A DNA stretch of 64,000 nucleotides, taken from contig NZ_CANMJE010000002.1 in NCBI RefSeq assembly GCF_947498095.1, positions 310,001 through 374,000 on the forward strand. Direction: 5' to 3'. Positions within the stretch are counted from its first letter, which is position 1, and every line of letters starts with the position of its first letter. The position numbers and the translations under genes are program-made. This DNA is from an uncultured Shimia sp. (lineage in GTDB: Bacteria > Pseudomonadota > Alphaproteobacteria > Rhodobacterales > Rhodobacteraceae). Positions 1 to 64,000 of this stretch are shown here, in pieces. The notes beneath the pieces were generated by a model. The model was not told the origin of the DNA and ran no database searches. It was given only the letters and a program-made list of their open reading frames with translations.

Positions 1-46
1 AGGACGTGTTTAGCCGCCCCTAGGCACTGTAACCCCCAAGAATAGT

Positions 47-75
47 AAAAGCCCGCGGTATCAGCGCGGGCTTTT
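47..75 (-). terminator. Rho-independent terminator of cvpA
   Basis: A perfect 11 bp inverted repeat (47-57 with 65-75) encloses a 7 nt loop. The arms end in AAAA on the left and TTTT on the right, so the hairpin can stop transcription from either side. It lies 25 bases past the cvpA stop codon on the minus strand. Confidence 0.85.
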
Positions 76-99
76 GTATTTGAGGGTAGGAACGATTGC

Positions 100-651
100 C
101 TATTCGCAGCTGCCCACCAGATCCTCATATTGCTGGGTGATCCAACCCAGCGCCTGCGCCGGGTCGCGTTCTTCGATCTGGCCTGTGATGCGGCTAAAGA
201 CCTTGGCTGACCGGCTGTCGTCCACCATTGGGAATGTCTGTGAGGTTGCCACGGTCTCGTAAACGAAAAATGCAATGGCGACCAACAGGATGCCGCGCAG
301 AACTCCGAACAAGAACCCCATGCCCTGATCCAATCCGCCGAGCGCCGAGCGCTGGACGAGGGAAGAGAACAATGGTGTGAACAGTGAGACAACGACCAGT
401 GCCAGTGCGAACACTGCCGCAAAGGACGCGATCACTGACAATTCGCAGCTTTCGCCCAGAAAATCGCCGACGACCGGGATCTCTTTGACCAGAGGCACGA
501 CGCGTGGCGCAAAGATGAATGCAAGCACAGCGGCAGCGATCCATCCCACGATGGCCATGCCCTCGCGCACAAGCCCCCGGCTATAGGCCAGTAGGGCCGA
601 GACGATGATGACACCAGCCACCACGCCGTCAATCAGTGTAAAACCTTCCAT
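100..651 (-). CDS. cvpA: CvpA family membrane protein
   Basis: This 183-residue protein matches the CvpA (colicin V production) family in length and layout. Four hydrophobic segments are visible (about residues 7-22, 33-50, 70-95 and 113-130) followed by a polar C-terminal tail of about 45 residues. The N-terminal stretch with MEGFTLIDGVV and the Arg-Gly-Leu-Val-Arg-Glu segment near residue 25 are typical. In many bacteria the family is linked to envelope integrity and lies near purF; here it is downstream of radA on the same strand, 32 bases apart, so it is likely cotranscribed. The molecular function of the family is not settled. Confidence 0.9.
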   Translation of the reverse strand: MEGFTLIDGVVAGVIIVSALLAYSRGLVREGMAIVGWIAAAVLAFIFAPRVVPLVKEIPVVGDFLGESCELSVIASFAAVFALALVVVSLFTPLFSSLVQRSALGGLDQGMGFLFGVLRGILLVAIAFFVYETVATSQTFPMVDDSRSAKVFSRITGQIEERDPAQALGWITQQYEDLVGSCE

Positions 652-683
652 GCGCTTTCCGTATCCTTGAGCCCACCTGGGCC

Positions 684-2051
684 TTAACCTGCACCAAACA
701 CCTCACCAACAAAAGTGGTCAAATCTCCCATTCGGTTCAGCGATATGCCGCTGGTTTCCGGAGTCTTGCCACCTTTCGGAGCGATTGCGGACGTGAAACC
801 AAGTTTTTGCGCTTCTTTCAACCTGTTTTCTGTCTGGCCGACCGCCCGAAGGGCACCTGAGAGGCTGATTTCGCCAAAAACAACAGTGTCAGCGGGCAAA
901 GCAGCATCTTCCCGCGCAGACAAAAGGGCGGCTGCCACGGCGAGATCGGCGGCGGGTTCATTGATTTTCATGCCACCGGCCACGTTCAGGTAGACGTCCA
1001 GCCCGGTAAAGGGGACGCCACAGCGCGCTTCCAAAACCGCCAGGATCATGGCGAGGCGTCCACTGTCCCATCCCACAACGGTGCGCCGGGGTTGAGAGTG
1101 TGGAGAGGGCGCAACAAGGGCCTGCAGTTCGATCAGGACTGGGCGGGTGCCTTCGATCCCGGCAAAGACCACGCTTCCAGGGCTGGGTTCCCCTCGGTCC
1201 GAGAGGAACAGCGCCGAGGGGTTGGTGACCTCGGCCAAACCTTTGCCGGTCATCTCGAAAACGCCAATCTCGTCAGCAGGACCAAAGCGGTTCTTGACCG
1301 CGCGCAGGATTCTGAACTGGTGGCCTCGTTCGCCCTCAAAGTAGAGAACGGTGTCGACCATGTGTTCGACCACGCGGGGGCCGGCAATCTGACCTTCCTT
1401 GGTGACGTGCCCCACAAGGATCACGGCCATATTCTTGCGTTTGGCAAAACTTGTCAGCTCATGCGCGGCTGCGCGCACCTGTGAGACGCTGCCCGGCGCG
1501 CTGCCGACGTTGTCGGACCACATAGTCTGGATGGAATCAATGATGGCCAGTTGCGGCTTTTCGGCCTCGAGCGTGGTCAGGATATCGCGCAGATTGGTCT
1601 CGGTTGCCAATTGCACGGGCGCCGAGGTCAAATCCAGCCGTTGCGCCCGCATGCGGACCTGAGCGCTGGCCTCTTCGCCCGACACATAAAGGGTCTTGAG
1701 GCCCTGTTTGGCGAAATTTGCCGCCGCCTGAAGCAATAGCGTGGATTTCCCGATGCCGGGATCTCCGCCCACAAGCACCGCACTGGCAGGCACCAACCCG
1801 CCACCCAGAACCCGGTCCAATTCCGCCAAGCCACTATTGGTGCGCGGGGGCGGAGTTTCCTCGGTTCGCAGATCGGTCAGGGTGATCGAGCGACCCTTGC
1901 TGCTGCCCAGACTGGCCGCGGCGGGGCCTGCCGACAGGGGCGTGTCCTCGACAATGGTGTTCCACTCGCCACAGGCGTCACACCGCCCGGACCATTTGTT
2001 GGTGATATTGCCGCACGCGGTGCAGGAGAACTGGGTTTTTGATTTTGCCAT
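684..2051 (-). CDS. radA: DNA repair protein RadA
   Basis: RadA is a RecA-like ATPase/helicase acting in branch migration and recombinational repair in the cytoplasm. The N-terminus carries a four-cysteine zinc finger (CTACG and CDACG), followed by Walker A GGDPGIGKST, the RadA-specific KNRFG motif near residue 255, and a C-terminal Lon-protease-like domain. I place the start at ATG 2051 (MAKSKTQFSC); a GTG at 2069 in the same frame overlaps the preceding stop codon but adds residues not typical of the family. The paqA-like gene lies directly upstream with its stop codon at 2069, so the two are probably transcribed together. Confidence 0.95.
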   Translation of the reverse strand: MAKSKTQFSCTACGNITNKWSGRCDACGEWNTIVEDTPLSAGPAAASLGSSKGRSITLTDLRTEETPPPRTNSGLAELDRVLGGGLVPASAVLVGGDPGIGKSTLLLQAAANFAKQGLKTLYVSGEEASAQVRMRAQRLDLTSAPVQLATETNLRDILTTLEAEKPQLAIIDSIQTMWSDNVGSAPGSVSQVRAAAHELTSFAKRKNMAVILVGHVTKEGQIAGPRVVEHMVDTVLYFEGERGHQFRILRAVKNRFGPADEIGVFEMTGKGLAEVTNPSALFLSDRGEPSPGSVVFAGIEGTRPVLIELQALVAPSPHSQPRRTVVGWDSGRLAMILAVLEARCGVPFTGLDVYLNVAGGMKINEPAADLAVAAALLSAREDAALPADTVVFGEISLSGALRAVGQTENRLKEAQKLGFTSAIAPKGGKTPETSGISLNRMGDLTTFVGEVFGAG

Positions 2052-2068
2052 GTTCTCGTTTTGGACCA

Positions 2069-2494
2069 CTACCGCTTGCGCGTCAAATGGCTAATGCCGA
2101 TTGAGGCCAGAACACAGGCCGTAAAGAGATAAAGTCCCCAGCCGGTTTCCACGGTGACGTAGCCCGTCCCTTTGACCAGCACGACGTAAAGCGCGATCAG
2201 GAAGACGTCGGCCATCGCAAGTTTCCCGAGGATTTCCAGCGCAGGCAGCACCCGCCGCCGCATTTGCCCAAAGTGAATGAGCGCCAGACCAATGGTCTTC
2301 ATGTAAGGCGCAAAAATCGCAAAGAAGGTGACCAACAACGCCAGCGCCGGGTCCGTGTCCCATAAGGATTGCAGGCCTGAGATGATCGAGATTTCTGACA
2401 ACCCGAAGATCGGCAAAAGCCCGGCCCGCAACAGCGGAGCAAACCACGCGATGGGAAACAGGATCAAGAGGGCAAGGTTGGCGATACGCAGCAT
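2069..2494 (-). CDS. Paraquat-inducible protein A family membrane protein
   Basis: A 141-residue polytopic membrane protein with about four hydrophobic helices and the short loop Ser-Leu-Trp-Asp-Thr-Asp typical of the short PqiA-like proteins of alphaproteobacteria. PqiA relatives are inner-membrane partners of MCE lipid-transport proteins in enterobacteria; this one stands alone with no MCE gene beside it, so its role is open. The stop codon abuts radA, suggesting an operon with the DNA repair gene. Confidence 0.75.
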   Translation of the reverse strand: MLRIANLALLILFPIAWFAPLLRAGLLPIFGLSEISIISGLQSLWDTDPALALLVTFFAIFAPYMKTIGLALIHFGQMRRRVLPALEILGKLAMADVFLIALYVVLVKGTGYVTVETGWGLYLFTACVLASIGISHLTRKR

Positions 2495-2589
2495 ATGTGC
2501 ACTTTCGATAGTGTTTTGGCGACCTAGTCACGATTGACGCGCGCCTCAAGCCGTCCCAATGGGGAAAATCGCGCACTCTGCGCCACGCC

Positions 2590-2976
2590 TTAGTGCATAA
2601 AGTTGACCTGACTAAGCACAAGTCCCGCAAAACACACAGCGCCCCACAACAGTGCCGTCACAATCGCGAGCCAGCGAAAGCGTTGCCCCTCGGGCCATTT
2701 GATCACCGCCAAAATCAAGCCAAGCGCCATCAAACCCGCGACTGCCAAAAGCGTCGCATCGCCGGACAGTCCAGGAGGGATCCAGTCGAGATCGGGCAGG
2801 TCGATCCCGATGTCATATTGAAACTCCCAAAGCATGATCAGGCCCATGTAAACTGCAAGCCCCATAAGAGCACTGCCGATAAGCCGCCGGGTTTTCAGCA
2901 TGACATAGCCGAAATAGGCGGTCAGAGCGGTGACCACGGGCGGTACAAATAGAATGAGAATGCCGAGAATGAGCAA
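2590..2976 (-). CDS. Small membrane protein of unknown function
   Basis: A 128-residue protein with four predicted transmembrane helices (about residues 2-22, 33-52, 72-90 and 101-121). Between helices 2 and 3 lies a polar loop rich in Asp and Pro. I do not recognise a family. The start is TTG 2976 with a G-rich stretch about 9 bases upstream; no ATG fits the first helix, so the exact start is uncertain. It lies 95 bases upstream of the paqA-like gene on the same strand. Confidence 0.6.
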   Translation of the reverse strand: MLILGILILFVPPVVTALTAYFGYVMLKTRRLIGSALMGLAVYMGLIMLWEFQYDIGIDLPDLDWIPPGLSGDATLLAVAGLMALGLILAVIKWPEGQRFRWLAIVTALLWGAVCFAGLVLSQVNFMH

Positions 2977-3207
2977 AACAAGACCCCCACGTCAATCATC
3001 GTCTGGATAGAAGATGACACTCTCCTGCTGGATTGTCGATTGATGGCTGCGTGGTGTGACCGCAGTAGTCAAGTTAGGAGGAAGCAGAGCAAAAATTTTG
3101 GAAGTCTTTTCAAGTGACTTCGAGCTCAGTTGGTGCTTGGAAAGGCCCTAATTAGAGCAAAAGACTGTTGCTACGTATAACGCCGCACACGTGGAGGCGT
3201 ATGTGCC

Positions 3208-3954
3208 TCATCTTACCGCCTCAATCGGTCCCTCTGCGCTGCCGGAGATGAATTGCTCCAGATAGGGATCGCCAGAGTTGTCCATCTGGCCTACCGGGCC
3301 GGTCCATTGGATCACGCCGTCATGTAGCATGGCGACCTTGTCGGCGATGGCGCGGACAGATGTCATGTCGTGGGTGATGGTCATTGCTGTGGCGCCCATT
3401 TCCACAACAATTTCGCGGATCAACTCGTTGATAACCCCGGACATAATCGGATCGAGTCCGGTGGTGGGTTCGTCGAAAAAGATGATCTCGGGTTCTGCCG
3501 CAATCGCGCGGGCAAGGCCCACGCGTTTTTGCATGCCGCCGGACAGCTCAGAGGGGAAGAGGTCGGCAACATCGGGTGTCAGCCCGACGCGGCGCAGTTT
3601 CTCAACAGCGATCTCGCGTGCCTCGTCCTTGGGGCGCTTCAGCGAGCCACGCAACAGGCGGAAGGCCACGTTTTGCCAGACGGTCAGGGAATCGAACAGC
3701 GCGCCGCCCTGAAACAACATGCCAAAGCGGGCGAGAAAGGCGTCCCGGTCGCCCTGGGTGGCGTCCTTGCCGTCAACGGTGATGGTGCCGCTGTCAGGGG
3801 TGATCAGGCCCAGAACGGATTTCAGCGCCACGGATTTGCCAGTGCCGGACCCGCCAATGATCACCATCGATTCACCCTTAGGGATCTCAAGGTTGACCCC
3901 CTGCAGAACCCGTTTGGGGCCGAAAGATTTATGAACGTCGGTAAAGGTAATCAT
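3208..3954 (-). CDS. mlaF: MlaF-like ABC transporter ATP-binding protein
   Basis: This 248-residue ABC ATPase has Walker A GGSGTGKS near residue 35, signature LSGGMQKRVGLARA near residue 138 and Walker B IIFFDEPTTGLDP. The GGMQKR form of the signature is typical of the Ttg2A/MlaF group, which moves phospholipids between inner and outer membranes to keep outer-membrane lipid asymmetry. It overlaps the permease gene upstream by 4 bases (ATGA), so the two are translationally coupled. The substrate-binding MCE subunit MlaD, which often follows, is not present next to it; the next gene downstream is unrelated. Confidence 0.88.
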   Translation of the reverse strand: MITFTDVHKSFGPKRVLQGVNLEIPKGESMVIIGGSGTGKSVALKSVLGLITPDSGTITVDGKDATQGDRDAFLARFGMLFQGGALFDSLTVWQNVAFRLLRGSLKRPKDEAREIAVEKLRRVGLTPDVADLFPSELSGGMQKRVGLARAIAAEPEIIFFDEPTTGLDPIMSGVINELIREIVVEMGATAMTITHDMTSVRAIADKVAMLHDGVIQWTGPVGQMDNSGDPYLEQFISGSAEGPIEAVR

Positions 3955-4733
3955 GTGGTGAAAAACAACGATGTGAGCAGGAAGTTCGCGGCGAGGATCA
4001 GAACGGCAGCGGCTTGAACCGATGCTTTGGTGGCACGACCCACGCCTTGGGCGCCACGGCCAGAGTTCATGCCGTAATAGCAGCCCATCGTCGCGGCGAT
4101 GCCACCGAAGACTGCACCTTTGATGAGGGACGAGATGATGTCAGATTGTTGAAGAAAATCAACGGTGTTACGGACGTAAGTTGAAGGGTTGAAGCCCAGC
4201 TGCTGTGTGCCGACCAAAAAGCCGCCGTAGATGCCGATGATGTCGCCGATTGCCACCAGCACCGGCACTACAAGGATTGCGGCCAAGAGCCTTGGCGCGG
4301 TCAGGTATTTCATCGGATGGGTGGAAAGGGTTGTCAACGCGTCGATCTGTTCGGTCACTTTCATCGTAGCGATCTCAGCCGCAATTGACGAGGTCACGCG
4401 GGCGGCAACCATGAGGCCTACAAGCACAGGGCCCAACTCGCGCACCATGCCGATGGCGACGATCTGCGGCACCACAGCTTCGGCCGAAAACCGGCTGCCA
4501 CCGTCAAAGATTTGCAACGCCAAGGCACCGCCAGTGAAGATGGCGGTCAGACCGACAACGGGCAGTGAGAGCCAGCCGATGTTCAACAGCGCCATTGCAA
4601 ACTCACGGCCATAAAACGGCGGGCGGAAGATGTGGGTGATGGCCGAAACCGCAAAAATCGTCACCTGTCCGATCAGCGCAAACAAGGCCATCGTTGCGCG
4701 CCCGAGTGCGGCAAGAGGGGCAGTCAGGATCAT
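3951..4733 (-). CDS. mlaE: MlaE-like ABC transporter permease
   Basis: A 260-residue membrane protein of the MlaE/Ttg2B permease family. The family signature region [12 protein letters not shown] near residue 100 and the conserved Glu-Gln-Ile-Asp-Ala-Leu motif near residue 130 are both seen, with five to six hydrophobic segments. It should form the membrane part of a phospholipid transporter with the ATPase encoded directly downstream. It overlaps the alr stop codon by 4 bases, so alr, mlaE and mlaF form one coupled transcript. Confidence 0.88.
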
Positions 4734-5764
4734 GATTTGTACCGCCGTCCATAGCGTGCGCCCAGCGACGTCAGGATTTCATAGCCTATTGTGCCCGCCG
4801 CTTCGGCCACGGTGTCCACCGATTGATGCGTACCCAACAGCTGCAGGCTTGTGGGCTCTTCATCAAGGTCGGTGACATCGACGCCAATCATGTCCATCGA
4901 GATACGTCCGATGACTTTGCAAGGGTCATCCTGCGCGTGCAGAACTGCGTTTTCGCCCATGGCACGGAGGATGCCATCGGCATAACCGGCCGCAATGGTT
5001 GCGACTCGGCTTGGGCGCTCTGCAAGCCATGTATTTGAGTATCCCACGCTTTCTCCCGGTTCGACATCCCGTATCTGGATCACGGGAAGGTCGAGCTGTG
5101 CGACCGGTGTCGCATCAACAAAGGGCAGGCCCCCATAGAGGCCCACACCGGGGCGCGTGAGGTCAAAGTGATAGTCATCCCCCAACAGGATGCCGCCCGT
5201 GGCCGCAAGCGAGCGGGGCACGTCCAGCCCGTCCGTCATCTCGTGGAAAGCTGCCAGTTGGCGCGGGTTCATCGGATGCTCTGGATCGTCAGCACAGGCC
5301 AGATGCGACATCAGCAGCGTTGGTCCCATTTCCAAGGCAATGTCTTTCAGAGCGTCCCATTCGGCGGGCTCCATGCCCAGTCGGTTCATACCGGTATCAA
5401 GCTGCACGCCAAAGGGCGTGTTGGGCAGGGCCTCAAAATGGCGCAGCATCTGCTCGGCGCTGTTCAGCATCGGGGTCAGAGTCATGTCCGCGATCATATC
5501 AGTGTCACCGGACATATGACCGGAAAAGACGTTGATTTCCGGCCCCGGGCCCAAAGCTTCGCGCAAAGACGCACCTTCTTCGGTTGCGGCCACGAAAAAA
5601 CGGGTGACACCAGCTTGCAAAAGCGCGCGTGCCACACGGTCGGCGCCCAACCCATACCCATCGGCCTTGACCACGGCAGCGGTTTCGCAGGCGGTCATCG
5701 CATCAAGCGCGCGCCAGTTGTCGATCAGGGCGGGGAGGTCAATTGTCAGGGTCGCGGTAGCCAT
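4730..5764 (-). CDS. alr: Alanine racemase
   Basis: Alanine racemase converts L-alanine to D-alanine for peptidoglycan with pyridoxal phosphate as cofactor. The cofactor lysine lies in [11 protein letters not shown] near residue 33, and the second catalytic base is Tyr in SVGYSNTW near residue 243. The 344 residues fit the single-domain length of alphaproteobacterial Alr. It heads the coupled alr-mlaE-mlaF unit; the shared theme is the cell envelope. Confidence 0.93.
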
Positions 5765-5823
5765 GAGGGTTTGTCGAACGCGTGGGCGTTGAGGTCAAGG
5801 GGGAAAGCCACGCAATCGGTGTC

Positions 5824-6768
5824 TCAGGGCGCACCCTTGTGGGCGTCATAGGCGGCTTCCAACTCGCCACGTAGAAAATCGTCAAAGCCGATCGGTTGGA
5901 ACCGCGCGGTTCCTGTGCCCGGTTGCGGTGAGATCTCTGTAGCGACGTTTGGGTCATAGAAGAACGGGCAGGAATAGCGCTCGCGGCCCGACCTGTTGAT
6001 GACACGGTGGGGCGTCGACAAAAGCCGACCGTTTGAAAGACGATGCAGCATATCACCAACATTGACCACAAAACTGCCGGGAATGCGCGGCGCATCCACC
6101 CAATTGCCTGCGGGGGTGCGTACCTGCAGGCCGCCAACATCGTCCTGAGCCAATATCGTCAAACAGCCAAAATCAGTATGTGGGGCTGACCCAAATAAAT
6201 CATCTGGGGCCTGTGCAGGGGCTGGTGGATAGTGCAACAGGCGCAGCCAAGTTGTCGGGGTCTCAAACGCAAACATAATCGACAGATCGGTCACGCCCGC
6301 GGCCTGCAAAGCAACCTGCATCAGCGCATAGCCCAGCTGCGAAAGGGCCTGGGTGTAAGCCTCAAGTACACCGCGAAATTCGGGCAGGTCGGGCCATTGG
6401 TTGGGGCCAGAAAGAAATTGGCCGGGAATTTCAACGGCATCCTCGCGCATCATCATAAAGCTGGCGGACTGGTTGGGTTTGGTGACTTCGGCCAGCGTGG
6501 AATTGACATCGGTCGAGGTGTCGATGGGGATATAGCCGCGGTGGTTTCGATCAACGCTAATGGCCATTTTTGCGTCCATCGGCAGGGCGTGAAACCTTCG
6601 GGACGCGTCAAACACCGCCTCAACCAGCGCCGGGTCGATGCCGTGGTTGACGATGTAGCCAAAGCCGGTTGTGCCATAGGCCTTGCGAAAGGCATCAATC
6701 AGGGTGGTCTGATCGCCATCGTACAGGGCCGAGGCGTCAATTACAGGAATATCTGTGAACTCTGTCAT
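5824..6768 (-). CDS. Isopenicillin-N-synthase-type 2OG-Fe(II) oxygenase
   Basis: A 314-residue member of the 2-oxoglutarate/Fe(II) dioxygenase superfamily. The N-terminal DIOX_N part (IPVIDASAL...) precedes the jelly-roll core with the iron ligands HTD (in APHTDFGCLTIL) and a distal His (in TPHRVIN), and the RYSCPFF segment carrying the Arg/Ser oxoacid-binding pair. The start ATG 6768 follows GGAGAG; an in-frame codon at 6789 is less likely. Homologues in proteobacteria are annotated broadly and the substrate cannot be told from sequence. It lies upstream of alr on the same strand, 59 bases away. Confidence 0.85.
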   Translation of the reverse strand: MTEFTDIPVIDASALYDGDQTTLIDAFRKAYGTTGFGYIVNHGIDPALVEAVFDASRRFHALPMDAKMAISVDRNHRGYIPIDTSTDVNSTLAEVTKPNQSASFMMMREDAVEIPGQFLSGPNQWPDLPEFRGVLEAYTQALSQLGYALMQVALQAAGVTDLSIMFAFETPTTWLRLLHYPPAPAQAPDDLFGSAPHTDFGCLTILAQDDVGGLQVRTPAGNWVDAPRIPGSFVVNVGDMLHRLSNGRLLSTPHRVINRSGRERYSCPFFYDPNVATEISPQPGTGTARFQPIGFDDFLRGELEAAYDAHKGAP

Positions 6769-6935
6769 GGTCTTCTCTCCGTTTTCCAAAAGGGTGGCGA
6801 ACAGAGAGTGTGCTATCCCGCAAAGCGTTTGCGACGGAAACCGAAGTGGCGGGGCAGGGTCGCCCGTTCAAAGAAAAGACATGAGTGTGCCATGACGCGA
6901 GTTGAACGCGCCCGAGGGCGGTCCGTCAAGCCTCT

Positions 6936-7343
6936 TCAGTAGAGGGTAACGTCTGATCGACCGAAATACTCAGCAAGTCGCGTTTCAAGTGAACCGACAT
7001 GCAATTCCAGCTTGTGACCGTCCGGGTCGAGGAAATAGAGCGAGGCGCCTTCCGAGGTGTTGTCTTTCCACAAGAGGGCCCGTGCGGAAATCTGAGCAGA
7101 CAGGGCCTCGAAATCCTCTTGTGCGCAGTCCAGAGCAACATGGCTATCATCGTCCCGTCGCGTTGGGTGCCCTTGCTCAAGACACAGCCAAAGCGGGCCG
7201 ATTTCGACATACGCCCCACGCGTCCACTTTGCGCGAAGAGTGGCATTCAACGCATTGGTATAAAATGAAATAGATCGATTCAAATCTGCGCAAACCAGGG
7301 TGATGTGGTTCACCCCGCGCAGGCTTGGTTGACTTGGTGTCAT
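6936..7343 (-). CDS. fosA: FosA-type fosfomycin glutathione transferase
   Basis: A 135-residue vicinal oxygen chelate protein. Against the FosA pattern the metal ligands His13, His68 and Glu113 are present, and so are residues known to contact fosfomycin or the potassium ion: Thr15, Tyr45, Trp52, Lys93, Ser97, Ser101, Tyr103 and Arg122. FosA enzymes open the fosfomycin epoxide with glutathione. The full residue set separates it from general glyoxalase/dioxygenase relatives. Its ATG overlaps the dnaB stop (TGATG), so it is translated from the dnaB transcript. A native role other than resistance is possible. Confidence 0.82.
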   Translation of the reverse strand: MTPSQPSLRGVNHITLVCADLNRSISFYTNALNATLRAKWTRGAYVEIGPLWLCLEQGHPTRRDDDSHVALDCAQEDFEALSAQISARALLWKDNTSEGASLYFLDPDGHKLELHVGSLETRLAEYFGRSDVTLY

Positions 7344-8830
7344 CAGAAGCTGTCGTCGGAGGGCTGTTGCCAGGACTTGGCCAAGTTGCCGAACCGGGTG
7401 AACTGCGCCTCAAAACTGAGGTCTACAGTGCCGATGGGACCGTGACGCTGCTTGCCGACGATAACTTCGGCTTTGCCGTGCAGGCTCTCCATCGCCTCAA
7501 CCCATTCTGCCATGCGCTCAAGTTCGTGATCGCCGGGCTTTTCGCGTTCTTTGTAGTATTCCTCGCGGAACACGAACATCACCACGTCGGCATCCTGTTC
7601 GATTGATCCCGATTCCCGCAAGTCCGACAGCATCGGGCGTTTGTCGTCGCGGCTTTCGACCTGACGTGACAGCTGCGACAGAGCGATCACGGGGATGTTC
7701 AGCTCTTTGGCGATGGCCTTCATGCCCATCGAAATCTCGGCGATCTCGTTAACGCGGTTCTCAGATGTACCGCGGCAAAGCTGCAGATAGTCGATGATCA
7801 GCACGTCCAGACCATGAGTCCGCTTGAGACGGCGCGCACGGGCCGCGAGCTGCGAAATCGGCAGGGCTGGGGTGTCGTCGATAAAAAGCGGGCAGGCCTC
7901 AAGCTCTTTGGCGGCATCGACAAAGCGACGAAACTCGCCTTCGGTCAGATCACCCTGACGAATTTTATGCGAGGAAATCTCAGATGCTTCCGCAAGGATA
8001 CGCGCGGCAAGCTGTTCAGCACTCATCTCAAGTGAAAAAAAACCCACGACGCCACCGTCAATCGCACCTTCGCTGCCGTCACTTTTCAGACCCTTTTTAT
8101 AGGCCTTGGCGACGTTGAAGGCGATGTTAGTGGCAAGTGAGGTTTTGCCCATTGAAGGGCGACCGGCAAGGATCAGCAAATCCGAGGGGTGCAGACCGCC
8201 CAGCTGTTTGTCGAGATCAGTGAGCCCTGTGGACACACCTGCCATGCCGCCGCCACGCTCATAGGCTTGGTTGGTAACATTGACGGCCTCTGTCACAGCC
8301 TTGAGGAAGGACACGAAACCGCTGTCGGTTTTGCCCTGTTCCGAAAGCTTGTAGAGTGCCTGTTCCGCCTCGACGATCTGTTCTTTAGGCTCCAGCGCGA
8401 CATCGGCTTTCTGGGCGCGGGTCGTGATATCATTGCCAAGGCCGATCAATTCGCGTCGGATCGCCATGTCATAGATCATTTGCGCATAATCACGCGCGGC
8501 AAATGCTGAGATCGCGGCGCCAGCCAGGCGCGCAAGATAAGCCGGGCCGCCCAGCTCTTTAAGGCCCTCATCATCTTCAAGGAAGGTTTTCAGCGTCACA
8601 GGTGAAGCGAGGTTGTTGCGGGCGATGCGGGCCGAGGCAACTTCAAAAATACGTGCATGTACGGGGTCGTAGAAATGCTCGGCCTTGATGATTGCGGCAA
8701 TGCGGTCGTAGATATCGTTGTTGGTCAGGATCGCGCCCAGAAGCTGTTGTTCAGCCTCAATGGAGTGTGGCATCGGGTCTTCGGTTTCTGCCTCAGTGCC
8801 AGTTGCGTTGATATTCGCGATCTCGTTCAT
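7343..8830 (-). CDS. dnaB: Replicative DNA helicase
   Basis: DnaB is the hexameric replicative helicase. The N-terminal domain (about residues 15-125) begins with PHSIEAEQQLLGAIL, and the C-terminal RecA-like domain has Walker A GRPSMGKTS near residue 220, Walker B LIIDYLQL and the RESGSIEQDADVV segment. The ATG at 8830 follows GAGGGA by 5 bases; a GTG 12 bases earlier overlaps that ribosome site and is less likely. At 495 residues it has normal length. The upstream region carries a cluster of DnaA-box-like sites, and fosA overlaps the 3' end. Confidence 0.95.
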   Translation of the reverse strand: MNEIANINATGTEAETEDPMPHSIEAEQQLLGAILTNNDIYDRIAAIIKAEHFYDPVHARIFEVASARIARNNLASPVTLKTFLEDDEGLKELGGPAYLARLAGAAISAFAARDYAQMIYDMAIRRELIGLGNDITTRAQKADVALEPKEQIVEAEQALYKLSEQGKTDSGFVSFLKAVTEAVNVTNQAYERGGGMAGVSTGLTDLDKQLGGLHPSDLLILAGRPSMGKTSLATNIAFNVAKAYKKGLKSDGSEGAIDGGVVGFFSLEMSAEQLAARILAEASEISSHKIRQGDLTEGEFRRFVDAAKELEACPLFIDDTPALPISQLAARARRLKRTHGLDVLIIDYLQLCRGTSENRVNEIAEISMGMKAIAKELNIPVIALSQLSRQVESRDDKRPMLSDLRESGSIEQDADVVMFVFREEYYKEREKPGDHELERMAEWVEAMESLHGKAEVIVGKQRHGPIGTVDLSFEAQFTRFGNLAKSWQQPSDDSF

Positions 8831-8899
8831 TTTGTCCCTCACTGCCCTTGATCTCAGCTTCTAGACTACGCCGAGCGCGAAGGGCAAATTGTATGTTCC

Positions 8900-8976
8900 T
8901 GTGGACGATCTGTGGATAAGTCAGGGCTGTCGGTTATCTACCACATTTGGGGGCTGATAGATAGGATCTGTCCACA
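8900..8976 (-). promoter_or_regulatory. DnaA-box-like cluster upstream of dnaB
   Basis: Bases 8911-8919 are an exact reverse complement of the DnaA box TTATCCACA. A second site at 8900-8908 (reverse complement TCGTCCACA) and a third at 8968-8976 (CTGTCCACA) each differ at two positions. The cluster lies 70-146 bases upstream of the dnaB start, in the probable promoter region. DnaA control of dnaB is inferred only from this. Confidence 0.5.
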
Positions 8977-9051
8977 AATAGTGGTGTTAGGCGGGGGCGC
9001 GCCCATCCTGGCTTGGGTGGGTCGGACAAATTTATCCGACCTAAGAAGCAC

Positions 9052-9732
9052 TTACGACTTCATGCGCGCATCTTGCCAAGCGCGCGGGGCTTTGAGGAAT
9101 GATTCCACTTCGGAAAGGGTCTCTTCGCTAAAGGCGTTTTGCGCGCGGGCTTCGGCGAGAACATCCCACCAGGTGCAAAGGTAATGCAGGTCGACGCCAT
9201 GATCTCCGAGGGTCTTCGTGGTCTCGGGAAAGATGTCGTAGTAGAAAATCACCGCCGTGTGGCCGCAGGTGGCGCCCGTCTCGCGGATGGCGTCGACAAA
9301 GCTGAGTTTTGAGCCGCCATCGGTCGTTAGGTCTTCAACCAAGAGAACCCGTTCGCCTTCGCTCATGGCGCCTTCGATGCGGGCGTTCTTGCCGTAGCCT
9401 TTGGGTTTTTTGCGTACATAGGTCATGGGCAGAGCCATGCGCTCGGCTACGAGGGCTGCAAAGGGGATGCCCGCGGTTTCGCCGCCCGCGATGTTGTCAA
9501 AGGCCTCAAAGCCTGCATTGCGCATAACGGTCACGGTCAAGAAATCCATCAATGTCGCGCGGATGCGCGGAAATGAGATCAGCTTGCGGCAGTCAATGTA
9601 GCTGGGCGAGGGCAGGCCCGAGGCCAGTGTATAGGGCTCGTCCGTGTTGAAGTTCACCGCGCCGATTTCGAGCAGCATACGGGCCGTAAGGCGGGCCATT
9701 TCCTCTGGCGTGGGGTAGGAGGTGGGGATCAT
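9052..9732 (-). CDS. pyrE: Orotate phosphoribosyltransferase
   Basis: PyrE joins orotate to PRPP to give OMP in pyrimidine synthesis. The PRPP loop is seen as [13 protein letters not shown] near residue 130, with the family segments [13 protein letters not shown] and [12 protein letters not shown]. At 226 residues it is the length usual in Rhodobacteraceae. ATG 9732 follows AGGA by about 9 bases. It sits directly downstream of pyrC, so the two pyrimidine steps are coexpressed. Confidence 0.95.
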
Positions 9733-9770
9733 GAGAACATCCTGTGAGGTTGGCGCCGGTGGTGCGTGCA

Positions 9771-9806
9771 GATGCCTCCGGCGGGAGTATTTTTGCCAAA
9801 ATGAAG
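9771..9806. repeat. Dispersed intergenic motif, copy 1
   Basis: Between pyrC and pyrE lies a stretch with GCGGGAGTATTTTTG followed by CCAAAATGAAG. A related copy occurs at 22489-22522 (GCGCGAGTACTTTGG then CCAAAATGAAG). Both are intergenic, with similar order and spacing, which suggests a repeated intergenic element of this genome. Confidence 0.55.
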
Positions 9807-9807
9807 G

Positions 9808-10848
9808 TCAGGTCACGTCCCAATAGACCGGGAATCCCGGGTCAAAGACGGTAACGGTGTGCTCTCCGGCGTCGATCTTTGCCGGGAAGATTGTAGCGGT
9901 ATCTGACTTGGTGAGGGTGATCGTGTCTGCATTCACAGGCAGGCCATAAAAGGCAGGGCCGTGGCGCGAGATGAAGCCTTCGAGTTTGTCGAGCGCGCCT
10001 GCCTTTTCGAAGGTCTGCGCAAGAATGGCGAGCGCGTTGGGTGCAGTGAAGCAGCCAGCCGAACAGCATTCGGATTCTTTTGCGTGTGTCGGGTGGGGGG
10101 CGCTGTCTGTGCCCAAAAAGAACCGCGTGTCGCCCGAGGTGGCGGCGGCCAGCAAAGCCTCACGGTGATGGCCACGCTTGAGGATCGGCAAGCAGTAATA
10201 ATGCGGGCGCATGCCGCCAACGAGCATGTCGTTGCGGTCCAGGATCAGGTGCTGAACGGTGATCGTAGCGCCAAGATCGTGGTCATTGGCCAGAACATAA
10301 TCGGCGCCGTCTTTGGTCGTGATATGCTCCATAACGACACGCAGCCCAGGGGTGGCGCGGCGGATCGGATCAAGTACGCGATCAATGAACACGGCCTCGC
10401 GGTCGAAGATGTCGATCTCGGCGTCGGTCACCTCGCCGTGGACGCAAAGCGGCAGGCCGATCTCGGCCATTTTCTCAAGAACATCGCGCACGTTGTCAAA
10501 ATTTGCGACACCGCTTGCAGAATTGGTGGTGGCGCCTGCCGGGTAGAGTTTAACAGCCTTTATCAGACCCGAGGCATGGGCTGCGGCGATATCTGCGGCA
10601 TCGGTGTCCTCGGTCAGGTAACATGTCATCAACGGCTCGAATGAGCTGCCGTCCGGCATGGCGGCCAAGATACGCTCGCGGTAAGCTGCGGCCTGGGCAC
10701 CGGTTACGACCGGAGGCACAAGGTTCGGCATGATGATCGCCCGTGCGAAATGGCGGGCGGTTTCAGGCAAGACGGCGCTGAGCATTGCGCCGTCGCGCAG
10801 ATGCAGATGCCAGTCATCGGGGCGGGCGATGGTCAGGGATGTGCTCAT
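9808..10848 (-). CDS. pyrC: Dihydroorotase
   Basis: Dihydroorotase closes carbamoyl aspartate to dihydroorotate. The zinc ligands HLHLRDG (near residue 14) and a distal ALCVHGEVT-type His, plus TDSAPH with the catalytic Asp near residue 248, mark it as the class II PyrC of the E. coli type, as does the length of 346 residues. It is followed 75 bases downstream by pyrE, and the two form a short pyrimidine operon. Confidence 0.95.
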
Positions 10849-10908
10849 GAGGGCCGATTACACAAAACCGGCTTGTGTTTCCAGTGGCAAAGACGCCGCG
10901 CGGTGTGG

Positions 10909-11853
10909 TTATCCAGCCAATCGCCCGTCCACCGCGTCTTTTGCAAGATTGTCGAGGGTCTTGGAAAAACGCGGTGCGGTCATTCGAGAAGTGACATTGG
11001 CGCAGAGCACTGCAGTTAACAAAACCCGTTCGTTCGCTTGCAGACGTCGCAGCAAAGTGCGCAGGTATGGGCCATAATCGCGCCGCGCCCGCAGCAGTTT
11101 GTAAAAGGAAGCGCGGGTGAGGGTTCCCACGCCGGCCTGCACCATGATTCGCAACAGGATTTGCATGTTCATCAATGCGGTTTCTGCCGGGCCGCCCATT
11201 GGCGGCATGGTCAACACATCAACATTGGCTTTGCGAAACAGGGCCGCATGCATGGCGTTTTCGGGCTCATCCGAAGAATAGATGATATGCGCCTTCTCGG
11301 CGGCCTCGATCATTTCCGGTGCATAGCCATAGCGGTCAGTAAAACACAGCTTTCGGGCCGACTTGTGGCGTTTGTCCCAGCCCGCCACCTCGGGTGACAA
11401 GGTCGCATGGGGATTCACGGCCACCACACGCGCTCCGGGGGCCGTGAGGGAATAGGTCGCAGCGGCATAGCCGCAAGACCCTGCACCGTAAAACAGTACG
11501 TGATCGAACTCATCAAAGAACCCGTCATCTGACAGGCGATCAAAAAACGCATAAACGGCTGGGTCGCGGAACCAGCTTTGGCCATGAGACAAGATGCAAA
11601 GGTGCGACCATCCCAATTCGCGCACAAGCTCAAATCCGAGCGGTTGGCCGGTATCTGCGCGTGACTGGATGCTCTCAATGGATTCAAATGTGACCACAAG
11701 CATTGGCTTATCTTCAACGAATGTCGCGAAATGATCTGGGCCGAGGGGCTGAAAATAGCCGTGTTCTTCAGCAATCTCTTCTATGTGTTCCAGCCACTCG
11801 GATGTGGCCAATCCCAACATGGGGGTATCAAAGCCGTTTGGTGCGTCCTGCAT
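10909..11853 (-). CDS. Alpha/beta-hydrolase-like protein of unknown function
   Basis: A 314-residue protein with a central segment HVLFYGAGSCGYAAATYSL (about residues 125-143) that resembles a nucleophile elbow with Ser in GSCG, followed by a strand ARVVAVNPHATL. This suggests an alpha/beta-hydrolase or related Rossmann-like fold. Relatives in Rhodobacteraceae have, as I recall, been labelled phosphoadenosine phosphosulfate reductase, but none of the CysH motifs are here and the true cysH is at 33.5 kb. ATG 11853 follows AGGGA. It is divergent from the MoxR gene. No function is assigned. Confidence 0.55.
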   Translation of the reverse strand: MQDAPNGFDTPMLGLATSEWLEHIEEIAEEHGYFQPLGPDHFATFVEDKPMLVVTFESIESIQSRADTGQPLGFELVRELGWSHLCILSHGQSWFRDPAVYAFFDRLSDDGFFDEFDHVLFYGAGSCGYAAATYSLTAPGARVVAVNPHATLSPEVAGWDKRHKSARKLCFTDRYGYAPEMIEAAEKAHIIYSSDEPENAMHAALFRKANVDVLTMPPMGGPAETALMNMQILLRIMVQAGVGTLTRASFYKLLRARRDYGPYLRTLLRRLQANERVLLTAVLCANVTSRMTAPRFSKTLDNLAKDAVDGRLAG

Positions 11854-12023
11854 GTACTCATTCCCTGGTCGCTGGTCTTGGACACAGCGCGCCCTACACT
11901 ATGCCTCTGACATAGGGGGCCAATAAGGCATAAATAGGGAACCGAGCGCGGTTTTGCAAAGATCACGCGCTTGACCGCGCCGGGCGGCACGTGCAGCCTG
12001 ACGCGGAATAGGAGAGGGGCAAA

Positions 12024-12932
12024 ATGCAGGCATTTGAGAGCATCGACGAGGTTCAATCAGGGCTGGAGCGACAGGGATACGTCTGTAACCGCGCCCTTGC
12101 GACCGTTGTTTTTCTGTCCCTCCGTCTGGGGCGACCCCTATTTCTGGAAGGAGAGGCAGGCGTCGGCAAGACCGAAATTGCCAAGGCGATTGCCGCAGCT
12201 CTCGGGCGCAACTTGATCCGTCTGCAATGTTACGAAGGCTTGGACGCGTCTTCGGCCGTTTATGAGTGGAACTTTGCCGCGCAGATGATTGCGATTCGCA
12301 CCGCTGAAGCCTCCGGTCAGGCAGATCGTTCCATGTTGAACGCGGAACTCTTTGGCCCGGATTATCTGGTTGAGAGGCCACTGTTGCAGGCAATGCAGCC
12401 AGACCCTGCCGGGCCACCGGTTCTGTTGATCGACGAGTTGGATCGCACTGACGAACCGTTTGAGGCCTTTCTCTTGGAAGCGCTCAGCGATTTTCAGGTG
12501 ACGATTCCCGAGATTGGTACGATCAAAGCGCCTGAGCCGCCCATCGTAATTGTCACGTCGAACCGGACCCGCGAGGTACATGATGCGCTTAAACGGCGGT
12601 GCCTCTATCACTGGGTCGATTATCCGAACTTTGATCGCGAGATCGCCATCCTGCAGTCGCGCGCGCCCGAGGCTGCCGAAGCCCTCAGCCGCGAGGTGGT
12701 GGCCTTTGTGCAGGCCTTGCGTGGCGAGGACCTGTTCAAGAAACCCGGTGTCGCGGAAACGATTGATTGGGCCAAGTGCCTGTTGGCGCTGGACGTCATA
12801 ACGCTCAGCCCCGAATTGATCGCTGACACGTTGGGGGCAATTCTGAAGTATCAGGATGACATTGCCAAACTGCAGGGAGCCGAGGCGAAACGTGTGCTGG
12901 ATCAGGCGCGCGCGACACTCGAACCAGCCTGA
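12024..12932 (+). CDS. coxD: MoxR-type AAA+ ATPase (CoxD-like)
   Basis: A 302-residue AAA+ ATPase of the MoxR family with Walker A GEAGVGKTE near residue 40, Walker B VLLIDELDRTD near residue 135 and an Arg-Arg pair (LKRRCLYHW) at the arginine-finger position. In carbon monoxide dehydrogenase operons the CoxD member works with the VWA protein CoxE to mature the CuMo or Mo active site of CoxL. The VWA gene follows after 5 bases, the same pairing. A clear ribosome site GGAGAGGGG precedes the ATG. Gene symbol is by context. Confidence 0.82.
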   Translation: MQAFESIDEVQSGLERQGYVCNRALATVVFLSLRLGRPLFLEGEAGVGKTEIAKAIAAALGRNLIRLQCYEGLDASSAVYEWNFAAQMIAIRTAEASGQADRSMLNAELFGPDYLVERPLLQAMQPDPAGPPVLLIDELDRTDEPFEAFLLEALSDFQVTIPEIGTIKAPEPPIVIVTSNRTREVHDALKRRCLYHWVDYPNFDREIAILQSRAPEAAEALSREVVAFVQALRGEDLFKKPGVAETIDWAKCLLALDVITLSPELIADTLGAILKYQDDIAKLQGAEAKRVLDQARATLEPA

Positions 12933-12937
12933 CGCGC

Positions 12938-14203
12938 ATGTCCGAAGCGGCCCACCTAGAAATTCCCGAGGATCCCCGGCTCACACACAATATCACGTGG
13001 TTCGCACGGGCGTTGCGTAAGGCCGGGCTGCGTATCGGGCCGGGTCGGATTATCGACGCAGTGCGCGCGGTTGAGGCGGCAGGTTTCACCTCAAAACAAG
13101 ATTTCTATTGGACTTTGCACGCCTGTTTTGTGTCCCGGCCCGAACATCGCGCTGTGTTTGCTCAGGTTTTTCGCCTCTATTGGCGCGATCCTCAGTTTCT
13201 TGAGCATATGATGGCGGCACTGTTACCTGCAGTACGCGGCGTTCAGGAAGAGCGTGCGGCCAACGCGGGCGAAAAACGGGCAGCCGAGGCATTGCTGGAT
13301 GGTGTTGAGCGCGATTTGCCTAAGACGTCTGAGCAAGAAAATGACGGTGAGACGCAGATCGAGATTGATGCGTCACTGACCATGTCGTCCGAGGAACGTC
13401 TGCGCAGCCTCGACTTTGAGCAGATGAGCACCGATGAGATCGCCGCCGCCAAACGTATGTTGGCGCGCCTGAACCTGCCCGTGAAACCCATTCTGTCGCG
13501 ACGTGGGATACCTGATCTGCACGGAGCGCGCGCCGATTGGCGACGGACTCTGAGGGCGGCGATGCGTCAGGGGGGGGACATCCAGACTCTCTCTCGGCAA
13601 AAGCCACGTCCTCGCTGGCCCAATTTGGTGGTGCTCTGCGATATCTCCGGCTCAATGAGCCAATACAGCCGCATGGTTTTGCATTTTCTTCATGCCGTTG
13701 CGAACCAGAAAGGCGCGGGCTGGGCGCGTGTTTATGGCTTTACCTTTGGAACCCGGCTGACAAATATCTCGCGCCATTTGGCTACCCGTGACGTCGATCA
13801 CGCGCTGGCCTCGGCCGGTGCCGAGGCTCAGGATTGGGAGGGTGGTACCCGCATTGGCGATTGCCTGCACAGCTTCAATCGCGATTGGTCACGACGGGTC
13901 ATGGGGCAGGGCGCTGTTGTGCTGCTGATCACCGATGGTCTGGATCGTGGTGACCCAAAGGCTTTGGCGCGTGAGATGCAACGATTACACCTGAGTGCGC
14001 GGCGACTGATCTGGTTGAACCCTTTGTTACGCTGGGATGGTTTTGCCCCCAAAGCGCAGGGCATTCAAACAATGCTGCCGCATGTAGACAGTTTCCGAGC
14101 TGGCCATTCGATAGCCTCTTTGGAAGATCTTGCGTCAGCGATTTCGCGTCCCGACGATGCCGGGGAAAAGGCGCGTCTGATGGCGAGCCTCGGCGCAGGT
14201 TAA
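12938..14203 (+). CDS. coxE: VWA domain protein (CoxE-like)
   Basis: A 421-residue CoxE-like protein. The C-terminal half carries a von Willebrand A domain with the MIDAS start VVLCDISGSMSQ (about residues 229-240), and the Asp-x-Ser-x-Ser metal-binding pattern is intact; a second part DITDGLDRGD fits the distal MIDAS site. The N-terminal half (Arg-Ala-Leu-Arg-Lys-Ala-Gly-Leu) is typical of the family. It partners with the MoxR ATPase encoded just upstream, in maturation of the molybdenum hydroxylase encoded further on. Confidence 0.82.
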   Translation: MSEAAHLEIPEDPRLTHNITWFARALRKAGLRIGPGRIIDAVRAVEAAGFTSKQDFYWTLHACFVSRPEHRAVFAQVFRLYWRDPQFLEHMMAALLPAVRGVQEERAANAGEKRAAEALLDGVERDLPKTSEQENDGETQIEIDASLTMSSEERLRSLDFEQMSTDEIAAAKRMLARLNLPVKPILSRRGIPDLHGARADWRRTLRAAMRQGGDIQTLSRQKPRPRWPNLVVLCDISGSMSQYSRMVLHFLHAVANQKGAGWARVYGFTFGTRLTNISRHLATRDVDHALASAGAEAQDWEGGTRIGDCLHSFNRDWSRRVMGQGAVVLLITDGLDRGDPKALAREMQRLHLSARRLIWLNPLLRWDGFAPKAQGIQTMLPHVDSFRAGHSIASLEDLASAISRPDDAGEKARLMASLGAG

Positions 14204-14551
14204 GACCGGGGACGTGCCTTGTTACACGTTGCGCATGGTCTTCTTTGCCGGTCGCTCTAAATGAACCCTTGGCCGTTATGGAACGCGCGAGGCGTCGGAA
14301 CATCCGTTCCCGCGCCAAGGTCACTCTCGGGACCTCCAATTGGTGCCGACATAGCTGGTCAAATGCTCTTATGGGGGCGTACCCGGGCATCGCTTGGGGT
14401 CTGTCCGCCCCACAGCTATGGCCTCGGGCTTTAGGTGTGGGGTTACCCTGCTAGGGGACGCAACCAAGAGGGTCACAGGTCCGGTATCTACGGGATCTGG
14501 GCCGGCTCTCCCCCAGGAGCCGGCCAAAGCCACAACCCCCATCGTTTTTGT
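14204..14551. other. 348-base gap with no recognised gene
   Basis: No convincing coding frame or known RNA is seen. The region lies between the 3' ends of coxE (plus) and the SEL1-like gene (minus), so terminators would be expected. The only clear structure is the hairpin at 14500-14525. Confidence 0.5.
14500..14525. terminator. Hairpin between convergent genes
   Basis: A perfect 9 bp inverted repeat (GGCCGGCTC with GAGCCGGCC, 14500-14508 and 14517-14525) with an 8 nt loop. There is no T run directly after it on either strand, so termination is inferred from position only. Confidence 0.4.
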
Positions 14552-15625
14552 CTATTGCGAGTTTTCGGCAAGCATTTCCATAGCCTCGTGCGAGCCAAAG
14601 AGGCTAAAGGCAAAAGTTCTGGCCTGAGCATTTGACGTTGTTGCACGGGTCTGAAAGCGAAAAACGATGGCGGCTCCGGCTTTGATGGCCTCCAAAGAAG
14701 ACTCCCTGCTGTCTCGGGGAAGCGTCAGCACTATCCGCTGAATTTGGCTGCCCGCAGCGTCTTTATCAGATGTTATGCAACTGTCTTGCTGGCAGGACAT
14801 AACAGGGATCTGAACCAGATCACCGTTGCCAGGGTCCACGTGGACGTCAAAAAACCGCACAATAGGATCGGCTGAGACGACGCTCATTCCCAGCAACAAG
14901 CGATTGAACAAGGGGTCAACACCAACAAAGACCCGCCCCAATGGAAGACCGCGATCGAAGTATTCCCAATAGGCCATCCGCATGCCGCTGAAATGCGTGC
15001 TGTATTGGGTGAAGCTCCACGGATGTTGATTGGGGTGAGGTCGGCTTGTGGGGATGCTCGCCTGTTCTAGTTGATCTCTTAGCCGTTCGATGTCTTTTCC
15101 ATCGGCCCCTAACTCCAACGCCAAGTGTAACATCTCGCGAGCCCGTGTCGGATTTTTGGGCATGTGCGTCCCGCTGACGTACTCAAGCCCCAGCGCGATC
15201 GCTGCGCCACCATATTGCTGTCGCATTGCGCGATAGAAATAGTCATGCGCATAGTCGTGATCCTGCACCACCAAAAGCCCTTTGGTAAGTCGCTTGGCAT
15301 AGTTCAACAGGGCGATTGGGTAGCCAGCCTGCGCAGACCCGTATTGTAAATCCACTGCAGCACTTTGAGGGTAATCTTTGTAGTTACATTTTTTGGTCAG
15401 GATGAGCCAAGCCATGCTGTTCATCGCAACCGGATGGTTTTCCATCATTGCTTTGCTACGCAATTCCTCAATCGCACCTCTATCTTCTTGGCACGCGCGT
15501 TTTGAGAGAGCTGAGTAATACTCACGCTGCTCTTGCAACTGAGGTTCAAGGGTCTCAGCCAAAGCGGGTGTTGCGATTGCAAAAAACAGGACAAGGCGAG
15601 CGGCGTGCAAGATGGGGTAAGGCAT
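14552..15625 (-). CDS. Secreted SEL1/TPR-like repeat protein
   Basis: A 357-residue protein with a signal peptide (residues 1-23, cut after PALAE-type Ala). Residues about 60-190 contain SEL1-like helical repeats (for example SMAWLILTKKCN...AAVDLQYGSAQAGYPIALLNYAKRL and GGAAIALGLEYVSGTH), the type used for periplasmic protein contacts. The C-terminal 160 residues form a domain I do not recognise. It is on the strand opposite to the surrounding cox cluster genes and divergent from xdhC, with no evident tie to them. Confidence 0.65.
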   Translation of the reverse strand: MPYPILHAARLVLFFAIATPALAETLEPQLQEQREYYSALSKRACQEDRGAIEELRSKAMMENHPVAMNSMAWLILTKKCNYKDYPQSAAVDLQYGSAQAGYPIALLNYAKRLTKGLLVVQDHDYAHDYFYRAMRQQYGGAAIALGLEYVSGTHMPKNPTRAREMLHLALELGADGKDIERLRDQLEQASIPTSRPHPNQHPWSFTQYSTHFSGMRMAYWEYFDRGLPLGRVFVGVDPLFNRLLLGMSVVSADPIVRFFDVHVDPGNGDLVQIPVMSCQQDSCITSDKDAAGSQIQRIVLTLPRDSRESSLEAIKAGAAIVFRFQTRATTSNAQARTFAFSLFGSHEAMEMLAENSQ

Positions 15626-15768
15626 TCTGGTGTCCTCTAGCGTGTTTGCCCCAAAATTTGTCAGCTTTTTGTCTCATGTCAATTCCATGTCCATGGGGTT
15701 GAGTGGCAGCTCTGGCTTGTCTTCAACGCACTCAAAGCCCATCTTGTGGCTCTATGAATGAGGATGAC

Positions 15769-16737
15769 ATGAAACACACTGCACGAGGTGCCCCGGAACT
15801 GGCACTGGATTGGCACCGCGCAGGACGTGGGGCTGCTCTGGCGACTGTGATTGAGACATGGGGATCAGCACCGCGTCGCACGGGGTCTCAGATGGTGGTC
15901 TCCGGGGATGGACAGATCGAGGGATCGGTGTCTGGCGGCTGTGTCGAAGGCGCGGTGATGGTCGAAGCCTTGGAGTCACTTGAGGATGGCAAGGGGCGGT
16001 TGCTGGAGTTTGGTGTCAGCGACGGAGATGCTTTTGCTGTTGGACTGGCCTGCGGAGGAACTATCCGGGTTCTGGTGGAACCCGTGGGCGCAGTGTTGGC
16101 AGAAGATGTTTTGCAGGAGCTGGTCACCGCACGGGCAGAGCGGCGCCCCGTCGCCTATGTCTGCGATCCGTCGACTGGTGGTGGGATGTTGACCTGCGAG
16201 GGTCATGAAACGCAGTTTCGAATGGACCGATCAGGCGTCGAAGAGAGCGGCGAATTTGTTGCCATTCATAACCCGCCTTTGCGAGTTGCCATTGTCGGAG
16301 CCGTGCATATCGCGCAGGCGCTAGTCCCAATGGCGCGGATTGCAGGCTATGATCCAATTATCGTCGATCCGCGCAGTGCATTTGGCTCTGAGGCGCGGTT
16401 TCCCGGCGAAACCATCTTGGAAGACTGGCCGGACGAAGCCATGCAACAGATTGGGCTGGATACCCGAACCGCGCTGGTTTTGCTGACCCATGATCCCAAA
16501 CTGGACGATCCGGCGCTGCAGATCGCCCTGCGATCAGACGTGTTCTACATCGGTGCGCTGGGCTCAAAACGCACCCATGCATCGCGCGTGCAGCGGCTCT
16601 CCGAGGCTGGGTTCTCAGAGACTGAGATCGCACGCATTCACGGCCCCGTTGGCTTGGACATCGGGGCAGCAAGCCCATCTGAGATTGCCCTGTCGATCCT
16701 GTCTGAAATGGTTCAGGTTCTGAGGATGGGCGCATGA
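15769..16737 (+). CDS. xdhC: XdhC/CoxI family maturation protein
   Basis: XdhC-type proteins bind the molybdenum cofactor and help insert (and sulfurate) it into xanthine dehydrogenase-like enzymes. The N-terminal XdhC_CoxI domain has ETWGSAPRRTGSQM and SVSGGCVEGAV (Cys in the family motif), and the C-terminal Rossmann domain has AIVGAVHIAQ, DPR and GALGSKRTHASR. The start ATG 15769 follows GAGGATGAC; the open frame reaches upstream to 15703 without a better ribosome site. 322 residues fit a full-length two-domain XdhC. It overlaps the next gene by 4 bases. Confidence 0.88.
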   Translation: MKHTARGAPELALDWHRAGRGAALATVIETWGSAPRRTGSQMVVSGDGQIEGSVSGGCVEGAVMVEALESLEDGKGRLLEFGVSDGDAFAVGLACGGTIRVLVEPVGAVLAEDVLQELVTARAERRPVAYVCDPSTGGGMLTCEGHETQFRMDRSGVEESGEFVAIHNPPLRVAIVGAVHIAQALVPMARIAGYDPIIVDPRSAFGSEARFPGETILEDWPDEAMQQIGLDTRTALVLLTHDPKLDDPALQIALRSDVFYIGALGSKRTHASRVQRLSEAGFSETEIARIHGPVGLDIGAASPSEIALSILSEMVQVLRMGA

Positions 16738-17762
16738 GGTTTGGCCCTGTCGTGCTGGATCAGGCAGAGGGCGCAGTTCTGGCCCATTCTCTGCGTGCCT
16801 TGGACCGTCCTTATGACATGCAAATGACCTATCGAATTGCAAAGGGGACACGGCTTACACGAATCCACATTGATGATCTTGCCGCCGAAGGTCACGAGAC
16901 TGTGGTTGTGGCATTCCTTGAGGCTGGCGATGTGCCTGAAGACAGGGCAGCGGAACGCCTCGCGCAGGCTATTCTGACTGCGTCTAAGGGGCATGGACTT
17001 CGGGCCTCAGGCGCAGGTGCCGGGCGGGTCAACCTCTATACCACGGGCTGCGGCGTGGCCCGGGTGGATGCAAAGATCATCAACGCCATCAATGCGATTG
17101 ACCCGATGATAACGATCGCTACGGTTCCCGATTTCCACCGGGTAGATGCTGACGGGATGATCGCCACGATCAAAATCATTTCCTACGCGGTCCCCGAGAC
17201 CAATCTGGTCAAAGCCTGCGACATTGCCCAGGGTGGCCTGCGTGTAGCGCCGCCGGTTTTTGGTTCTGCCACGCTTATCGAGACAACGGTTGGGCCCGAG
17301 GCGCCGTCTGATAAGGGGCGAAGCGCTATGTTGGGGCGCGTTCAGCGCATGGGCATGATGCTTCAGGATCGCGTTTTGGTGCCACATCGCCCGGAGTCTT
17401 TGGCGGATGCGATCCAGAGCGCCACGGGCGAGATCGTTTTTGTTCTTACTGCCTCTGCCACGTCTGATGTGCATGATGTGGCGCCTGAAGCCGTGCGTCT
17501 TGCGGGCGGCGAGATTGAGCGGTTTGGCATGCCTGTTGATCCGGGTAATCTGTTGTTTCTGGGCCGTTGCAAGGGGCGTCCGGTGATCGGGCTGCCGGGT
17601 TGTGCACGCTCTCCGGCGCTGAACGGCGCAGATTGGGTTCTGGAACGGATCATCTGCGGAATTGATGTTACGGCGTCCGATATTGCTGCAATGGGAGTCG
17701 GCGGCTTGCTCAAGGAAATCCCGACTCGCCCCATGCCGCGCGAGCGTGTTGAGCGGGGTTAG
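16734..17762 (+). CDS. Molybdopterin-binding protein (MoCF domain)
   Basis: A 342-residue protein with an N-terminal region (RALDRPYDMQMTYRIAKGTRL) and a MoCF/MoeA-like molybdopterin-binding core containing FVLTASATSDVHDVAPEAV and GLPGCARSPALNGADWVLERI. Relatives in rhizobia often continue into a MobA/MocA-like nucleotidyltransferase domain of about 190 residues; here the protein ends at 342, so only the first half is present. It overlaps xdhC (ATGA) and likely handles Mo cofactor for CoxL. Exact reaction unknown. Confidence 0.75.
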   Translation: MRFGPVVLDQAEGAVLAHSLRALDRPYDMQMTYRIAKGTRLTRIHIDDLAAEGHETVVVAFLEAGDVPEDRAAERLAQAILTASKGHGLRASGAGAGRVNLYTTGCGVARVDAKIINAINAIDPMITIATVPDFHRVDADGMIATIKIISYAVPETNLVKACDIAQGGLRVAPPVFGSATLIETTVGPEAPSDKGRSAMLGRVQRMGMMLQDRVLVPHRPESLADAIQSATGEIVFVLTASATSDVHDVAPEAVRLAGGEIERFGMPVDPGNLLFLGRCKGRPVIGLPGCARSPALNGADWVLERIICGIDVTASDIAAMGVGGLLKEIPTRPMPRERVERG

Positions 17763-17892
17763 AAGGCTTAAAAATAGGCAATCGCAAGGGAATTTATTGA
17801 CCATTCAGAAAAAAAGGTTCTCAGAGTCGCCGCCCCGTGTTTAACTTCGAGGTCTATAAAGACCAAAAAGAAGAACAATCTGGGAGGAGCCA

Positions 17893-18378
17893 ATGTCACA
17901 GGTCACAATGACCGTGAATGGCAAGACTGCGTCCGGCGATGTCGAAGGCCGCACCTTGCTAAGCCACTTTTTGAGAGAAACACTAAACCTTACAGGAACC
18001 CATGTGGGCTGTGACACCAGCCAATGCGGGGCCTGTGTGGTGCACGTGAACGGAGAAGCCGTCAAAGCCTGCACGATGCTGGCTGCCGAAGCCGATGGTG
18101 CATCGGTCGACACGATTGAGGGGCAAGCCAATGCTGACGGATCCCTGAACGTGATCCAACAAGCGTTTCAGGACCATCATGGTCTGCAATGCGGGTTCTG
18201 CACCCCAGGCATGGTGATGTCGACCGCAGCTCTGCTCAAGGATAATCCGAAGCCAAGCGAGGCGGAAATTCGCGATTATCTGGAAGGTAATATCTGCCGG
18301 TGCACCGGGTATCACAACATCGTCAAGGCCATTCTGGCTGCGTCCGGTCAGGATGTTTCTGCAGTGGCGGCTGAATGA
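17893..18378 (+). CDS. coxS: CO dehydrogenase-like small [2Fe-2S] subunit
   Basis: A 161-residue iron-sulfur subunit of a molybdenum hydroxylase. The plant-type cluster cysteines are Cys40, Cys45, Cys48 and Cys60; the helical-domain cluster cysteines are Cys100, Cys103, Cys135 and Cys137 (QCGFCTPG and NICRCTGYH). It moves electrons from the Mo centre to the FAD subunit. It follows the molybdopterin-binding gene by 130 bases, with GGGAGGAG before the ATG, so it probably starts its own transcript. Two small genes separate it from coxL. Confidence 0.92.
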
Positions 18379-18740
18379 TGAGTTGGCTAAATGCGTTAGG
18401 ATTGAGCGCCGCGCTTGCTTTGCCATCTGCGCTGCTGGCCGAAGGGTATTCCGTCGTGGATCTTGGCGTAACAAGCAGCGAGAGCGATTGTATGGCTCAG
18501 GCAGAATCCGTGCTTGAAAGATACAAGGATACGCTTGGCGCCTCTAGTGTCAGCTCGGGCACCTGGGTTGTCTACGGCTGGGACATGGAGCCCGGCGATC
18601 AGGACGTTGTGATCACCTGTGTCGGGTCAACATCTGGGGAGGTTGAGAACCGTGCCGTTTTGGTAATTCACGGCGCCAAAAGCGAAACGGAGCGCTTTAC
18701 AACCCGCGACGTACTCAAGGGGTATTGGCAGGCATATTAA
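18375..18740 (+). CDS. Small secreted protein inside the cox operon, copy A
   Basis: A 121-residue protein with a signal peptide of about 22 residues and a mature part starting [10 protein letters not shown]. Two cysteines in the mature part (in SDCMAQ and ITCVGS) could form a disulfide in the periplasm. Shared with copy B are [20 protein letters not shown] and the C-terminal KGYW-x-AY. Its ATG overlaps the coxS stop codon, so it is coupled to coxS. I know no function for the family; the position suggests a link to the hydroxylase or to its inducer. Confidence 0.7.
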
Positions 18741-18805
18741 GGCAAATGCTTGCTAATACCGGAACTTGAAATCACGACACATTTATCGTTTGGGAGGGAA
18801 TTTTC

Positions 18806-19216
18806 ATGCTAAAACAAGAAGGTAGGATCGTTAGCTCAAAGCGATGCAAAGGCATGCGCCTAGCGTATCCCGTATTGGCAGCGACTTTGTCGAGCCCGTT
18901 GGTCGCGCAGGCCGAAGGGTATTCGACATCGGATCTTGGGGTTTTGTATGACAAAGCCGAGTGTATGGATCGCGCGGTTTCCGTCTTGGAAAGGTACAAA
19001 GATACTCTTGGCGCAAATAGCGTAAGCGCCGGCTCGTGGAATGTCTTTGCGTGGGATCTGGAGCCAGGGGATCAGGATGTGGTCATTTTGTGTGCCGGTT
19101 CCACGACAAATGACAACGAGTACCGACGTGCACTTTTGGTTGTTCATGGAGAAGCCAGCGAGACAGAACGTCTGGCAACCCGTGACGTGATCAAAGGTTA
19201 CTGGAACGCGTACTAG
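18806..19216 (+). CDS. Small secreted protein inside the cox operon, copy B
   Basis: A 136-residue paralogue of the protein encoded just upstream, mature part starting EGYSTSDLGV. Identical blocks include [29 protein letters not shown] and GYW, and the two cysteines align. It has a longer basic N-terminal region (MLKQEGRIVSSKRCKGMRL) before the hydrophobic signal segment. A strong ribosome site GGGAGGG lies 8 bases before the ATG, so it is translated independently. It is the second half of a tandem duplication between coxS and coxL. Confidence 0.7.
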   Translation: MLKQEGRIVSSKRCKGMRLAYPVLAATLSSPLVAQAEGYSTSDLGVLYDKAECMDRAVSVLERYKDTLGANSVSAGSWNVFAWDLEPGDQDVVILCAGSTTNDNEYRRALLVVHGEASETERLATRDVIKGYWNAY

Positions 19217-19299
19217 AAAATGAGCGCTGCAAGCGGGGAGGTTTGCTGCGCATCAAAACACCAATACGCGATATGCGTATGATTTAGGGGAGGACTACC

Positions 19300-21669
19300 A
19301 TGCCCAAAGATGGAGGCATCGGCGCCAGCTCAAAGCGGCGCGAGGACGTCCGGTTTTTGACCGGACAGGGAAACTACACGGATGACATCAATCAACAGGG
19401 TCAAACCTATGCGGTTTTTGCCCGCTCGAACGTCGCGAATGGCGTCATAAAATCTGTCGACACTTCGGCTGCAGAAGCCATGCCAGGTGTTCTGGCCGTC
19501 TTCACCGGCGAAGACTTTGTCGAGGTCGGTGGCAACCCTGCTGGCTGGTACATCGAAAGCCGTGATGGCACACCAATGAAAGAGCCTAAGCGCCCGGTTT
19601 TGGCCCACGGCAAGGCTCGCCATGTTGGGGATGCCTATGCCGCGGTGATTGCCGAGACGCTGGAACAAGCGCGTGATGCGGCAGAAGCTATCGACGCTGA
19701 CATCGAAGAGTTGCAAGCCGTTGCAACAGCCGAGGCAGCGCTGGCCGAAGGGGCCACGCTGGTTCATGACGAGATCGAAACCAACATGGTGTTCGACTGG
19801 GGCTGGATTGAGGACAATCGTGCCGCGACCGACGAGGCCATCAAAAATGCGCCGCATGTAACCACGCTGGAACTGGTCAACAATCGCCTTGTTCCAAACG
19901 CAATGGAGCCGCGGGCGTCAATTGGCGACTATAAGCCCGGCACGGGCGATTACACGCTGCACACAACGTCGCAGAACCCGCACCTCACGCGCCTGCTGAT
20001 CTCGGCCTTTGTGATGGGCATTCCCGAGAACAAGCTGACCGTGATTGCGCCGGATGTAGGGGGTGGTTTTGGTTCAAAAATCTACCACTACGGCGAAGAA
20101 GCGCTGGTTCTTGCAGCGGCTAAGAAACTTGGTCGTCCGGTAAAGTGGACAGCGGACAGGTCGGAAAGCTTCCTGACCGATGCGCATGGCCGCGATCACG
20201 TGACCAAGATCGAACTGGCGACCGAAGAAGACGGCACTTTTATCGCTATTCGCACGGAAACGCTGGCCAATGTCGGCGCGTACCTGTCGAACTTTGCGAC
20301 AGTGACGCCAACCTTCCTTCACGGCACGCTGATGGCAGGGAATTACACGGTTCCGCATGTCTATGTGAACCTCAAGGCCGTGTTGACCAATACGGCACCC
20401 GTAGATGCCTACCGTGGGGCAGGGCGACCTGAAGCGACCTATTCCATTGAGCGCGTCATCGACAAATGTGCGCGTGAACTCAACATGGATCCCATTGCGC
20501 TGCGTCGTAAGAACTTTATCAAACCTGATCAGTTCCCGTACACGACGCCTGTCGCGCTGGAATATGACATCGGCGATTATGATGCGGTGATGGACAAGTT
20601 GGAAGAGATCGGTGATCTCGCCGGGTTTGCCAAGCGTCGTGCCGATAGCGAAGCGCGTGGCAAGCTGCGCGGTCTGGGCGTGAACAGCTATATCGAGGCT
20701 TGCGGTATTGCGCCCTCGAACCTTGTTGGCGTTCTGGGCGCGCGTGTCGGTCTTTATGATGCTGCCACAGTGCGTGTGAATGCCACCGGGTCTCTGGCGG
20801 TGATGGTCGGGGCGCACAGCCACGGTCAGGGTCACGAGACGGCCTTTCCGCAAGTTGTTGCGGATATGCTGGGCATCGACGAAGGTCAGATCGAGATTGT
20901 GCATGGCGATACCAGCAAAATCCCGTTTGGCATGGGGACCTATGGATCACGCTCGCTTGCAGTCTGTGGCTCTGCGGTCGTGAAGGCCACGGAAAAGATC
21001 ATCAACAAAGCCAAGAAGATCGCAGCCCATATGTTGGAAGCGTCGGACGCAGATATCGAGTTGAAGGACGGCCAGTTCACGGTTGCCGGAACGGATAAAT
21101 CTGTTGCCTGGGGCGAAGTCGCTCTGAAAGCCTATGTACCGCATCAGTTCCCAATCGAGGACATTGAGCCTGGGCTTGAAGAAACCGCATTTTATGATCC
21201 GGCCAACTTTACCTACCCATCTGGTGCCTATGCCTGCGAAGTCGAAGTTGACCCTGAAACCGGTAAAGTGACGATCGAACGTTTTGCGGCCGCGGATGAT
21301 TTCGGCAACGTTATCAACCCGATGATCGTCGAAGGTCAGGTGCACGGCGGGCTTGGTCAGGGAATTGGCCAAGCGCTGTTGGAAAACTGCACCTACGACA
21401 GTGATGGCCAACTTTTGAGTGCGTCTTACATGGACTATGCCATGCCGCGTGCGGATGATGTGCCGTTCTATTCGGTGGATCACTCAAGCCAGACGCCCTG
21501 CACGCACAATCCCTTGGGCGTAAAAGGCTGCGGTGAAGCCGGGGCCATCGGGTCGCCGCCGTCGGTGGTCAATGCCGTGGTCGACGCGTTGCAATCCGGG
21601 GGCCATGATGTGAGCCATATCGATATGCCTGTGTCGCCATCGCGCGTCTGGGCAGCAATGAACAAGTAA
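19300..21669 (+). CDS. coxL: CO dehydrogenase-like large molybdenum subunit, form II
   Basis: A 789-residue molybdenum hydroxylase large subunit. The active-site loop reads AYRGAGR (residues 370-376), the form II motif, instead of the AYxCSFR motif of true aerobic CO dehydrogenase (form I), so no Cu-ligating cysteine is present. The catalytic glutamate is Glu746 in KGCGEAGAIGSPP. Form II enzymes have uncertain and varied substrates. Length fits the family. It is followed by coxM after 12 bases, giving the order S-(two small genes)-L-M. Confidence 0.92.
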   Translation: MPKDGGIGASSKRREDVRFLTGQGNYTDDINQQGQTYAVFARSNVANGVIKSVDTSAAEAMPGVLAVFTGEDFVEVGGNPAGWYIESRDGTPMKEPKRPVLAHGKARHVGDAYAAVIAETLEQARDAAEAIDADIEELQAVATAEAALAEGATLVHDEIETNMVFDWGWIEDNRAATDEAIKNAPHVTTLELVNNRLVPNAMEPRASIGDYKPGTGDYTLHTTSQNPHLTRLLISAFVMGIPENKLTVIAPDVGGGFGSKIYHYGEEALVLAAAKKLGRPVKWTADRSESFLTDAHGRDHVTKIELATEEDGTFIAIRTETLANVGAYLSNFATVTPTFLHGTLMAGNYTVPHVYVNLKAVLTNTAPVDAYRGAGRPEATYSIERVIDKCARELNMDPIALRRKNFIKPDQFPYTTPVALEYDIGDYDAVMDKLEEIGDLAGFAKRRADSEARGKLRGLGVNSYIEACGIAPSNLVGVLGARVGLYDAATVRVNATGSLAVMVGAHSHGQGHETAFPQVVADMLGIDEGQIEIVHGDTSKIPFGMGTYGSRSLAVCGSAVVKATEKIINKAKKIAAHMLEASDADIELKDGQFTVAGTDKSVAWGEVALKAYVPHQFPIEDIEPGLEETAFYDPANFTYPSGAYACEVEVDPETGKVTIERFAAADDFGNVINPMIVEGQVHGGLGQGIGQALLENCTYDSDGQLLSASYMDYAMPRADDVPFYSVDHSSQTPCTHNPLGVKGCGEAGAIGSPPSVVNAVVDALQSGGHDVSHIDMPVSPSRVWAAMNK

Positions 21670-21681
21670 GGAGGACGGACC

Positions 21682-22461
21682 ATGTATGACTTTGACTTTG
21701 AAAAGCCCTCCAGCATTGCTGATGCGGTTGCGGCACTGGCCACAGAGGACGCACAGGCGCTGGGGGGTGGGCAAACCCTGATCCCCACGCTGAAACAGCG
21801 TCTGGCCAGCCCCTCGAAATTGGTGAGCCTGACCGGGATCGCCGAAATGCAAGGTGTCTGCGATGATGGCGATGCCATCAGCGTTGGTGGCGCGACCGTG
21901 CATGCGGACGTAGCAGCCAGTGGCTTGATCCCGGCCTTGTCAGATCTTGCGGGCAATATTGGCGATCCAGCCGTGCGAAATCGCGGTACGATTGGCGGTT
22001 CCCTTGCCAACAACGATCCTTCGGCCTGTTACCCATCCGCAGCTCTGGGGTTGGGGGCGACGATCACCACAAATGCCCGATCGATTGCGGCGGATGACTA
22101 TTTCCAAGGCATGTTTGAGACGGCCCTGGACGAAGGTGAGATCATCACCTCGGTCAGCTTCCCCAAACCTCAGGCGGCGAACTATCAAAAGTTCGAACAG
22201 CCTGCCTCGCGCTTTGCGCTGGTCGGGGTGTTTGTCGCCAAGACGGCAGCGGGTGTGCGGGTAGCCGTCACCGGTGCGGCAGAAGAAGGCGTGCATCGCT
22301 GGGGAGCGGCAGAGGCTGCCCTGACGGCGAATTTCTCTGCGGATGCGGTGCCTGCAGCACCGTCGGCGGATGGTATGATCTCGGACCTTCACGGGTCGTC
22401 AGAGTACCGTGCACATCTGGTCGCGGTTCTGACACGTCGTGCCGTAGCTGCCTGTGCCTAG
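21682..22461 (+). CDS. coxM: CO dehydrogenase-like medium FAD subunit
   Basis: The FAD-binding subunit (259 residues) that passes electrons from the iron-sulfur subunit to the acceptor. FAD motifs are GGGQTLIP (near residue 32) and the segment NIGDPAVRNRGTIGG followed by SLANNDPSAC. A strong ribosome site GGAGGA precedes the ATG. The hairpin just after the stop (22470-22488) suggests it ends the operon. Confidence 0.93.
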   Translation: MYDFDFEKPSSIADAVAALATEDAQALGGGQTLIPTLKQRLASPSKLVSLTGIAEMQGVCDDGDAISVGGATVHADVAASGLIPALSDLAGNIGDPAVRNRGTIGGSLANNDPSACYPSAALGLGATITTNARSIAADDYFQGMFETALDEGEIITSVSFPKPQAANYQKFEQPASRFALVGVFVAKTAAGVRVAVTGAAEEGVHRWGAAEAALTANFSADAVPAAPSADGMISDLHGSSEYRAHLVAVLTRRAVAACA

Positions 22462-22469
22462 TGAGCGTT

Positions 22470-22488
22470 TGCGCCCCGTCGGGGCGCA
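22470..22488 (+). terminator. Hairpin after coxM
   Basis: A perfect 8 bp stem (TGCGCCCC with GGGGCGCA) and a 3 nt loop begin 9 bases after the coxM stop. There is no T run, so it may be part of the adjacent repeated intergenic motif or a weak terminator. Confidence 0.45.
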
Positions 22489-22522
22489 GCCTGCGGCGCG
22501 AGTACTTTGGCCAAAATGAAGA
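22489..22522. repeat. Dispersed intergenic motif, copy 2
   Basis: Contains GCGCGAGTACTTTGG and CCAAAATGAAG, matching the order and spacing of the copy at 9771-9806 with a few changes. It lies just beyond the coxM hairpin. Confidence 0.55.
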
Positions 22523-22570
22523 CGGGGGCGGCACGGCAGCGGCGCCCTTTGTCTTTGGGAGGACCTGAGG

Positions 22571-22971
22571 ATGAATTCTGAGATATGGGCTAGTTTTCGA
22601 CGGATGCCGGGCTGGGTGCAGCTCTGGGTGGCCCTTGTCCTGATGCCGGTGAACTTGATGCCCTTGGTGTTCTGGGCCAATGGCGCGCCGTTCTGGGGGC
22701 TGTTTGCTCTTTTGGCCGTGGGTGGCATGGCGCTGAACCTGCCGATCCTGCTGGTCGAGCGCGGGTTCTCCAAGGCCATGGCTTTTCCCCATATTCTGTT
22801 GTGGACGCCGTTGGTGATTGGGTTGGGTCAATCCGTGCACAAGGCGGAGGTGGCGCCCGCGATGTGCAGGACATTGCGGTGATCGTCTTGCTGGTCGTGA
22901 ACCTGATCTCACTGGGGTTTGACTACCCGGACGCCATAAAGTGGTGGCGGGGTGATCGAACCATCGCTTAG
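22571..22971 (+). pseudogene. Frameshifted small membrane protein gene
   Basis: The first frame (22571-22882) gives 103 residues with two to three hydrophobic segments and ends in a tail (HKAEVAPAMCRTLR) that does not look native. A second frame, running in the reading phase of 22882, continues with VIVLLVVNLISLGFDYPDAI then KWWRGDRTIA to TAG at 22969-22971. Together these look like one ~130-residue membrane protein, shifted somewhere at 22820-22860. It could be an assembly error or a true lesion. The stop of the second frame just overlaps the convergent methyltransferase gene. Confidence 0.55.
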
Positions 22972-23570
22972 TGCATAGGCTTGCGTGCGATAAGATCGAT
23001 AAGGGCCGACATGCCGGAATGTCCACGGCCTTCCTGCACCTCTCGGTCGTATTCTTTCAATTCAAGAATCTCCCATCCGACAAAGGCCGCGCGCAGGATC
23101 ACCTCAGTATACATGTTCTGGGCAAACGGCGGGCCTCCGGTGCCGTAATCCAGCTGTTCGGGGCGGTAACCGTGCAGCATGACAAGACCACCCGGTTTGG
23201 TCGCGTCTTTCATGCGTTGGAATTGAATGCGCCGCCCATCTGGGCCGACAAACTGGATGAAGATTCCAGCCACCAGATCATAAGTTTGATCGGGCCAGGG
23301 TTTGGCAAGGATATCCAATTGTTGGAAATCCACCGTGACGCCGCGTTCACTGGCTAGGTCCTGCGCGCGTTCAATCGCCGTTGGCGCGAATTCCAAAGCT
23401 GTGGCGCTCAGGCCTTTCTCAGCCATGTAGACCGAATTTCGGCCCTCACCGTCGGCAACGGCCAGCGCGGTTTGACCGGCTTTCAGATAGGCCTCGTGAT
23501 CCAGCAGGAACTGCGCTGGTGCCTTGCCAAAAACAAAGTCATTTGTGGACGCATAACGGTCTTCCCACAT
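22968..23570 (-). CDS. Class I SAM-dependent methyltransferase
   Basis: A 200-residue methyltransferase of the TehB/thiopurine-like group. The start MWEDRYAS fits the family pattern (W-x-x-R-Y), the SAM-binding region is TALAVADGEGRNSVYMAEKG (residues about 38-57), and the acid motif LDILAKPWP follows. I place the start at 23570 after AGGAG; the frame reaches to 23645. Homologues are thought to methylate tellurite, selenite or small thiols, but substrate cannot be told here. Confidence 0.8.
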   Translation of the reverse strand: MWEDRYASTNDFVFGKAPAQFLLDHEAYLKAGQTALAVADGEGRNSVYMAEKGLSATALEFAPTAIERAQDLASERGVTVDFQQLDILAKPWPDQTYDLVAGIFIQFVGPDGRRIQFQRMKDATKPGGLVMLHGYRPEQLDYGTGGPPFAQNMYTEVILRAAFVGWEILELKEYDREVQEGRGHSGMSALIDLIARKPMH

Positions 23571-23662
23571 GGGCGAGCTCCTAAGGTTGATCCGGCCAAA
23601 AGAAAGACCCCCACGCCCGGTCTGGGTGAGGGGGTCTGAATTCACGTTGCCAAGGGCAAAAC

Positions 23663-24214
23663 TTACTTTGGAAGCGGGCCGATCATCATGATCATCTGGC
23701 GGCCCTCCATCTTAGGCATGTTTTCGATCTTGCCCAACTCGAGATTTTTGACATCTTCTGCCACGCGCTCAAGCAGTTCGCGCCCCAAGTTCTGGTGCGC
23801 CATTTCACGACCACGGAAGCGCAGGGTGATCTTTACCTTGTCGCCTTTTTCCAGGAACTTGATGACGTTGCGCATTTTCACATCGTAGTCATGCGTGTCG
23901 GTGTTGGGGCGGAATTTGACCTCTTTGACCTGAATGGTGGTCTGCTTTTTGCGGGCCTCGGATTCGCGCTTTTGCTGTTCGTATTTGAACTTGCCGAAAT
24001 CCATGATCTTGCAGACGGGCGGCTTCGCATTGGGCGAGATTTCCACCAGGTCCAGACCTGCCTCTTCTGCGAGGCGCATGCCTTCGCGAGGGCTTACAAC
24101 TCCTACGTTTTCACCCTCGGCGCCAATCAGGCGAATCTCGGGATCGCGGATGCGGTCGTTGACGCGGGGGCCGGTGTCGCGCTGCGGAGGCGCATTGTGG
24201 GGTCTGCGGGCTAT
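23663..24214 (-). CDS. infC: Translation initiation factor IF-3, ATA start
   Basis: IF-3 keeps ribosomal subunits apart and checks start codons. The first ATG (24079) would remove 45 residues of the N-terminal domain. The frame continues upstream through [20 protein letters not shown] and [21 protein letters not shown] and begins best at ATA 24214, which follows AAGGA by 8 bases; an in-frame TGA lies upstream. This gives 183 residues, the usual length. Rare start codons (ATT, ATC, ATA) are a known trait of infC and allow IF-3 to repress its own synthesis. The C-terminal domain ([21 protein letters not shown]) is intact. Confidence 0.88.
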
Positions 24215-24396
24215 GGGTTCGTTCCTTCGATAGTGCAGTTCAATTGCGCGTCAATTTAGGCCTGCGCGGTGGGCGATACAAGCGGTTAATCGCGCGAAAT
24301 GAGCGAAATCCGGCGAGTTTCCCCTTGTGGCACAAGGCTTCCTTCTACATCTGCAAACATAGCCCCAGAGTGGGGAGAACTTGAGGAGAAAACGAG

Positions 24397-24882
24397 ATGC
24401 GTAACCTGATTGTTGGGATTGTTCTTTTAGGGGCGGCTGCGGTTGCCTATTTCACGTATAGCAACAGAGCGGTCGAACAATCGGCCCCTGAAGCATCGGC
24501 GCCTGCTGAAGAAGCTGCGACCGAGGCGGAAACCGCTGTTGAAGAAGCAGAAGAGACGGTAACCGAAGCGGTTGAAGACGCCACAGAAACCGCCGAAGAA
24601 ATGGCTGAAGAAGTTGCGGAAGAAGCTGAGGAAGCCGTGACTGAAGCGACCGAACAAGCCGAGGACATGGTGGATGAAGCGGTTCAAGAGGCCGAAGATA
24701 CCGTGACAGATGCCGTCAACGACGTGATGGAAGAAACCGAAGCCGCGACCGAGGCCGCAACGGAATCTGCAACGGAAGCCGCGACTGAATCAGCAACTGA
24801 GACCGCCACCGAAGCGGCCACGGAAGCTGCGGACTCTGCTGTTGACAGCGTGACAGAAGAGTTGCCAACGACCACCGACTAA
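24397..24882 (+). CDS. Membrane-anchored Ala/Glu/Thr-rich low-complexity protein
   Basis: A 161-residue protein with one N-terminal hydrophobic segment (residues 4-20) and a long acidic part made of Ala, Glu and Thr. Residues 40-110 carry helical EEA/VEEA patterns able to form a coiled coil or amphipathic helix, and residues 111-145 repeat EAATESAT-type units. There is no catalytic motif. It would be a periplasmic or surface protein held by its N-terminal anchor. A terminator follows directly. Its repeat composition may arise by slippage of GAA/GCC codons. Confidence 0.7.
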   Translation: MRNLIVGIVLLGAAAVAYFTYSNRAVEQSAPEASAPAEEAATEAETAVEEAEETVTEAVEDATETAEEMAEEVAEEAEEAVTEATEQAEDMVDEAVQEAEDTVTDAVNDVMEETEAATEAATESATEAATESATETATEAATEAADSAVDSVTEELPTTTD

Positions 24883-24909
24883 TCCTGCCAAAAAACGGCA
24901 GTAACTGAT

Positions 24910-24937
24910 AGCCGTCCGCAGTTGCGGGCGGCTTTTT
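24910..24937 (+). terminator. Rho-independent terminator after low-complexity gene
   Basis: A 10 bp stem (AGCCGTCCGC with GCGGGCGGCT, one G-T pair) with a 4 nt loop is followed directly by five T, 28 bases after the stop codon at 24882. Confidence 0.85.
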
Positions 24938-25030
24938 GCTTGCTCCTGACCCGCACAGACGAAATGATCTAATCCACGCGACAAACGGGGACCTGACGGA
25001 TCATGCAACCAAATCTCGCCGGCGTGCCGG

Positions 25031-26203
25031 ATGCCACCTAAGCCCGTGTTGCGTATCCCGAATCGACAGGCGCGCGCGCTCTGGCTTGACGCGCAAGGCC
25101 TGGCAGCGCCGCCTACAGGTGCCCTGGATTTGCCCGGGATCATTCACGATCTTGGATTTGTGCAGTTGGATACGATCCAAGTGGTGTCACGCGCCCATCA
25201 CCACATCCTCTGGAGCCGCAACCAGCATTACCGCGAGCCCATGCTGGACAAACTGTTGCGCCAGCGCGGCGTGTTTGAGCATTTCACCCATGATGCCAGC
25301 GTGTTGCCCATGGAGTTCCTACCCATGTGGCAGCGTCAGTTCCGCCGTAAGGCAGAGCAGATGGGGCAGGCGGGGTGGTTCAAGGGGCTGCCTGATGCTG
25401 CTGGCCGGGCTGACATCAAGGCCCGCATTGAACAAGAAGGCGCGCTGTCGACCCACGCTTTTGACACCAAGATCGAAGGCAAGAAAGAGATGTGGCGCCG
25501 CCCGCCGCACAAACTGGCCCTGGATTTCATGTGGTACACCGGCGAATTGGCGACGTGCCACCGGGTAAACTTCACGAAGTTCTATGATCTGGCAGAACGT
25601 GTTTTCCCTGAGCACCTACGAGAGACAGGGATGTCAGATGCCAATCAGGTCGATTGGCTCAACCGCGCGGCCTTGTCCCGAATGGGGTTTGGCAGTTTCG
25701 GAGATATTCAGCGTTTCTGGGACGCCGTGGCATCGAATGAGGTGCGTGCCTGGTGTGACGCAACGCCGGAACTCGTGCCAGTTGAGATCGAAGGGGCCGA
25801 CCGGGTTTGGAAACAAGCGCTGGCCCTACCTGATATTGAGGCGCGATTGGACGCGCTGTCGCAACCGACGTCACGTCTACGCATCCTCAATCCATTTGAC
25901 CCGGTCATCCGCGACCGCGCGCGTTTAGAGTTCCTGTTTGGCTTCAACTACCGCGTTGAGATGTTTGTCCCTGCCGCCAAACGCATCTGGGGGTACTATG
26001 TCTATCCCATTTTGGAAGGGGACCGGATGATTGGCCGCGCTGAGATCAAGGCGGATCGGGCCAAGGGGCACTTGGTTGTCAAACAACGCTGGCTTGAGCC
26101 CAAAGTCACCTGGACGCCTGCGCGACTTGCCAAGTTCGACGCCGAACTGGTCCGCTTGGCGCGGTTTGTGGGTGTGGCAGATATTTGCCGCGAGGACCTT
26201 TAG
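25031..26203 (+). CDS. YcaQ/AlkX-like winged-helix DNA glycosylase
   Basis: A 390-residue protein of the HTH_42 (DUF1006) family. Relatives such as E. coli YcaQ/AlkX unhook interstrand crosslinks by removing alkylated bases. The catalytic motif position reads QLD (residues 45-47, in LGFVQLDTIQVVSRAHHH), the Q-hydrophobic-D form seen in that group. The remainder has the winged-helix repeats and the C-terminal FDPVIRDRARLEFLFGFNYRVE segment. The start has no clear ribosome site. It is convergent with the aldehyde dehydrogenase gene. Confidence 0.82.
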   Translation: MPPKPVLRIPNRQARALWLDAQGLAAPPTGALDLPGIIHDLGFVQLDTIQVVSRAHHHILWSRNQHYREPMLDKLLRQRGVFEHFTHDASVLPMEFLPMWQRQFRRKAEQMGQAGWFKGLPDAAGRADIKARIEQEGALSTHAFDTKIEGKKEMWRRPPHKLALDFMWYTGELATCHRVNFTKFYDLAERVFPEHLRETGMSDANQVDWLNRAALSRMGFGSFGDIQRFWDAVASNEVRAWCDATPELVPVEIEGADRVWKQALALPDIEARLDALSQPTSRLRILNPFDPVIRDRARLEFLFGFNYRVEMFVPAAKRIWGYYVYPILEGDRMIGRAEIKADRAKGHLVVKQRWLEPKVTWTPARLAKFDAELVRLARFVGVADICREDL

Positions 26204-26211
26204 GCTGTCGT

Positions 26212-26239
26212 CCCGCAGGGGCTCGTCTGACCCTGCGGG
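26212..26239. terminator. Terminator between convergent genes
   Basis: A perfect 9 bp inverted repeat (CCCGCAGGG with CCCTGCGGG) with a 10 nt loop starts 9 bases after the glycosylase stop. A short T run (ATGTTT) follows on the plus strand. Confidence 0.6.
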
Positions 26240-26301
26240 ATGTTTAAGGCACAACTGGGACTCCAGTTTTGTTGAATACCGCTTGCGTCCTCCTGAACAG
26301 C

Positions 26302-27780
26302 TCAACGCATCACAAACGGGTTGGCCATTGGTTGATCTGAGGTGTTGATCCAGGTCGTTTTGGTGCGCGTGTAGTCGTGGATGGCCTCAATGCCAGCTTC
26401 ACGCCCGTATCCCGATTGATCGAACCCACCAAAGGGCGCAATAGGCGAGACCGCGCGGTAGGTATTGACCCAACAGATGCCAGCCTTGAGCCGTTTTGAC
26501 ACGCGATGCGCACGCGCGACATTCTCGGTAAAGACACCAGACCCAAGGCCAAACGGTGTGCTATTGGCGATCTCGATGGCCTCTTCTTCTGTGTCGAAGG
26601 GCAAGAGCGACATGACAGGCCCAAACATTTCCACCTTGAGGGTTTCAGTGTCAGCGTTTGCGCATTCCACGAGGGTTGGCGCCATGTAGTTCCCGGGGCG
26701 TTCGAGGGGTGCCCCACCAAAGCGGATCGTCGCCCCGTCAGCGACGGCCGCCGCAAGCGTGGTCTTGATCTTGTTAATTTGGTCCGCGGTGCAGAGCGGG
26801 CCAATCTGGGTTCCGGGTTCAAGCGGATCACCGATCACGACGCCTTTCATCTTTTCTTCGATCTTCTGCGCCACGGCTTTCAGAACCGAACGATGAACCA
26901 AACCTCGCGTCCCAGCCACGCAGCTTTGACCTGATGCGCCAAAATTGCCTGCGATCAGACCGTTTGCTGCCCCATCGAGATCGGCGTCTTCAAAGACGAT
27001 AATCGGGGATTTTCCGCCCAGTTCCAGCGTGGTGACTGCGAAACTCTCAGCCGAGTTGCGCACGACGTGGCGCGCGGTTTCCGGCCCGCCGGTAAAGGCG
27101 ATACGATCGACATCCGGGTGGCGTGTGAGCGGGATAGCGCAGTTTTCGGCGTCTCCGGTGATGACAGAGACAACTCCGGCTGGGAACCCGGCCAGTTCAA
27201 TCAGTCGGGCAAATTCCAACATCGGGGCAGGGGCGATCTCTGAGGCCTTGAGCACCACAGAACACCCCGCGGCAAGTGCCGGACCCAGTTTGGTCGCCGT
27301 AAGGAACATCTGGGCATTCCACGGTACAATCGCCACGACGACGCCAATTGGCTCGCGTTGCGTGAAAACGTGCATGTCGGGTTTGTCGATCGGCAGGACT
27401 GCGCCCTCGATCTTGTCGGCAAGCCCCGCATAGTAGCGGTAGTAGTCGCCGACATAGGCAGACTGACTGGCGGTTTCCGTCAGCAGTTTGCCACTGTCTT
27501 TCGTTTCGATCTGCCCGATCTTGGCAGCGTTTTCTTCGATCAACTCGGCAAGGCGATAAAGCAGCTTGCCGCGTTGTGTCTGGGTCATATCGCGCCAGTC
27601 AGGGTCATTCAGCGCATTGCGTGCCGCTGTTATGGCATGTTCGACATCCGCCTTGGAGGCACAGGCAAAAGTGGCCCAGTCTTCCCCGGTTGCAGGGTTT
27701 TGCGATGTCATGATCTGACCTTCGGACCCTTCAGTCCAAGCGCCATCGATAAAGAGCTTATAGTGTGGTTTGGAAGCCAT
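26302..27780 (-). CDS. NAD(P)-dependent aldehyde dehydrogenase
   Basis: A 492-residue aldehyde dehydrogenase. The catalytic cysteine lies in GASGQSCVAGTR (near residue 290) and the general-base glutamate in ELGGKSP (near residue 257); the NAD-binding loop VPWNAQMFL is present. ATG 27780 follows GAGG; an upstream ATG overlaps that site. It is the last gene of the monooxygenase operon, 8 bases after the luciferase-like gene, and would oxidise an aldehyde produced by the pathway. Confidence 0.88.
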   Translation of the reverse strand: MASKPHYKLFIDGAWTEGSEGQIMTSQNPATGEDWATFACASKADVEHAITAARNALNDPDWRDMTQTQRGKLLYRLAELIEENAAKIGQIETKDSGKLLTETASQSAYVGDYYRYYAGLADKIEGAVLPIDKPDMHVFTQREPIGVVVAIVPWNAQMFLTATKLGPALAAGCSVVLKASEIAPAPMLEFARLIELAGFPAGVVSVITGDAENCAIPLTRHPDVDRIAFTGGPETARHVVRNSAESFAVTTLELGGKSPIIVFEDADLDGAANGLIAGNFGASGQSCVAGTRGLVHRSVLKAVAQKIEEKMKGVVIGDPLEPGTQIGPLCTADQINKIKTTLAAAVADGATIRFGGAPLERPGNYMAPTLVECANADTETLKVEMFGPVMSLLPFDTEEEAIEIANSTPFGLGSGVFTENVARAHRVSKRLKAGICWVNTYRAVSPIAPFGGFDQSGYGREAGIEAIHDYTRTKTTWINTSDQPMANPFVMR

Positions 27781-27788
27781 CGTGGTCC

Positions 27789-28823
27789 TCATGTGAAAGC
27801 AGGCATGACATCTTTGATAAAGCGGGCAAGTGAGGCTTGTTTGCGCTCAAAGCTCATCCCGCTGTCAATCCAGAAAGAGTATTCATCATATCCGAGCGCT
27901 TCGTATTGCTTGATTTTGTCTATGACCTCACTTGAGGTTCCGATTGTCAAATCGCGCGCCATGTTTTCGGGTGCCATCAGTGCGTTGGCCTGCATTTCTT
28001 CGTCCGACAGGGGCGCAATCAGCCCTTGCTCGATCGGGCGCTTGTTCTGGAACCAGGCCCCGAAATAGCAATAGAACCGCGAAAGCTCCTGTGCGGCTAG
28101 TGCCACATCATCTGCATCAGAGCCGACATAGGTGTGATGAAGCAGCATGACCTTTGGACGTGGGCCGTCATAAGTCTCACAAGCGGCGTTGAAGCGGCTC
28201 ATCAGGGTTTCGATCTCTTCAATCCCCTGCCACAGCGGCGTCACTTGGATGTTGAACCCGTTGTGCACGCCAAACTCATGGCTGTTGGGATCGCGTGCAG
28301 CGATCCAGATCGGAGGACCACCTTCTTGTAACGGCTTGGGTGTGGAGGTGGTGGCAGGGAACTTAAAAAACTCGCCGTCATGGGCGCAGTCTCCGGCCCA
28401 AAGCTTTGGAATGAGAGGGGCAAGCTCGCGCATGCGCTGCCCGGCCTCCCAAGCGTCCATGCCCGGCATGAGCCGTTCGTATTCGTAAGAATAGGCGCCA
28501 CGCGCAATCCCGAGTTCGATCCGACCACCCGTCATCAGATCGGCAGAGGCCGCTTCACCAGCCAGCTTGATGGGATGCCAGAACGGGGCAATCACAGTGC
28601 CTGTGCCAAGTTTCACGTTCTTTGTGTGGTGTGCGATATTTACAAGCGACATCAGAGGGTTGGGCGCGATGGTGAATTCCATGCCGTGATGTTCACCTGT
28701 CCAGACGGCCCGCATTCCAGCATCATCAGCCATTTTACACAGCGCGATCAGCTCTTCGTTCAGCTGCGCGTGTGATTGATCGGGCGTCAGACGCTCCATG
28801 TGCACAAAGAGTGAGAACTCCAT
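27789..28823 (-). CDS. Luciferase-like flavin-dependent monooxygenase
   Basis: A 344-residue LLM-family protein (bacterial luciferase fold, FMNH2-dependent). Typical segments are TGEHH near residue 40, a TIAPNPLMSLVNIAHHTKNVKLGTG-type strand region and LGIARGAYSYEYE. Such enzymes use reduced flavin from a separate reductase and open rings or oxidise small substrates. The reductase gene lies directly upstream. ATG 28823 follows AAGGA; the open frame extends to 28886 with no better start. Substrate is unknown. Confidence 0.87.
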   Translation of the reverse strand: MEFSLFVHMERLTPDQSHAQLNEELIALCKMADDAGMRAVWTGEHHGMEFTIAPNPLMSLVNIAHHTKNVKLGTGTVIAPFWHPIKLAGEAASADLMTGGRIELGIARGAYSYEYERLMPGMDAWEAGQRMRELAPLIPKLWAGDCAHDGEFFKFPATTSTPKPLQEGGPPIWIAARDPNSHEFGVHNGFNIQVTPLWQGIEEIETLMSRFNAACETYDGPRPKVMLLHHTYVGSDADDVALAAQELSRFYCYFGAWFQNKRPIEQGLIAPLSDEEMQANALMAPENMARDLTIGTSSEVIDKIKQYEALGYDEYSFWIDSGMSFERKQASLARFIKDVMPAFT

Positions 28824-28824
28824 T

Positions 28825-29739
28825 TTATGTCCTTTCAGGCAAATGGTGAACATCGCCACGCTGCGCATCACCGATGTAGAGACCAAAGCTGCGAGTCTGC
28901 GCTTCGAGTGCGAAGCGGTTCATCATGTCGGTGATGGGTTGCGAGGCGAATTTCAGTTTGGGAATGTCATGGATCGGATGGGTTTCAAAAGCGGCGCTGT
29001 CTGTGGCTTGTGTTGTTGCCAGAAAATACGAACAATGCGTTTTGCCCTCGTCGAACACCGAATAGGCGGGTCCGAGTGAGACCGGTAAGGCGCGGTCGGT
29101 GAGGCTTTGCCCAAGGGTTTGCCGTAAGTCGTGCCGATTATCGGCCATAACCTGTGGCGGACGATAGCCAGTTTCGGTCCGTTCCAGCAGCACGCTGTCA
29201 CCCGTGGTGATGATGGCGCCACCCAGCGCGGTGCTGCCTGCATGTTCCAGTGCGGCGCGCTCCAGACCAAGGCTGAAAAACTGCCCACCGGCATATCCGA
29301 GGCCCCGCCCTGACGTTTGGGTCAGGTCTTGCACCTCGCCAATCAGGATGGAGTGATCTCCTGCATCCATCACCCTATGCGTTGTGCAGGAAAACTGCGT
29401 AAGTGCGCCGTCAATCAGCAGATTGCCCAAGGCGTCTTGCCTGTGTGGGACTTTCGCAAAACGGTCGCCTTTGTAGCTGGCAAAGACATTGGCCACATCT
29501 TCCTGACCTTCGGCGAGGACATTGACAGCAAACTGCGCACATTTGGCAAAGCTCTCGTAAGTAGAGAGGAATTTACCGGGACACACCAGCAACAAAGGCG
29601 GGTCGAGTGAGACGGATGAAAAGGAATTGGCCGTGAAGCCAATCGGCGATCCGTCAGGCGCTATGCTTGTGACAACGGTAACGCCCGTCATGTAGCTGCC
29701 AAAGGCGTTGCGCAGGGCACGAGGGTCGAACACACTCAT
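28825..29739 (-). CDS. Flavin reductase with C-terminal extension
   Basis: A 304-residue protein. Residues 1-165 form a flavin reductase domain of the HpaC/RutF type (start FDPRALRNAFGSYMTGVTVVTS, later FTANSFSSVSLDPPLLLVC and GDHSILIGEV). About 140 residues follow that are not part of the standard domain and have no motif I know; they could be a regulatory domain or bind the partner. It would supply FMNH2 to the luciferase-like monooxygenase, whose gene starts 1 base downstream. Confidence 0.85.
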   Translation of the reverse strand: MSVFDPRALRNAFGSYMTGVTVVTSIAPDGSPIGFTANSFSSVSLDPPLLLVCPGKFLSTYESFAKCAQFAVNVLAEGQEDVANVFASYKGDRFAKVPHRQDALGNLLIDGALTQFSCTTHRVMDAGDHSILIGEVQDLTQTSGRGLGYAGGQFFSLGLERAALEHAGSTALGGAIITTGDSVLLERTETGYRPPQVMADNRHDLRQTLGQSLTDRALPVSLGPAYSVFDEGKTHCSYFLATTQATDSAAFETHPIHDIPKLKFASQPITDMMNRFALEAQTRSFGLYIGDAQRGDVHHLPERT

Positions 29740-30524
29740 AGCCCGACCTCCTGAGCAAGGTGAACGAGCGCGTCGTTGACCTCGTCGGCATGGGTCATTG
29801 GCATCATGTGCGCTGCGCCGTCCACGATCAAAGCGCGCCCCTTTGGGGCAAGCCCGGCCATGGTGCGCGACATGGCTGGCGTTGAGTTCGGCTCAAGCGC
29901 GCCCGTTGCGAAGAGGGACGGGCAAGCCAAAGCCTCCAAAGCCTGTCGGCTTGGGCCATCTTCCTGTGCAAACGCCGTGTACGCTAGTTTGTAGCCCAAA
30001 GGGTTGGCGGCACGAAGCCAGCTTTCGCAAGCGCTTCGTTCACGCGATCGTGCGTCACCAAACCAACGCGCCAGTGTCGAGGTCGGATCTGGTACGGTAG
30101 CGCCGTCAAGCGCGTCCGCGCGGGCCTGTACTGCTTCTGCGGCTTGTGGGCTGCGCTCGAATATCGCGTTGAGTGCCGCCACAGCGCGGACGTTTTCAGG
30201 TGCAAGGCGCGCCAGTTCAAGCGCGATCATTGCACCCATTGAGTGGCCGACCACGACCGCAGGCTCTGAAAGCGATTTCAACACGGGCAGATAGGCCTGA
30301 GCATAGTCAGCGAGCGTTCTCAAACCAGACGGGCAGGGGCTTTGGCCATGGCCGGGCATATTGGGTGCGATCACACGATGGGTACCGCAAAGGGCCGTGA
30401 TCTGCTTGTCCCACGCCTCTGCCTGCAAGCCGACGCCGTGCAACAGCACTACCGGCTTGCCTGCGCCTGCGTCTATTGCGGAAAGGCCCGCAATCTCAGA
30501 CCGAGGCAGGGTTGTCGAGGTCAT
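29736..30524 (-). CDS. Alpha/beta hydrolase
   Basis: A 262-residue alpha/beta hydrolase with the oxyanion region LLHGVGLQ (residue 28), nucleophile elbow VGHSMGAM (Ser near residue 94), an acidic residue in TGALEPNST and His in GAAHMMPM. It overlaps the AA_synth gene upstream by 29 bases and the flavin reductase gene downstream by 4, so it is strongly coupled to both. It is likely to hydrolyse an intermediate formed by the monooxygenase. Confidence 0.87.
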   Translation of the reverse strand: MTSTTLPRSEIAGLSAIDAGAGKPVVLLHGVGLQAEAWDKQITALCGTHRVIAPNMPGHGQSPCPSGLRTLADYAQAYLPVLKSLSEPAVVVGHSMGAMIALELARLAPENVRAVAALNAIFERSPQAAEAVQARADALDGATVPDPTSTLARWFGDARSRERSACESWLRAANPLGYKLAYTAFAQEDGPSRQALEALACPSLFATGALEPNSTPAMSRTMAGLAPKGRALIVDGAAHMMPMTHADEVNDALVHLAQEVGL

Positions 30525-31095
30525 GGCCCAAGTCCTTCAAATCCTGATAGCGATCTCCGATCCGGTGATGTGGCCGACCTGAAGTCGCGGCCCCAAGCAC
30601 AATGACAACCTCGTCATCCCGCGGCGCATCTGGGATTGAGAACTGGATCGTCAGATAGTGCGAGCGACGTCCGGCATCATTCTTGTCCATCAATGGCACC
30701 ATGATCGGCGCATTGGCGGGCCCGCGCGTGTTCGTAAATGCCAGATAGGATTTGGCCTCGACGGCTTCGCGGTAGAAATTTCCGAACCGCAATGTGTGGA
30801 TCAGCCCCGAGGCATGCTCGATCTCGCCATCAAGCCCGACAACGGCGGCCTTTCCATAAGCTTCAATAGCTGCGCCGCTTCCGGCGAGCGTTATCATCCG
30901 CTTGGTCATCATTTCGCCCAGCACGGGGCCATAGGCACGGATTTCCGGTGTGAGGTCTTCGACAAATCGCCCGGCCCAAGGGTTGCGCACGACAGCTGCA
31001 ACCGCAAACAACCGCCATGGCTTGTCTGCCGCGCGGTATCCTTCGATGAAAACCTCTTCATCATAGGTTACGATTTTCCTGATTTCGGGCGTCAT
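30496..31095 (-). CDS. AA_synth (DUF1185) family protein
   Basis: A 199-residue protein of the amino acid synthesis family PF06684, first gene of the operon. Recognised by the start IRKIVTYDEEVFIEGY, the segment NPWAGRFVEDL, and a C-terminal RRSHYLTIQFSIPDAPRDDE. The family name is not backed by a proven reaction, to my knowledge. ATG 31095 follows AGGAGG by 5 bases; an upstream in-frame extension to 31149 is not needed. Its frequent pairing with monooxygenase genes suggests a catabolic role. Confidence 0.8.
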   Translation of the reverse strand: MTPEIRKIVTYDEEVFIEGYRAADKPWRLFAVAAVVRNPWAGRFVEDLTPEIRAYGPVLGEMMTKRMITLAGSGAAIEAYGKAAVVGLDGEIEHASGLIHTLRFGNFYREAVEAKSYLAFTNTRGPANAPIMVPLMDKNDAGRRSHYLTIQFSIPDAPRDDEVVIVLGAATSGRPHHRIGDRYQDLKDLGHDLDNPASV

Positions 31096-31168
31096 GTGAT
31101 CCTCCTGTTCGCTGCAAGAGACGTTAAGAAGCGACAAATTTTTTGACAAACGAATGAATTATGCCCTT

Positions 31169-31191
31169 AGCTATTAGAAACACTAATGGCT
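31169..31191. promoter_or_regulatory. Palindromic LysR-type operator
   Basis: Bases 31173-31187 form ATTAG-N5-CTAAT, with a T-N11-A core. The match extends outward through AGC (31169-31171) and GCT (31189-31191) with one mismatch on each side. It lies 10 bases before the LysR ATG and 73 bases before the divergent operon, as expected for a LysR box controlling both. Confidence 0.7.
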
Positions 31192-31201
31192 GATTTGACA
31201 C

Positions 31202-32053
31202 ATGGCGAAATCCCTTCCCCCACTGAGCTGGCTGCGGTCTTTTGAGGCTGCGGCCCGGCATCTGAGTTTCACCGCTGCCGCCGAAGAACTGAGCCTGACG
31301 CAATCGGCGATCAGCCAGCAGGTGAAATCGCTTGAAACACGGCTTGGCGTGCCCCTGTTCATGCGACATGCGCGGGGATTGGCATTAACGGATGCTGGCC
31401 GCCGCCTGTTGCCCGAGGTGGATGCGCCGCTGCAAGCCCTCGCTGCTGCGATGGATACCGTGGACACAGGGCCCGCCAAGGGTCTGTTAACCATTGCCAC
31501 ATCTGTGAGTGTCGCCCATTGGATCATCGCGCCACGCTTGCCAGAATTTCAAGCGCGGTTCCCGACCCTCAGAGTGAGACTTCTCAGCGCGATCTGGTCA
31601 GATGATTTCCATTCCGCCCGAGCAGATGTGGAAATCCGATTTGGGTCAGAACGGCAGGCCGGAGCCAACGCCGAGCCGCTTTTGCCGAACCGTCTTGTCG
31701 CGTTGAAATCCCCAAAGCTCATCGGAGACCTGCAAGATCTGCCATTGATCGAAGCCGTCGGAACTTCCAGCGGTTGGCAATCCTGGGCAAAGGAGGTTGG
31801 CGGTACGTCGGCTCCGTCGCTTTACACCGATACCTATGGCATGGCTCTGCACCTTGCAGCGAATGGTAACGGGGTCGCGCTCGTGAGCGAATTGCTCGCC
31901 GACCACGCCTTGCAAACGGGTCTTGTCGAACGCGCGCATCCCGCGTCAATTTCGGGTCAGGAAGGATACTATGTGTCGATAGCCAAGGACAAACCCGAAG
32001 CCTTAGAGTTTCGAGATTGGTTGCTGGGTAGTTTATCCCCTACGGCAGGCTGA
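31202..32053 (+). CDS. LysR-family transcriptional regulator
   Basis: A 283-residue LysR regulator. The winged-helix domain (residues 1-65) has LSFTAAAEELSLTQSAISQQVKSLE, and the effector-binding domain begins near residue 90 (GLLTIATSVSVAHWIIAPRLPEFQARFP). It is divergent from the monooxygenase operon, with a LysR-box palindrome between the two starts. It is probably its activator; the effector would be the operon substrate or a product. Confidence 0.9.
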   Translation: MAKSLPPLSWLRSFEAAARHLSFTAAAEELSLTQSAISQQVKSLETRLGVPLFMRHARGLALTDAGRRLLPEVDAPLQALAAAMDTVDTGPAKGLLTIATSVSVAHWIIAPRLPEFQARFPTLRVRLLSAIWSDDFHSARADVEIRFGSERQAGANAEPLLPNRLVALKSPKLIGDLQDLPLIEAVGTSSGWQSWAKEVGGTSAPSLYTDTYGMALHLAANGNGVALVSELLADHALQTGLVERAHPASISGQEGYYVSIAKDKPEALEFRDWLLGSLSPTAG

Positions 32054-32095
32054 GCCTGACTTTTGTAGTCATCAACCGACTGATTCCAAAGCAAA

Positions 32096-32117
32096 AGCCC
32101 CGGCGTTGGCCGGGGCT
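32096..32117. terminator. Bidirectional terminator (lysR / fpr)
   Basis: A perfect 9 bp stem (AGCCCCGGC with GCCGGGGCT) and 4 nt loop lie between two convergent genes. The minus strand has TTTT directly after the stem, giving a proper fpr terminator; the plus strand has a T run about 5 bases later. Confidence 0.82.
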
Positions 32118-32143
32118 CACTCTTTTTCTGACTGACGTCTAGA

Positions 32144-33001
32144 TCAGTCGAGGAAGGCTTTTTCCACCACGTATTGTGCGGGCTTTGAGTTGGCGCCTTC
32201 TTCAAGGCCGGCCGCTTCCAGCATGTCTTTGAGTTCGAGATTGAACGCAAGGTTGCCGCAGATCATGGCGCGGTCGTTGTCGGGGCAAAGGGGCTCAACG
32301 CCCAGATCTTTATAGGCTTCGCCCGAGTTGATGAGGTCGGTGATCCGGCCCATCTTGGCGCTCTCTTCGCGGGTGGTGGTCGGGTAGTATTTGATCTTCT
32401 TCCAGAAGCCTTCGCCGATCACTTCGTTGAGCAGCTCGTCGTCTTTCAGCGATTCAATGATGTTGCGACCATAGGTCAGCTCACCGGCCTCGCGGCAGGT
32501 GTGGGTGATGATGACCTCGTCGTAATCTTCGTAGGTTTGTGGTTCGCGCAGGAGCGAGGCAAAGGGGGCAAAGCCGGTGCCGGTGGCAAAAAACCAAATG
32601 CGTTTGCCGGGGATCAGCGCGTCATGCACCAAGGTGCCGACCGGCTTGGGCCGCAGGATGATCTCGTCACCCGGTTTGATGTGCTGCAGTTTCGACGTCA
32701 GCGGGCCGTCCTGAACCTTGATCGAGTAGAACTCAAGCTCTTCGTCCCAAGAAGGCGAGGCAATCGAGTAGGCGCGCAGAAGCGGCTTTTGCTTGCCGGT
32801 TTCGGGGTGTGGGTCACCTATCAGGCCGATCATCACAAATTCGCCTGAGCGGAACCGCAACGAGGCTGGCCGCGTGCATTTGAATGAGAACAGGCGGTCG
32901 GTGTAGTGCTGCACCTCGGTCACGGTTTGTGCGTCGGGCAGGGTGGGTACCTTGGGTACGGCAGTGGCTTGTGCTTCGGTCACGGGTGTTTGCTCTGTCA
33001 T
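32144..33001 (-). CDS. fpr: Ferredoxin/flavodoxin-NADP+ reductase
   Basis: A 285-residue FNR of the bacterial subclass I type. FAD-binding RAYSIASPSWDEEL (near residue 78), NADP-binding FFATGTGFAPFASLL and the C-terminal VVEKAFLD segment are present. It passes electrons between NADPH and ferredoxin or flavodoxin; sulfite reductase encoded upstream is a plausible user. ATG 33001 has no good ribosome site but overlaps the stop of a tiny leader frame; a longer ORF to 33094 has no support. Confidence 0.88.
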   Translation of the reverse strand: MTEQTPVTEAQATAVPKVPTLPDAQTVTEVQHYTDRLFSFKCTRPASLRFRSGEFVMIGLIGDPHPETGKQKPLLRAYSIASPSWDEELEFYSIKVQDGPLTSKLQHIKPGDEIILRPKPVGTLVHDALIPGKRIWFFATGTGFAPFASLLREPQTYEDYDEVIITHTCREAGELTYGRNIIESLKDDELLNEVIGEGFWKKIKYYPTTTREESAKMGRITDLINSGEAYKDLGVEPLCPDNDRAMICGNLAFNLELKDMLEAAGLEEGANSKPAQYVVEKAFLD

Positions 33002-33024
33002 CACGGGGTTTCGGGGCAGGTCAT
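33002..33024 (-). CDS. Putative 7-codon leader ORF upstream of fpr
   Basis: On the minus strand a run GGGGGG ribosome-like site precedes an ATG at 33024 and reads MTCPETP, with stop TGA at 33000-33002 that overlaps the fpr ATG (TGATG). This spacing suits translational coupling. One Cys codon is present. It is too short to be proven by sequence alone. Confidence 0.4.
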
Positions 33025-33070
33025 TCTGCCCCCCTTTATCATGTCCACAAGGGAATTGAAGGTATATCGA

Positions 33071-33091
33071 CGATATGTCTTTGACATATCG
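33071..33091. promoter_or_regulatory. Palindromic operator candidate upstream of fpr
   Basis: Perfect 9 bp arms CGATATGTC (33071-33079) and GACATATCG (33083-33091) are separated by TTT. It lies 70-90 bases upstream of the fpr ATG and would overlap the promoter. The regulator is not known. Confidence 0.55.
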
Positions 33092-33116
33092 CAAAGTTGC
33101 GATCTGTTACGCGGCG

Positions 33117-33530
33117 TCAGCGGTTGCCGCGCATCCGGGCCTGATAGTCATGCGCCTGCCAATCGGCACGGGCAAGCCAGTCTGCCTCGGGCTGGCGGGT
33201 GGCGAGATCATCGCTGATTTCCACCTCGTCAAAGCCTGAGCGGCGCGCCATGGCGTATTGATCCGAAATGACATGACCCTTGGCGCGCAGACGGCCTTTG
33301 TATCCTGCCAGACGCAATTGGCGGGCGATGGTAAACCCGCGCCCGTCCGCAAAAGACGGAAAGTCGATGCGGATCATCTCAACACCGGTCAGGTGTCCGG
33401 TCAAGGTGGCCGGGTCGGCGTCTGATGCCACGTCTAATGAGACAACATCATTTGCAGCCTCATTTGCGGGTACAAAACCCTTGGTCCAGTCGTCGGTGCC
33501 AAAGCCGGTATCGGTGATGATAACAGTCAT
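33117..33530 (-). CDS. DUF934 family protein of the sulfate operon
   Basis: A 137-residue protein of DUF934, usually found next to cysH and cysI in alphaproteobacteria. It has an acidic N-terminus and the segments IRIDFPSFADGRGFTIARQLR and ISDQYAMARRSGFDEVEI. Its ATG 33530 overlaps the cysH stop (ATGA) and follows AGGAG. It probably works with sulfite reductase or electron supply, but no reaction is known. Confidence 0.82.
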   Translation of the reverse strand: MTVIITDTGFGTDDWTKGFVPANEAANDVVSLDVASDADPATLTGHLTGVEMIRIDFPSFADGRGFTIARQLRLAGYKGRLRAKGHVISDQYAMARRSGFDEVEISDDLATRQPEADWLARADWQAHDYQARMRGNR

Positions 33531-34288
33531 GCGTGTTCTCCTATCCGCACCATTTTGCCGTCGACAAAATGGATGCCGCATTCTTCTTTGTTCTGGTCAC
33601 GCCAGCGGCCCGCTCGGGGGTCTTCGCCGGGTTTGACCGGGCTGGTGCATGGCGCACAGCCGATTGAGGGGTAACCTTGGGCCACCAGCGGGTGCCGAGG
33701 CAGACGGTTTTCATCCATGTAGGCGCGTACATCTTCCGGGGCCCAATGGGCCAGTGGGTTGACCTTGATGCGCCCGGTGCCGTCTTCGACCTCGAAAAAG
33801 TCGAGCGTTTCGCGGCTGCCCGCCTGAAAGCGTTTGCGCCCGGTGATCCAGCCATCAAACCCTTTCAGGGCGCGCTGCAAGGGAATCGTCTTGCGTAACG
33901 TACAGCAGGCATCAGTGTCACTGAGGTGCAGTGCGCCGTAGGGGTCGTCGCGGGCGACGTCATCGGAATCCGCCTGAATGATACGCAGATTACTCAGGCC
34001 GAGACGTTCGGCCACCTCGGCCTGATAAACCAAGGTTTCGGTGAACAGCATCTGGGTATCCACAAAGAGGATGGGTGTGGATTTTTCGACCACGGCGGCC
34101 ATGTGCAAAAGCACCACGGATTCCGCCCCAAAGGACGACACCAATGCAATCTCGCCGCCATCCTGAAGCGCGCCTCGAAATACATCCGTGGCACTGTGAT
34201 GGCGATAGGTGGCGTTCAGTTCCTCGACCTTGGCGCTAAGGGCAGCACGATCCGCCCCCAGCTCGGTCTGGATTTCGTCAAGCGGCAT
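33527..34288 (-). CDS. cysH: APS reductase (assimilatory), CysH
   Basis: A 253-residue CysH. The paired CC (residue near 135) and the CAPC motif with a second iron-sulfur cysteine set mark the [4Fe-4S] adenylyl-sulfate reductase form, and ECGIH near the C-terminus carries the catalytic cysteine. It reduces APS to sulfite with thioredoxin. The start ATG 34288 overlaps cysI by 11 bases; a longer open frame to 34615 is antisense-free but overlaps cysI, so it is rejected. Confidence 0.93.
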   Translation of the reverse strand: MPLDEIQTELGADRAALSAKVEELNATYRHHSATDVFRGALQDGGEIALVSSFGAESVVLLHMAAVVEKSTPILFVDTQMLFTETLVYQAEVAERLGLSNLRIIQADSDDVARDDPYGALHLSDTDACCTLRKTIPLQRALKGFDGWITGRKRFQAGSRETLDFFEVEDGTGRIKVNPLAHWAPEDVRAYMDENRLPRHPLVAQGYPSIGCAPCTSPVKPGEDPRAGRWRDQNKEECGIHFVDGKMVRIGEHA

Positions 34289-35945
34289 TGGCCTGTACCT
34301 CGGGGTAGAGATACGCCTTGAACGGTGCAAGGCCCAGACGGCGGTAAGCTTCGATAAAGGTCTCTTCTTCGCCGTGGCGCAGGTCCAGATAGCCCTGGAC
34401 GATACGTTCCACGGCCGGAACGATCTCGTCGTAGGCAAAGCCGGGGCCAGCCCGTTCGCCGATGGCCGCATCCCATGTGGCATCGCCGCCCAGGGTGATC
34501 TGGTAGTTCTCAACACCAGCTCGGTCGAGGCCCAGAATACCGATGTGGCCAACGTGGTGGTGACCACAGGCGTTGATGCAGCCCGAGATTTTGATCTGCA
34601 GGTGACCGATGTCATGCTCGAGCTTCAACTCGTCAAAACGCGTCGCAATCTGCTCGGCAACCGGGATCGAACGGGCCGTAGCCAGTGCGCAGTAATCCAT
34701 ACCGGGGCAGGCAATGATGTCCGAGATCAGGCCGATGTTGGCGGTGTGCAGATCGGCCTGCTGCAAGGCGGCGTAGATCATGGGCAGGTCTGATTTGTGG
34801 ACGTGCGGCAATATCACGTTCTGCTCGTGGCTGATGCGCAACTCGTCATGGCCGTATTGCTTGGCGAGATCTGCCAGCAGACGCATCTGTTCCGCCGAGG
34901 CATCGCCAGGTGTTGCGCCATGTTTCTTCAGTGAAACTGTCACAATCGAATAACCCGGCGCGCGGTGCTCGCTGAGGTTGGTGTCAGCCCAGCTGCGGAA
35001 CAGTGGGTCATTGTCATAAGCGATGTCGTAGGCGGCCAGCGGCGCGTCGCGGAAGTCCGGCGCTGCAAAATGCGACTGGATGTCGGCAAAGAGGGTCTGG
35101 TCAATGCCTTCAAAGGTCGGGCGGATCGCGGCATAACGCTCTTCAACGCGGGCGCGGATATCCTCCAAACCATGCTCATGCACCGTGATTTTGATCCGGG
35201 CTTTGTACTTGTTGTCGCGACGGCCGATCTGGTTCCATACAGAAACCACGGCTTCGATGTAGGGCAAGAGGTCGGCGCGCGGCAGGAAATCATTCAGCAC
35301 CTTGCCGATCATCGGGGTACGTCCAAGGCCACCACCCACGAGGATTTGGTAACCAACTTCGCCCGCATCATTGCGTACAACACGCACAGCGAGGTCATGG
35401 GCTTTCAGCACGGCGCGGTCTTTCTCACCAGCCGATACTGCGATCTTGAACTTGCGGCCCATGAACTGGAATTCCGGATGGTCAGTTGACCATTGACGGA
35501 TCAGCTCGGCGATGGGGCGCGGGTCTTCGATCTCGTCCGCGGCAGCGCCGGCAAAATGGTCGGCGGTCACGTTGCGGATGGTGTTGCCCGAAGTCTGAAT
35601 GGCATGCATGTCGACTTCGGCCAGCGCGTCCAGCATATCCGGAATATCCGAGAGTTTCGGCCAGTTGAACTGGATGTTCTGGCGAGTGGTGAAGTGGCCA
35701 TAGCCTTTGTCCCACTTTTCAGCCAGCAGCGCGAGTTGTGACATCTGACGGCTGTTCAGCGTGCCATAAGGGATTGCCACGCGCAGCATATAGGCGTGCA
35801 ACTGCAGGTAGACGCCATTCATCAGGCGCAGAGGCTTGAACTCGTCTTCGGTCAGGGCGCCGGAAACGCGGCGCTCCACTTGCGCGCGGAACTGTTTGTT
35901 GCGCTCGGCCAGAAAGGCGGTGTCGAAATCGTTATAGGCATACAT
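34278..35945 (-). CDS. cysI: Ferredoxin-type sulfite/nitrite reductase hemoprotein
   Basis: A 555-residue siroheme reductase. The siroheme/[4Fe-4S] cysteines are in CPGMDYC (C-x5-C) and GCINAC (C-x3-C) at about residues 423-466. The two-fold ferrodoxin-like repeat is intact. It reduces sulfite to sulfide; Fpr and ferredoxin may supply electrons. ATG 35945 follows AGGA by 8 bases. It overlaps cysH and follows the DUF2849 gene by 27 bases. Confidence 0.92.
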   Translation of the reverse strand: MYAYNDFDTAFLAERNKQFRAQVERRVSGALTEDEFKPLRLMNGVYLQLHAYMLRVAIPYGTLNSRQMSQLALLAEKWDKGYGHFTTRQNIQFNWPKLSDIPDMLDALAEVDMHAIQTSGNTIRNVTADHFAGAAADEIEDPRPIAELIRQWSTDHPEFQFMGRKFKIAVSAGEKDRAVLKAHDLAVRVVRNDAGEVGYQILVGGGLGRTPMIGKVLNDFLPRADLLPYIEAVVSVWNQIGRRDNKYKARIKITVHEHGLEDIRARVEERYAAIRPTFEGIDQTLFADIQSHFAAPDFRDAPLAAYDIAYDNDPLFRSWADTNLSEHRAPGYSIVTVSLKKHGATPGDASAEQMRLLADLAKQYGHDELRISHEQNVILPHVHKSDLPMIYAALQQADLHTANIGLISDIIACPGMDYCALATARSIPVAEQIATRFDELKLEHDIGHLQIKISGCINACGHHHVGHIGILGLDRAGVENYQITLGGDATWDAAIGERAGPGFAYDEIVPAVERIVQGYLDLRHGEEETFIEAYRRLGLAPFKAYLYPEVQANAA

Positions 35946-35972
35946 GGCTGGGATCCTCTCTCGGGCAGGCGG

Positions 35973-36284
35973 TTAGTGGCCTGCGACGCCTTGGGCTTGT
36001 TTGCCGTGGAAATAGTTGGATGGGCCGGCGGCGCGGAACTCTTCACGAAAGTGCACCGGTTCGGGGCCAAAGGGACCGGATTGTGCATCGGCCAGATAGG
36101 CGCCCACAACTTCACCAGGCTGTTGCTGAGCTTCGAGTAGACGCAGGTCTGCGTCGGCTTCATCGGTCAGCAACACGGCGTCGGTCAGGTCACGAGTCCA
36201 TGTTCCGGCATCGGTCATATAGATCACATCACCCTCAATAAGTGCGTTGGCGGTGATGACTTTGGGGGTAAAGGCTCGGGCCAT
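35973..36284 (-). CDS. DUF2849 family protein of the sulfate operon
   Basis: A 103-residue protein of DUF2849 (start ARAFTPKVITANALIEGDVIY). The family occurs almost only beside siroheme and sulfite reductase genes in alphaproteobacteria. It has an SH3-like beta-rich pattern and no metal motif. Its ATG overlaps the cysG stop (TGATG) and follows AGGAG. Function not known; a role in siroheme delivery or enzyme assembly is inferred. Confidence 0.82.
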   Translation of the reverse strand: MARAFTPKVITANALIEGDVIYMTDAGTWTRDLTDAVLLTDEADADLRLLEAQQQPGEVVGAYLADAQSGPFGPEPVHFREEFRAAGPSNYFHGKQAQGVAGH

Positions 36285-37078
36285 CAGGCAAGCTCCTGTT
36301 CAAGGGGTTTGGAAAGGGTGGCGGATGCCGCACGGGGAGTAAGGCCAAACAGCGCAAGCGCCGGACCAGTGAGAGCAGCATCCGCCAGATCAGCGGATAG
36401 GTGTTCCAACGTCGTGGAAACGACCCGCTGATTGGGTCTCGAGGCATTTTCAACTAGGGTAAGGGGTGTATCGGGATTGGCGCCATGCATCATGAGGCGA
36501 CCCTGAATGAACCGGGCAGCTTTCTTACCCATGTAAATCGCGGCGACCTGTCCGGTCTGCGCAAGTTCGCGCCAGTCATGATCTGCAAAGCCGCGCATGT
36601 CATGGCCGGTCAGAAAGCGCACCGAGGCATTGCGTCCGCGCTTGGTCAGGCTTTGACCAATGGCTGCAACCGAAGCCGAGGCCGCGGTGATGCCAGGTAC
36701 GATATGCCACGAGATGCCAGCAGCATCTGCGGCGTCAATCTCTTCGTCGAGGCGGCCAAAAATCGTGCTGTCCCCACCTTTAAGGCGCGCAACCTGCGCG
36801 CCACTGGCGGCGTGCACAACGATCAGTGCGTTGATGTGTTCTTGTAACGTAGAGGGACCAAAGCCAGTCTTGCCAACGTCGATCCGTTGAATATGGTCGG
36901 GGATCAGTGAAAGCACGTCCTCACCCACCAAACGATCATGGATCACAACGTCCGCGCTTTGGATCGCTTTCAGCGCCTTGAGGGTCAGCAACTCGGCATC
37001 ACCCGGGCCCGCACCAACAAAGGTGATGTGGCCTGAGCCTTGGCTGTCTGGCATATCTCGTGTCGTATCGCGGGGCAT
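36284..37078 (-). CDS. cobA: Uroporphyrinogen-III C-methyltransferase
   Basis: A 264-residue SUMT (CobA/CysG C-terminal type). It adds two methyl groups to uroporphyrinogen III to make precorrin-2, the step toward siroheme. Motifs are GAGPGDAELLTLKALKAI (residue 21) and the SAM-binding PGITAASASVAAIGQSLTKRG. It lacks the NAD-dependent ferrochelatase half of CysG. First gene of the sulfate operon and divergent from an Lrp/AsnC regulator. Confidence 0.9.
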   Translation of the reverse strand: MPRDTTRDMPDSQGSGHITFVGAGPGDAELLTLKALKAIQSADVVIHDRLVGEDVLSLIPDHIQRIDVGKTGFGPSTLQEHINALIVVHAASGAQVARLKGGDSTIFGRLDEEIDAADAAGISWHIVPGITAASASVAAIGQSLTKRGRNASVRFLTGHDMRGFADHDWRELAQTGQVAAIYMGKKAARFIQGRLMMHGANPDTPLTLVENASRPNQRVVSTTLEHLSADLADAALTGPALALFGLTPRAASATLSKPLEQELA

Positions 37079-37110
37079 GGCTTTGTCAGTTGTTGCTGTT
37101 TCTGATTGTT

Positions 37111-37131
37111 ATATAGGAAATTTTCCCATAT
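37111..37131. promoter_or_regulatory. Palindrome 1 between lrp-type gene and cobA
   Basis: A 21 bp near-perfect palindrome ATAT-A-GGAAA-T-TTTCC-C-ATAT with one mismatch. The centre T at 37121 lies 43 bases from the cobA start and 99 from the regulator ATG, in the shared promoter region. Candidate binding site of the divergently encoded Lrp/AsnC protein. Confidence 0.6.
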
Positions 37132-37165
37132 TAGCGCTAGTAGAGCGAAGAAATAGAAACAGACG

Positions 37166-37184
37166 TTCCGAATTGAATTCGAAA
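37166..37184. promoter_or_regulatory. Palindrome 2 between lrp-type gene and cobA
   Basis: A 19 bp near-perfect palindrome TT-C-CGAATT-G-AATTCG-A-AA, with one mismatch. Centre at 37175, about 45 bases before the regulator ATG and 54 bases from the centre of palindrome 1. Different in sequence from palindrome 1, so it may bind another protein or be a second Lrp-like site. Confidence 0.5.
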
Positions 37185-37219
37185 GTGTCCTGTTGTTCTG
37201 AAACGGAAAGGAATTTGGA

Positions 37220-37696
37220 ATGGCGTTGCGGATTGATGAGATGGATCGGAAAATCCTTGAGGAGCTGCAGCGCGATGCGGCGCAATCTTTGGACGAAATT
37301 GCCAAGCGAGTGGGCTCTTCCAAGACGCCAGTATGGAATCGTATCCGCAAAATGCGCGATGGTGGCATCATCAAGCGTCAGACGGTTTTGCTAGATGCAG
37401 AGGCCTTGGGGTTTGAGGCGTGTTTCTTTGTTCTGATCCGCACCAGCGAACACGAGGCTGATTGGCAGGCCAAGTTCCTCAAAGCCTTGCAGGACCGTCC
37501 GGAAGTGCAGGAAGCGCACCGGCTGGCGGGGGATATCGACTATATCCTGAAAGTCCGTGTCGCCAATGCACGCGCCTATGATGTGTTCTACCAGACACTG
37601 ATTTCCGAGGTGCGGGTCCACAATGTGACGGCACTTTTGTCGATGGAAGAGATCAAATCGACCACGGACCTGCCTTTGGTCGGCGCCGCGTCCTGA
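37220..37696 (+). CDS. Lrp/AsnC-family transcriptional regulator
   Basis: A 158-residue Lrp/AsnC regulator. N-terminal helix-turn-helix (residues 7-55: MDRKILEELQRDAAQSLDEI) and C-terminal RAM ligand-binding domain (about 75-145). It is divergent from the cobA-cysI-cysH operon; two palindromes lie in the intergenic stretch. A sulfur-compound or cysteine sensing role is inferred from the pairing. AAGGAA precedes the ATG. Confidence 0.88.
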   Translation: MALRIDEMDRKILEELQRDAAQSLDEIAKRVGSSKTPVWNRIRKMRDGGIIKRQTVLLDAEALGFEACFFVLIRTSEHEADWQAKFLKALQDRPEVQEAHRLAGDIDYILKVRVANARAYDVFYQTLISEVRVHNVTALLSMEEIKSTTDLPLVGAAS

Positions 37697-37714
37697 CGCT
37701 GAATTGGCACATTG

Positions 37715-37749
37715 TTTTCAAGGCGGGCTATGGGCAGCGCGCCTGAAAA
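37715..37749. terminator. Hairpin after the Lrp-type gene
   Basis: TTTTCA-a-GGCG (37715-37725) can pair with CGCC-TGAAAA (37740-37749) with one bulge. It lies 19 bases past the stop codon. Confidence 0.45.
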
Positions 37750-37823
37750 CCCGCCATGTCGCATTTTGACTAGGGAAACGACATGATCCGAGTATTCTGA
37801 CCCCAAATGGCGAGGAGAAGCTT

Positions 37824-38972
37824 TTGGGGTTCGACACAGATCAGATGTCCGCATTGCGGCACGAGTTTCACCGATTTCCCGAGTTGGGATTTCAAGAAGA
37901 TCGCACGAAAGCTAAAGTTGCCAGCCTTCTGAGAGACATGGGGCTTGAGGTGCATGAAGGGGTAGGCGTTGTCGGCATCCTGCGCGCCGGAACCGGTAAT
38001 CGTGCCATTGGATTGCGGGCAGACATGGATGCATTGCCTATTTCTGAGGCCAGCGCGCACGACTATGTCTCACAAACGCCCAGTGTCATGCACGCCTGTG
38101 GTCATGACGGACACATGACCATGTTGCTGGGAGCGGCCAAAGCCCTCTCTGAGAGCCCTGAATTTGACGGCACTGTCGTTTTCATCTTCCAGCCGAACGA
38201 AGAGCATGGGCTGGGTGCCAAGGCGATGATCGATGAAGGCGTGCTCGCGCGCTTTCCAGTCGAAGAGGTCTATGCCATCCACAACTTACCCGGCGCGCCA
38301 GTTGGACAGGTCTTGACCCGGCCGGGACAGATTTGCTCGTCGGAAAGCTTGTTTGAGATTGCGATCACTGGGCAGGGAGGTCATGCCTCGATGCCGCAAG
38401 CGGGGCGAGATGCGATCACCATTGGCGCCGAGATCGTGCAGGCTTTGCAAACCATCGTATCCCGCAAGCTGGCACCCGGCGCGGGCGTTGTGGTCTCGGT
38501 GACTGAGTTTCTGACGGATGGGCAGCGCAATGTCTTGCCGGGACACGCGACGCTCAAGGGGGATGTGCGGGCGCGCAGCCCTGAAGACAGGATTGCGGTT
38601 GAGGGGTTCATGCGCCAGATCGCAAACGGGATCGCACAGGCGCATGGCGTGTCTGTCGACGTGAGCTACAACGCCGAGTTCATCGAGACAATGAACGCAA
38701 AAGGACCAACCGAAGCCGTGGTGCGAGCGGCGATGTCGGCGGGGCTTGAGACAATCTCGAATTGCCAACCGATGAGTTTCTCCGAAGACTTTGCGCATTT
38801 CAGCGCGGCGGTGCCGGGATGCTTTTTGATGCTCGGTAATGGTGAGGTTGGGCCCCATGGGCAACCGTTGCATTCGGATAACTACGATTTCAACGACGCG
38901 ATTTTGCCGATTGGCGCTGCGTTCTGGACAACGTTGGTCCGGGACAGGTTGCCTGAGCAGGAAGGATACTGA
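37824..38972 (+). CDS. M20-family amidohydrolase (hippurate-hydrolase type)
   Basis: A 382-residue M20 peptidase/amidohydrolase. The dinuclear metal ligands are found in GLRADMDALP (Asp), HACGHDGHM (His-x2-Asp/His region) and EEHGLGA (Glu pair), with the lid domain after residue 180. The frame opens with TTG 37824 after a strong GAGGAG; the ATG at 37845 lacks a good site and would cut the start. It ends 3 bases before the M24 gene, so the two are cotranslated. Substrate is probably an N-acyl amino acid. Confidence 0.85.
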   Translation: MGFDTDQMSALRHEFHRFPELGFQEDRTKAKVASLLRDMGLEVHEGVGVVGILRAGTGNRAIGLRADMDALPISEASAHDYVSQTPSVMHACGHDGHMTMLLGAAKALSESPEFDGTVVFIFQPNEEHGLGAKAMIDEGVLARFPVEEVYAIHNLPGAPVGQVLTRPGQICSSESLFEIAITGQGGHASMPQAGRDAITIGAEIVQALQTIVSRKLAPGAGVVVSVTEFLTDGQRNVLPGHATLKGDVRARSPEDRIAVEGFMRQIANGIAQAHGVSVDVSYNAEFIETMNAKGPTEAVVRAAMSAGLETISNCQPMSFSEDFAHFSAAVPGCFLMLGNGEVGPHGQPLHSDNYDFNDAILPIGAAFWTTLVRDRLPEQEGY

Positions 38973-38975
38973 CCG

Positions 38976-40121
38976 ATGTTCACCCAAAGGATGCAGGGTT
39001 TTCGCAGGCGGATGGACGCTGCGGGCATTGATGTGGCGCTGATCACCGACGACGACAATGTCTATTATCTGACAGGTTACTACGACTATTTGCACATGGA
39101 GTTTGGACGACCAACAATCCTTGTGGTGTCGCGGGACGGTGAGAGCCTGTTGATCACTCCGAACCTTGACCTCAACACGGCACTTGCTTCGGCGCAGGTT
39201 GATCGGATTGCCGCGTGGAATGACGGAATGGGCGCGGAATGGCGCCAGGAACTGCCGGACGCGTTAAAAAACGCTGGGGTGGTCGGAATAGAACCAGACC
39301 ACATGCCACCCTTGGTGCGGGCCTTTGTAGGTACTCTTGTGTCAGCGGAGCAGGCGACCAGTGTCACGCCGCTTTTGGCCGAGATGCGGATGATAAAGTC
39401 CCCGCAAGAGCTGCAACTGGCCCGCCACGCAGGACAGGTCGCGATGGCCATGATGAACGCGGGCCGCGCAGCGATCGCTGACGGCGTACCGGAATTCGAG
39501 GTTGCTCTGGCCACGTCTCAGGGTGGGACGCGCAAGGCCGCCGAGTTGCTCGCGGCGCATTACGATGAAAAAGACATGTCCCCCAATACACATTTCCTGC
39601 AGATCATGGCGTCGGGATCCGAGATCACCAAGACGCACCACCGCGCGTCTACCCGGATCATGCGGCATGGTGAGCCGGTGTTTCTGTGTTTCTGTGGGAT
39701 GACCAATTTCCACCGCTTTAAGCTGGGCTTTGACCGGACGTTCTGGATTGGCGAGATCCGGAACCAACGCCACGCGGATGTTTATGAGGTCGCCGTCGCC
39801 AGCCAACGCGCTGCGCTAGATGCTCTGCGACCGGGTGTGACGGCGGAAACTGTCCATGCGGCCTATGCCGAGGTTATTCAGAGCGGCGGGTTTGACTATC
39901 CGTTCCGTTGCGGCCGCGCGACCGGGTTCAGTTTCCTGGAAACCCCGCAATTGGTGACAGGCGACACAACCGTTTTGCAGCCCGGTATGGTGTTTGCCGT
40001 GGACGGGTCCGTCACCGTGGAGGATTTTCGCGCACAAGTGGGGGACAGTTTCATCATCACTGAGGATGGATGGGAGGCGGTAACGGATCATCCCAAGGCT
40101 TTGGATGATATTATTATCTGA
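38976..40121 (+). CDS. Creatinase-like M24 protein without metal ligands
   Basis: A 381-residue pita-bread-fold M24 protein. Against the metallopeptidase pattern the Asp-x-Gly start reads LCFCG (residues 237-241), the second Asp region reads LGFDRTFWIG, the HG-I-G site reads GRATG, and the two last acidic sites read AVDGS and RAQVG. Most metal ligands are thus replaced, as in creatinase. A hydrolase for an amidine, creatine-like or ectoine-like compound is possible. It follows the M20 gene after 3 bases and is the last gene of this pair. Confidence 0.72.
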   Translation: MFTQRMQGFRRRMDAAGIDVALITDDDNVYYLTGYYDYLHMEFGRPTILVVSRDGESLLITPNLDLNTALASAQVDRIAAWNDGMGAEWRQELPDALKNAGVVGIEPDHMPPLVRAFVGTLVSAEQATSVTPLLAEMRMIKSPQELQLARHAGQVAMAMMNAGRAAIADGVPEFEVALATSQGGTRKAAELLAAHYDEKDMSPNTHFLQIMASGSEITKTHHRASTRIMRHGEPVFLCFCGMTNFHRFKLGFDRTFWIGEIRNQRHADVYEVAVASQRAALDALRPGVTAETVHAAYAEVIQSGGFDYPFRCGRATGFSFLETPQLVTGDTTVLQPGMVFAVDGSVTVEDFRAQVGDSFIITEDGWEAVTDHPKALDDIII

Positions 40122-41303
40122 TCAACGAGTCACCATCAGCCGTTCCAGCCCGTGGAAGTGATAGACATTGGCATAACGCGGTGTCTGGGTGATCTGTAGA
40201 TTTGGACATCGCTCAAACAAGATGGGAAGAGCCAGCGAAAGCTCAAGGCGGGCCAGCGGTGCGCCAACGCAGAAATGCAGGCCCGCGCCAAAACTGGAGT
40301 TGGTTTTGATCGGGCGCTGCGGCTGAAAATCCTCAGGGTTCTCCCACGGGCCGGGATCACGATTGGCGGCGGCCAGTAAAAGCGCCACTTGATCTCCGCG
40401 CTGAAACGTGTGGCGACCAACTTCTATCGTCTCATAAGCGTAACGCGTGAACATATGCAGAGGCGGATCATATCGCAGCACTTCTTCAACCGTCTGGGCA
40501 ATGGCATCGGGTATATAGGCACTATGAGGCGTCTCGTGCTCTAGCAGAGCTTTCACCCCATTGCCAAAGGAATGCACGGTTGCCTCGTGGCCTGCATTCA
40601 GCATCAGGATACAGGTGGTGATCAACTCGTCCGTTGATAATTTTTCGCCGTCTTCTTCGGCCGCGATCAACTCGCTGATCAGATCTTCACCCGGAGAGCT
40701 GCGGCGCTGATCGACATAGGATCGGATGTAGTCAGAGAACTCTTGTGCGGCTTCGGCAGCGGCAATTTCAATCTCGTGGGTGCGGCGGGCCTGATACATT
40801 GACACCATCGCGTTGGACCATTGCAGGAATTGCGGCCCCATGTCTTCTGGCACGCCAAGCAGACGACAGATCACGCGGACGGGAAGCGGTGCAGCTAAAG
40901 CGTCGATCAGGTCGAACTCACCCTCTGGGAATGCGTCTATCAGCTCGTGACACAGGCTCTCGATGCCTTCTGACAGCGCGGCGATGCGCCGGGTCGTAAA
41001 GGCACGCAGGACCAGTCCGCGCAAGCGGGTATGGCGCGGCGGCTCAAGCTCCAGCATGGAATGCGCCTCAATCCGGTAAAACGGGTCGAGATGCGCAGGA
41101 TGCTTTGTGGCCATCTCAGGCGGAACCTCGCGTCCAAAGCGGCGATCTTTCAGGATCATCGACACTGTGGCGTGGCTGAGCGCGCAGACCATGTCGTAGT
41201 CTTCCCAAAAGAACATCGCCCCATGCTGTCGTGCTTCTTCATAAAACGAGTAGGGGTTCTGGACAAAGGCGGGGTCGGTCGGGGGCTGGGTCAGGCGTTT
41301 CAT
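40122..41303 (-). CDS. Cytochrome P450
   Basis: A 393-residue soluble P450. Heme-binding FGAGLHFCVGAPLARLE (near residue 335, Cys ligand), I-helix LNAGHEAT (near residue 242) and ExxR in EEVLRYDPP are all present. Start ATG 41303 gives a normal CYP N-terminus; the frame opens upstream but overlaps dctB. It has no redox partner gene nearby, so it may use a general ferredoxin. Substrate unknown. Confidence 0.9.
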   Translation of the reverse strand: MKRLTQPPTDPAFVQNPYSFYEEARQHGAMFFWEDYDMVCALSHATVSMILKDRRFGREVPPEMATKHPAHLDPFYRIEAHSMLELEPPRHTRLRGLVLRAFTTRRIAALSEGIESLCHELIDAFPEGEFDLIDALAAPLPVRVICRLLGVPEDMGPQFLQWSNAMVSMYQARRTHEIEIAAAEAAQEFSDYIRSYVDQRRSSPGEDLISELIAAEEDGEKLSTDELITTCILMLNAGHEATVHSFGNGVKALLEHETPHSAYIPDAIAQTVEEVLRYDPPLHMFTRYAYETIEVGRHTFQRGDQVALLLAAANRDPGPWENPEDFQPQRPIKTNSSFGAGLHFCVGAPLARLELSLALPILFERCPNLQITQTPRYANVYHFHGLERLMVTR

Positions 41304-41363
41304 GAGGCCCATCTTTGGCAAGTGGCTGGCCTTTGCAAGGGGGCAGGCGTTAATCTTAGCCCT

Positions 41364-43130
41364 ATGAAGAGATGGGTTTGCCAACGCATAGCGATTCTGA
41401 CGGTGTTTGCCGTGCTTCTGGCTGTGGTGCCGGGCGCGGTTTGGCGCATTGGCTATGGTCAGGCGCTGGACCAATTGGCGCAACGGGGCGAAGCCGACCT
41501 TGCGCTTGCTGCGGACCGTCTGACAGCGCAGCTGCAACGCTATCAGGAACTTGCCGTTCTTTTGACGTCGCATCCGGCGCTAACCAGCCTGCCAAATGGC
41601 GGGAACCAAGAGGCCGCGCGCGCGTTGTTGCGAGAGGCAGCCGACAAGACGGCGGCACTGAACCTCTATTATGCAAATCCCGAGGGCAGGGTCCTGGCCT
41701 CTGCCTTTGAGGCAGATGACATGATAACAACCGGTGCGCCGCATTTCGAACGCGCGATGAACGGCGCGCTGGGCGTGCATCATTTCCGCGATACGGCCAC
41801 CGGCTTGCGCCATTTCCTGTTCGCCTCTCCCAGTTTCGCCGAGGACGACAGGGTCAGCGGTGTACTGACTGTAAGTGTTGATATCGACTACGTGGAAAGC
41901 AATTGGCAAGGCGACGGCCCGGCGGTGTTCTTTATTGACGAACAAGGTCTGGTTTTTATCACAAATCGGGATGAGATGCTGTTCTGGGAGCGTCGGCCCG
42001 GCGATACCGGGCTGGTGCCTCCTCAGGGTGCCGCACCGCCCTTTAACGACTATGAACGGGCCGGTCATACATTGTGGCGGCTGGACTGGGGGCCTTATAT
42101 CCCGGACCGCGGCATGCATATGGTGCAACCATTGCCAGTGATTGCCATGCGCGGCGAAGCCGTACTGGATGTCGCCCCGGCAACACGTATTGCATCCCTA
42201 CAGGCAGCGGCTGTCGCGGCGTTGATCTTTGCCTTTGGTGTGTTCCTGTATCAGGCTATTCAGCGGCGTCGTGTGTTGGCCGAAGCAAACGCCGTGCTGG
42301 AAGAACGTGTGATGCTGCGCACGCAAGCGCTCTCGGACACCAACATCCAGCTAAGGCGTGAAATCACTGAGCGGCAAGAGGCTGAAGCCGCGTTGAAGCA
42401 AGCGCAAGCAGATTTGGTACAGGCCGGTAAACTCAGTGCGCTGGGCCAGATGTCAGCCGGTATCAGCCACGAATTGAACCAGCCCTTGATGGCCATTCAG
42501 CAATTTGCCGAGAATGGCGAGCAGTTCATGGCGCGCGGCAAGACCGAGGTGGCCGGCGAAAACCTGTCGCGGATTTCAGCGCTGGCGGGCCGGATGGCTC
42601 GGATCATCCGCAACTTGCGTGCTTTTGCCAGAAATGAAAGTGAACCCATGGGGCGCGTGGATATCGTTTCAGTTGTACAATCCTCGCTGGAACTGACCCA
42701 AGCGCGGCTACGTGGCGATCAGGTCACGCTCGAGTGGCAACCGCCCGCAGCACCGATCTGGGTTCGGGGTGGCGAAGTGCGATTGGGGCAGGTGCTGGTC
42801 AATCTTATTTCCAATGCCGCCGATGCCATGATGGAAAGCGACCACCGGGTTATTCGAATTGCTGTGAGCGCCAAGGATCGCGTGACCATTCAAGTCTCGG
42901 ATACAGGGCCCGGTATTGCTGAACCAGAAAAGATCTTCGATCCATTCTTTTCCACGAAAGAGGTGGGCAGCGCCGAAGGCATGGGACTGGGCCTGTCGAT
43001 CTCCTATGGTCTGGTGCAATCTTTTGGCGGCAATATTCGCGGAGCCAACGCGCCCGAAGGGGGCGCGATCTTTACCGTGGAACTGGATTACTGGGACGAC
43101 CAGAGACAAGACGGAGAACAGGCCGCATGA
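41364..43130 (+). CDS. dctB: C4-dicarboxylate sensor histidine kinase DctB
   Basis: A 588-residue sensor kinase. A transmembrane helix (about residues 7-28) and a second one near 285-305 frame a periplasmic sensor domain of two PAS/Cache-type modules (residues 40-270). The dimerisation H box is QMSAGISHELNQPLMAIQQFAENG (His369), and the HATPase part has NLISNAADAM and DTGPGI. It senses C4-dicarboxylates and passes phosphate to DctD. The next gene overlaps by 4 bases. Start 41364 is favoured over the open frame to 41031, which overlaps the P450 gene. Confidence 0.88.
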   Translation: MKRWVCQRIAILTVFAVLLAVVPGAVWRIGYGQALDQLAQRGEADLALAADRLTAQLQRYQELAVLLTSHPALTSLPNGGNQEAARALLREAADKTAALNLYYANPEGRVLASAFEADDMITTGAPHFERAMNGALGVHHFRDTATGLRHFLFASPSFAEDDRVSGVLTVSVDIDYVESNWQGDGPAVFFIDEQGLVFITNRDEMLFWERRPGDTGLVPPQGAAPPFNDYERAGHTLWRLDWGPYIPDRGMHMVQPLPVIAMRGEAVLDVAPATRIASLQAAAVAALIFAFGVFLYQAIQRRRVLAEANAVLEERVMLRTQALSDTNIQLRREITERQEAEAALKQAQADLVQAGKLSALGQMSAGISHELNQPLMAIQQFAENGEQFMARGKTEVAGENLSRISALAGRMARIIRNLRAFARNESEPMGRVDIVSVVQSSLELTQARLRGDQVTLEWQPPAAPIWVRGGEVRLGQVLVNLISNAADAMMESDHRVIRIAVSAKDRVTIQVSDTGPGIAEPEKIFDPFFSTKEVGSAEGMGLGLSISYGLVQSFGGNIRGANAPEGGAIFTVELDYWDDQRQDGEQAA

Positions 43131-44359
43131 CGCGTAAAGTACTTTTGGTGGATGACGACCTTGCGGTGCGCGAGGCGCTGGGCCAGACGCTGGAATTGGC
43201 TGATCTGGATGCCGTCACTGCGGGGAGTTTCATTGAGGCCAAAGATCACATTGCGCGAGATTTTGATGGGGTGATCGTGTCGGACATTCGCATGCCGGGG
43301 CGCGATGGATTTCATCTCCTGAGCTATACGCACGATGTGGACAGCGAATTGCCGGTTATCCTGTTGACCGGAGAGGGGGACATCCCCATGGCGGTTGCGG
43401 CGATGGGCAAGGGGGCGTTCGACTTTCTTGAAAAACCCTGCGCCCCCAAGGATCTCGTGCGTGTCATCAACCGGGCGCTGCAAACTCGTGCGCTGGTGTT
43501 GGAAAATCGCCGCCTTAAGGCACAACTGGAAACTGGCGATCCGGCAGCACGGATGCTGTTTGGCACTTCTGATCTGGCCGAGGCGCTTCGGATGCGTGTG
43601 CGCAATGTTGCCCGCACGACCGCCGAAGTTCTGGTCACTGGCGCACCGGGGACAGGCATTTCCAAGGTGGCCGAGGTCGTGCACCTCTGTTCCCCCCTCA
43701 GCAAGGGACCGTTCGGTAAGTATTCTGCCGCAGGCATGGATCCGGCGCGATTTGATCGTGCGACCGAAGACGCCAAGAGCGGCAGCTTGTTCATAGACGA
43801 GATCACGGCGATGCCGATGGAAACGCAGTTTGCCCTGATGACCATGATGGAGCAGGGCAATCACCCCCGCCTGATCTTTGGCAGCACAGCGGATCTGGGG
43901 CGCGCAGTCGAACAGGGGTTACTGCATGCAGACCTGTTCTATCGCCTCGACGCGATGCAGGTCCGTATTCCGGCTCTGTCCGAGCGCCCCGAGGATATCC
44001 CCGTGCTTTTTCGACACTACGTGGCCCAGGCTGCTGAGCAAGCGGGGCTCAGCCCACCTGAGATCATGCCCGATATGCTGGCAGAGTTGATGGCGAGGGA
44101 TTGGCCCGGCAATGCCCGTGCGCTGATGAGCGTCGCCATGCGGTTTACACTTGGCCTGCAGGATGGTGACGAAGAAGCCGGGGCTGGCAATCTGGGTTTG
44201 GTCGAACAAATGGCGCAGGTGGAACGCTCTCTTTTGACGGAAGCCTTGCGCCGGGCAAGGGGGCGGGCTTCAGCCGCCGCCACAGCCCTGAAACTGCCGA
44301 GAAAGACCTTTTACGACAAGCTCAGCAAACATGGGTTGCGCGCCGAGGACTTTCGTTAG
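43127..44359 (+). CDS. dctD: DctD response regulator lacking the GAFTGA motif
   Basis: A 410-residue NtrC-family protein. The receiver domain has the acceptor Asp53 (VSDIRMPG) and the usual Asp-Asp pair near residue 9. The AAA+ part is reduced: Walker A reads GAPGTGISK (extra residue, GK[ST] pattern lost), the GAFTGA loop that contacts sigma-54 is absent (residues 190-205 read PFGKYSAAGMDPARF), and Walker B reads SGSLFIDEI. The Fis-type helix-turn-helix (residues ~370-410: RARGRASAAATALKLPRKTFYDKLSKHG) is intact. It likely acts without sigma-54. Gene symbol by position. Confidence 0.88.
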   Translation: MTRKVLLVDDDLAVREALGQTLELADLDAVTAGSFIEAKDHIARDFDGVIVSDIRMPGRDGFHLLSYTHDVDSELPVILLTGEGDIPMAVAAMGKGAFDFLEKPCAPKDLVRVINRALQTRALVLENRRLKAQLETGDPAARMLFGTSDLAEALRMRVRNVARTTAEVLVTGAPGTGISKVAEVVHLCSPLSKGPFGKYSAAGMDPARFDRATEDAKSGSLFIDEITAMPMETQFALMTMMEQGNHPRLIFGSTADLGRAVEQGLLHADLFYRLDAMQVRIPALSERPEDIPVLFRHYVAQAAEQAGLSPPEIMPDMLAELMARDWPGNARALMSVAMRFTLGLQDGDEEAGAGNLGLVEQMAQVERSLLTEALRRARGRASAAATALKLPRKTFYDKLSKHGLRAEDFR

Positions 44360-44373
44360 GGAGTGTGTGCGGG

Positions 44374-44391
44374 TGTGCGAAAATCCGCACA
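44374..44391. promoter_or_regulatory. DctD-type operator site 1
   Basis: TGTGCG (44374-44379) and CGCACA (44386-44391) form a perfect inverted repeat with 6 bases between. It lies 15 bases past the dctD stop codon and 230 before the dctP ATG. It resembles the tandem DctD sites of rhizobial dctA promoters. Confidence 0.6.
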
Positions 44392-44407
44392 GTTGCCTGT
44401 CGGTCCC

Positions 44408-44423
44408 GTGCGGGAAATCGCAC
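44408..44423. promoter_or_regulatory. DctD-type operator site 2
   Basis: GTGCG (44408-44412) and CGCAC (44419-44423) form a perfect inverted repeat with 6 bases between. Its centre is 33 bases from that of site 1, about three helical turns, so both sites face one side of the helix. Confidence 0.6.
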
Positions 44424-44482
44424 AGAATTGCAAAGTCTGAATGTGTGGGGCAAAGGTTTCTTTCTTCAGTGCTTTGAAAATA

Positions 44483-44497
44483 GGCGAAAAATTCGCC
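44483..44497. promoter_or_regulatory. Short palindrome in dctP leader
   Basis: GGCGAA (44483-44488), AAA and TTCGCC (44492-44497) form a perfect 6 bp inverted repeat, between the two DctD-type sites and the dctP ATG. Role unknown; it may be a promoter-proximal operator. Confidence 0.35.
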
Positions 44498-44618
44498 CAT
44501 CAGCCAAAAAACAAACAAAGTGTTGAGCGGTTTTCTGCTTGGCTTCACAGTTTCGTTAACGCCCCGTGGAGCGAGGGGTGTGACTGACATTGCTACGAAA
44601 CACTGGGGAGGAGACCCT

Positions 44619-45623
44619 ATGAAATATCTAACAACTGCTGCCACCGCACTGGCCCTGACCGTAACCGCAGGCACCGCCGCGTTTGCTGGTTGTGACGACG
44701 GCGAGATCGTCGTCAAGTTCAGCCACGTGACCAACACCGACAAGCACCCCAAAGGCATCGCCGCCTCGCTGCTGGAGCAGCGCATCAACGACGAGATGAA
44801 CGGCACCATGTGCATGGAAGTGTTCCCGAACTCGACCCTTTACAATGACAACAAGGTTCTCGAAGCCATGTTGCAGGGCGACGTTCAGCTGGCAGCACCT
44901 TCGCTGTCGAAGTTTGAAAAGTTCACCAAGCAATTCCGCATCTTCGATCTGCCCTTCATGTTCAAAGACGTGAACGCGGTTGACGCATTCCAGGCGTCGG
45001 ACGCTGGCCAAGGTCTCTTGGACTCGATGCAGCGCCGCGGCCTGCAGGGTCTTGCATACTGGCACAACGGCATGAAGCAGATGTCAGCCAACGTACCGCT
45101 GGTTTCTCCTTCGGACGCCAATGGCCTGAAATTCCGCGTTCAATCGTCGGATGTTCTGGTTGCCCAAATGGAAGCCATCGGCGGTTCGCCCCAGAAAATG
45201 GCCTTCTCGGAAGTGTATGGCGCGCTGCAACAGGGCGTTGTGGACGGTCAGGAAAACACCTGGTCGAACATCTACGGCAAGAAGTTCTTTGAAGTTCAAG
45301 ACGGTGTCACTGAGACCAACCACGGCATCATCGACTATCTGGTTGTGACTAACGTTGACTGGCTGGACAGCCTGGACGCAGATGTACGTGACCAGTTCCT
45401 GACGATCCTGGGCGAAGTCACCACCACTCGCAACGCCGAGTCGACTGCTGTGAACAACGCCGCGAAAGAGTCGATCGTGGCTGCAGGCGGTACCATCCGT
45501 CAGCTGACCGCAGAACAGCGCCAAGAGTGGGTCGACACAATGCGCCCTGTCTGGGACAAGTTCTCGGATGACGTAGGCCAGGAAAACATCGACGCCGCAC
45601 AGGCGATCAACGCGGCCATGTAA
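44619..45623 (+). CDS. dctP: TRAP transporter solute-binding protein
   Basis: A 334-residue periplasmic binding protein with a signal peptide (residues 1-22, GTAAFAG). DctP-family features are IVVKFSHVTNTDKHPKG (residue 30), the Arg in GLKFRVQSSDVL (residue 170) that binds the carboxylate, and QQGVVDGQENTWSNIY. It delivers C4-dicarboxylates to DctQM. ATG 44619 has GGGAGGAG before it. A terminator separates it from dctQ. Confidence 0.93.
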   Translation: MKYLTTAATALALTVTAGTAAFAGCDDGEIVVKFSHVTNTDKHPKGIAASLLEQRINDEMNGTMCMEVFPNSTLYNDNKVLEAMLQGDVQLAAPSLSKFEKFTKQFRIFDLPFMFKDVNAVDAFQASDAGQGLLDSMQRRGLQGLAYWHNGMKQMSANVPLVSPSDANGLKFRVQSSDVLVAQMEAIGGSPQKMAFSEVYGALQQGVVDGQENTWSNIYGKKFFEVQDGVTETNHGIIDYLVVTNVDWLDSLDADVRDQFLTILGEVTTTRNAESTAVNNAAKESIVAAGGTIRQLTAEQRQEWVDTMRPVWDKFSDDVGQENIDAAQAINAAM

Positions 45624-45659
45624 TCGCGAGGTGCGCCTGCTAAGGGCGCACCCGACTTT

Positions 45660-45687
45660 GGGCGGGCCAACGAGTCCGCCCTTTTTT
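45660..45687 (+). terminator. Terminator/attenuator between dctP and dctQ
   Basis: An 8 bp stem (GGGCGGGC with GTCCGCCC, one G-T pair) followed by T6. It would keep dctP expression above that of dctQM, as suits a binding protein. Confidence 0.82.
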
Positions 45688-45765
45688 GAACGCGCAGTAC
45701 ACAAAATCCGGATCACCTAACCGGACATGGCTGTGCCTTAACCAAAATTTCGGGGACATGGGGAC

Positions 45766-46431
45766 ATGCAACACAAGCATAGTTTCGTGGACCGGATCGA
45801 GGAGACGCTGATTGCGATCCTCCTTGGGCTGATGACGGTGATTACTTTTGCCAACGTCATTGCCCGGTTCGGCTTTAACTCAAATATTCTCTGGGCGCTG
45901 GAACTTACGGTGTTCCTGTTCGGCTGGCTTGTGCTGCTGGGCGCGTCCTATGCGGTCAAGAAACACAGTCATCTTGGTGTCGATGCGATCATCAACATGG
46001 TACCCGCAGGCGTGGCACGCATTATGGGCATCATCGCGGTCGCGGCCTGCCTGTTGTTCTCGGTCTTTATGGTCAAGGGCGCTTATGATTACTGGGCCGT
46101 GTTTGCGGACCTGCCGCCCACCTCGGGCCGTTGGTTCCCAACGGGCTTTGCCGACAAGTTCCGCAGCCAAAGTTTCTACGAGGTTCAGGACGTGCCGATG
46201 ATCGGCATCTTCCGCTTCCTTGAAGACCTGATCAATTACGGCGACGAATACGAAAAGCTGCCCAAAGTGGTGCCATATCTCGTGTTGCCGGTATCGATGC
46301 TGTTGTTGCTCTATCGCTTTGCACAGGCCTCGATGCAGATCTGGCGCGGTGAAACCGACCGTCTGGTCGCCAGCCACGAAGTCGAAGACGAGATTGAAGA
46401 AGTACGAGCTCAGCAAGGGGAGCATGACTGA
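45766..46431 (+). CDS. dctQ: TRAP transporter small permease DctQ
   Basis: A 221-residue DctQ with four hydrophobic helices (about residues 12-33, 49-67, 86-105 and 161-182) and the Trp-Ala-Leu-Glu-Leu-Thr core in helix 2. The loop between helices 3 and 4 is longer than usual. It forms a pair with DctM whose gene overlaps the stop codon by 1 base. Confidence 0.9.
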   Translation: MQHKHSFVDRIEETLIAILLGLMTVITFANVIARFGFNSNILWALELTVFLFGWLVLLGASYAVKKHSHLGVDAIINMVPAGVARIMGIIAVAACLLFSVFMVKGAYDYWAVFADLPPTSGRWFPTGFADKFRSQSFYEVQDVPMIGIFRFLEDLINYGDEYEKLPKVVPYLVLPVSMLLLLYRFAQASMQIWRGETDRLVASHEVEDEIEEVRAQQGEHD

Positions 46432-47804
46432 TGGAAGTCGTTCTACTATTCGCGATGGTCATCGGCCTGTTGCTGATCGGTGTACCTATCGCTGTTTCAT
46501 TGGGTCTGTCATCGATCCTGTTCCTGTTGTTCTTCTCGGACGCTACGCTGGCCTCTGTCGCGGGTACATTGTTCGAAGCTTTTGAGGGACACTTCACACT
46601 TCTGGCGATCCCGTTCTTTATCCTCGCATCGTCGTTCATGACGACCGGTGGCGTGGCGCAGCGGATCATCCGCTTTTCCATCGCCTGCGTAGGGCACCTG
46701 CCGGGTGGTCTAGCGATTGCGGGCGTGTTCGCATGTATGATGTTTGCGGCTCTTTCGGGTTCTTCGCCTGCAACGGTGGTGGCCATCGGCTCTATCGTGA
46801 TCGCGGGCATGCGTCAGGTGGGCTATACCAAGGAATTCGCCGCCGGTGTGATCTGTAACGCAGGCACGCTGGGCATCCTGATCCCGCCTTCGATCGTGAT
46901 GGTGGTTTACGCTGCCGCAGTAGAAGTCTCGGTTGGCCGGATGTTCCTCGCAGGCGTTATTCCGGGCCTTATGGCTGGCATCATGCTGATGGTCACGATC
47001 TACGTCATGGCCAAGGTCAAGAACCTGCCCAAAGGTGAATGGCGCGGTTGGGGTGAGATCTTTGAATCCGGCGCAGAAGCTGGTTGGGGTCTGTTCCTGA
47101 TCGTCATCATCCTGGGTGGGATTTATGGCGGGATTTTCACGCCGACTGAAGCCGCTGCTGTAGCCGCTGTCTATTCGTTCCTGATCGCGTCTTTCATCTA
47201 TAAAGACATGGGACCTCTGGCGGACCGGGGCAATGGTAAGGGCAAGCTTTTGCGCAAGCCGCATGCTCTGATTACCGCTCTGGTTCACGAAGACACCAAA
47301 CACACGTTGTTTGAGGCTGGCAAACTGACAGTGACGCTGTTGTTCGTGATCGCCAACGCGCTGATCCTGAAGCATGTTCTGACCGAACAACAAGTGCCTC
47401 AGCACATCGCTGGTGCGATGCTGAGCGCGGGCTTTGGACCAGTCATGTTCCTGATCGTGGTGAACGTGATCCTGCTGATCGGTGGACAGTTCATGGAGCC
47501 ATCGGGCCTCTTGGTGATTGTTGCACCACTGGTGTTCCCCATTGCCATCCAGCTGGGCATCGACCCGATCCACCTTGGCATCATCATGGTGGTCAACATG
47601 GAGATCGGGATGATTACGCCACCTGTGGGTCTGAACCTCTTCGTGACGTCAGGGGTCGCAGGCATGCCGATGATGAGTGTCGTACGCGCTGCCTTGCCAT
47701 TCCTGGCCGTGCTGTTCGTCTTCCTGATCATGGTGACTTACATTCCGGTGATCTCGACCTTCCTGCCCAACACCTTCATGGGGCCGGAGATCATAACCCA
47801 CTAG
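46431..47804 (+). CDS. dctM: TRAP transporter large permease DctM
   Basis: A 457-residue DctM with 12 predicted membrane segments. Two related halves are visible, with the conserved GSSPATVVAIGSI and IPPSIVMVVYA segments in the first and GGQFMEPSGLLVIVAPL and MITPPVGLNLFV in the second. It is the sodium-coupled transport subunit for C4-dicarboxylates. Its ATG overlaps the dctQ stop. A strong terminator follows. Confidence 0.93.
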   Translation: MEVVLLFAMVIGLLLIGVPIAVSLGLSSILFLLFFSDATLASVAGTLFEAFEGHFTLLAIPFFILASSFMTTGGVAQRIIRFSIACVGHLPGGLAIAGVFACMMFAALSGSSPATVVAIGSIVIAGMRQVGYTKEFAAGVICNAGTLGILIPPSIVMVVYAAAVEVSVGRMFLAGVIPGLMAGIMLMVTIYVMAKVKNLPKGEWRGWGEIFESGAEAGWGLFLIVIILGGIYGGIFTPTEAAAVAAVYSFLIASFIYKDMGPLADRGNGKGKLLRKPHALITALVHEDTKHTLFEAGKLTVTLLFVIANALILKHVLTEQQVPQHIAGAMLSAGFGPVMFLIVVNVILLIGGQFMEPSGLLVIVAPLVFPIAIQLGIDPIHLGIIMVVNMEIGMITPPVGLNLFVTSGVAGMPMMSVVRAALPFLAVLFVFLIMVTYIPVISTFLPNTFMGPEIITH

Positions 47805-47824
47805 GGAAAAACAAAGTATTGAAG

Positions 47825-47853
47825 CGGTCCCGGTATGTTCCGGGGCCGTTTTT
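47825..47853 (+). terminator. Terminator after dctM
   Basis: A 9 bp stem (CGGTCCCGG with CCGGGGCCG, one G-T pair) with a 6 nt loop followed by T5, 21 bases after the dctM stop. Confidence 0.85.
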
Positions 47854-47943
47854 GTTTTTGGGCTCTGCAATCTGATATTTATCAAAGTCTGGGGCCGGGC
47901 AGGGTGCTAACAAGCAGAGACGCGAAACTTAGGGGAGGTTTTC

Positions 47944-48378
47944 ATGACCCTCAGCAAACGCCAATTTCTGATGATGGGGGCAGCGGCCTGTGTGCCAGGT
48001 CATGTGCTGGCTTTCTCAGGGTCTGAACGGTCCCAAAGCCCTCTGCCGGGCATCGACGTAATCCTGACCAAAGAAGCGCCGGCAGGTGGGGAATTGATTG
48101 AGCCTATCCACATCGACGGAGAACATGGCAAGGCGCTGGTCAAGATGGGGCCGAAACAGGCGTCTACCTTGCTGGCCAATATCCTCGCGCCAAAACTGCA
48201 AGACCTTTCGGGCATTTCCGGCAAGACCTGGCATTGGGTGTTGTCGAGCCATCTGAGTGATGAGGTCGTTATGGCCGTGCTAAAGGGTGGGGCCACTGAA
48301 CTCCGCGGCATGCAATTTGCCGATGACAATGGTGCCACGACATGGGGGCTCAAAATCGCGGCGTCGGGGGCTGAGTAA
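47944..48378 (+). CDS. Secreted protein of unknown function with Tat-like signal
   Basis: A 144-residue protein starting with MTLSKRQFLMMGAAACVP, which resembles a Tat signal with KR instead of RR and a hydrophobic stretch. The mature part (about residue 25 on) has no known motif. A good ribosome site GGGGAGG precedes the ATG. It lies after dctM behind a terminator, so it has its own transcript or shares one with the next gene. Confidence 0.55.
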   Translation: MTLSKRQFLMMGAAACVPGHVLAFSGSERSQSPLPGIDVILTKEAPAGGELIEPIHIDGEHGKALVKMGPKQASTLLANILAPKLQDLSGISGKTWHWVLSSHLSDEVVMAVLKGGATELRGMQFADDNGATTWGLKIAASGAE

Positions 48379-48456
48379 GACGTTTGAAATCGTCTTTGAA
48401 ACGCCTTCCAATGTGCTTGGCTGGTCTTCTGCGGTACGGGACCATGAAGAGGCAAC

Positions 48457-48813
48457 ATGTCTGATGTACTCTACTACGCTTTGGTCGGCGCTTTTCTGGC
48501 GCATGAATTGGATGCGGTGCGGCGTCACGAATGGCGGATATTGCCGTTAACCAGCTTTCTGCCGGACCCTGTGGGCGCACAGGTGTTCATCTGGGCCCAT
48601 GTGCCGTTGATCACGCTGATCCTCTGGGGCGGCGATGGTAGCTCGGTCAACTCTGTACGTCTTGGACTCGCCGGCTTTTCAATACTTCACGTCGGCTTGC
48701 ATGTTCTGTTCCGGCGCCACCCGGACAATGAGTTCAACACCGTCGCGTCATGGGGGCTGATCTTGCTAACCGGAGGGCTGGGATGTGCCTATCTGGTGGC
48801 TGCGCTGGGTTAG
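48457..48813 (+). CDS. Small membrane protein (DUF6713-like)
   Basis: A 118-residue protein with four hydrophobic segments and an early His-Glu-Leu-Asp-Ala-Val-Arg-Arg-His-Glu-Trp segment typical of a small family of membrane proteins in marine alphaproteobacteria. No catalytic motif is seen. It lies 78 bases after the previous gene on the plus strand. Function unknown. Confidence 0.6.
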   Translation: MSDVLYYALVGAFLAHELDAVRRHEWRILPLTSFLPDPVGAQVFIWAHVPLITLILWGGDGSSVNSVRLGLAGFSILHVGLHVLFRRHPDNEFNTVASWGLILLTGGLGCAYLVAALG

Positions 48814-48852
48814 CTGCATTGCCCTGTGAGAGGTCTCTTTGCAATGCAAATC

Positions 48853-49599
48853 CTAGGCGACATCCAATGCCTTAACGATCGCCCCGAAATCCGTCGCTTT
48901 CAGGCTCGCGCCGCCCACCAGAGCGCCATCGACATTGGAAACCGCAAAGATATCTTCGGCGTTGTCGGGTTTCACTGAGCCGCCATAGAGCAGGCGAATG
49001 GCGTCGCCGATCTCATTCCCGAAGCGCCCAATCAGAGCGCCGCGCAGAAAATTGTGGACCTCTTCGATTTGCTCCATCGACGGGATCAGCCCAGTGCCGA
49101 TGGCCCAAATGGGTTCATAGGCGATGACAGTATTGTCGGCTGTCGCGCCGTCGGGCAGGGAGCCCGCCAACTGTGTGCCGATCACATCAATGGTGTCTCC
49201 CGCTTCGCGCTGTACGAGGCTTTCGCCAAGGCAGACCACGGCGACCAACCCGGCGTCCCACGCGGCAGCCGTTTTGGCAGCGATGTCGGCATTGCTCTCA
49301 CCGTGATCCGTGCGGCGTTCGGAATGGCCGGTGATCACATGTGTGGCACCCGCATCCGCGATCATGGCGGCCGCAGTGTCGCCAGTGTGGGCGCCAGAGG
49401 TGTTGGCGTGGCAATCCTGTCCACCAATGGCCAGCGCTGAGCCATTGGTGGCGTCAGCGGCCCGCGAGATCAGCGTCGCGGGGGGGCAAATCAACAAGTC
49501 GGTCTGTGTGGTCTCTGTTGCGGCGATGGCGCGCAGCTCCTCCAACGCGCCAGAAATACCGTTCATCTTCCAATTGCCTGCTGCCAGTTTGCGTCGCAT
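48853..49599 (-). CDS. tpiA: Triose-phosphate isomerase
   Basis: A 248-residue TIM-barrel enzyme that interconverts DHAP and glyceraldehyde 3-phosphate. Catalytic residues are Lys in AAGNWKMNG (residue 12), His in GHSERR (residue 93) and Glu in [11 protein letters not shown] (residue 165). The phosphate loop GGSVKPDNA is present. It is convergent with the small membrane gene. Confidence 0.95.
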
Positions 49600-49724
49600 G
49601 TCATGTCCCTGAAACCATTTGTTGCCCCGTTTTCTGCGCTCAGGGCATGGGCGTCAAGCCTGCCTTGCGTCGCATGGCAGGTCCTGCCGGCGCACAGCAA
49701 CCAACGACACTTAGCAAATAGAGT

Positions 49725-50120
49725 TTAGCTGAGGTTCGGAACGCCATAATCGCGATTGGCGGCGAGTGTTTCAATATCGTCGAACTTGATCGACTCACCA
49801 CACCCACAAGCTTCGGATACGTTGGGATTGTTGAACTTGAAACCGGATTCCAGCAGCGACACCTCATAGTCAATCTCGGTGCCAAACAGGAACATCTGCG
49901 CCATCGGGGCAATCATCACCACGGCGCCGTCCTGCTCGACCACCTCATCATGAGGGTCGGTCTCGGTCACATAGTCCATCGTGTATTCCATACCCGCACA
50001 GCCGCCTTTTTTGACGCCGATACGCAGGCCGGAATGGCCGTCTTTCTCCATCAGGCGGGCAATTTGTGCCGCCGCCTTTGGGGTCATGGTCACGGCCTGT
50101 TTGCCGGGAATGCCGAACAT
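49725..50120 (-). CDS. A-type iron-sulfur carrier protein (SufA/ErpA)
   Basis: A 131-residue A-type carrier with the three cysteine ligands in GGCAGMEY and ACGCGES. It hands Fe-S clusters to apo-enzymes. ATG 50120 follows GAGGA by 8 bases; a longer frame to 50150 is not needed. It is larger than IscA because of an N-terminal stretch. It lies between tpiA and a phosphodiesterase gene. Confidence 0.87.
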   Translation of the reverse strand: MFGIPGKQAVTMTPKAAAQIARLMEKDGHSGLRIGVKKGGCAGMEYTMDYVTETDPHDEVVEQDGAVVMIAPMAQMFLFGTEIDYEVSLLESGFKFNNPNVSEACGCGESIKFDDIETLAANRDYGVPNLS

Positions 50121-50226
50121 GTGGGGTTCCTCGCGGGTTTCGAGTGACAAAATAGGTCAGGATTGTCCCCGCATCAAGATGGCCCCGCCGGATTTCTCTG
50201 CCGGAGCCGGTCACGTTTCGTTGCGA

Positions 50227-51435
50227 TTACGACGCGTCGGGCATCATGCAGTTGGCGTAGTAGGTCACGGTAGCAGGCCAATCCGAGAAGATGCCTTCGA
50301 TACCGACGTCCTGCGCCAGAACGTGTAGCAGCTCAAAATACATGGCATCGCTGCCCGTCACGTCCTTAACGGTCTGGAAGTACCAGCCGCCGCCGTTTTC
50401 CAGCGGGCCAGAGCGTTCCAGTGTCCAGGTGATGAGTTTCAACCCAGCGTTTTTGGCCTCTTTGGTATAGGCCGAAGGAACGATTTCGCCGTTCTCAACG
50501 GTGACCAGCATCCACATCGGGGGGGCGATGTAGTTGACGCCCTTGGCATGCAGTTCGACAAAGTCATGCGGGAAGGTTTCAGGGTCGTTCGAGTCGAAGC
50601 CGTCGATGTTGTAGCTGTCATCAAGGAATACAGCTTGCTGGCCAAATTCAGGTTCGTTTTCAATCCAGTAAAGGACGTCGTTGAGGTTGAAAGATTGGGC
50701 CCAGACATCCGATGCCGGGATTCCGGCTGCTTTGTATTCGTCAATTAACTTCTGAGCATAGTCAGCTTGGGTAAATCCATTGAATGGCATCTCGACCGAG
50801 GGCGATTTCAGCTCGGGTGTGAACTTGGCACCAAGATCCCGGAACAGGGCAATCGACTCGGCATGGGTCATCAACGTGCCTTTGGTGGCATATAGATCGG
50901 TGCGCCATCCTGCGGTGCCGTCCATATAGGCTTCCACCGTTGTGGCTGCGGCATCTGCGGCATCCATTTTGCCATTCAGTGTGCGAAACTCGGCCAGTGT
51001 GATGTCCGAGGCGCGGCACTCGGCCGTCGCCTTGGCATCACCGTTCGCAGGTGAAAACCCGGCGGTGCATTTTGCGGCCAGATCTGTGGCAAGAATGTTG
51101 GTGGTGGTGTGAAGATCGTTCTGAGCGTGGCGGCAGACCAGTTCAAGATCCTTGGTAAATGTCACGTCGCACTCGAGAATCGCAGCCCCCATGCGTGTGG
51201 CAGCTCGGTTTGACTCGACGGTATGTTCGGGAAACATCAAGGGCGCGCCTCGGTGGCCGATTGAAAAGGGATGTGGCTTCATTGCCATGTTTTCGCAGGC
51301 CTGAAGGCGCTGTTTCAGCGGTCCGTCCTGCATTTGATTGATCAGATAGTAGGGGCGAGGGCCCAAGTCGACATCAGCTGCCAGTGCAGGCAGCGGAGAA
51401 ATGGCCAGAGCGGCCAGCATTACAGTGCGCAACAT
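50227..51435 (-). CDS. glpQ: Secreted glycerophosphodiester phosphodiesterase
   Basis: A 402-residue GDPD-family protein with a signal peptide (residues 1-19). The TIM-barrel catalytic motifs are [15 protein letters not shown] (HRG, near residue 58) and [20 protein letters not shown] (E-x-D with catalytic His). It releases glycerol 3-phosphate and an alcohol from glycerophosphodiesters, in the periplasm. ATG 51435 follows AGGAG by 8 bases. The symbol is by family. Confidence 0.87.
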
Positions 51436-51539
51436 GCGAAACACTCCTGTTGGAAAAGGATCGTGTGTTTGCAGTCGCGCGTGGGCGTAACAGCGCAATG
51501 GCAACGCTGTTAAGAAATGGTGATGTTTGGATGACGGTT

Positions 51540-51902
51540 TTACATAAAGCCCAGCTCGAGGCGGGCTTCGTCGGACATCATCTCCATGCCCCACGGTGGA
51601 GACCAGACCAGTTCAACCTCAACGTTGCGCACGCCGGCAACACCGGCAATCGCCTCTTGGACCCAACCCGGCATTTCGCCGGCAACCGGGCACCCAGGTG
51701 CGGTCAGGGTCATGATGACACTCACGTCATTCTCATCCGAGATCTCAATCGTATAGATCAAACCCAGATCGTAGATGTTAACCGGGATCTCCGGGTCATA
51801 GACGCTGCGGCAGGCCTCAACCGATGCCTCGTGCAACGGGTGGTCTGTGCTCGAGGGCGCAATCAATGGGGTGCCCTCGATGGGGTCGGTTGCCTGGGTC
51901 AT
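51540..51902 (-). CDS. SufT-like MIP18 family protein
   Basis: A 120-residue protein of the MIP18/PaaD/SufT family (DUF59). Typical are [18 protein letters not shown] (residue 33) and the Cys in [12 protein letters not shown] (residue 72). It helps Fe-S cluster maturation. ATG 51902 follows AGGA; an upstream in-frame Met at 51920 is less likely. Confidence 0.85.
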
Positions 51903-51989
51903 GTCCGGGTCCTGTCTCAATCCTGAGTGAACATATAGGGTTTAGACACGACGAGGTCCAGAGGGTGTGAACGCGCTATTTCGTACCAC

Positions 51990-52268
51990 TCAATTGTCGT
52001 TGATATCGTGGTTGAAGGTTTTCACCTGACCTTTGGGCAATGCAAAAAAGCGTTTCAATAGCAGCCAGGACACCAGCGACAGGGCGGCAAAGATCAACAA
52101 CAGCATTGGAACCGACAACAGCGCAGCGGGGCCAAGCAGCAGCAGGCCGACCAAGGCCGCGCCGATGGCAAACCCCAAAAAGACAAAGCCCGGCACCAAC
52201 ACCTCGAGAATGGCCAGCACCAATGCAGATGCCAGCCAAACCCACCATGTCGTCATCAGCGCAGTCAT
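51990..52268 (-). CDS. NfeD-like membrane protein
   Basis: A 92-residue membrane protein with three hydrophobic segments and an N-terminal Trp-Trp-Val-Trp-Leu start, of the short NfeD type. Such proteins sit beside SPFH proteins. Its start overlaps the stop codon of the SPFH gene by 4 bases. It lacks the C-terminal OB domain of full NfeD proteins. Confidence 0.8.
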   Translation of the reverse strand: MTALMTTWWVWLASALVLAILEVLVPGFVFLGFAIGAALVGLLLLGPAALLSVPMLLLIFAALSLVSWLLLKRFFALPKGQVKTFNHDINDN

Positions 52269-53158
52269 TTGGCACCACCCTTCAACATTTTGAACGCATC
52301 CCCAAAAGCTTCCAACGCTTGCGCGGGAACAATCACGGTCTGCTGGCCTTCACCACCCCCAAGCGCGTTCAGAGCTTCGACCTGTTTCAGCGCAACCTGA
52401 TACTGGGCCGCTTCGATCCCGTTATCGCGGATCGCTTTGGCAACCACTTCCGTTGCATAGGCTTCGGCATCAGCCTGAATGCGGCGGGCTTTGGCGATTT
52501 GTTCTGCGGCATAAAGCTCTGCATCCGCGTTCAGCTCGACCGCGCGCTTGGTTCCTTCGGCTTCGGTCACTTGAGCGCGGCGCGCACGTTCAGCGTTCAG
52601 CTGTTGTAGCATGGCGTCGCGGGTGGCCTGATCCAGATTCACGTCCAGAATCTCGGCGCGCGTCACCTCGATGCCCCAATCATCCACAGCATCTTCGACG
52701 CTCGTTTGGATCTGGTTGATCAGCTGGGCGCGGTTTGATTGTACCTCATCAAGGTCCATTTTACCGATTTCGGCCCGCACGATGCCAGCGACGGTGGTCG
52801 CAATTGCGCCATCTACGTCACGGATTCGGTAAACCGTCTTTTCCGGCTCAAGAATGCGATAAAACACCGAGGTGTCGATCTGGACCAAAACGTTGTCTTT
52901 GGTGATGGCGTCCTGCGTCGCGTTCGGCAATTGGCGCTCTAGGATCGAAATCCTGTGACGCGCCACATCAAGAAACGGCACGATAAAATTGATACCGGGC
53001 CCAAGCACCGAATGCAGGCGGCCAAACCGCTCGACCACATATTTCTCGGATTGCGGTACGATCTTGATGCCTTTGACAACTACGACAATCAAAAGCACGG
53101 CGCCAAGCAGCAAAACAATGTTGGCGGTCAATAGATCTAGAATAAATTCTTCTGACAT
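52265..53158 (-). CDS. SPFH/stomatin-like membrane protein
   Basis: A 297-residue stomatin-family protein with one N-terminal transmembrane helix (about residues 8-28) and the SPFH core with ERFGRLHSVLGPGINFIVPF. A helical C-terminal region rich in Ala/Glu suggests oligomerisation. It would form membrane microdomain scaffolds with the NfeD-like partner. Start 53158 follows GGAG. Confidence 0.87.
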   Translation of the reverse strand: MSEEFILDLLTANIVLLLGAVLLIVVVVKGIKIVPQSEKYVVERFGRLHSVLGPGINFIVPFLDVARHRISILERQLPNATQDAITKDNVLVQIDTSVFYRILEPEKTVYRIRDVDGAIATTVAGIVRAEIGKMDLDEVQSNRAQLINQIQTSVEDAVDDWGIEVTRAEILDVNLDQATRDAMLQQLNAERARRAQVTEAEGTKRAVELNADAELYAAEQIAKARRIQADAEAYATEVVAKAIRDNGIEAAQYQVALKQVEALNALGGGEGQQTVIVPAQALEAFGDAFKMLKGGAK

Positions 53159-53288
53159 AAAAAATCTCCACTGGGTATACATTGGTATACAAATGGGGGT
53201 TGAGTCGGGTGTTTTCAAGACAGGTATGTCGCGAAATGGCGGCTGAGTCTCGTGATTTTTTTGCTGTCTTGCCGGGATACTCGCGGGG

Positions 53289-54476
53289 TCAGGGGCCTTG
53301 GATTTCTCCCAGCCTGCGTCGGCGCAAGTGCAGGTATTCGTGAGCGACAGCGCCAAGCACGTAAAGAACTGCGATGCAGGTAAAAGCGAGGGTTGGTCCC
53401 CCATGCACCAACAAAGCCAATAAGATTGGGGTGCCTAGGAGATTGCCGACGTTGCCCATTTGCGCCAACGCCCCATTGGCCAGCGCGCGGGATTCAAGCG
53501 AGGCGTTGAGTTGTGGAACGGCTGCAAAGGTTGCGCCCTGAACCAGACCAAGAGCTGCAAATAGCGTGATAGCAACCACCCCGACCGGAACGCCATGAGG
53601 CAAAAGGCCCAAAACCAAAACAGACAGGACGAACCCAAGGACCACCACGCGCACGGCCGCGATCCGTGTTAGCAGAACCGGCACACACAAGAGGGAAACA
53701 GCAATACTGGCCAGAGGTATTGCGCCGATGATGACCGCACGCGTCTCAACGGGTAAGAGCGGGGGCAACAGGGTCAGGAGCGAAACAAAGGTCAGCGTGT
53801 AAAAGACCCAGCCCAGCGCGGCCGCAGAGATATAGGGCGAACGGTAGGATTGGGCGTGCTGTCGCAGAATATGTCCCATGGACAACGAGGGGCGGACCCC
53901 GGCCTGAGCGGCCGCGCCTCGCAGGAGCATCCCCAACCCAAGCGCCAGCGCGGCCATAACCATAGCGTGCAGCAGGAACAGCGCTTCGAGGCCGGCGACG
54001 TCAATCAAGGGCAACCCCAGCCAAGCGGTCAGGGCAAAGCTGACACCAAAGAACGTGCTCCAAAGTGAAAGCGCCGCGCCGCGAATGCGATCAGTGCTGA
54101 TCTGAGCGATCAGAGTCGGGGCCGCCACAACGATGCCGAGGTGAGACAGGCCTTCGATCAGGCGCGAGAGCATCATAAGGGGCAATGCAGGCAGCGTGGC
54201 CTGCCAGAGTGAACAGATGGCACCGAGCAACAGCGCGGCGACAAGGATGCGCAAGCTGCCGACTTGTCCGGCCAAGGTACCTGCAACCATTCCCAAACCA
54301 GCGCCAAGCGCGCTGATCAGGGTTAAGAGCCAACCGATTGAGGCCCCCGCTTGCGGATATAGGGCCTGCACAAGATCAAACGGCACAGCAATTTTAGAGA
54401 ACTGTGCGGCAGCTGTCAGACCCGCAAGCCAAAGCAGGAAGATGGCAAAGAGAGACAGTTGGAAGGACAGGCGCAT
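53289..54476 (-). CDS. MFS transporter
   Basis: A 395-residue major facilitator with 12 predicted helices, including the motif-A-like LSRLIEGLSHLGIV region. It has no ligand-specific motif that I recognise. Start ATG 54476 puts a short N-terminus before helix 1; the frame reaches 54518. It is divergent from tgt. Confidence 0.82.
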   Translation of the reverse strand: MRLSFQLSLFAIFLLWLAGLTAAAQFSKIAVPFDLVQALYPQAGASIGWLLTLISALGAGLGMVAGTLAGQVGSLRILVAALLLGAICSLWQATLPALPLMMLSRLIEGLSHLGIVVAAPTLIAQISTDRIRGAALSLWSTFFGVSFALTAWLGLPLIDVAGLEALFLLHAMVMAALALGLGMLLRGAAAQAGVRPSLSMGHILRQHAQSYRSPYISAAALGWVFYTLTFVSLLTLLPPLLPVETRAVIIGAIPLASIAVSLLCVPVLLTRIAAVRVVVLGFVLSVLVLGLLPHGVPVGVVAITLFAALGLVQGATFAAVPQLNASLESRALANGALAQMGNVGNLLGTPILLALLVHGGPTLAFTCIAVLYVLGAVAHEYLHLRRRRLGEIQGP

Positions 54477-54629
54477 GTCGCAAGCGTTAGCCGAGAAATC
54501 CGACCAAGGCCACGGCAATCGGCCCTCGCGACCAGTGCGGTCAGAGATTTTGATTGTCCCCTGGGCTTGGCAAGGGGCGGCAATTGGCGCTAAAGGCAGC
54601 GATCAGCAGATTTGCGGGATAGGATAGGT

Positions 54630-55760
54630 ATGTCGGGCAAGTTTTCCTTTGAGCTCAAAGCCACAGATGGCAACGCACGAATGGGTGTGATCTCCACGCC
54701 CCGCGGCGAGATCCGCACGCCTGCCTTTATGCCCGTCGGCACTGCGGCGACTGTGAAAGCGATGATGCCAGAGTCGGTGCGCGCAACCGGAGCCGACATT
54801 CTTCTGGGCAATACCTATCACCTGATGTTGCGCCCGACGGCGGAGCGCATCGACCGATTGGGCGGGCTGCACAAGTTCATGAACTGGGAGCGTCCGATCC
54901 TGACGGACTCCGGCGGATTTCAGGTGATGTCGCTGGCAGAACTTCGCAAGCTGACCGAGAAGGGTGTGACTTTCAAAAGCCACATTGACGGTAGCAAACA
55001 CGAACTGACGCCCGAACGCTCGATGGAGATCCAGCGATTGTTGGGATCGGACATCGTCATGTGTTTTGACGAATGCCCCGCGCTGCCCGCCGACCGCGAC
55101 CGGATAGCCAGCTCAATGCGTCTGTCAATGCGGTGGGCCGAGCGTTCACGGGTGGCATTTGGAGATCGTCCGGGGCACGCACTGTTCGGTATCCAGCAGG
55201 GCGGTCTGGAACAGGATTTCCGGGAAGAAAGCGCCGAGGCTCTGAAGGCCATCGGATTCGAGGGCTATGCAGTTGGTGGCCTTGCGGTGGGTGAAGGGCA
55301 AGAGGCGATGTTTGGCTGCCTTGATTATGCACCGGATATGCTGCCAACCGACAAGCCGCGCTATCTGATGGGCGTGGGCAAGCCGGATGATATTGTTGGC
55401 GCCGTCGCGCGAGGCATCGACATGATGGATTGTGTATTGCCGTCGCGGTCTGGCCGAACCGGGCAGGTCTTTACCCGGCACGGTGTTGTGAATATCAAGA
55501 ACGCCCGCCACGCCGATGATCCGCGTCCTTTGGACGAACGCTGCAGTTGTCCAGCCTGCTCCAACTATTCCCGGGCTTATCTGCACCACGTTTTCCGCGC
55601 CAATGAGATGATTTCAGGCATGCTGCTGACCTGGCACAACCTGCATTACTTTCAAGAGATCATGCAGGGTATGCGGGACGCAATTGCCGCGGGCACGTTT
55701 GACGCGTGGCAAAAGGATTTCCACGAAGGACGTGCGCAAGGCGATATTGAGCCTTTGTGA
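54630..55760 (+). CDS. tgt: Queuine tRNA-ribosyltransferase
   Basis: A 376-residue TGT that inserts preQ1 into tRNA with GUN anticodons. The Asp nucleophile is in the [16 protein letters not shown] segment (near residue 269) and the substrate pocket in [10 protein letters not shown]; the Zn site is [19 protein letters not shown] 54630 fits the family start [11 protein letters not shown]. It is monocistronic here, followed by a 256-base gap before lon. Confidence 0.94.
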
Positions 55761-55907
55761 GGCACCAGTGGTTCGGCGCGCTTGCAGGCAAGCCGCAAGT
55801 CGCCCCGCGACTATCTCGTCGAGGTCGAATTTTCCTGTGGATTAAACACAAAGCGTGCTTGCACCTCTGTTCTGGCGAGGGCATTCTGCGTGCCACCATC
55901 TGGATTG

Positions 55908-55936
55908 GTTGAAATTCGGCGCACAGAACCCAAATT
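55908..55936 (+). promoter_or_regulatory. Candidate heat-shock (sigma-32) promoter for lon
   Basis: GTTGAA at 55908-55913 and CCCAAATT at 55929-55936 are spaced by 15 bases, similar to the sigma-32 pattern CTTGAA-N13-17-CCCCATnT with mismatches. It lies 81 bases before the lon ATG. Confidence 0.35.
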
Positions 55937-56016
55937 GATCATTCAGGAAACGGAAATGGCCAAAAGGTTGCCTATGTCAGGGACCTGCGCTGTTTTGCCA
56001 AGAACAAGGACTGAGC

Positions 56017-58413
56017 ATGTTAGAACCCCTTAACGCATCCTACCCAGTACTGCCGCTGCGCGATATTGTGGTCTTTCCACATATGATTGTGCCGCTGTTT
56101 GTCGGTCGCGACAAATCCGTGCGGGCGCTGGAAGAGGTGATGCAGGACGACAAGCAGATTTTGCTGTCGAGTCAGGTTGATCCCGCACAGGACGACCCAG
56201 AAGCCGACGATATCTATCGCGCCGGGGTGCTGGCCAATGTGCTGCAACTGCTGAAGCTGCCTGATGGCACCGTCAAGGTGTTGGTCGAAGGTGTTGCACG
56301 CGTGCAGATCACGGAATTCCTGACCAACGAAGATTTCTTTGAGGGCCGCGCTGAGTATCTCAGCGAACTGCCCGGCGACGCCGCCACGATCGAAGCGCTG
56401 TTGCGCACCGTAGGCGATGAGTTTGAGCGCTACGCCAAGGTCAGAAAGAACATCCCCGAAGAGGCGCTGGCCGCCGTTGCAGAAACCGTTGAGCCGGCCA
56501 AACTGGCCGATCTGGTGTCTGGTCATCTCGGGATTGAAGTCGACCAAAAACAAGAGTTGCTTGAGACGCTGTCCGTCAGCGAGCGCCTCGAAAAGGTCTA
56601 TGGCCTGATGCAGGGCGAAATGAGCGTCCTGCAGGTTGAGAAAAAGATAAAAACCCGCGTCAAATCCCAGATGGAGAAAACCCAGCGCGAATACTATCTG
56701 AATGAGCAAATGAAGGCCATTCAGAAAGAGTTGGGTGATGGCGAAGATGGCTCAAATGAAGTTGCCGAGCTGGAAGCGAAGATTGCTGAGACCAAGCTTT
56801 CTAAAGAGGCCAAGGAAAAGGCCGACGCAGAGCTGAAAAAGCTGAAGAACATGTCGCCGATGAGTGCCGAGGCCACGGTTGTACGCAACTATCTCGACTG
56901 GATGCTCAGCATCCCGTGGGGCAAGAAAGGTCGCGTCAAGAAAGACCTGAACAAAGCACAGTCTGTGTTGGATGACGATCACTATGGCCTTGAAAAGGTT
57001 AAAGAACGCATCGTTGAGTACCTTGCCGTGCAGCAGCGTTCGAAAAAACTGAAAGGCCCGATCATGTGCCTTGTCGGCCCTCCGGGCGTGGGCAAAACTT
57101 CGCTTGGGAAGTCGGTGGCCAAGGCCACGGGGCGCGAATTTATTCGCATCTCGCTGGGTGGCGTGCGCGACGAGTCTGAGATTCGCGGTCACCGCCGAAC
57201 TTACATCGGCTCGATGCCCGGCAAGATCATTCAGGCGCTGAAAAAGGCCAAGACCACCAACCCGCTGATCCTGCTCGACGAGATCGACAAGATGGGTCAG
57301 GACTTCCGGGGTGATCCTGCTTCGGCCATGCTCGAGGTTCTTGATCCCGAACAGAACGGCACCTTTGTCGACCACTATCTCGAGGTCGAATATGACCTCT
57401 CGAACGTGATGTTCCTGACCACGGCGAACAGCTACAACATGCCGGGCCCGCTGCTGGACCGGATGGAAGTCATCCCGCTGGCCGGCTACACCGAAGACGA
57501 AAAGCGCGAGATCGCCAAACAGCACCTGATCGCTAAGCAGGTCAAGAACCACGGTCTGAAAAAGTCCGAGTTCGAGATCACCGATGAGGCACTGACCGAA
57601 GTCATCCAGCGTTACACTCGCGAGGCGGGCGTGCGGAACCTTGAGCGTGAGATCGCCAAGCTGGCACGCAAGGCGGTCACCCAGATCGTCAAGAAAGAAG
57701 CCGAACACGTGACTGTCACGGCTGAGAATGTTGATGATTTCCTTGGCGTGAAGAAATTCCGTTATGGGCTGGCAGAACAGGACGATCAGGTGGGTGTTGT
57801 CACCGGTCTGGCCTGGACGAGTGTCGGCGGCGATCTTCTGTCGATCGAAGCACTGCGCTTGCCGGGCAAGGGTCGGATGAAGACCACTGGTAAGCTGGGC
57901 GATGTGATGAAAGAATCCATCGATGCGGCCTCAAGCTATGTGCGGTCGATCAGCCCAAAAATCGGGGTGAAACCACCGCAGTTTGAAAAGTGGGACATCC
58001 ACGTGCACGTGCCCGACGGCGCGACGCCCAAAGACGGCCCTTCGGCCGGTCTCGCGATGGTGACGTCGATTGTGTCGGTTCTGACAGGCATTCCGGTGCG
58101 CAGGGATATCGCCATGACCGGCGAGGTTTCTTTGCGGGGCAACGCGATGCCAATCGGTGGTTTGAAAGAGAAACTGCTGGCTGCATTGCGCGGGGGTATC
58201 AAGACCGTTCTGATCCCGGAAGAAAACGAGAAAGATCTCGCGGAAATTCCGGATAACGTCAAAGAAGGTCTGGATATTATCCCTGTGACCCATGTCTCCG
58301 AAGTGCTGAAACTGGCCCTTGTGGGCGAGCCGGAAGCGGTAGAATGGGATGAGGCCGCAGAAGCCGCGGCTGCTCTTGCCAAAGAGGCAGGGACAGGCGC
58401 GACAGCGCACTAA
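56017..58413 (+). CDS. lon: ATP-dependent protease Lon
   Basis: A 798-residue Lon. N-terminal substrate domain (residues 8-200), AAA+ module with Walker A GPPGVGKTSLGKS (near residue 355) and Walker B ILLDEIDKMG, and a protease domain with catalytic Ser676 (KDGPSAGLAM) and the paired Lys near residue 719. It degrades abnormal and regulatory proteins in the cytoplasm. HU lies 135 bases downstream, an order seen in many proteobacteria. Confidence 0.95.
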   Translation: MLEPLNASYPVLPLRDIVVFPHMIVPLFVGRDKSVRALEEVMQDDKQILLSSQVDPAQDDPEADDIYRAGVLANVLQLLKLPDGTVKVLVEGVARVQITEFLTNEDFFEGRAEYLSELPGDAATIEALLRTVGDEFERYAKVRKNIPEEALAAVAETVEPAKLADLVSGHLGIEVDQKQELLETLSVSERLEKVYGLMQGEMSVLQVEKKIKTRVKSQMEKTQREYYLNEQMKAIQKELGDGEDGSNEVAELEAKIAETKLSKEAKEKADAELKKLKNMSPMSAEATVVRNYLDWMLSIPWGKKGRVKKDLNKAQSVLDDDHYGLEKVKERIVEYLAVQQRSKKLKGPIMCLVGPPGVGKTSLGKSVAKATGREFIRISLGGVRDESEIRGHRRTYIGSMPGKIIQALKKAKTTNPLILLDEIDKMGQDFRGDPASAMLEVLDPEQNGTFVDHYLEVEYDLSNVMFLTTANSYNMPGPLLDRMEVIPLAGYTEDEKREIAKQHLIAKQVKNHGLKKSEFEITDEALTEVIQRYTREAGVRNLEREIAKLARKAVTQIVKKEAEHVTVTAENVDDFLGVKKFRYGLAEQDDQVGVVTGLAWTSVGGDLLSIEALRLPGKGRMKTTGKLGDVMKESIDAASSYVRSISPKIGVKPPQFEKWDIHVHVPDGATPKDGPSAGLAMVTSIVSVLTGIPVRRDIAMTGEVSLRGNAMPIGGLKEKLLAALRGGIKTVLIPEENEKDLAEIPDNVKEGLDIIPVTHVSEVLKLALVGEPEAVEWDEAAEAAAALAKEAGTGATAH

Positions 58414-58440
58414 ATCGACGACACAAAGACAAAGCAAAAG

Positions 58441-58458
58441 GCGCGGGGTTTCTCGCGC
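58441..58458 (+). terminator. Weak hairpin after lon
   Basis: GCGCG and CGCGC with 8 bases between, then GTTTCTC, lie 28 bases after the lon stop codon. Confidence 0.4.
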
Positions 58459-58548
58459 GTTTCTCTTGTCGCGTCAGAATGCAGGCTGGCCACGTTTCCA
58501 TTACGCTGTTAGGTTGCTTCCAAATAAACAACAATGGTGAGGCGAAGC

Positions 58549-59010
58549 ATGGCTCGGGCAACAACAAGTACGCGCAGCAAGACTGCGGGCACAAAGAAAA
58601 CCACCACGAAGACCACCAGAAAAGCGGCTCCTAAGGCACCCGTGGCCCCAAAGACCGCCAAGCCAGCGACCAAAGTCGCTCCGGTTGTTGTGCAGGAATC
58701 CACCCTGGTGGTCAGTGCGCCTGACCTGAAGAAGGTCGATCTTGTCGATATGGTTGTTGAACGTTCAGGCATCAAAAAGAAATTTGCCAAGCCAGCAATC
58801 GAGGCGGCCCTTGCTGTGCTCGGAGAGGCGTTGGCTGAGGGGCGCAGCCTAAATCTGCGTCCGTTGGGCAAGGTTAAGGTTCTGAAGTCAAAAGAAGTCA
58901 GCAACGGCACCGTTATTACGACGCGCGTCCGCCAACCGCTTGAGACAGCGGGCGCCGCGGCAACGGCCCCGAAAGATGACGCTCAGGGACCTGCCGACAC
59001 ATCCGACTGA
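58549..59010 (+). CDS. HU-like DNA-binding protein with basic N-terminal tail
   Basis: A 153-residue protein. Residues about 60-140 form the HU/IHF fold (DLVDMVVERSGIKKKFAKPA, then LNLRPLGKVKVLKSKEV), but the N-terminal 55 residues are a Lys/Thr/Ala/Pro tail with KKTTTKTTRKAAPKAP, resembling histone H1 or AT-rich minor-groove binders. The canonical HU in alphaproteobacteria lacks such a tail. ATG 58549 follows GAGG. It lies after lon and before a tRNA-like sequence. Confidence 0.8.
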   Translation: MARATTSTRSKTAGTKKTTTKTTRKAAPKAPVAPKTAKPATKVAPVVVQESTLVVSAPDLKKVDLVDMVVERSGIKKKFAKPAIEAALAVLGEALAEGRSLNLRPLGKVKVLKSKEVSNGTVITTRVRQPLETAGAAATAPKDDAQGPADTSD

Positions 59011-59028
59011 GGCGACGATTGCACCACT

Positions 59029-59103
59029 GGGTGAATAGCTCAGCTGTAGGACGTTTCGTTTAGATCGAAGATGTCAGAAGCAGACATCTCTCATCATACA
59101 CCA
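59029..59103 (+). other. Degenerate tRNA-Val-like sequence
   Basis: This 75 nt stretch follows the tRNA-Val sequence at 59716 closely in the D arm (AGCTCAG) and the anticodon arm (a 5 bp stem around TTTAGAT). Acceptor pairing keeps about five of seven pairs and the T arm (AGAAG...CTCTC) is mostly lost, with TTCGA changed to CAGAC. The sequence ends in CCA. The loop would give anticodon TAG. It is followed by a hairpin (59112-59138). It may be a decayed copy or a tRNA-like RNA; no transcript evidence exists here. Confidence 0.55.
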
Positions 59104-59111
59104 GTTTTCCG

Positions 59112-59138
59112 GGGCGCTCCCTTTGTCGGTGAGCGCCC
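59112..59138. terminator. Hairpin between tRNA-like sequence and MaoC gene
   Basis: A perfect 8 bp stem (GGGCGCTC with GAGCGCCC) with an 11 nt loop. A weak T run (GAATTGTTT) follows on the plus strand. Confidence 0.6.
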
Positions 59139-59150
59139 GAATTGTTTGGA

Positions 59151-59615
59151 TCAGAGCCGCATCAGGTAGGACTGATGCCCCTCGACCACCAACACGGCGT
59201 CTTGATTGTGAATGCGGATCGCCACGGTCAGCACGCCGGTTGTTGTGCCAGGTTTCAGAGCAGTGATTTCGAACTCGGGGTATATTGTATCACCACAATA
59301 AACCGGTTTCAGAAACCGAGAGGATTGCTCGATGAAGCCGATCAGCGCTTCGCCCATTTCATGCGCAAGAGGGCTGGCACCGATCGCCGCTTGGATCAAC
59401 GTCTGATAACCATGCGCCATCAGATCTTTGTGCCCCATGCGGTTTAGATAGGTGCGGTCATAGTGGATTGGGTGATTGTCGCCACTTGCCGCTTGAAACG
59501 ATGCAAAGACCCCCTCGGTCATGGTGCGCGAGGGGGCACGAAACACCTCGCCGATTTGAAAGTCCGTGAAAGGGCGGGGCGGGAGCATCTGGTGCTGCGT
59601 GGGATCAAAAGTCAT
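59151..59615 (-). CDS. MaoC-like (R)-specific enoyl hydratase
   Basis: A 154-residue hotdog-fold protein of the MaoC family. The catalytic Asp/His pair is in SGDNHPIHYD (residue 47) and the following HGYQT segment is typical. It hydrates trans-2-enoyl thioesters, with chain and substrate unknown. ATG 59615 starts the native N-terminus; the frame opens to 59630. It faces the tRNA-Val gene divergently. Confidence 0.82.
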   Translation of the reverse strand: MTFDPTQHQMLPPRPFTDFQIGEVFRAPSRTMTEGVFASFQAASGDNHPIHYDRTYLNRMGHKDLMAHGYQTLIQAAIGASPLAHEMGEALIGFIEQSSRFLKPVYCGDTIYPEFEITALKPGTTTGVLTVAIRIHNQDAVLVVEGHQSYLMRL

Positions 59616-59715
59616 GCATCTATTGCGCACTGTCTGGACGTCTATGTCAATTTCTCAAAAAGGCGAAACTTGCCTCTTGCACATGATCGAAACACCGTCT
59701 AAATACCCGCTCACC

Positions 59716-59791
<76 letters not shown>

Positions 59792-59871
59792 CTCTATCCC
59801 ATTGATATCGCACATATCCATGTATATCAGGGTGTTGCGCTGCCTCAACTAGTACACAGAGGCGGTACACA

Positions 59872-61484
59872 ATGAGATACGTTATGCCCAACCCAATATT
59901 GATCGGACGAACCTACTATCTACGCGTCAGGGTGCCTAATGATGTTGCTGAGTTCGCGCGTGGGACGATGATTGCCGTTCTTGTAGGCGATAAATTCGTC
60001 ACAGTGAAGGTTGGAGACGTGGTCAAAGTGTCTTTGAAGTCTCCAGATGCCGACGAAGCCAAGCAACGGTTTACACAAGTGCTGGCGGCTGTAGACGCCC
60101 ACTGGGGGGGGGCGCTGAGATGTGGTCCTGCTAGGCTATAACCCACAAGCAGTGCGTAGCCCTTGCTGGGGGAGTTGAGGAGCGACTGGGTCTCCATCTT
60201 GGACGAGAACCCCGGCGACCCCGCAATGTGGCGACACGTTCAGTCACTGGACTTCGAGGCCAAACAATTGAGGTCACACCCATTTGCAGACCTGATGGTG
60301 GGCCCGCTGCCAGCGCCATGCAACAAAGCAGGGCTGGAGAGGCGTTTCAGCGGCTTCGCTGACGTAGCCCTGCGGCGACATGGTTTGGTGGTGGACGCTG
60401 AGACGAGATCGCGCTTGCTGCCGCTGATAGCTGAGGCGATGAGCGAAGCCGTCGCGGTCAACCTGAAAAAAGCACAAGGGGATTACAGCGATAGTGGCGA
60501 GACTGCCAAGTACCCAGAGTTCATTCCACAACAGCCAGCAAGTGACATTTTCAAATCACCAACACCTAAAGTTCTGACGTCCTCTGTAATCATTGATGAG
60601 GAAGATAGGCGCAGGTCCTTAGGCAGAGAGGGAAAGCCATTGCCAGAGAGGACCTTAAGGAAGTTCCGCAAGGCGGCCACAGAATTCGCTGAATATAGAG
60701 GAAGCGAGGATGCATCCTAGGTTGCAGCTGAAGACGTGGAAAGTTGGAAGCTTAACCTCCTTGAAGAAGGGGAATTGGCCAACAACACAATCGCTCAACG
60801 CCTCCAGAACCTCAGCACGGTGATGCAATGGGGCCAGCAACATACCCTCGGAAACTTTACGCACACCAGAACCCGGTGAACGTAGTCAAACGCCCAAATA
60901 AGCGTGGTGTACGGAGTGAAGATCGAACCCTTCGCCTTGATGAGGCAAGGGCTATCCTGACGGCTGCACGGGCAGAGGCAACTCCAACTTTGAGGTGGCT
61001 TCCTTGGTTGATGGCTTATTCTGGAGCGAGGGTTAGTGAAGTTGCTCAATTGTGCGCAAAGGACTTCTTCATGGATGAAGGATATTGGTTCTACGTGCTG
61101 ACAACTAAAGGCAAAAAGACGCTCAAGAACGAACACAGCATCAGGAAAGTGCCTGTGCATCCCGATTTGTTAGCCAAGGGCCTTCTTGAATTTGTGGATG
61201 GGTGCAGGAAGGATCCGCAGAGCAAGTTGTTCATGCGAACGGCTCAGCAGGAGTTGTCGGTCTGGGTGCGGTCTAAAGTTGGGGTGACACGCGAGGAAGC
61301 CGCGCCTAACCATGGTTGGCGTCACCTCTTTGAGGACATGGCGATGGACGGCGAAATGACAACAGCAGCAAAACTGTACATTGCAGGGCGGGCTTCTGGA
61401 GGGTCGGCTGATGGGTATGGCAAGAGTGATGCGATGTTGCCGGGGTTGGCTCGTGAAATGCAAAAGATCAAGTCGTACCTTTAG
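59872..61484 (+). pseudogene. Broken tyrosine recombinase (integrase) gene
   Basis: Three fragments on one strand form one integrase. 59872-60141 is the N-terminal part with DUF6538-type start (RTYYLRVRVPNDV); the frame shifts near a run of 8 G at 60103-60110. The second part (60163-60720) ends with TAG at 60718-60720, after which VAAEDVESWKLNLLEEGELA reads on. Another shift near 60840 leads to 60828-61484 with the catalytic region YSGARVSEVAQL (Arg), the region HGWRHLFEDMA and a tail near GYGKSD. It follows tRNA-Val by 80 bases. Three lesions make it inactive. Confidence 0.8.
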
Positions 61485-61504
61485 ACAAGGAAGTGTGGCG
61501 AGAC

Positions 61505-61669
61505 ATGCTGGTGTGCCAGAAGGACCGGATAAAGGAGCTGGGTGGGTAGGAAGGCAAACGGGATGTCTCTCAAGTGTACGACTACGGGCTTACCGAAGAG
61601 ATGTTGCGAGACGTTCAGAAGAGCGTCTGGGATGCGCCAAAAAAGCAGGGCCACCTGAAGGAATACTGA
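61505..61669 (+). pseudogene. Small decayed ORF after the integrase
   Basis: In one frame it reads MLVCQKDRIKELGG, then TAG at 61547-61549, then EGKRDVSQVYDYGLTEEMLR and a Lys-rich end to TGA at 61667-61669. The composition looks coding on both sides of the TAG. I see no known family. The rest of 61485-61847 shows nothing recognisable. Confidence 0.35.
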
Positions 61670-61847
61670 GGAAAGACCAAGCTAGACAACGATGGTTGCT
61701 TTCATTGGGGTCTTCTTGGTGGGGAGATTGTCCACTGACTAGGTTGTACGCATACCAAGCAATTAGGACCGCTCGGAGCAACACATAACCAAAAAGAGAA
61801 CGACCACTGGGCCGTCCTCCTTGGTAGAGCGATAATTTTCTGCCTGG

Positions 61848-62582
61848 TTAAATCTTACGGCGACGTCTACCAGCAAAACCAAGCCCGCCTAGTGCGCCCA
61901 AGAGCAGCAGTCCCGCTGCGGGAATTGGAACAGTGGCAACCGTAATAGGATTACATCCGCTGTTCGCACCTGTGACACTCTCATTCGCTCCCACACAATC
62001 GATGCGAACACTGCCGTTTCTACCATAGACAATTTCCCCATTTGCAAGAGTGTTTCCGGTCCAGTCAACTGAGATTAGATTGTTCCAGCTATCACCAAAA
62101 TCGACCCAATAGCCCGATTGCTTCTTGATTTGCGTGTTGTTCGTCTCTCCCCCGTGCAGCTTTGCAACACTTGTGGTGGCGTCAGTCAAGACCGTTCCTA
62201 GCAGGTCGTCCAAGAAAAACGTCGCAGAGATCTTTGTTGCATCCGCAAACGTGCCAATGACAGTCAACACATTGTCACCGTGCGGAGTATTACCTAGCAG
62301 CGAAAAGTAGAAGAAATCCAAATTGAAAGGATCAGGAGTAGCGTCTGCTACTGGTGCATCGTAGGTCATGGTAGTGACCTCACCCTGCGTTATCTCCTGA
62401 AGGCACCGCCCGCCCCAACATTTTGTGTCATTGGATGTCTTTACTGGTGAGAAGATAAAATCATTCTCCACCCATGGGTCCGGGTTTCCATTTGCACCAT
62501 CGAAATTCATCACAGCTGCATTTGCAGACGGCACGGCTATTACACCCAAAATCAAGGCAAATAGTGCATTTCTAACTCTCAT
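61848..62582 (-). CDS. Exported protein with VPLPA/PEP-CTERM sorting signal
   Basis: A 244-residue protein with an N-terminal signal (residues 1-22) and a C-terminal tripartite signal: VPIPAAGLLLLG near residue 212, a hydrophobic helix and a final RRRRKI cluster. That form resembles the VPLPA variant of PEP-CTERM, in which an exosortase cuts and anchors the protein. The centre has no known domain. ATG 62582 follows GGGGAG. Upstream are half-site repeats at 62614-62646. Confidence 0.8.
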   Translation of the reverse strand: MRVRNALFALILGVIAVPSANAAVMNFDGANGNPDPWVENDFIFSPVKTSNDTKCWGGRCLQEITQGEVTTMTYDAPVADATPDPFNLDFFYFSLLGNTPHGDNVLTVIGTFADATKISATFFLDDLLGTVLTDATTSVAKLHGGETNNTQIKKQSGYWVDFGDSWNNLISVDWTGNTLANGEIVYGRNGSVRIDCVGANESVTGANSGCNPITVATVPIPAAGLLLLGALGGLGFAGRRRRKI

Positions 62583-62613
62583 AACAATCTCCCCCTGTAC
62601 ACTTCAAAATGAC

Positions 62614-62646
62614 TTTGGGTATTCTCAGCCCAAAATGAAATTTGGG
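62614..62646. promoter_or_regulatory. TTTGGG/CCCAAA half-sites upstream of the CTERM gene
   Basis: TTTGGG (62614-62619), CCCAAA (62629-62634) and TTTGGG (62641-62646) form overlapping inverted repeats with spacers of 9 and 6 bases, 32-64 bases before the ATG of the minus-strand gene. Candidate operator. Confidence 0.45.
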
Positions 62647-62857
62647 CAAGATTGCCACAAAATTGACGCAATTGCAATAATCGAAACACAAGCTCAAGCT
62701 TTCCGTGCATGCCTTTTTGGCTTAGTCAGAATTCATTTTTGGCTCATCTGAAACAATGACCTGCTAAATCACCTCATTGGAGTGATAGGGGAAACGATAC
62801 TCGAAGACCCGCACCACGACACTGTCCGCATAACGGCCTTGGCCCATCTTGCTGCGA

Positions 62858-63185
62858 ATGGTTGAGATCGAAAAATATAACGACTAGCGATCAGGCGAAG
62901 TTGGATGCCAAGGTTGGTGCAATTGAAGGGATTGCTGGGAGCCTACCCCCGGACTGGCTGAAGAAGTACAAGACTACCGACTTGAATGAATTGAAGGTCA
63001 GGGGGGATCACAAGCAGCTCCGCCCTTTATGTGTAGTGCTGCCCGAGCGGCGCATAGTTTTGTTGGTCGGCGCTGTTGAGAAGGGTGGGAAGATTAATAG
63101 GGGAGACCTAAAAAGTGGAAAGAATGCGGCAGATGAGTTGGAAAATGGCCTCGGAACGACAATGGGTTACTGGGAAGATACGTAG
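62858..63185 (+). pseudogene. RelE-like toxin gene, probably frameshifted
   Basis: The ATG at 62858 reads MVEIEKYND then stops at TAG 62885-62887, while the frame opening at TTG 62862 continues as SDQAKLDAKVGAIEGIAGSL and ends with LPERRIVLLVGAVEKGGKI and a C-terminal MGYWEDT. The joined sequence resembles RelE/HigB-type toxins. A one-base shift near the A run at 62871 could separate the two. A partner antitoxin is not clear. Confidence 0.45.
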
Positions 63186-63188
63186 GCT

Positions 63189-63962
63189 TTGGAGCCGGCT
63201 TTCCTCAAAGGCTTAAAGCTGGCGAAGAAAGCTGATAAACGCTTCAATGAGGATCTCAGAAAGCCCCGTTTCAACAAACCTATAGATGCCCGTCAACTTT
63301 TGCCACAAATGCTGGAAAAATCAAAACTCGGCGAGACAGAGTTTGTCGAATGCGGGCTAGAAGCTGACGCCATCTACGAACGGATCGCGAATTCAATTCC
63401 GCGAGATTCTTTCTTCCGAAAAGAGCATTTCGACGCGCTAAGGGATTTGTGTTTACCCATTCTAGCTGAAATGTGCCGAGACCGAAGGCTCAAAGCTGCT
63501 TTGGAAGTACCTCTCACTAAAGAACAGTTGGCGCAGCTAAGAAAGCTGGTTTCTCAAGGCGAAGAACAACAAGCCACTTTGCAGGAAATATTGGAACGAG
63601 TGGGAAGCCTAGAGAATGCTGTGGCGGACTCACACACGCTATCACTAGACGAACATAAAGCTTTAACGAAACTCTTTGGCTCTAGAAATATTGAAACCAA
63701 GGAAGAGATTGTTAGCTTTCTGACCGTCAAAGCTCGTCAGTTTTCCAGCCTCAAATCTGAACTTGACGACTTGAAGGGGGCCAGCGAGAGAATTGGCAAT
63801 ATCCACTCAGCTGCATTGGCGAAATTGAGACAGTTGGACTTGGAAGCAGCCGAGGCGCTAATTTCCAATGCAAAGGATGTTAAAAGGGAGAATGTTCTAG
63901 CGCCAGCAATTCTACAAAACGCTCAATTGTTGTTGACCGAAGCTAGAATTGCATTGTTTTAG
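63189..63962 (+). CDS. Partial TPR-type protein interrupted by TAG
   Basis: The frame opens with TTG 63189 directly after the TAG that ends the toxin frame (same reading frame) and runs to TAG 63960-63962. It contains coiled-coil parts (LRKLVSQGEEQQATLQEILE and SLKSELDDLKGASERI) and helical ALAKLRQLDLEAAEALISNA, like N-terminal parts of TPR proteins. After the TAG, GDVESAYRTLSV continues in frame to the window edge. It has no clear start with ribosome site. Likely an interrupted gene. Confidence 0.5.
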   Translation: MEPAFLKGLKLAKKADKRFNEDLRKPRFNKPIDARQLLPQMLEKSKLGETEFVECGLEADAIYERIANSIPRDSFFRKEHFDALRDLCLPILAEMCRDRRLKAALEVPLTKEQLAQLRKLVSQGEEQQATLQEILERVGSLENAVADSHTLSLDEHKALTKLFGSRNIETKEEIVSFLTVKARQFSSLKSELDDLKGASERIGNIHSAALAKLRQLDLEAAEALISNAKDVKRENVLAPAILQNAQLLLTEARIALF

Positions 63963-64000
63963 GGGGACGTTGAAAGTGCCTACAGAACACTTTCTGTCGC

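Follow-up and report, generated by a model that had tools for sequence, protein, structure and literature searches.

The analyzed stretch, hereafter the window, consists of 64,000 nucleotides from a contig of an uncultured Shimia sp. and carries a cox locus on its forward strand. Profile matches identified coxS, encoding the [2Fe-2S] subunit (17893–18378), coxL, encoding the molybdenum subunit and provided with its own GGGGAGGA (19300–21669), and coxM, encoding the FAD subunit (21682–22461). Upstream of coxS, Pfam models identified a coxE-like (VWA_CoxE) gene (12938–14203), an XdhC/CoxI-family maturation gene (15703–16737) and a molybdopterin-binding-domain (MoCF_biosynth) gene (16734–17762), the last with 26.3 bits just missing the cut-off of 26.6. 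The locus adjoins a reverse-strand open reading frame (23663–24079) taken from its sequence to be infC (initiation factor IF3), which served as the syntenic anchor. The order coxS–coxL–coxM is interrupted by two small genes on the same strand as the flanking coxS and coxL: gene A (18375–18740; 121 aa) and gene B (18806–19216; 136 aa). The ATG of gene A overlaps the TGA of coxS (ATGATG), and purine-rich ribosome sites read from the sequence precede gene B (GGGAGGG, 18792–18798) and coxL, one each; an earlier note on this DNA had described both the overlap and the separate ribosome site of B, and both hold. Promoter- and terminator-like sites within 17700–19400 showed no excess over shuffled sequences, and the Rfam scan of the same positions gave nothing usable.

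The CoxL of the window has the motif AYRGAGR, common to all 99 CoxL sequences compared, and with TIGR02416, the model of form I, it scores 652.6 bits, below the cut-off of 991.15. The operon is therefore of form II as defined by the AYRGAGR motif in passages of PMC13203968 and PMC13240472. It resembles other form II coxSLM operons in the S–L–M order, in this motif and in the XdhC/CoxI, MoCF and CoxE genes alongside.

Genes A and B are tandem paralogues, as the earlier note had proposed, with 63% identity over 113 aa, and all the motifs it quoted are present in both products. They are the sole two family matches in their own genome and sisters on the family tree (support 95/100). Change between their mature parts is mostly synonymous (pS 0.76, pN 0.23), and since the synonymous sites are nearly saturated the duplication is not very recent. 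Each mature part includes exactly two cysteines (residues 39 and 82 in A, 53 and 96 in B); the same number was found in all 28 family members compared, and in the alignment of 20 members the two cysteine columns were invariant throughout and were the only invariant columns, which extends the earlier observation of two aligned cysteines to the members compared. Signal peptides were called by rule, as a hydrophobic stretch with Ala preceding the conserved mature start, and such a start was present in all 28 members. Judged by this rule both products are probably exported, and the conserved cysteines would probably form a disulfide. A point against export is the start of A, which lacks positive charge: residues 1–12 include no Lys or Arg, which is unusual for signal peptides. 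Unlike BamC-type periplasmic lipoproteins, none of the 28 members has a lipobox. A and B are genuine genes, their family bears signal peptides by this rule, and the first of them overlaps coxS.

The protein family defined here has no model in Pfam, which gave only sub-threshold matches (e.g. Crystall, E 0.2, and SNF, E 0.022), nor in NCBIfam, and PHROGs gave nothing usable. No PDB sequence matched at E up to 1, and the plasmid and phage collections held no match to A. A match of one of 20 members to the PADLOC model SAVED_TM (E 0.0021) was taken as chance. The predicted structures of A and B both have the order E-H-E-E-E-E-H, with mean pLDDT of 87.6 and 84.2, respectively. Structure comparison with VIA-align gave Z values from 7.8 to 10.9 (the best 10.8 and 10.9), phosphoglucomutase C-terminal domains ranking first and KA1, DUF4468 and BamC lower, while Foldseek gave no match at E ≤ 0.001 (best E 0.008). 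The predicted beta-alpha-beta4-alpha order is shared with the phosphoglucomutase C-terminal domain, KA1, the BamC N-terminal domain, DUF4468 and Flpp3, a group called "TBP-like"; unlike these domains, A and B have no PDB sequence match, and the arrangement is a common one from which no function was transferred. CoxG is an accessory of form I systems, and A and B are similarly small accessories in a cox operon, but their products, unlike CoxG, begin with a signal-peptide-like stretch and conserve two cysteines. Foldseek matched the fold of the COXG-labelled chain 2ns9 weakly (E 0.066; query TM-score 0.35), and the Pfam COXG profile matched none of 20 members at E up to 0.1 and neither A nor B at E up to 10.

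Across the genome draws, the A/B family was found only in the taxonomic family of the window. Profile search of that family matched 23 of 394 genomes and the order draw 27 of 390, all within the same family; leaving out G120, whose match (E 7.4E-4) has an in-frame stop, the counts used are 22 and 26, and G017 (E 7.9E-8) was retained as a doubtful relative. The class draw matched one genome of 385, the window's own. At most 11 candidates were scored per genome in these three draws, and weaker homologues were possibly missed, whereas in the genus draws every candidate was scored. The gene was carried by one of 25 genomes in the window's genus and by one of 20 in the genus of G1012, and in genus g187 by all six, there between coxS and coxL.

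Altogether 16 genomes have one or two family genes in the slot between coxS and coxL. The family draw included 29 homologous genes, ten of them in the slots of eight genomes (pairs in the window and G186, single genes in G032, G069, G080, G144, G352 and G353), five at the cox/infC locus without an orthologous coxL, and 14 elsewhere. The earlier note had held that homologues lying mostly away from cox genes would speak against it, and with 14 of 29 elsewhere this was found in part. Among the 26 genomes of the order draw, 11 had the gene in the slot, adding G907, G919, G922, G936, G952, G1011 and G1012; G049 had it without an orthologous coxL, and of the other 14, six entered the gene-context analysis, which covered all of the 26 except G804, G823, G829, G853, G880, G935, G960 and G1041. 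The genus search added G1042. The automatic gene calls include antisense frames in this GC-rich DNA, and gene placement rests on homology searches. The earlier statement that no cox operon with such a pair is known does not stand, as pairs exist also in four genomes of another genus (G186, G922, G952 and G1011). In the literature searched, no description was found of a gene between coxS and coxL. The slot gene overlaps coxS by stop and start in 11 of the 16 genomes, and in G352 and G907 it starts more than 20 nt past the coxS stop. The closest to those of the window, among the slot genes compared, is the single gene of G1012 (55–57% identity), and slot genes are often only about 30% identical to each other.

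Most of the form II operons compared differ from that of the window in having no secreted-protein genes between S and L: 91 of the 99 coxS–coxL junctions measured were 9–187 nt long and empty, a ratio that is not a frequency because the seven filled junctions other than the window's were fetched for their homologue and the rest taken by coxL rank or from the window's genus. The remaining eight junctions, of 401–921 nt, were all filled by the A/B family. In the nearest congener, G394, whose CoxL is 94% identical to that of the window, the junction is 107 nt long and empty. It could not be credibly aligned with the 921 nt of the window, and the comparison favors neither acquisition by the window nor loss from G394.

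On the coxL tree, constructed with a quick method, the eight carriers required seven changes, at least four of them forced by the starred branches; with shuffled carrier labels the mean was 7.8, and values as low occurred in 75 of 500 shuffles. The slot gene is scattered on the coxL tree. In the family tree, which includes long branches (L027, L035 and L036) and ten weak forks, a single clade of all slot genes was rejected (p-AU 2E-9), and a single origin of all cox-locus genes was not (p-AU 0.21). In three genome pairs of g187, dN/dS was 0–0.05 for slot gene a and 0.09–0.14 for slot gene b, compared with 0.02–0.04 for coxL and 0.10–0.17 for coxS, which indicates that the slot genes are working genes under purifying selection.

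The co-occurrence of the family with form II coxL, which the earlier note had proposed as a check, was not found. Among the genomes of the family draw, coxL was no commoner in those with a homologue (16 of 22) than in the others (276 of 372; Fisher p 0.81), as called at E ≤ 1E-200, a threshold also admitting CoxL of 57–60% identity. In five genomes the cox/infC locus contains the gene but no orthologous coxL; the best coxL-like match is 57% identical in G208, 44% in G049, 39% in G243 and 30% in G334, and none was found in G214. The layouts of these loci vary. G353, with the enzyme genes, has infC followed by coxM–coxL–gene–coxS–mob–xdhC–coxE and a glycosyltransferase gene 2.9 kb further on; G334 has only infC, the gene and the glycosyltransferase gene; and in G214 a methyltransferase-like gene stands between infC and the gene, with other frames before the glycosyltransferase gene. 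The small genes of these three genomes form one clade (support 98/99). G049 has the layout coxS–gene–coxM and G208 xdhC–mob–gene. Two of the five assemblies (74 and 78%), those of G214 and G334, are not complete, but both contain the locus itself. Since the gene persists in a few bacteria that lack the enzyme, its product is probably no essential component of the CO-dehydrogenase-like enzyme. Most simply, ancestors would already have had the gene at the locus, and in some lineages it would have survived the loss of the enzyme; transfer by way of the conserved flanks is a possible alternative.

Part of the family lies in another setting. A second subfamily (GRSEWTIGGYDLR and similar) occupies a different, conserved neighbourhood, which was counted for independence from CoxSLM: L032, L033, L037 and L104–L106 have common neighbours, those of L105 being NYN, TetR, HAD, rimP and nusA genes. 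The Pfam scan was made on L105 and the others were tied in by BLAST clusters, while L207, L209 and L210 were placed in this subfamily by similarity only.

We lean, at slightly better than even confidence, towards A and B being small periplasmic accessories with a role independent of CoxSLM, whose translation would be coupled to that of coxS in a minority of lineages. The two genes would stem from the gene of a small envelope protein that was duplicated in tandem in this lineage. Their signal peptides would export the products to the periplasm, where each would adopt a beta-alpha-beta4-alpha fold about 100 residues long that a single disulfide probably closes, and where ligand or protein binding would be the most likely role. 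In the minority of genomes in which the gene lies in the slot and overlaps coxS, it would be made whenever the operon is made, and its job would need no CoxSLM enzyme. Two points weigh against independence: the purifying selection and the repeated overlap with coxS, in genes so divergent, would also fit a role with the enzyme, and the gene in the five genomes without an orthologous coxL may have switched role.

It is unlikely, in our judgement, that A and B are instead passenger genes, for example of a periplasmic immunity or inhibitor protein, spreading by recombination through the coxS and coxL flanks and using the operon only for expression. The scattering on the coxL tree (seven changes for eight carriers, against a mean of 7.8 with shuffled labels) would agree with such spreading, as would the divergence and occasional duplication of the slot genes and their presence in a single genome in each of two genera (1/25 and 1/20). 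Against it, g187 keeps the gene in six of six genomes, A is without homologues in the plasmid and phage collections, and a single origin at the cox/infC locus was not rejected. As to immunity families, the analysis extended to the library scans.

A dedicated partnership with the enzyme, as proposed in the earlier note, has a rather slim chance of being right. In this interpretation A and B would serve the form II enzyme in the periplasm by substrate sensing, binding or delivery or by transmembrane electron transfer. What stands of the earlier interpretation is that the genes are real, that they overlap coxS and that the slot is reused in 16 genomes; the use of the slot, with its 11 stop/start overlaps, and the purifying selection on its genes would suit a partner. 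The partnership itself found no support: the gene is kept in the five genomes without an orthologous coxL, and it does not co-occur with coxL. The N-termini of CoxS, CoxL and CoxM, as read, have no signal peptide, and enzyme and A/B would consequently occupy different compartments. Absence from most related operons, which the note had named as a result that would count against it, was also found in part, as 91 of the 99 junctions, including that of G394, lack the gene and 24 of the 25 genomes of the window's genus do not carry it. The boldest version of the partnership deserves still less credence: a binding protein closed by a disulfide and translated together with the iron-sulfur subunit would link the cytoplasmic enzyme to a periplasmic signal or substrate in some bacteria of the window's family, as the first form II cox component located in the periplasm. 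That A and B are chance reading frames is practically excluded by the conserved protein family and the synonymous-biased change between genomes, and nothing in support of it was found.

A secreted protein overlapping coxS in several genera offers a way into the conditions and purposes of the operon's use, and the genomes bearing the gene without the enzyme let its dependence on coxSLM be tested.

Some further differences were observed at and around the locus. In three genomes the cox/infC locus includes a PBP_like_2 binding protein (L029 1698–2444, L031 4607–5404 and L038 6154–6903), possibly a tungstate or phosphate binder. Between coxE and xdhC the window has a reverse-strand gene (14552–15625) whose product starts like a signal peptide and matches Sel1 weakly, below the cut-off (26.3 bits), unlike G394, in which coxE adjoins xdhC directly. 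The molybdopterin-binding gene of the window is only 52% identical to the versions of G394 and G409, the neighbouring xdhC being 80–83% identical. Also the subunits differ in their placement (17893–21669; L109): the CoxS sequences of the window and G394 are closest to those of other congeners, and their CoxL sequences are in another clade than those of the other congeners examined, an apparent exchange of coxL.
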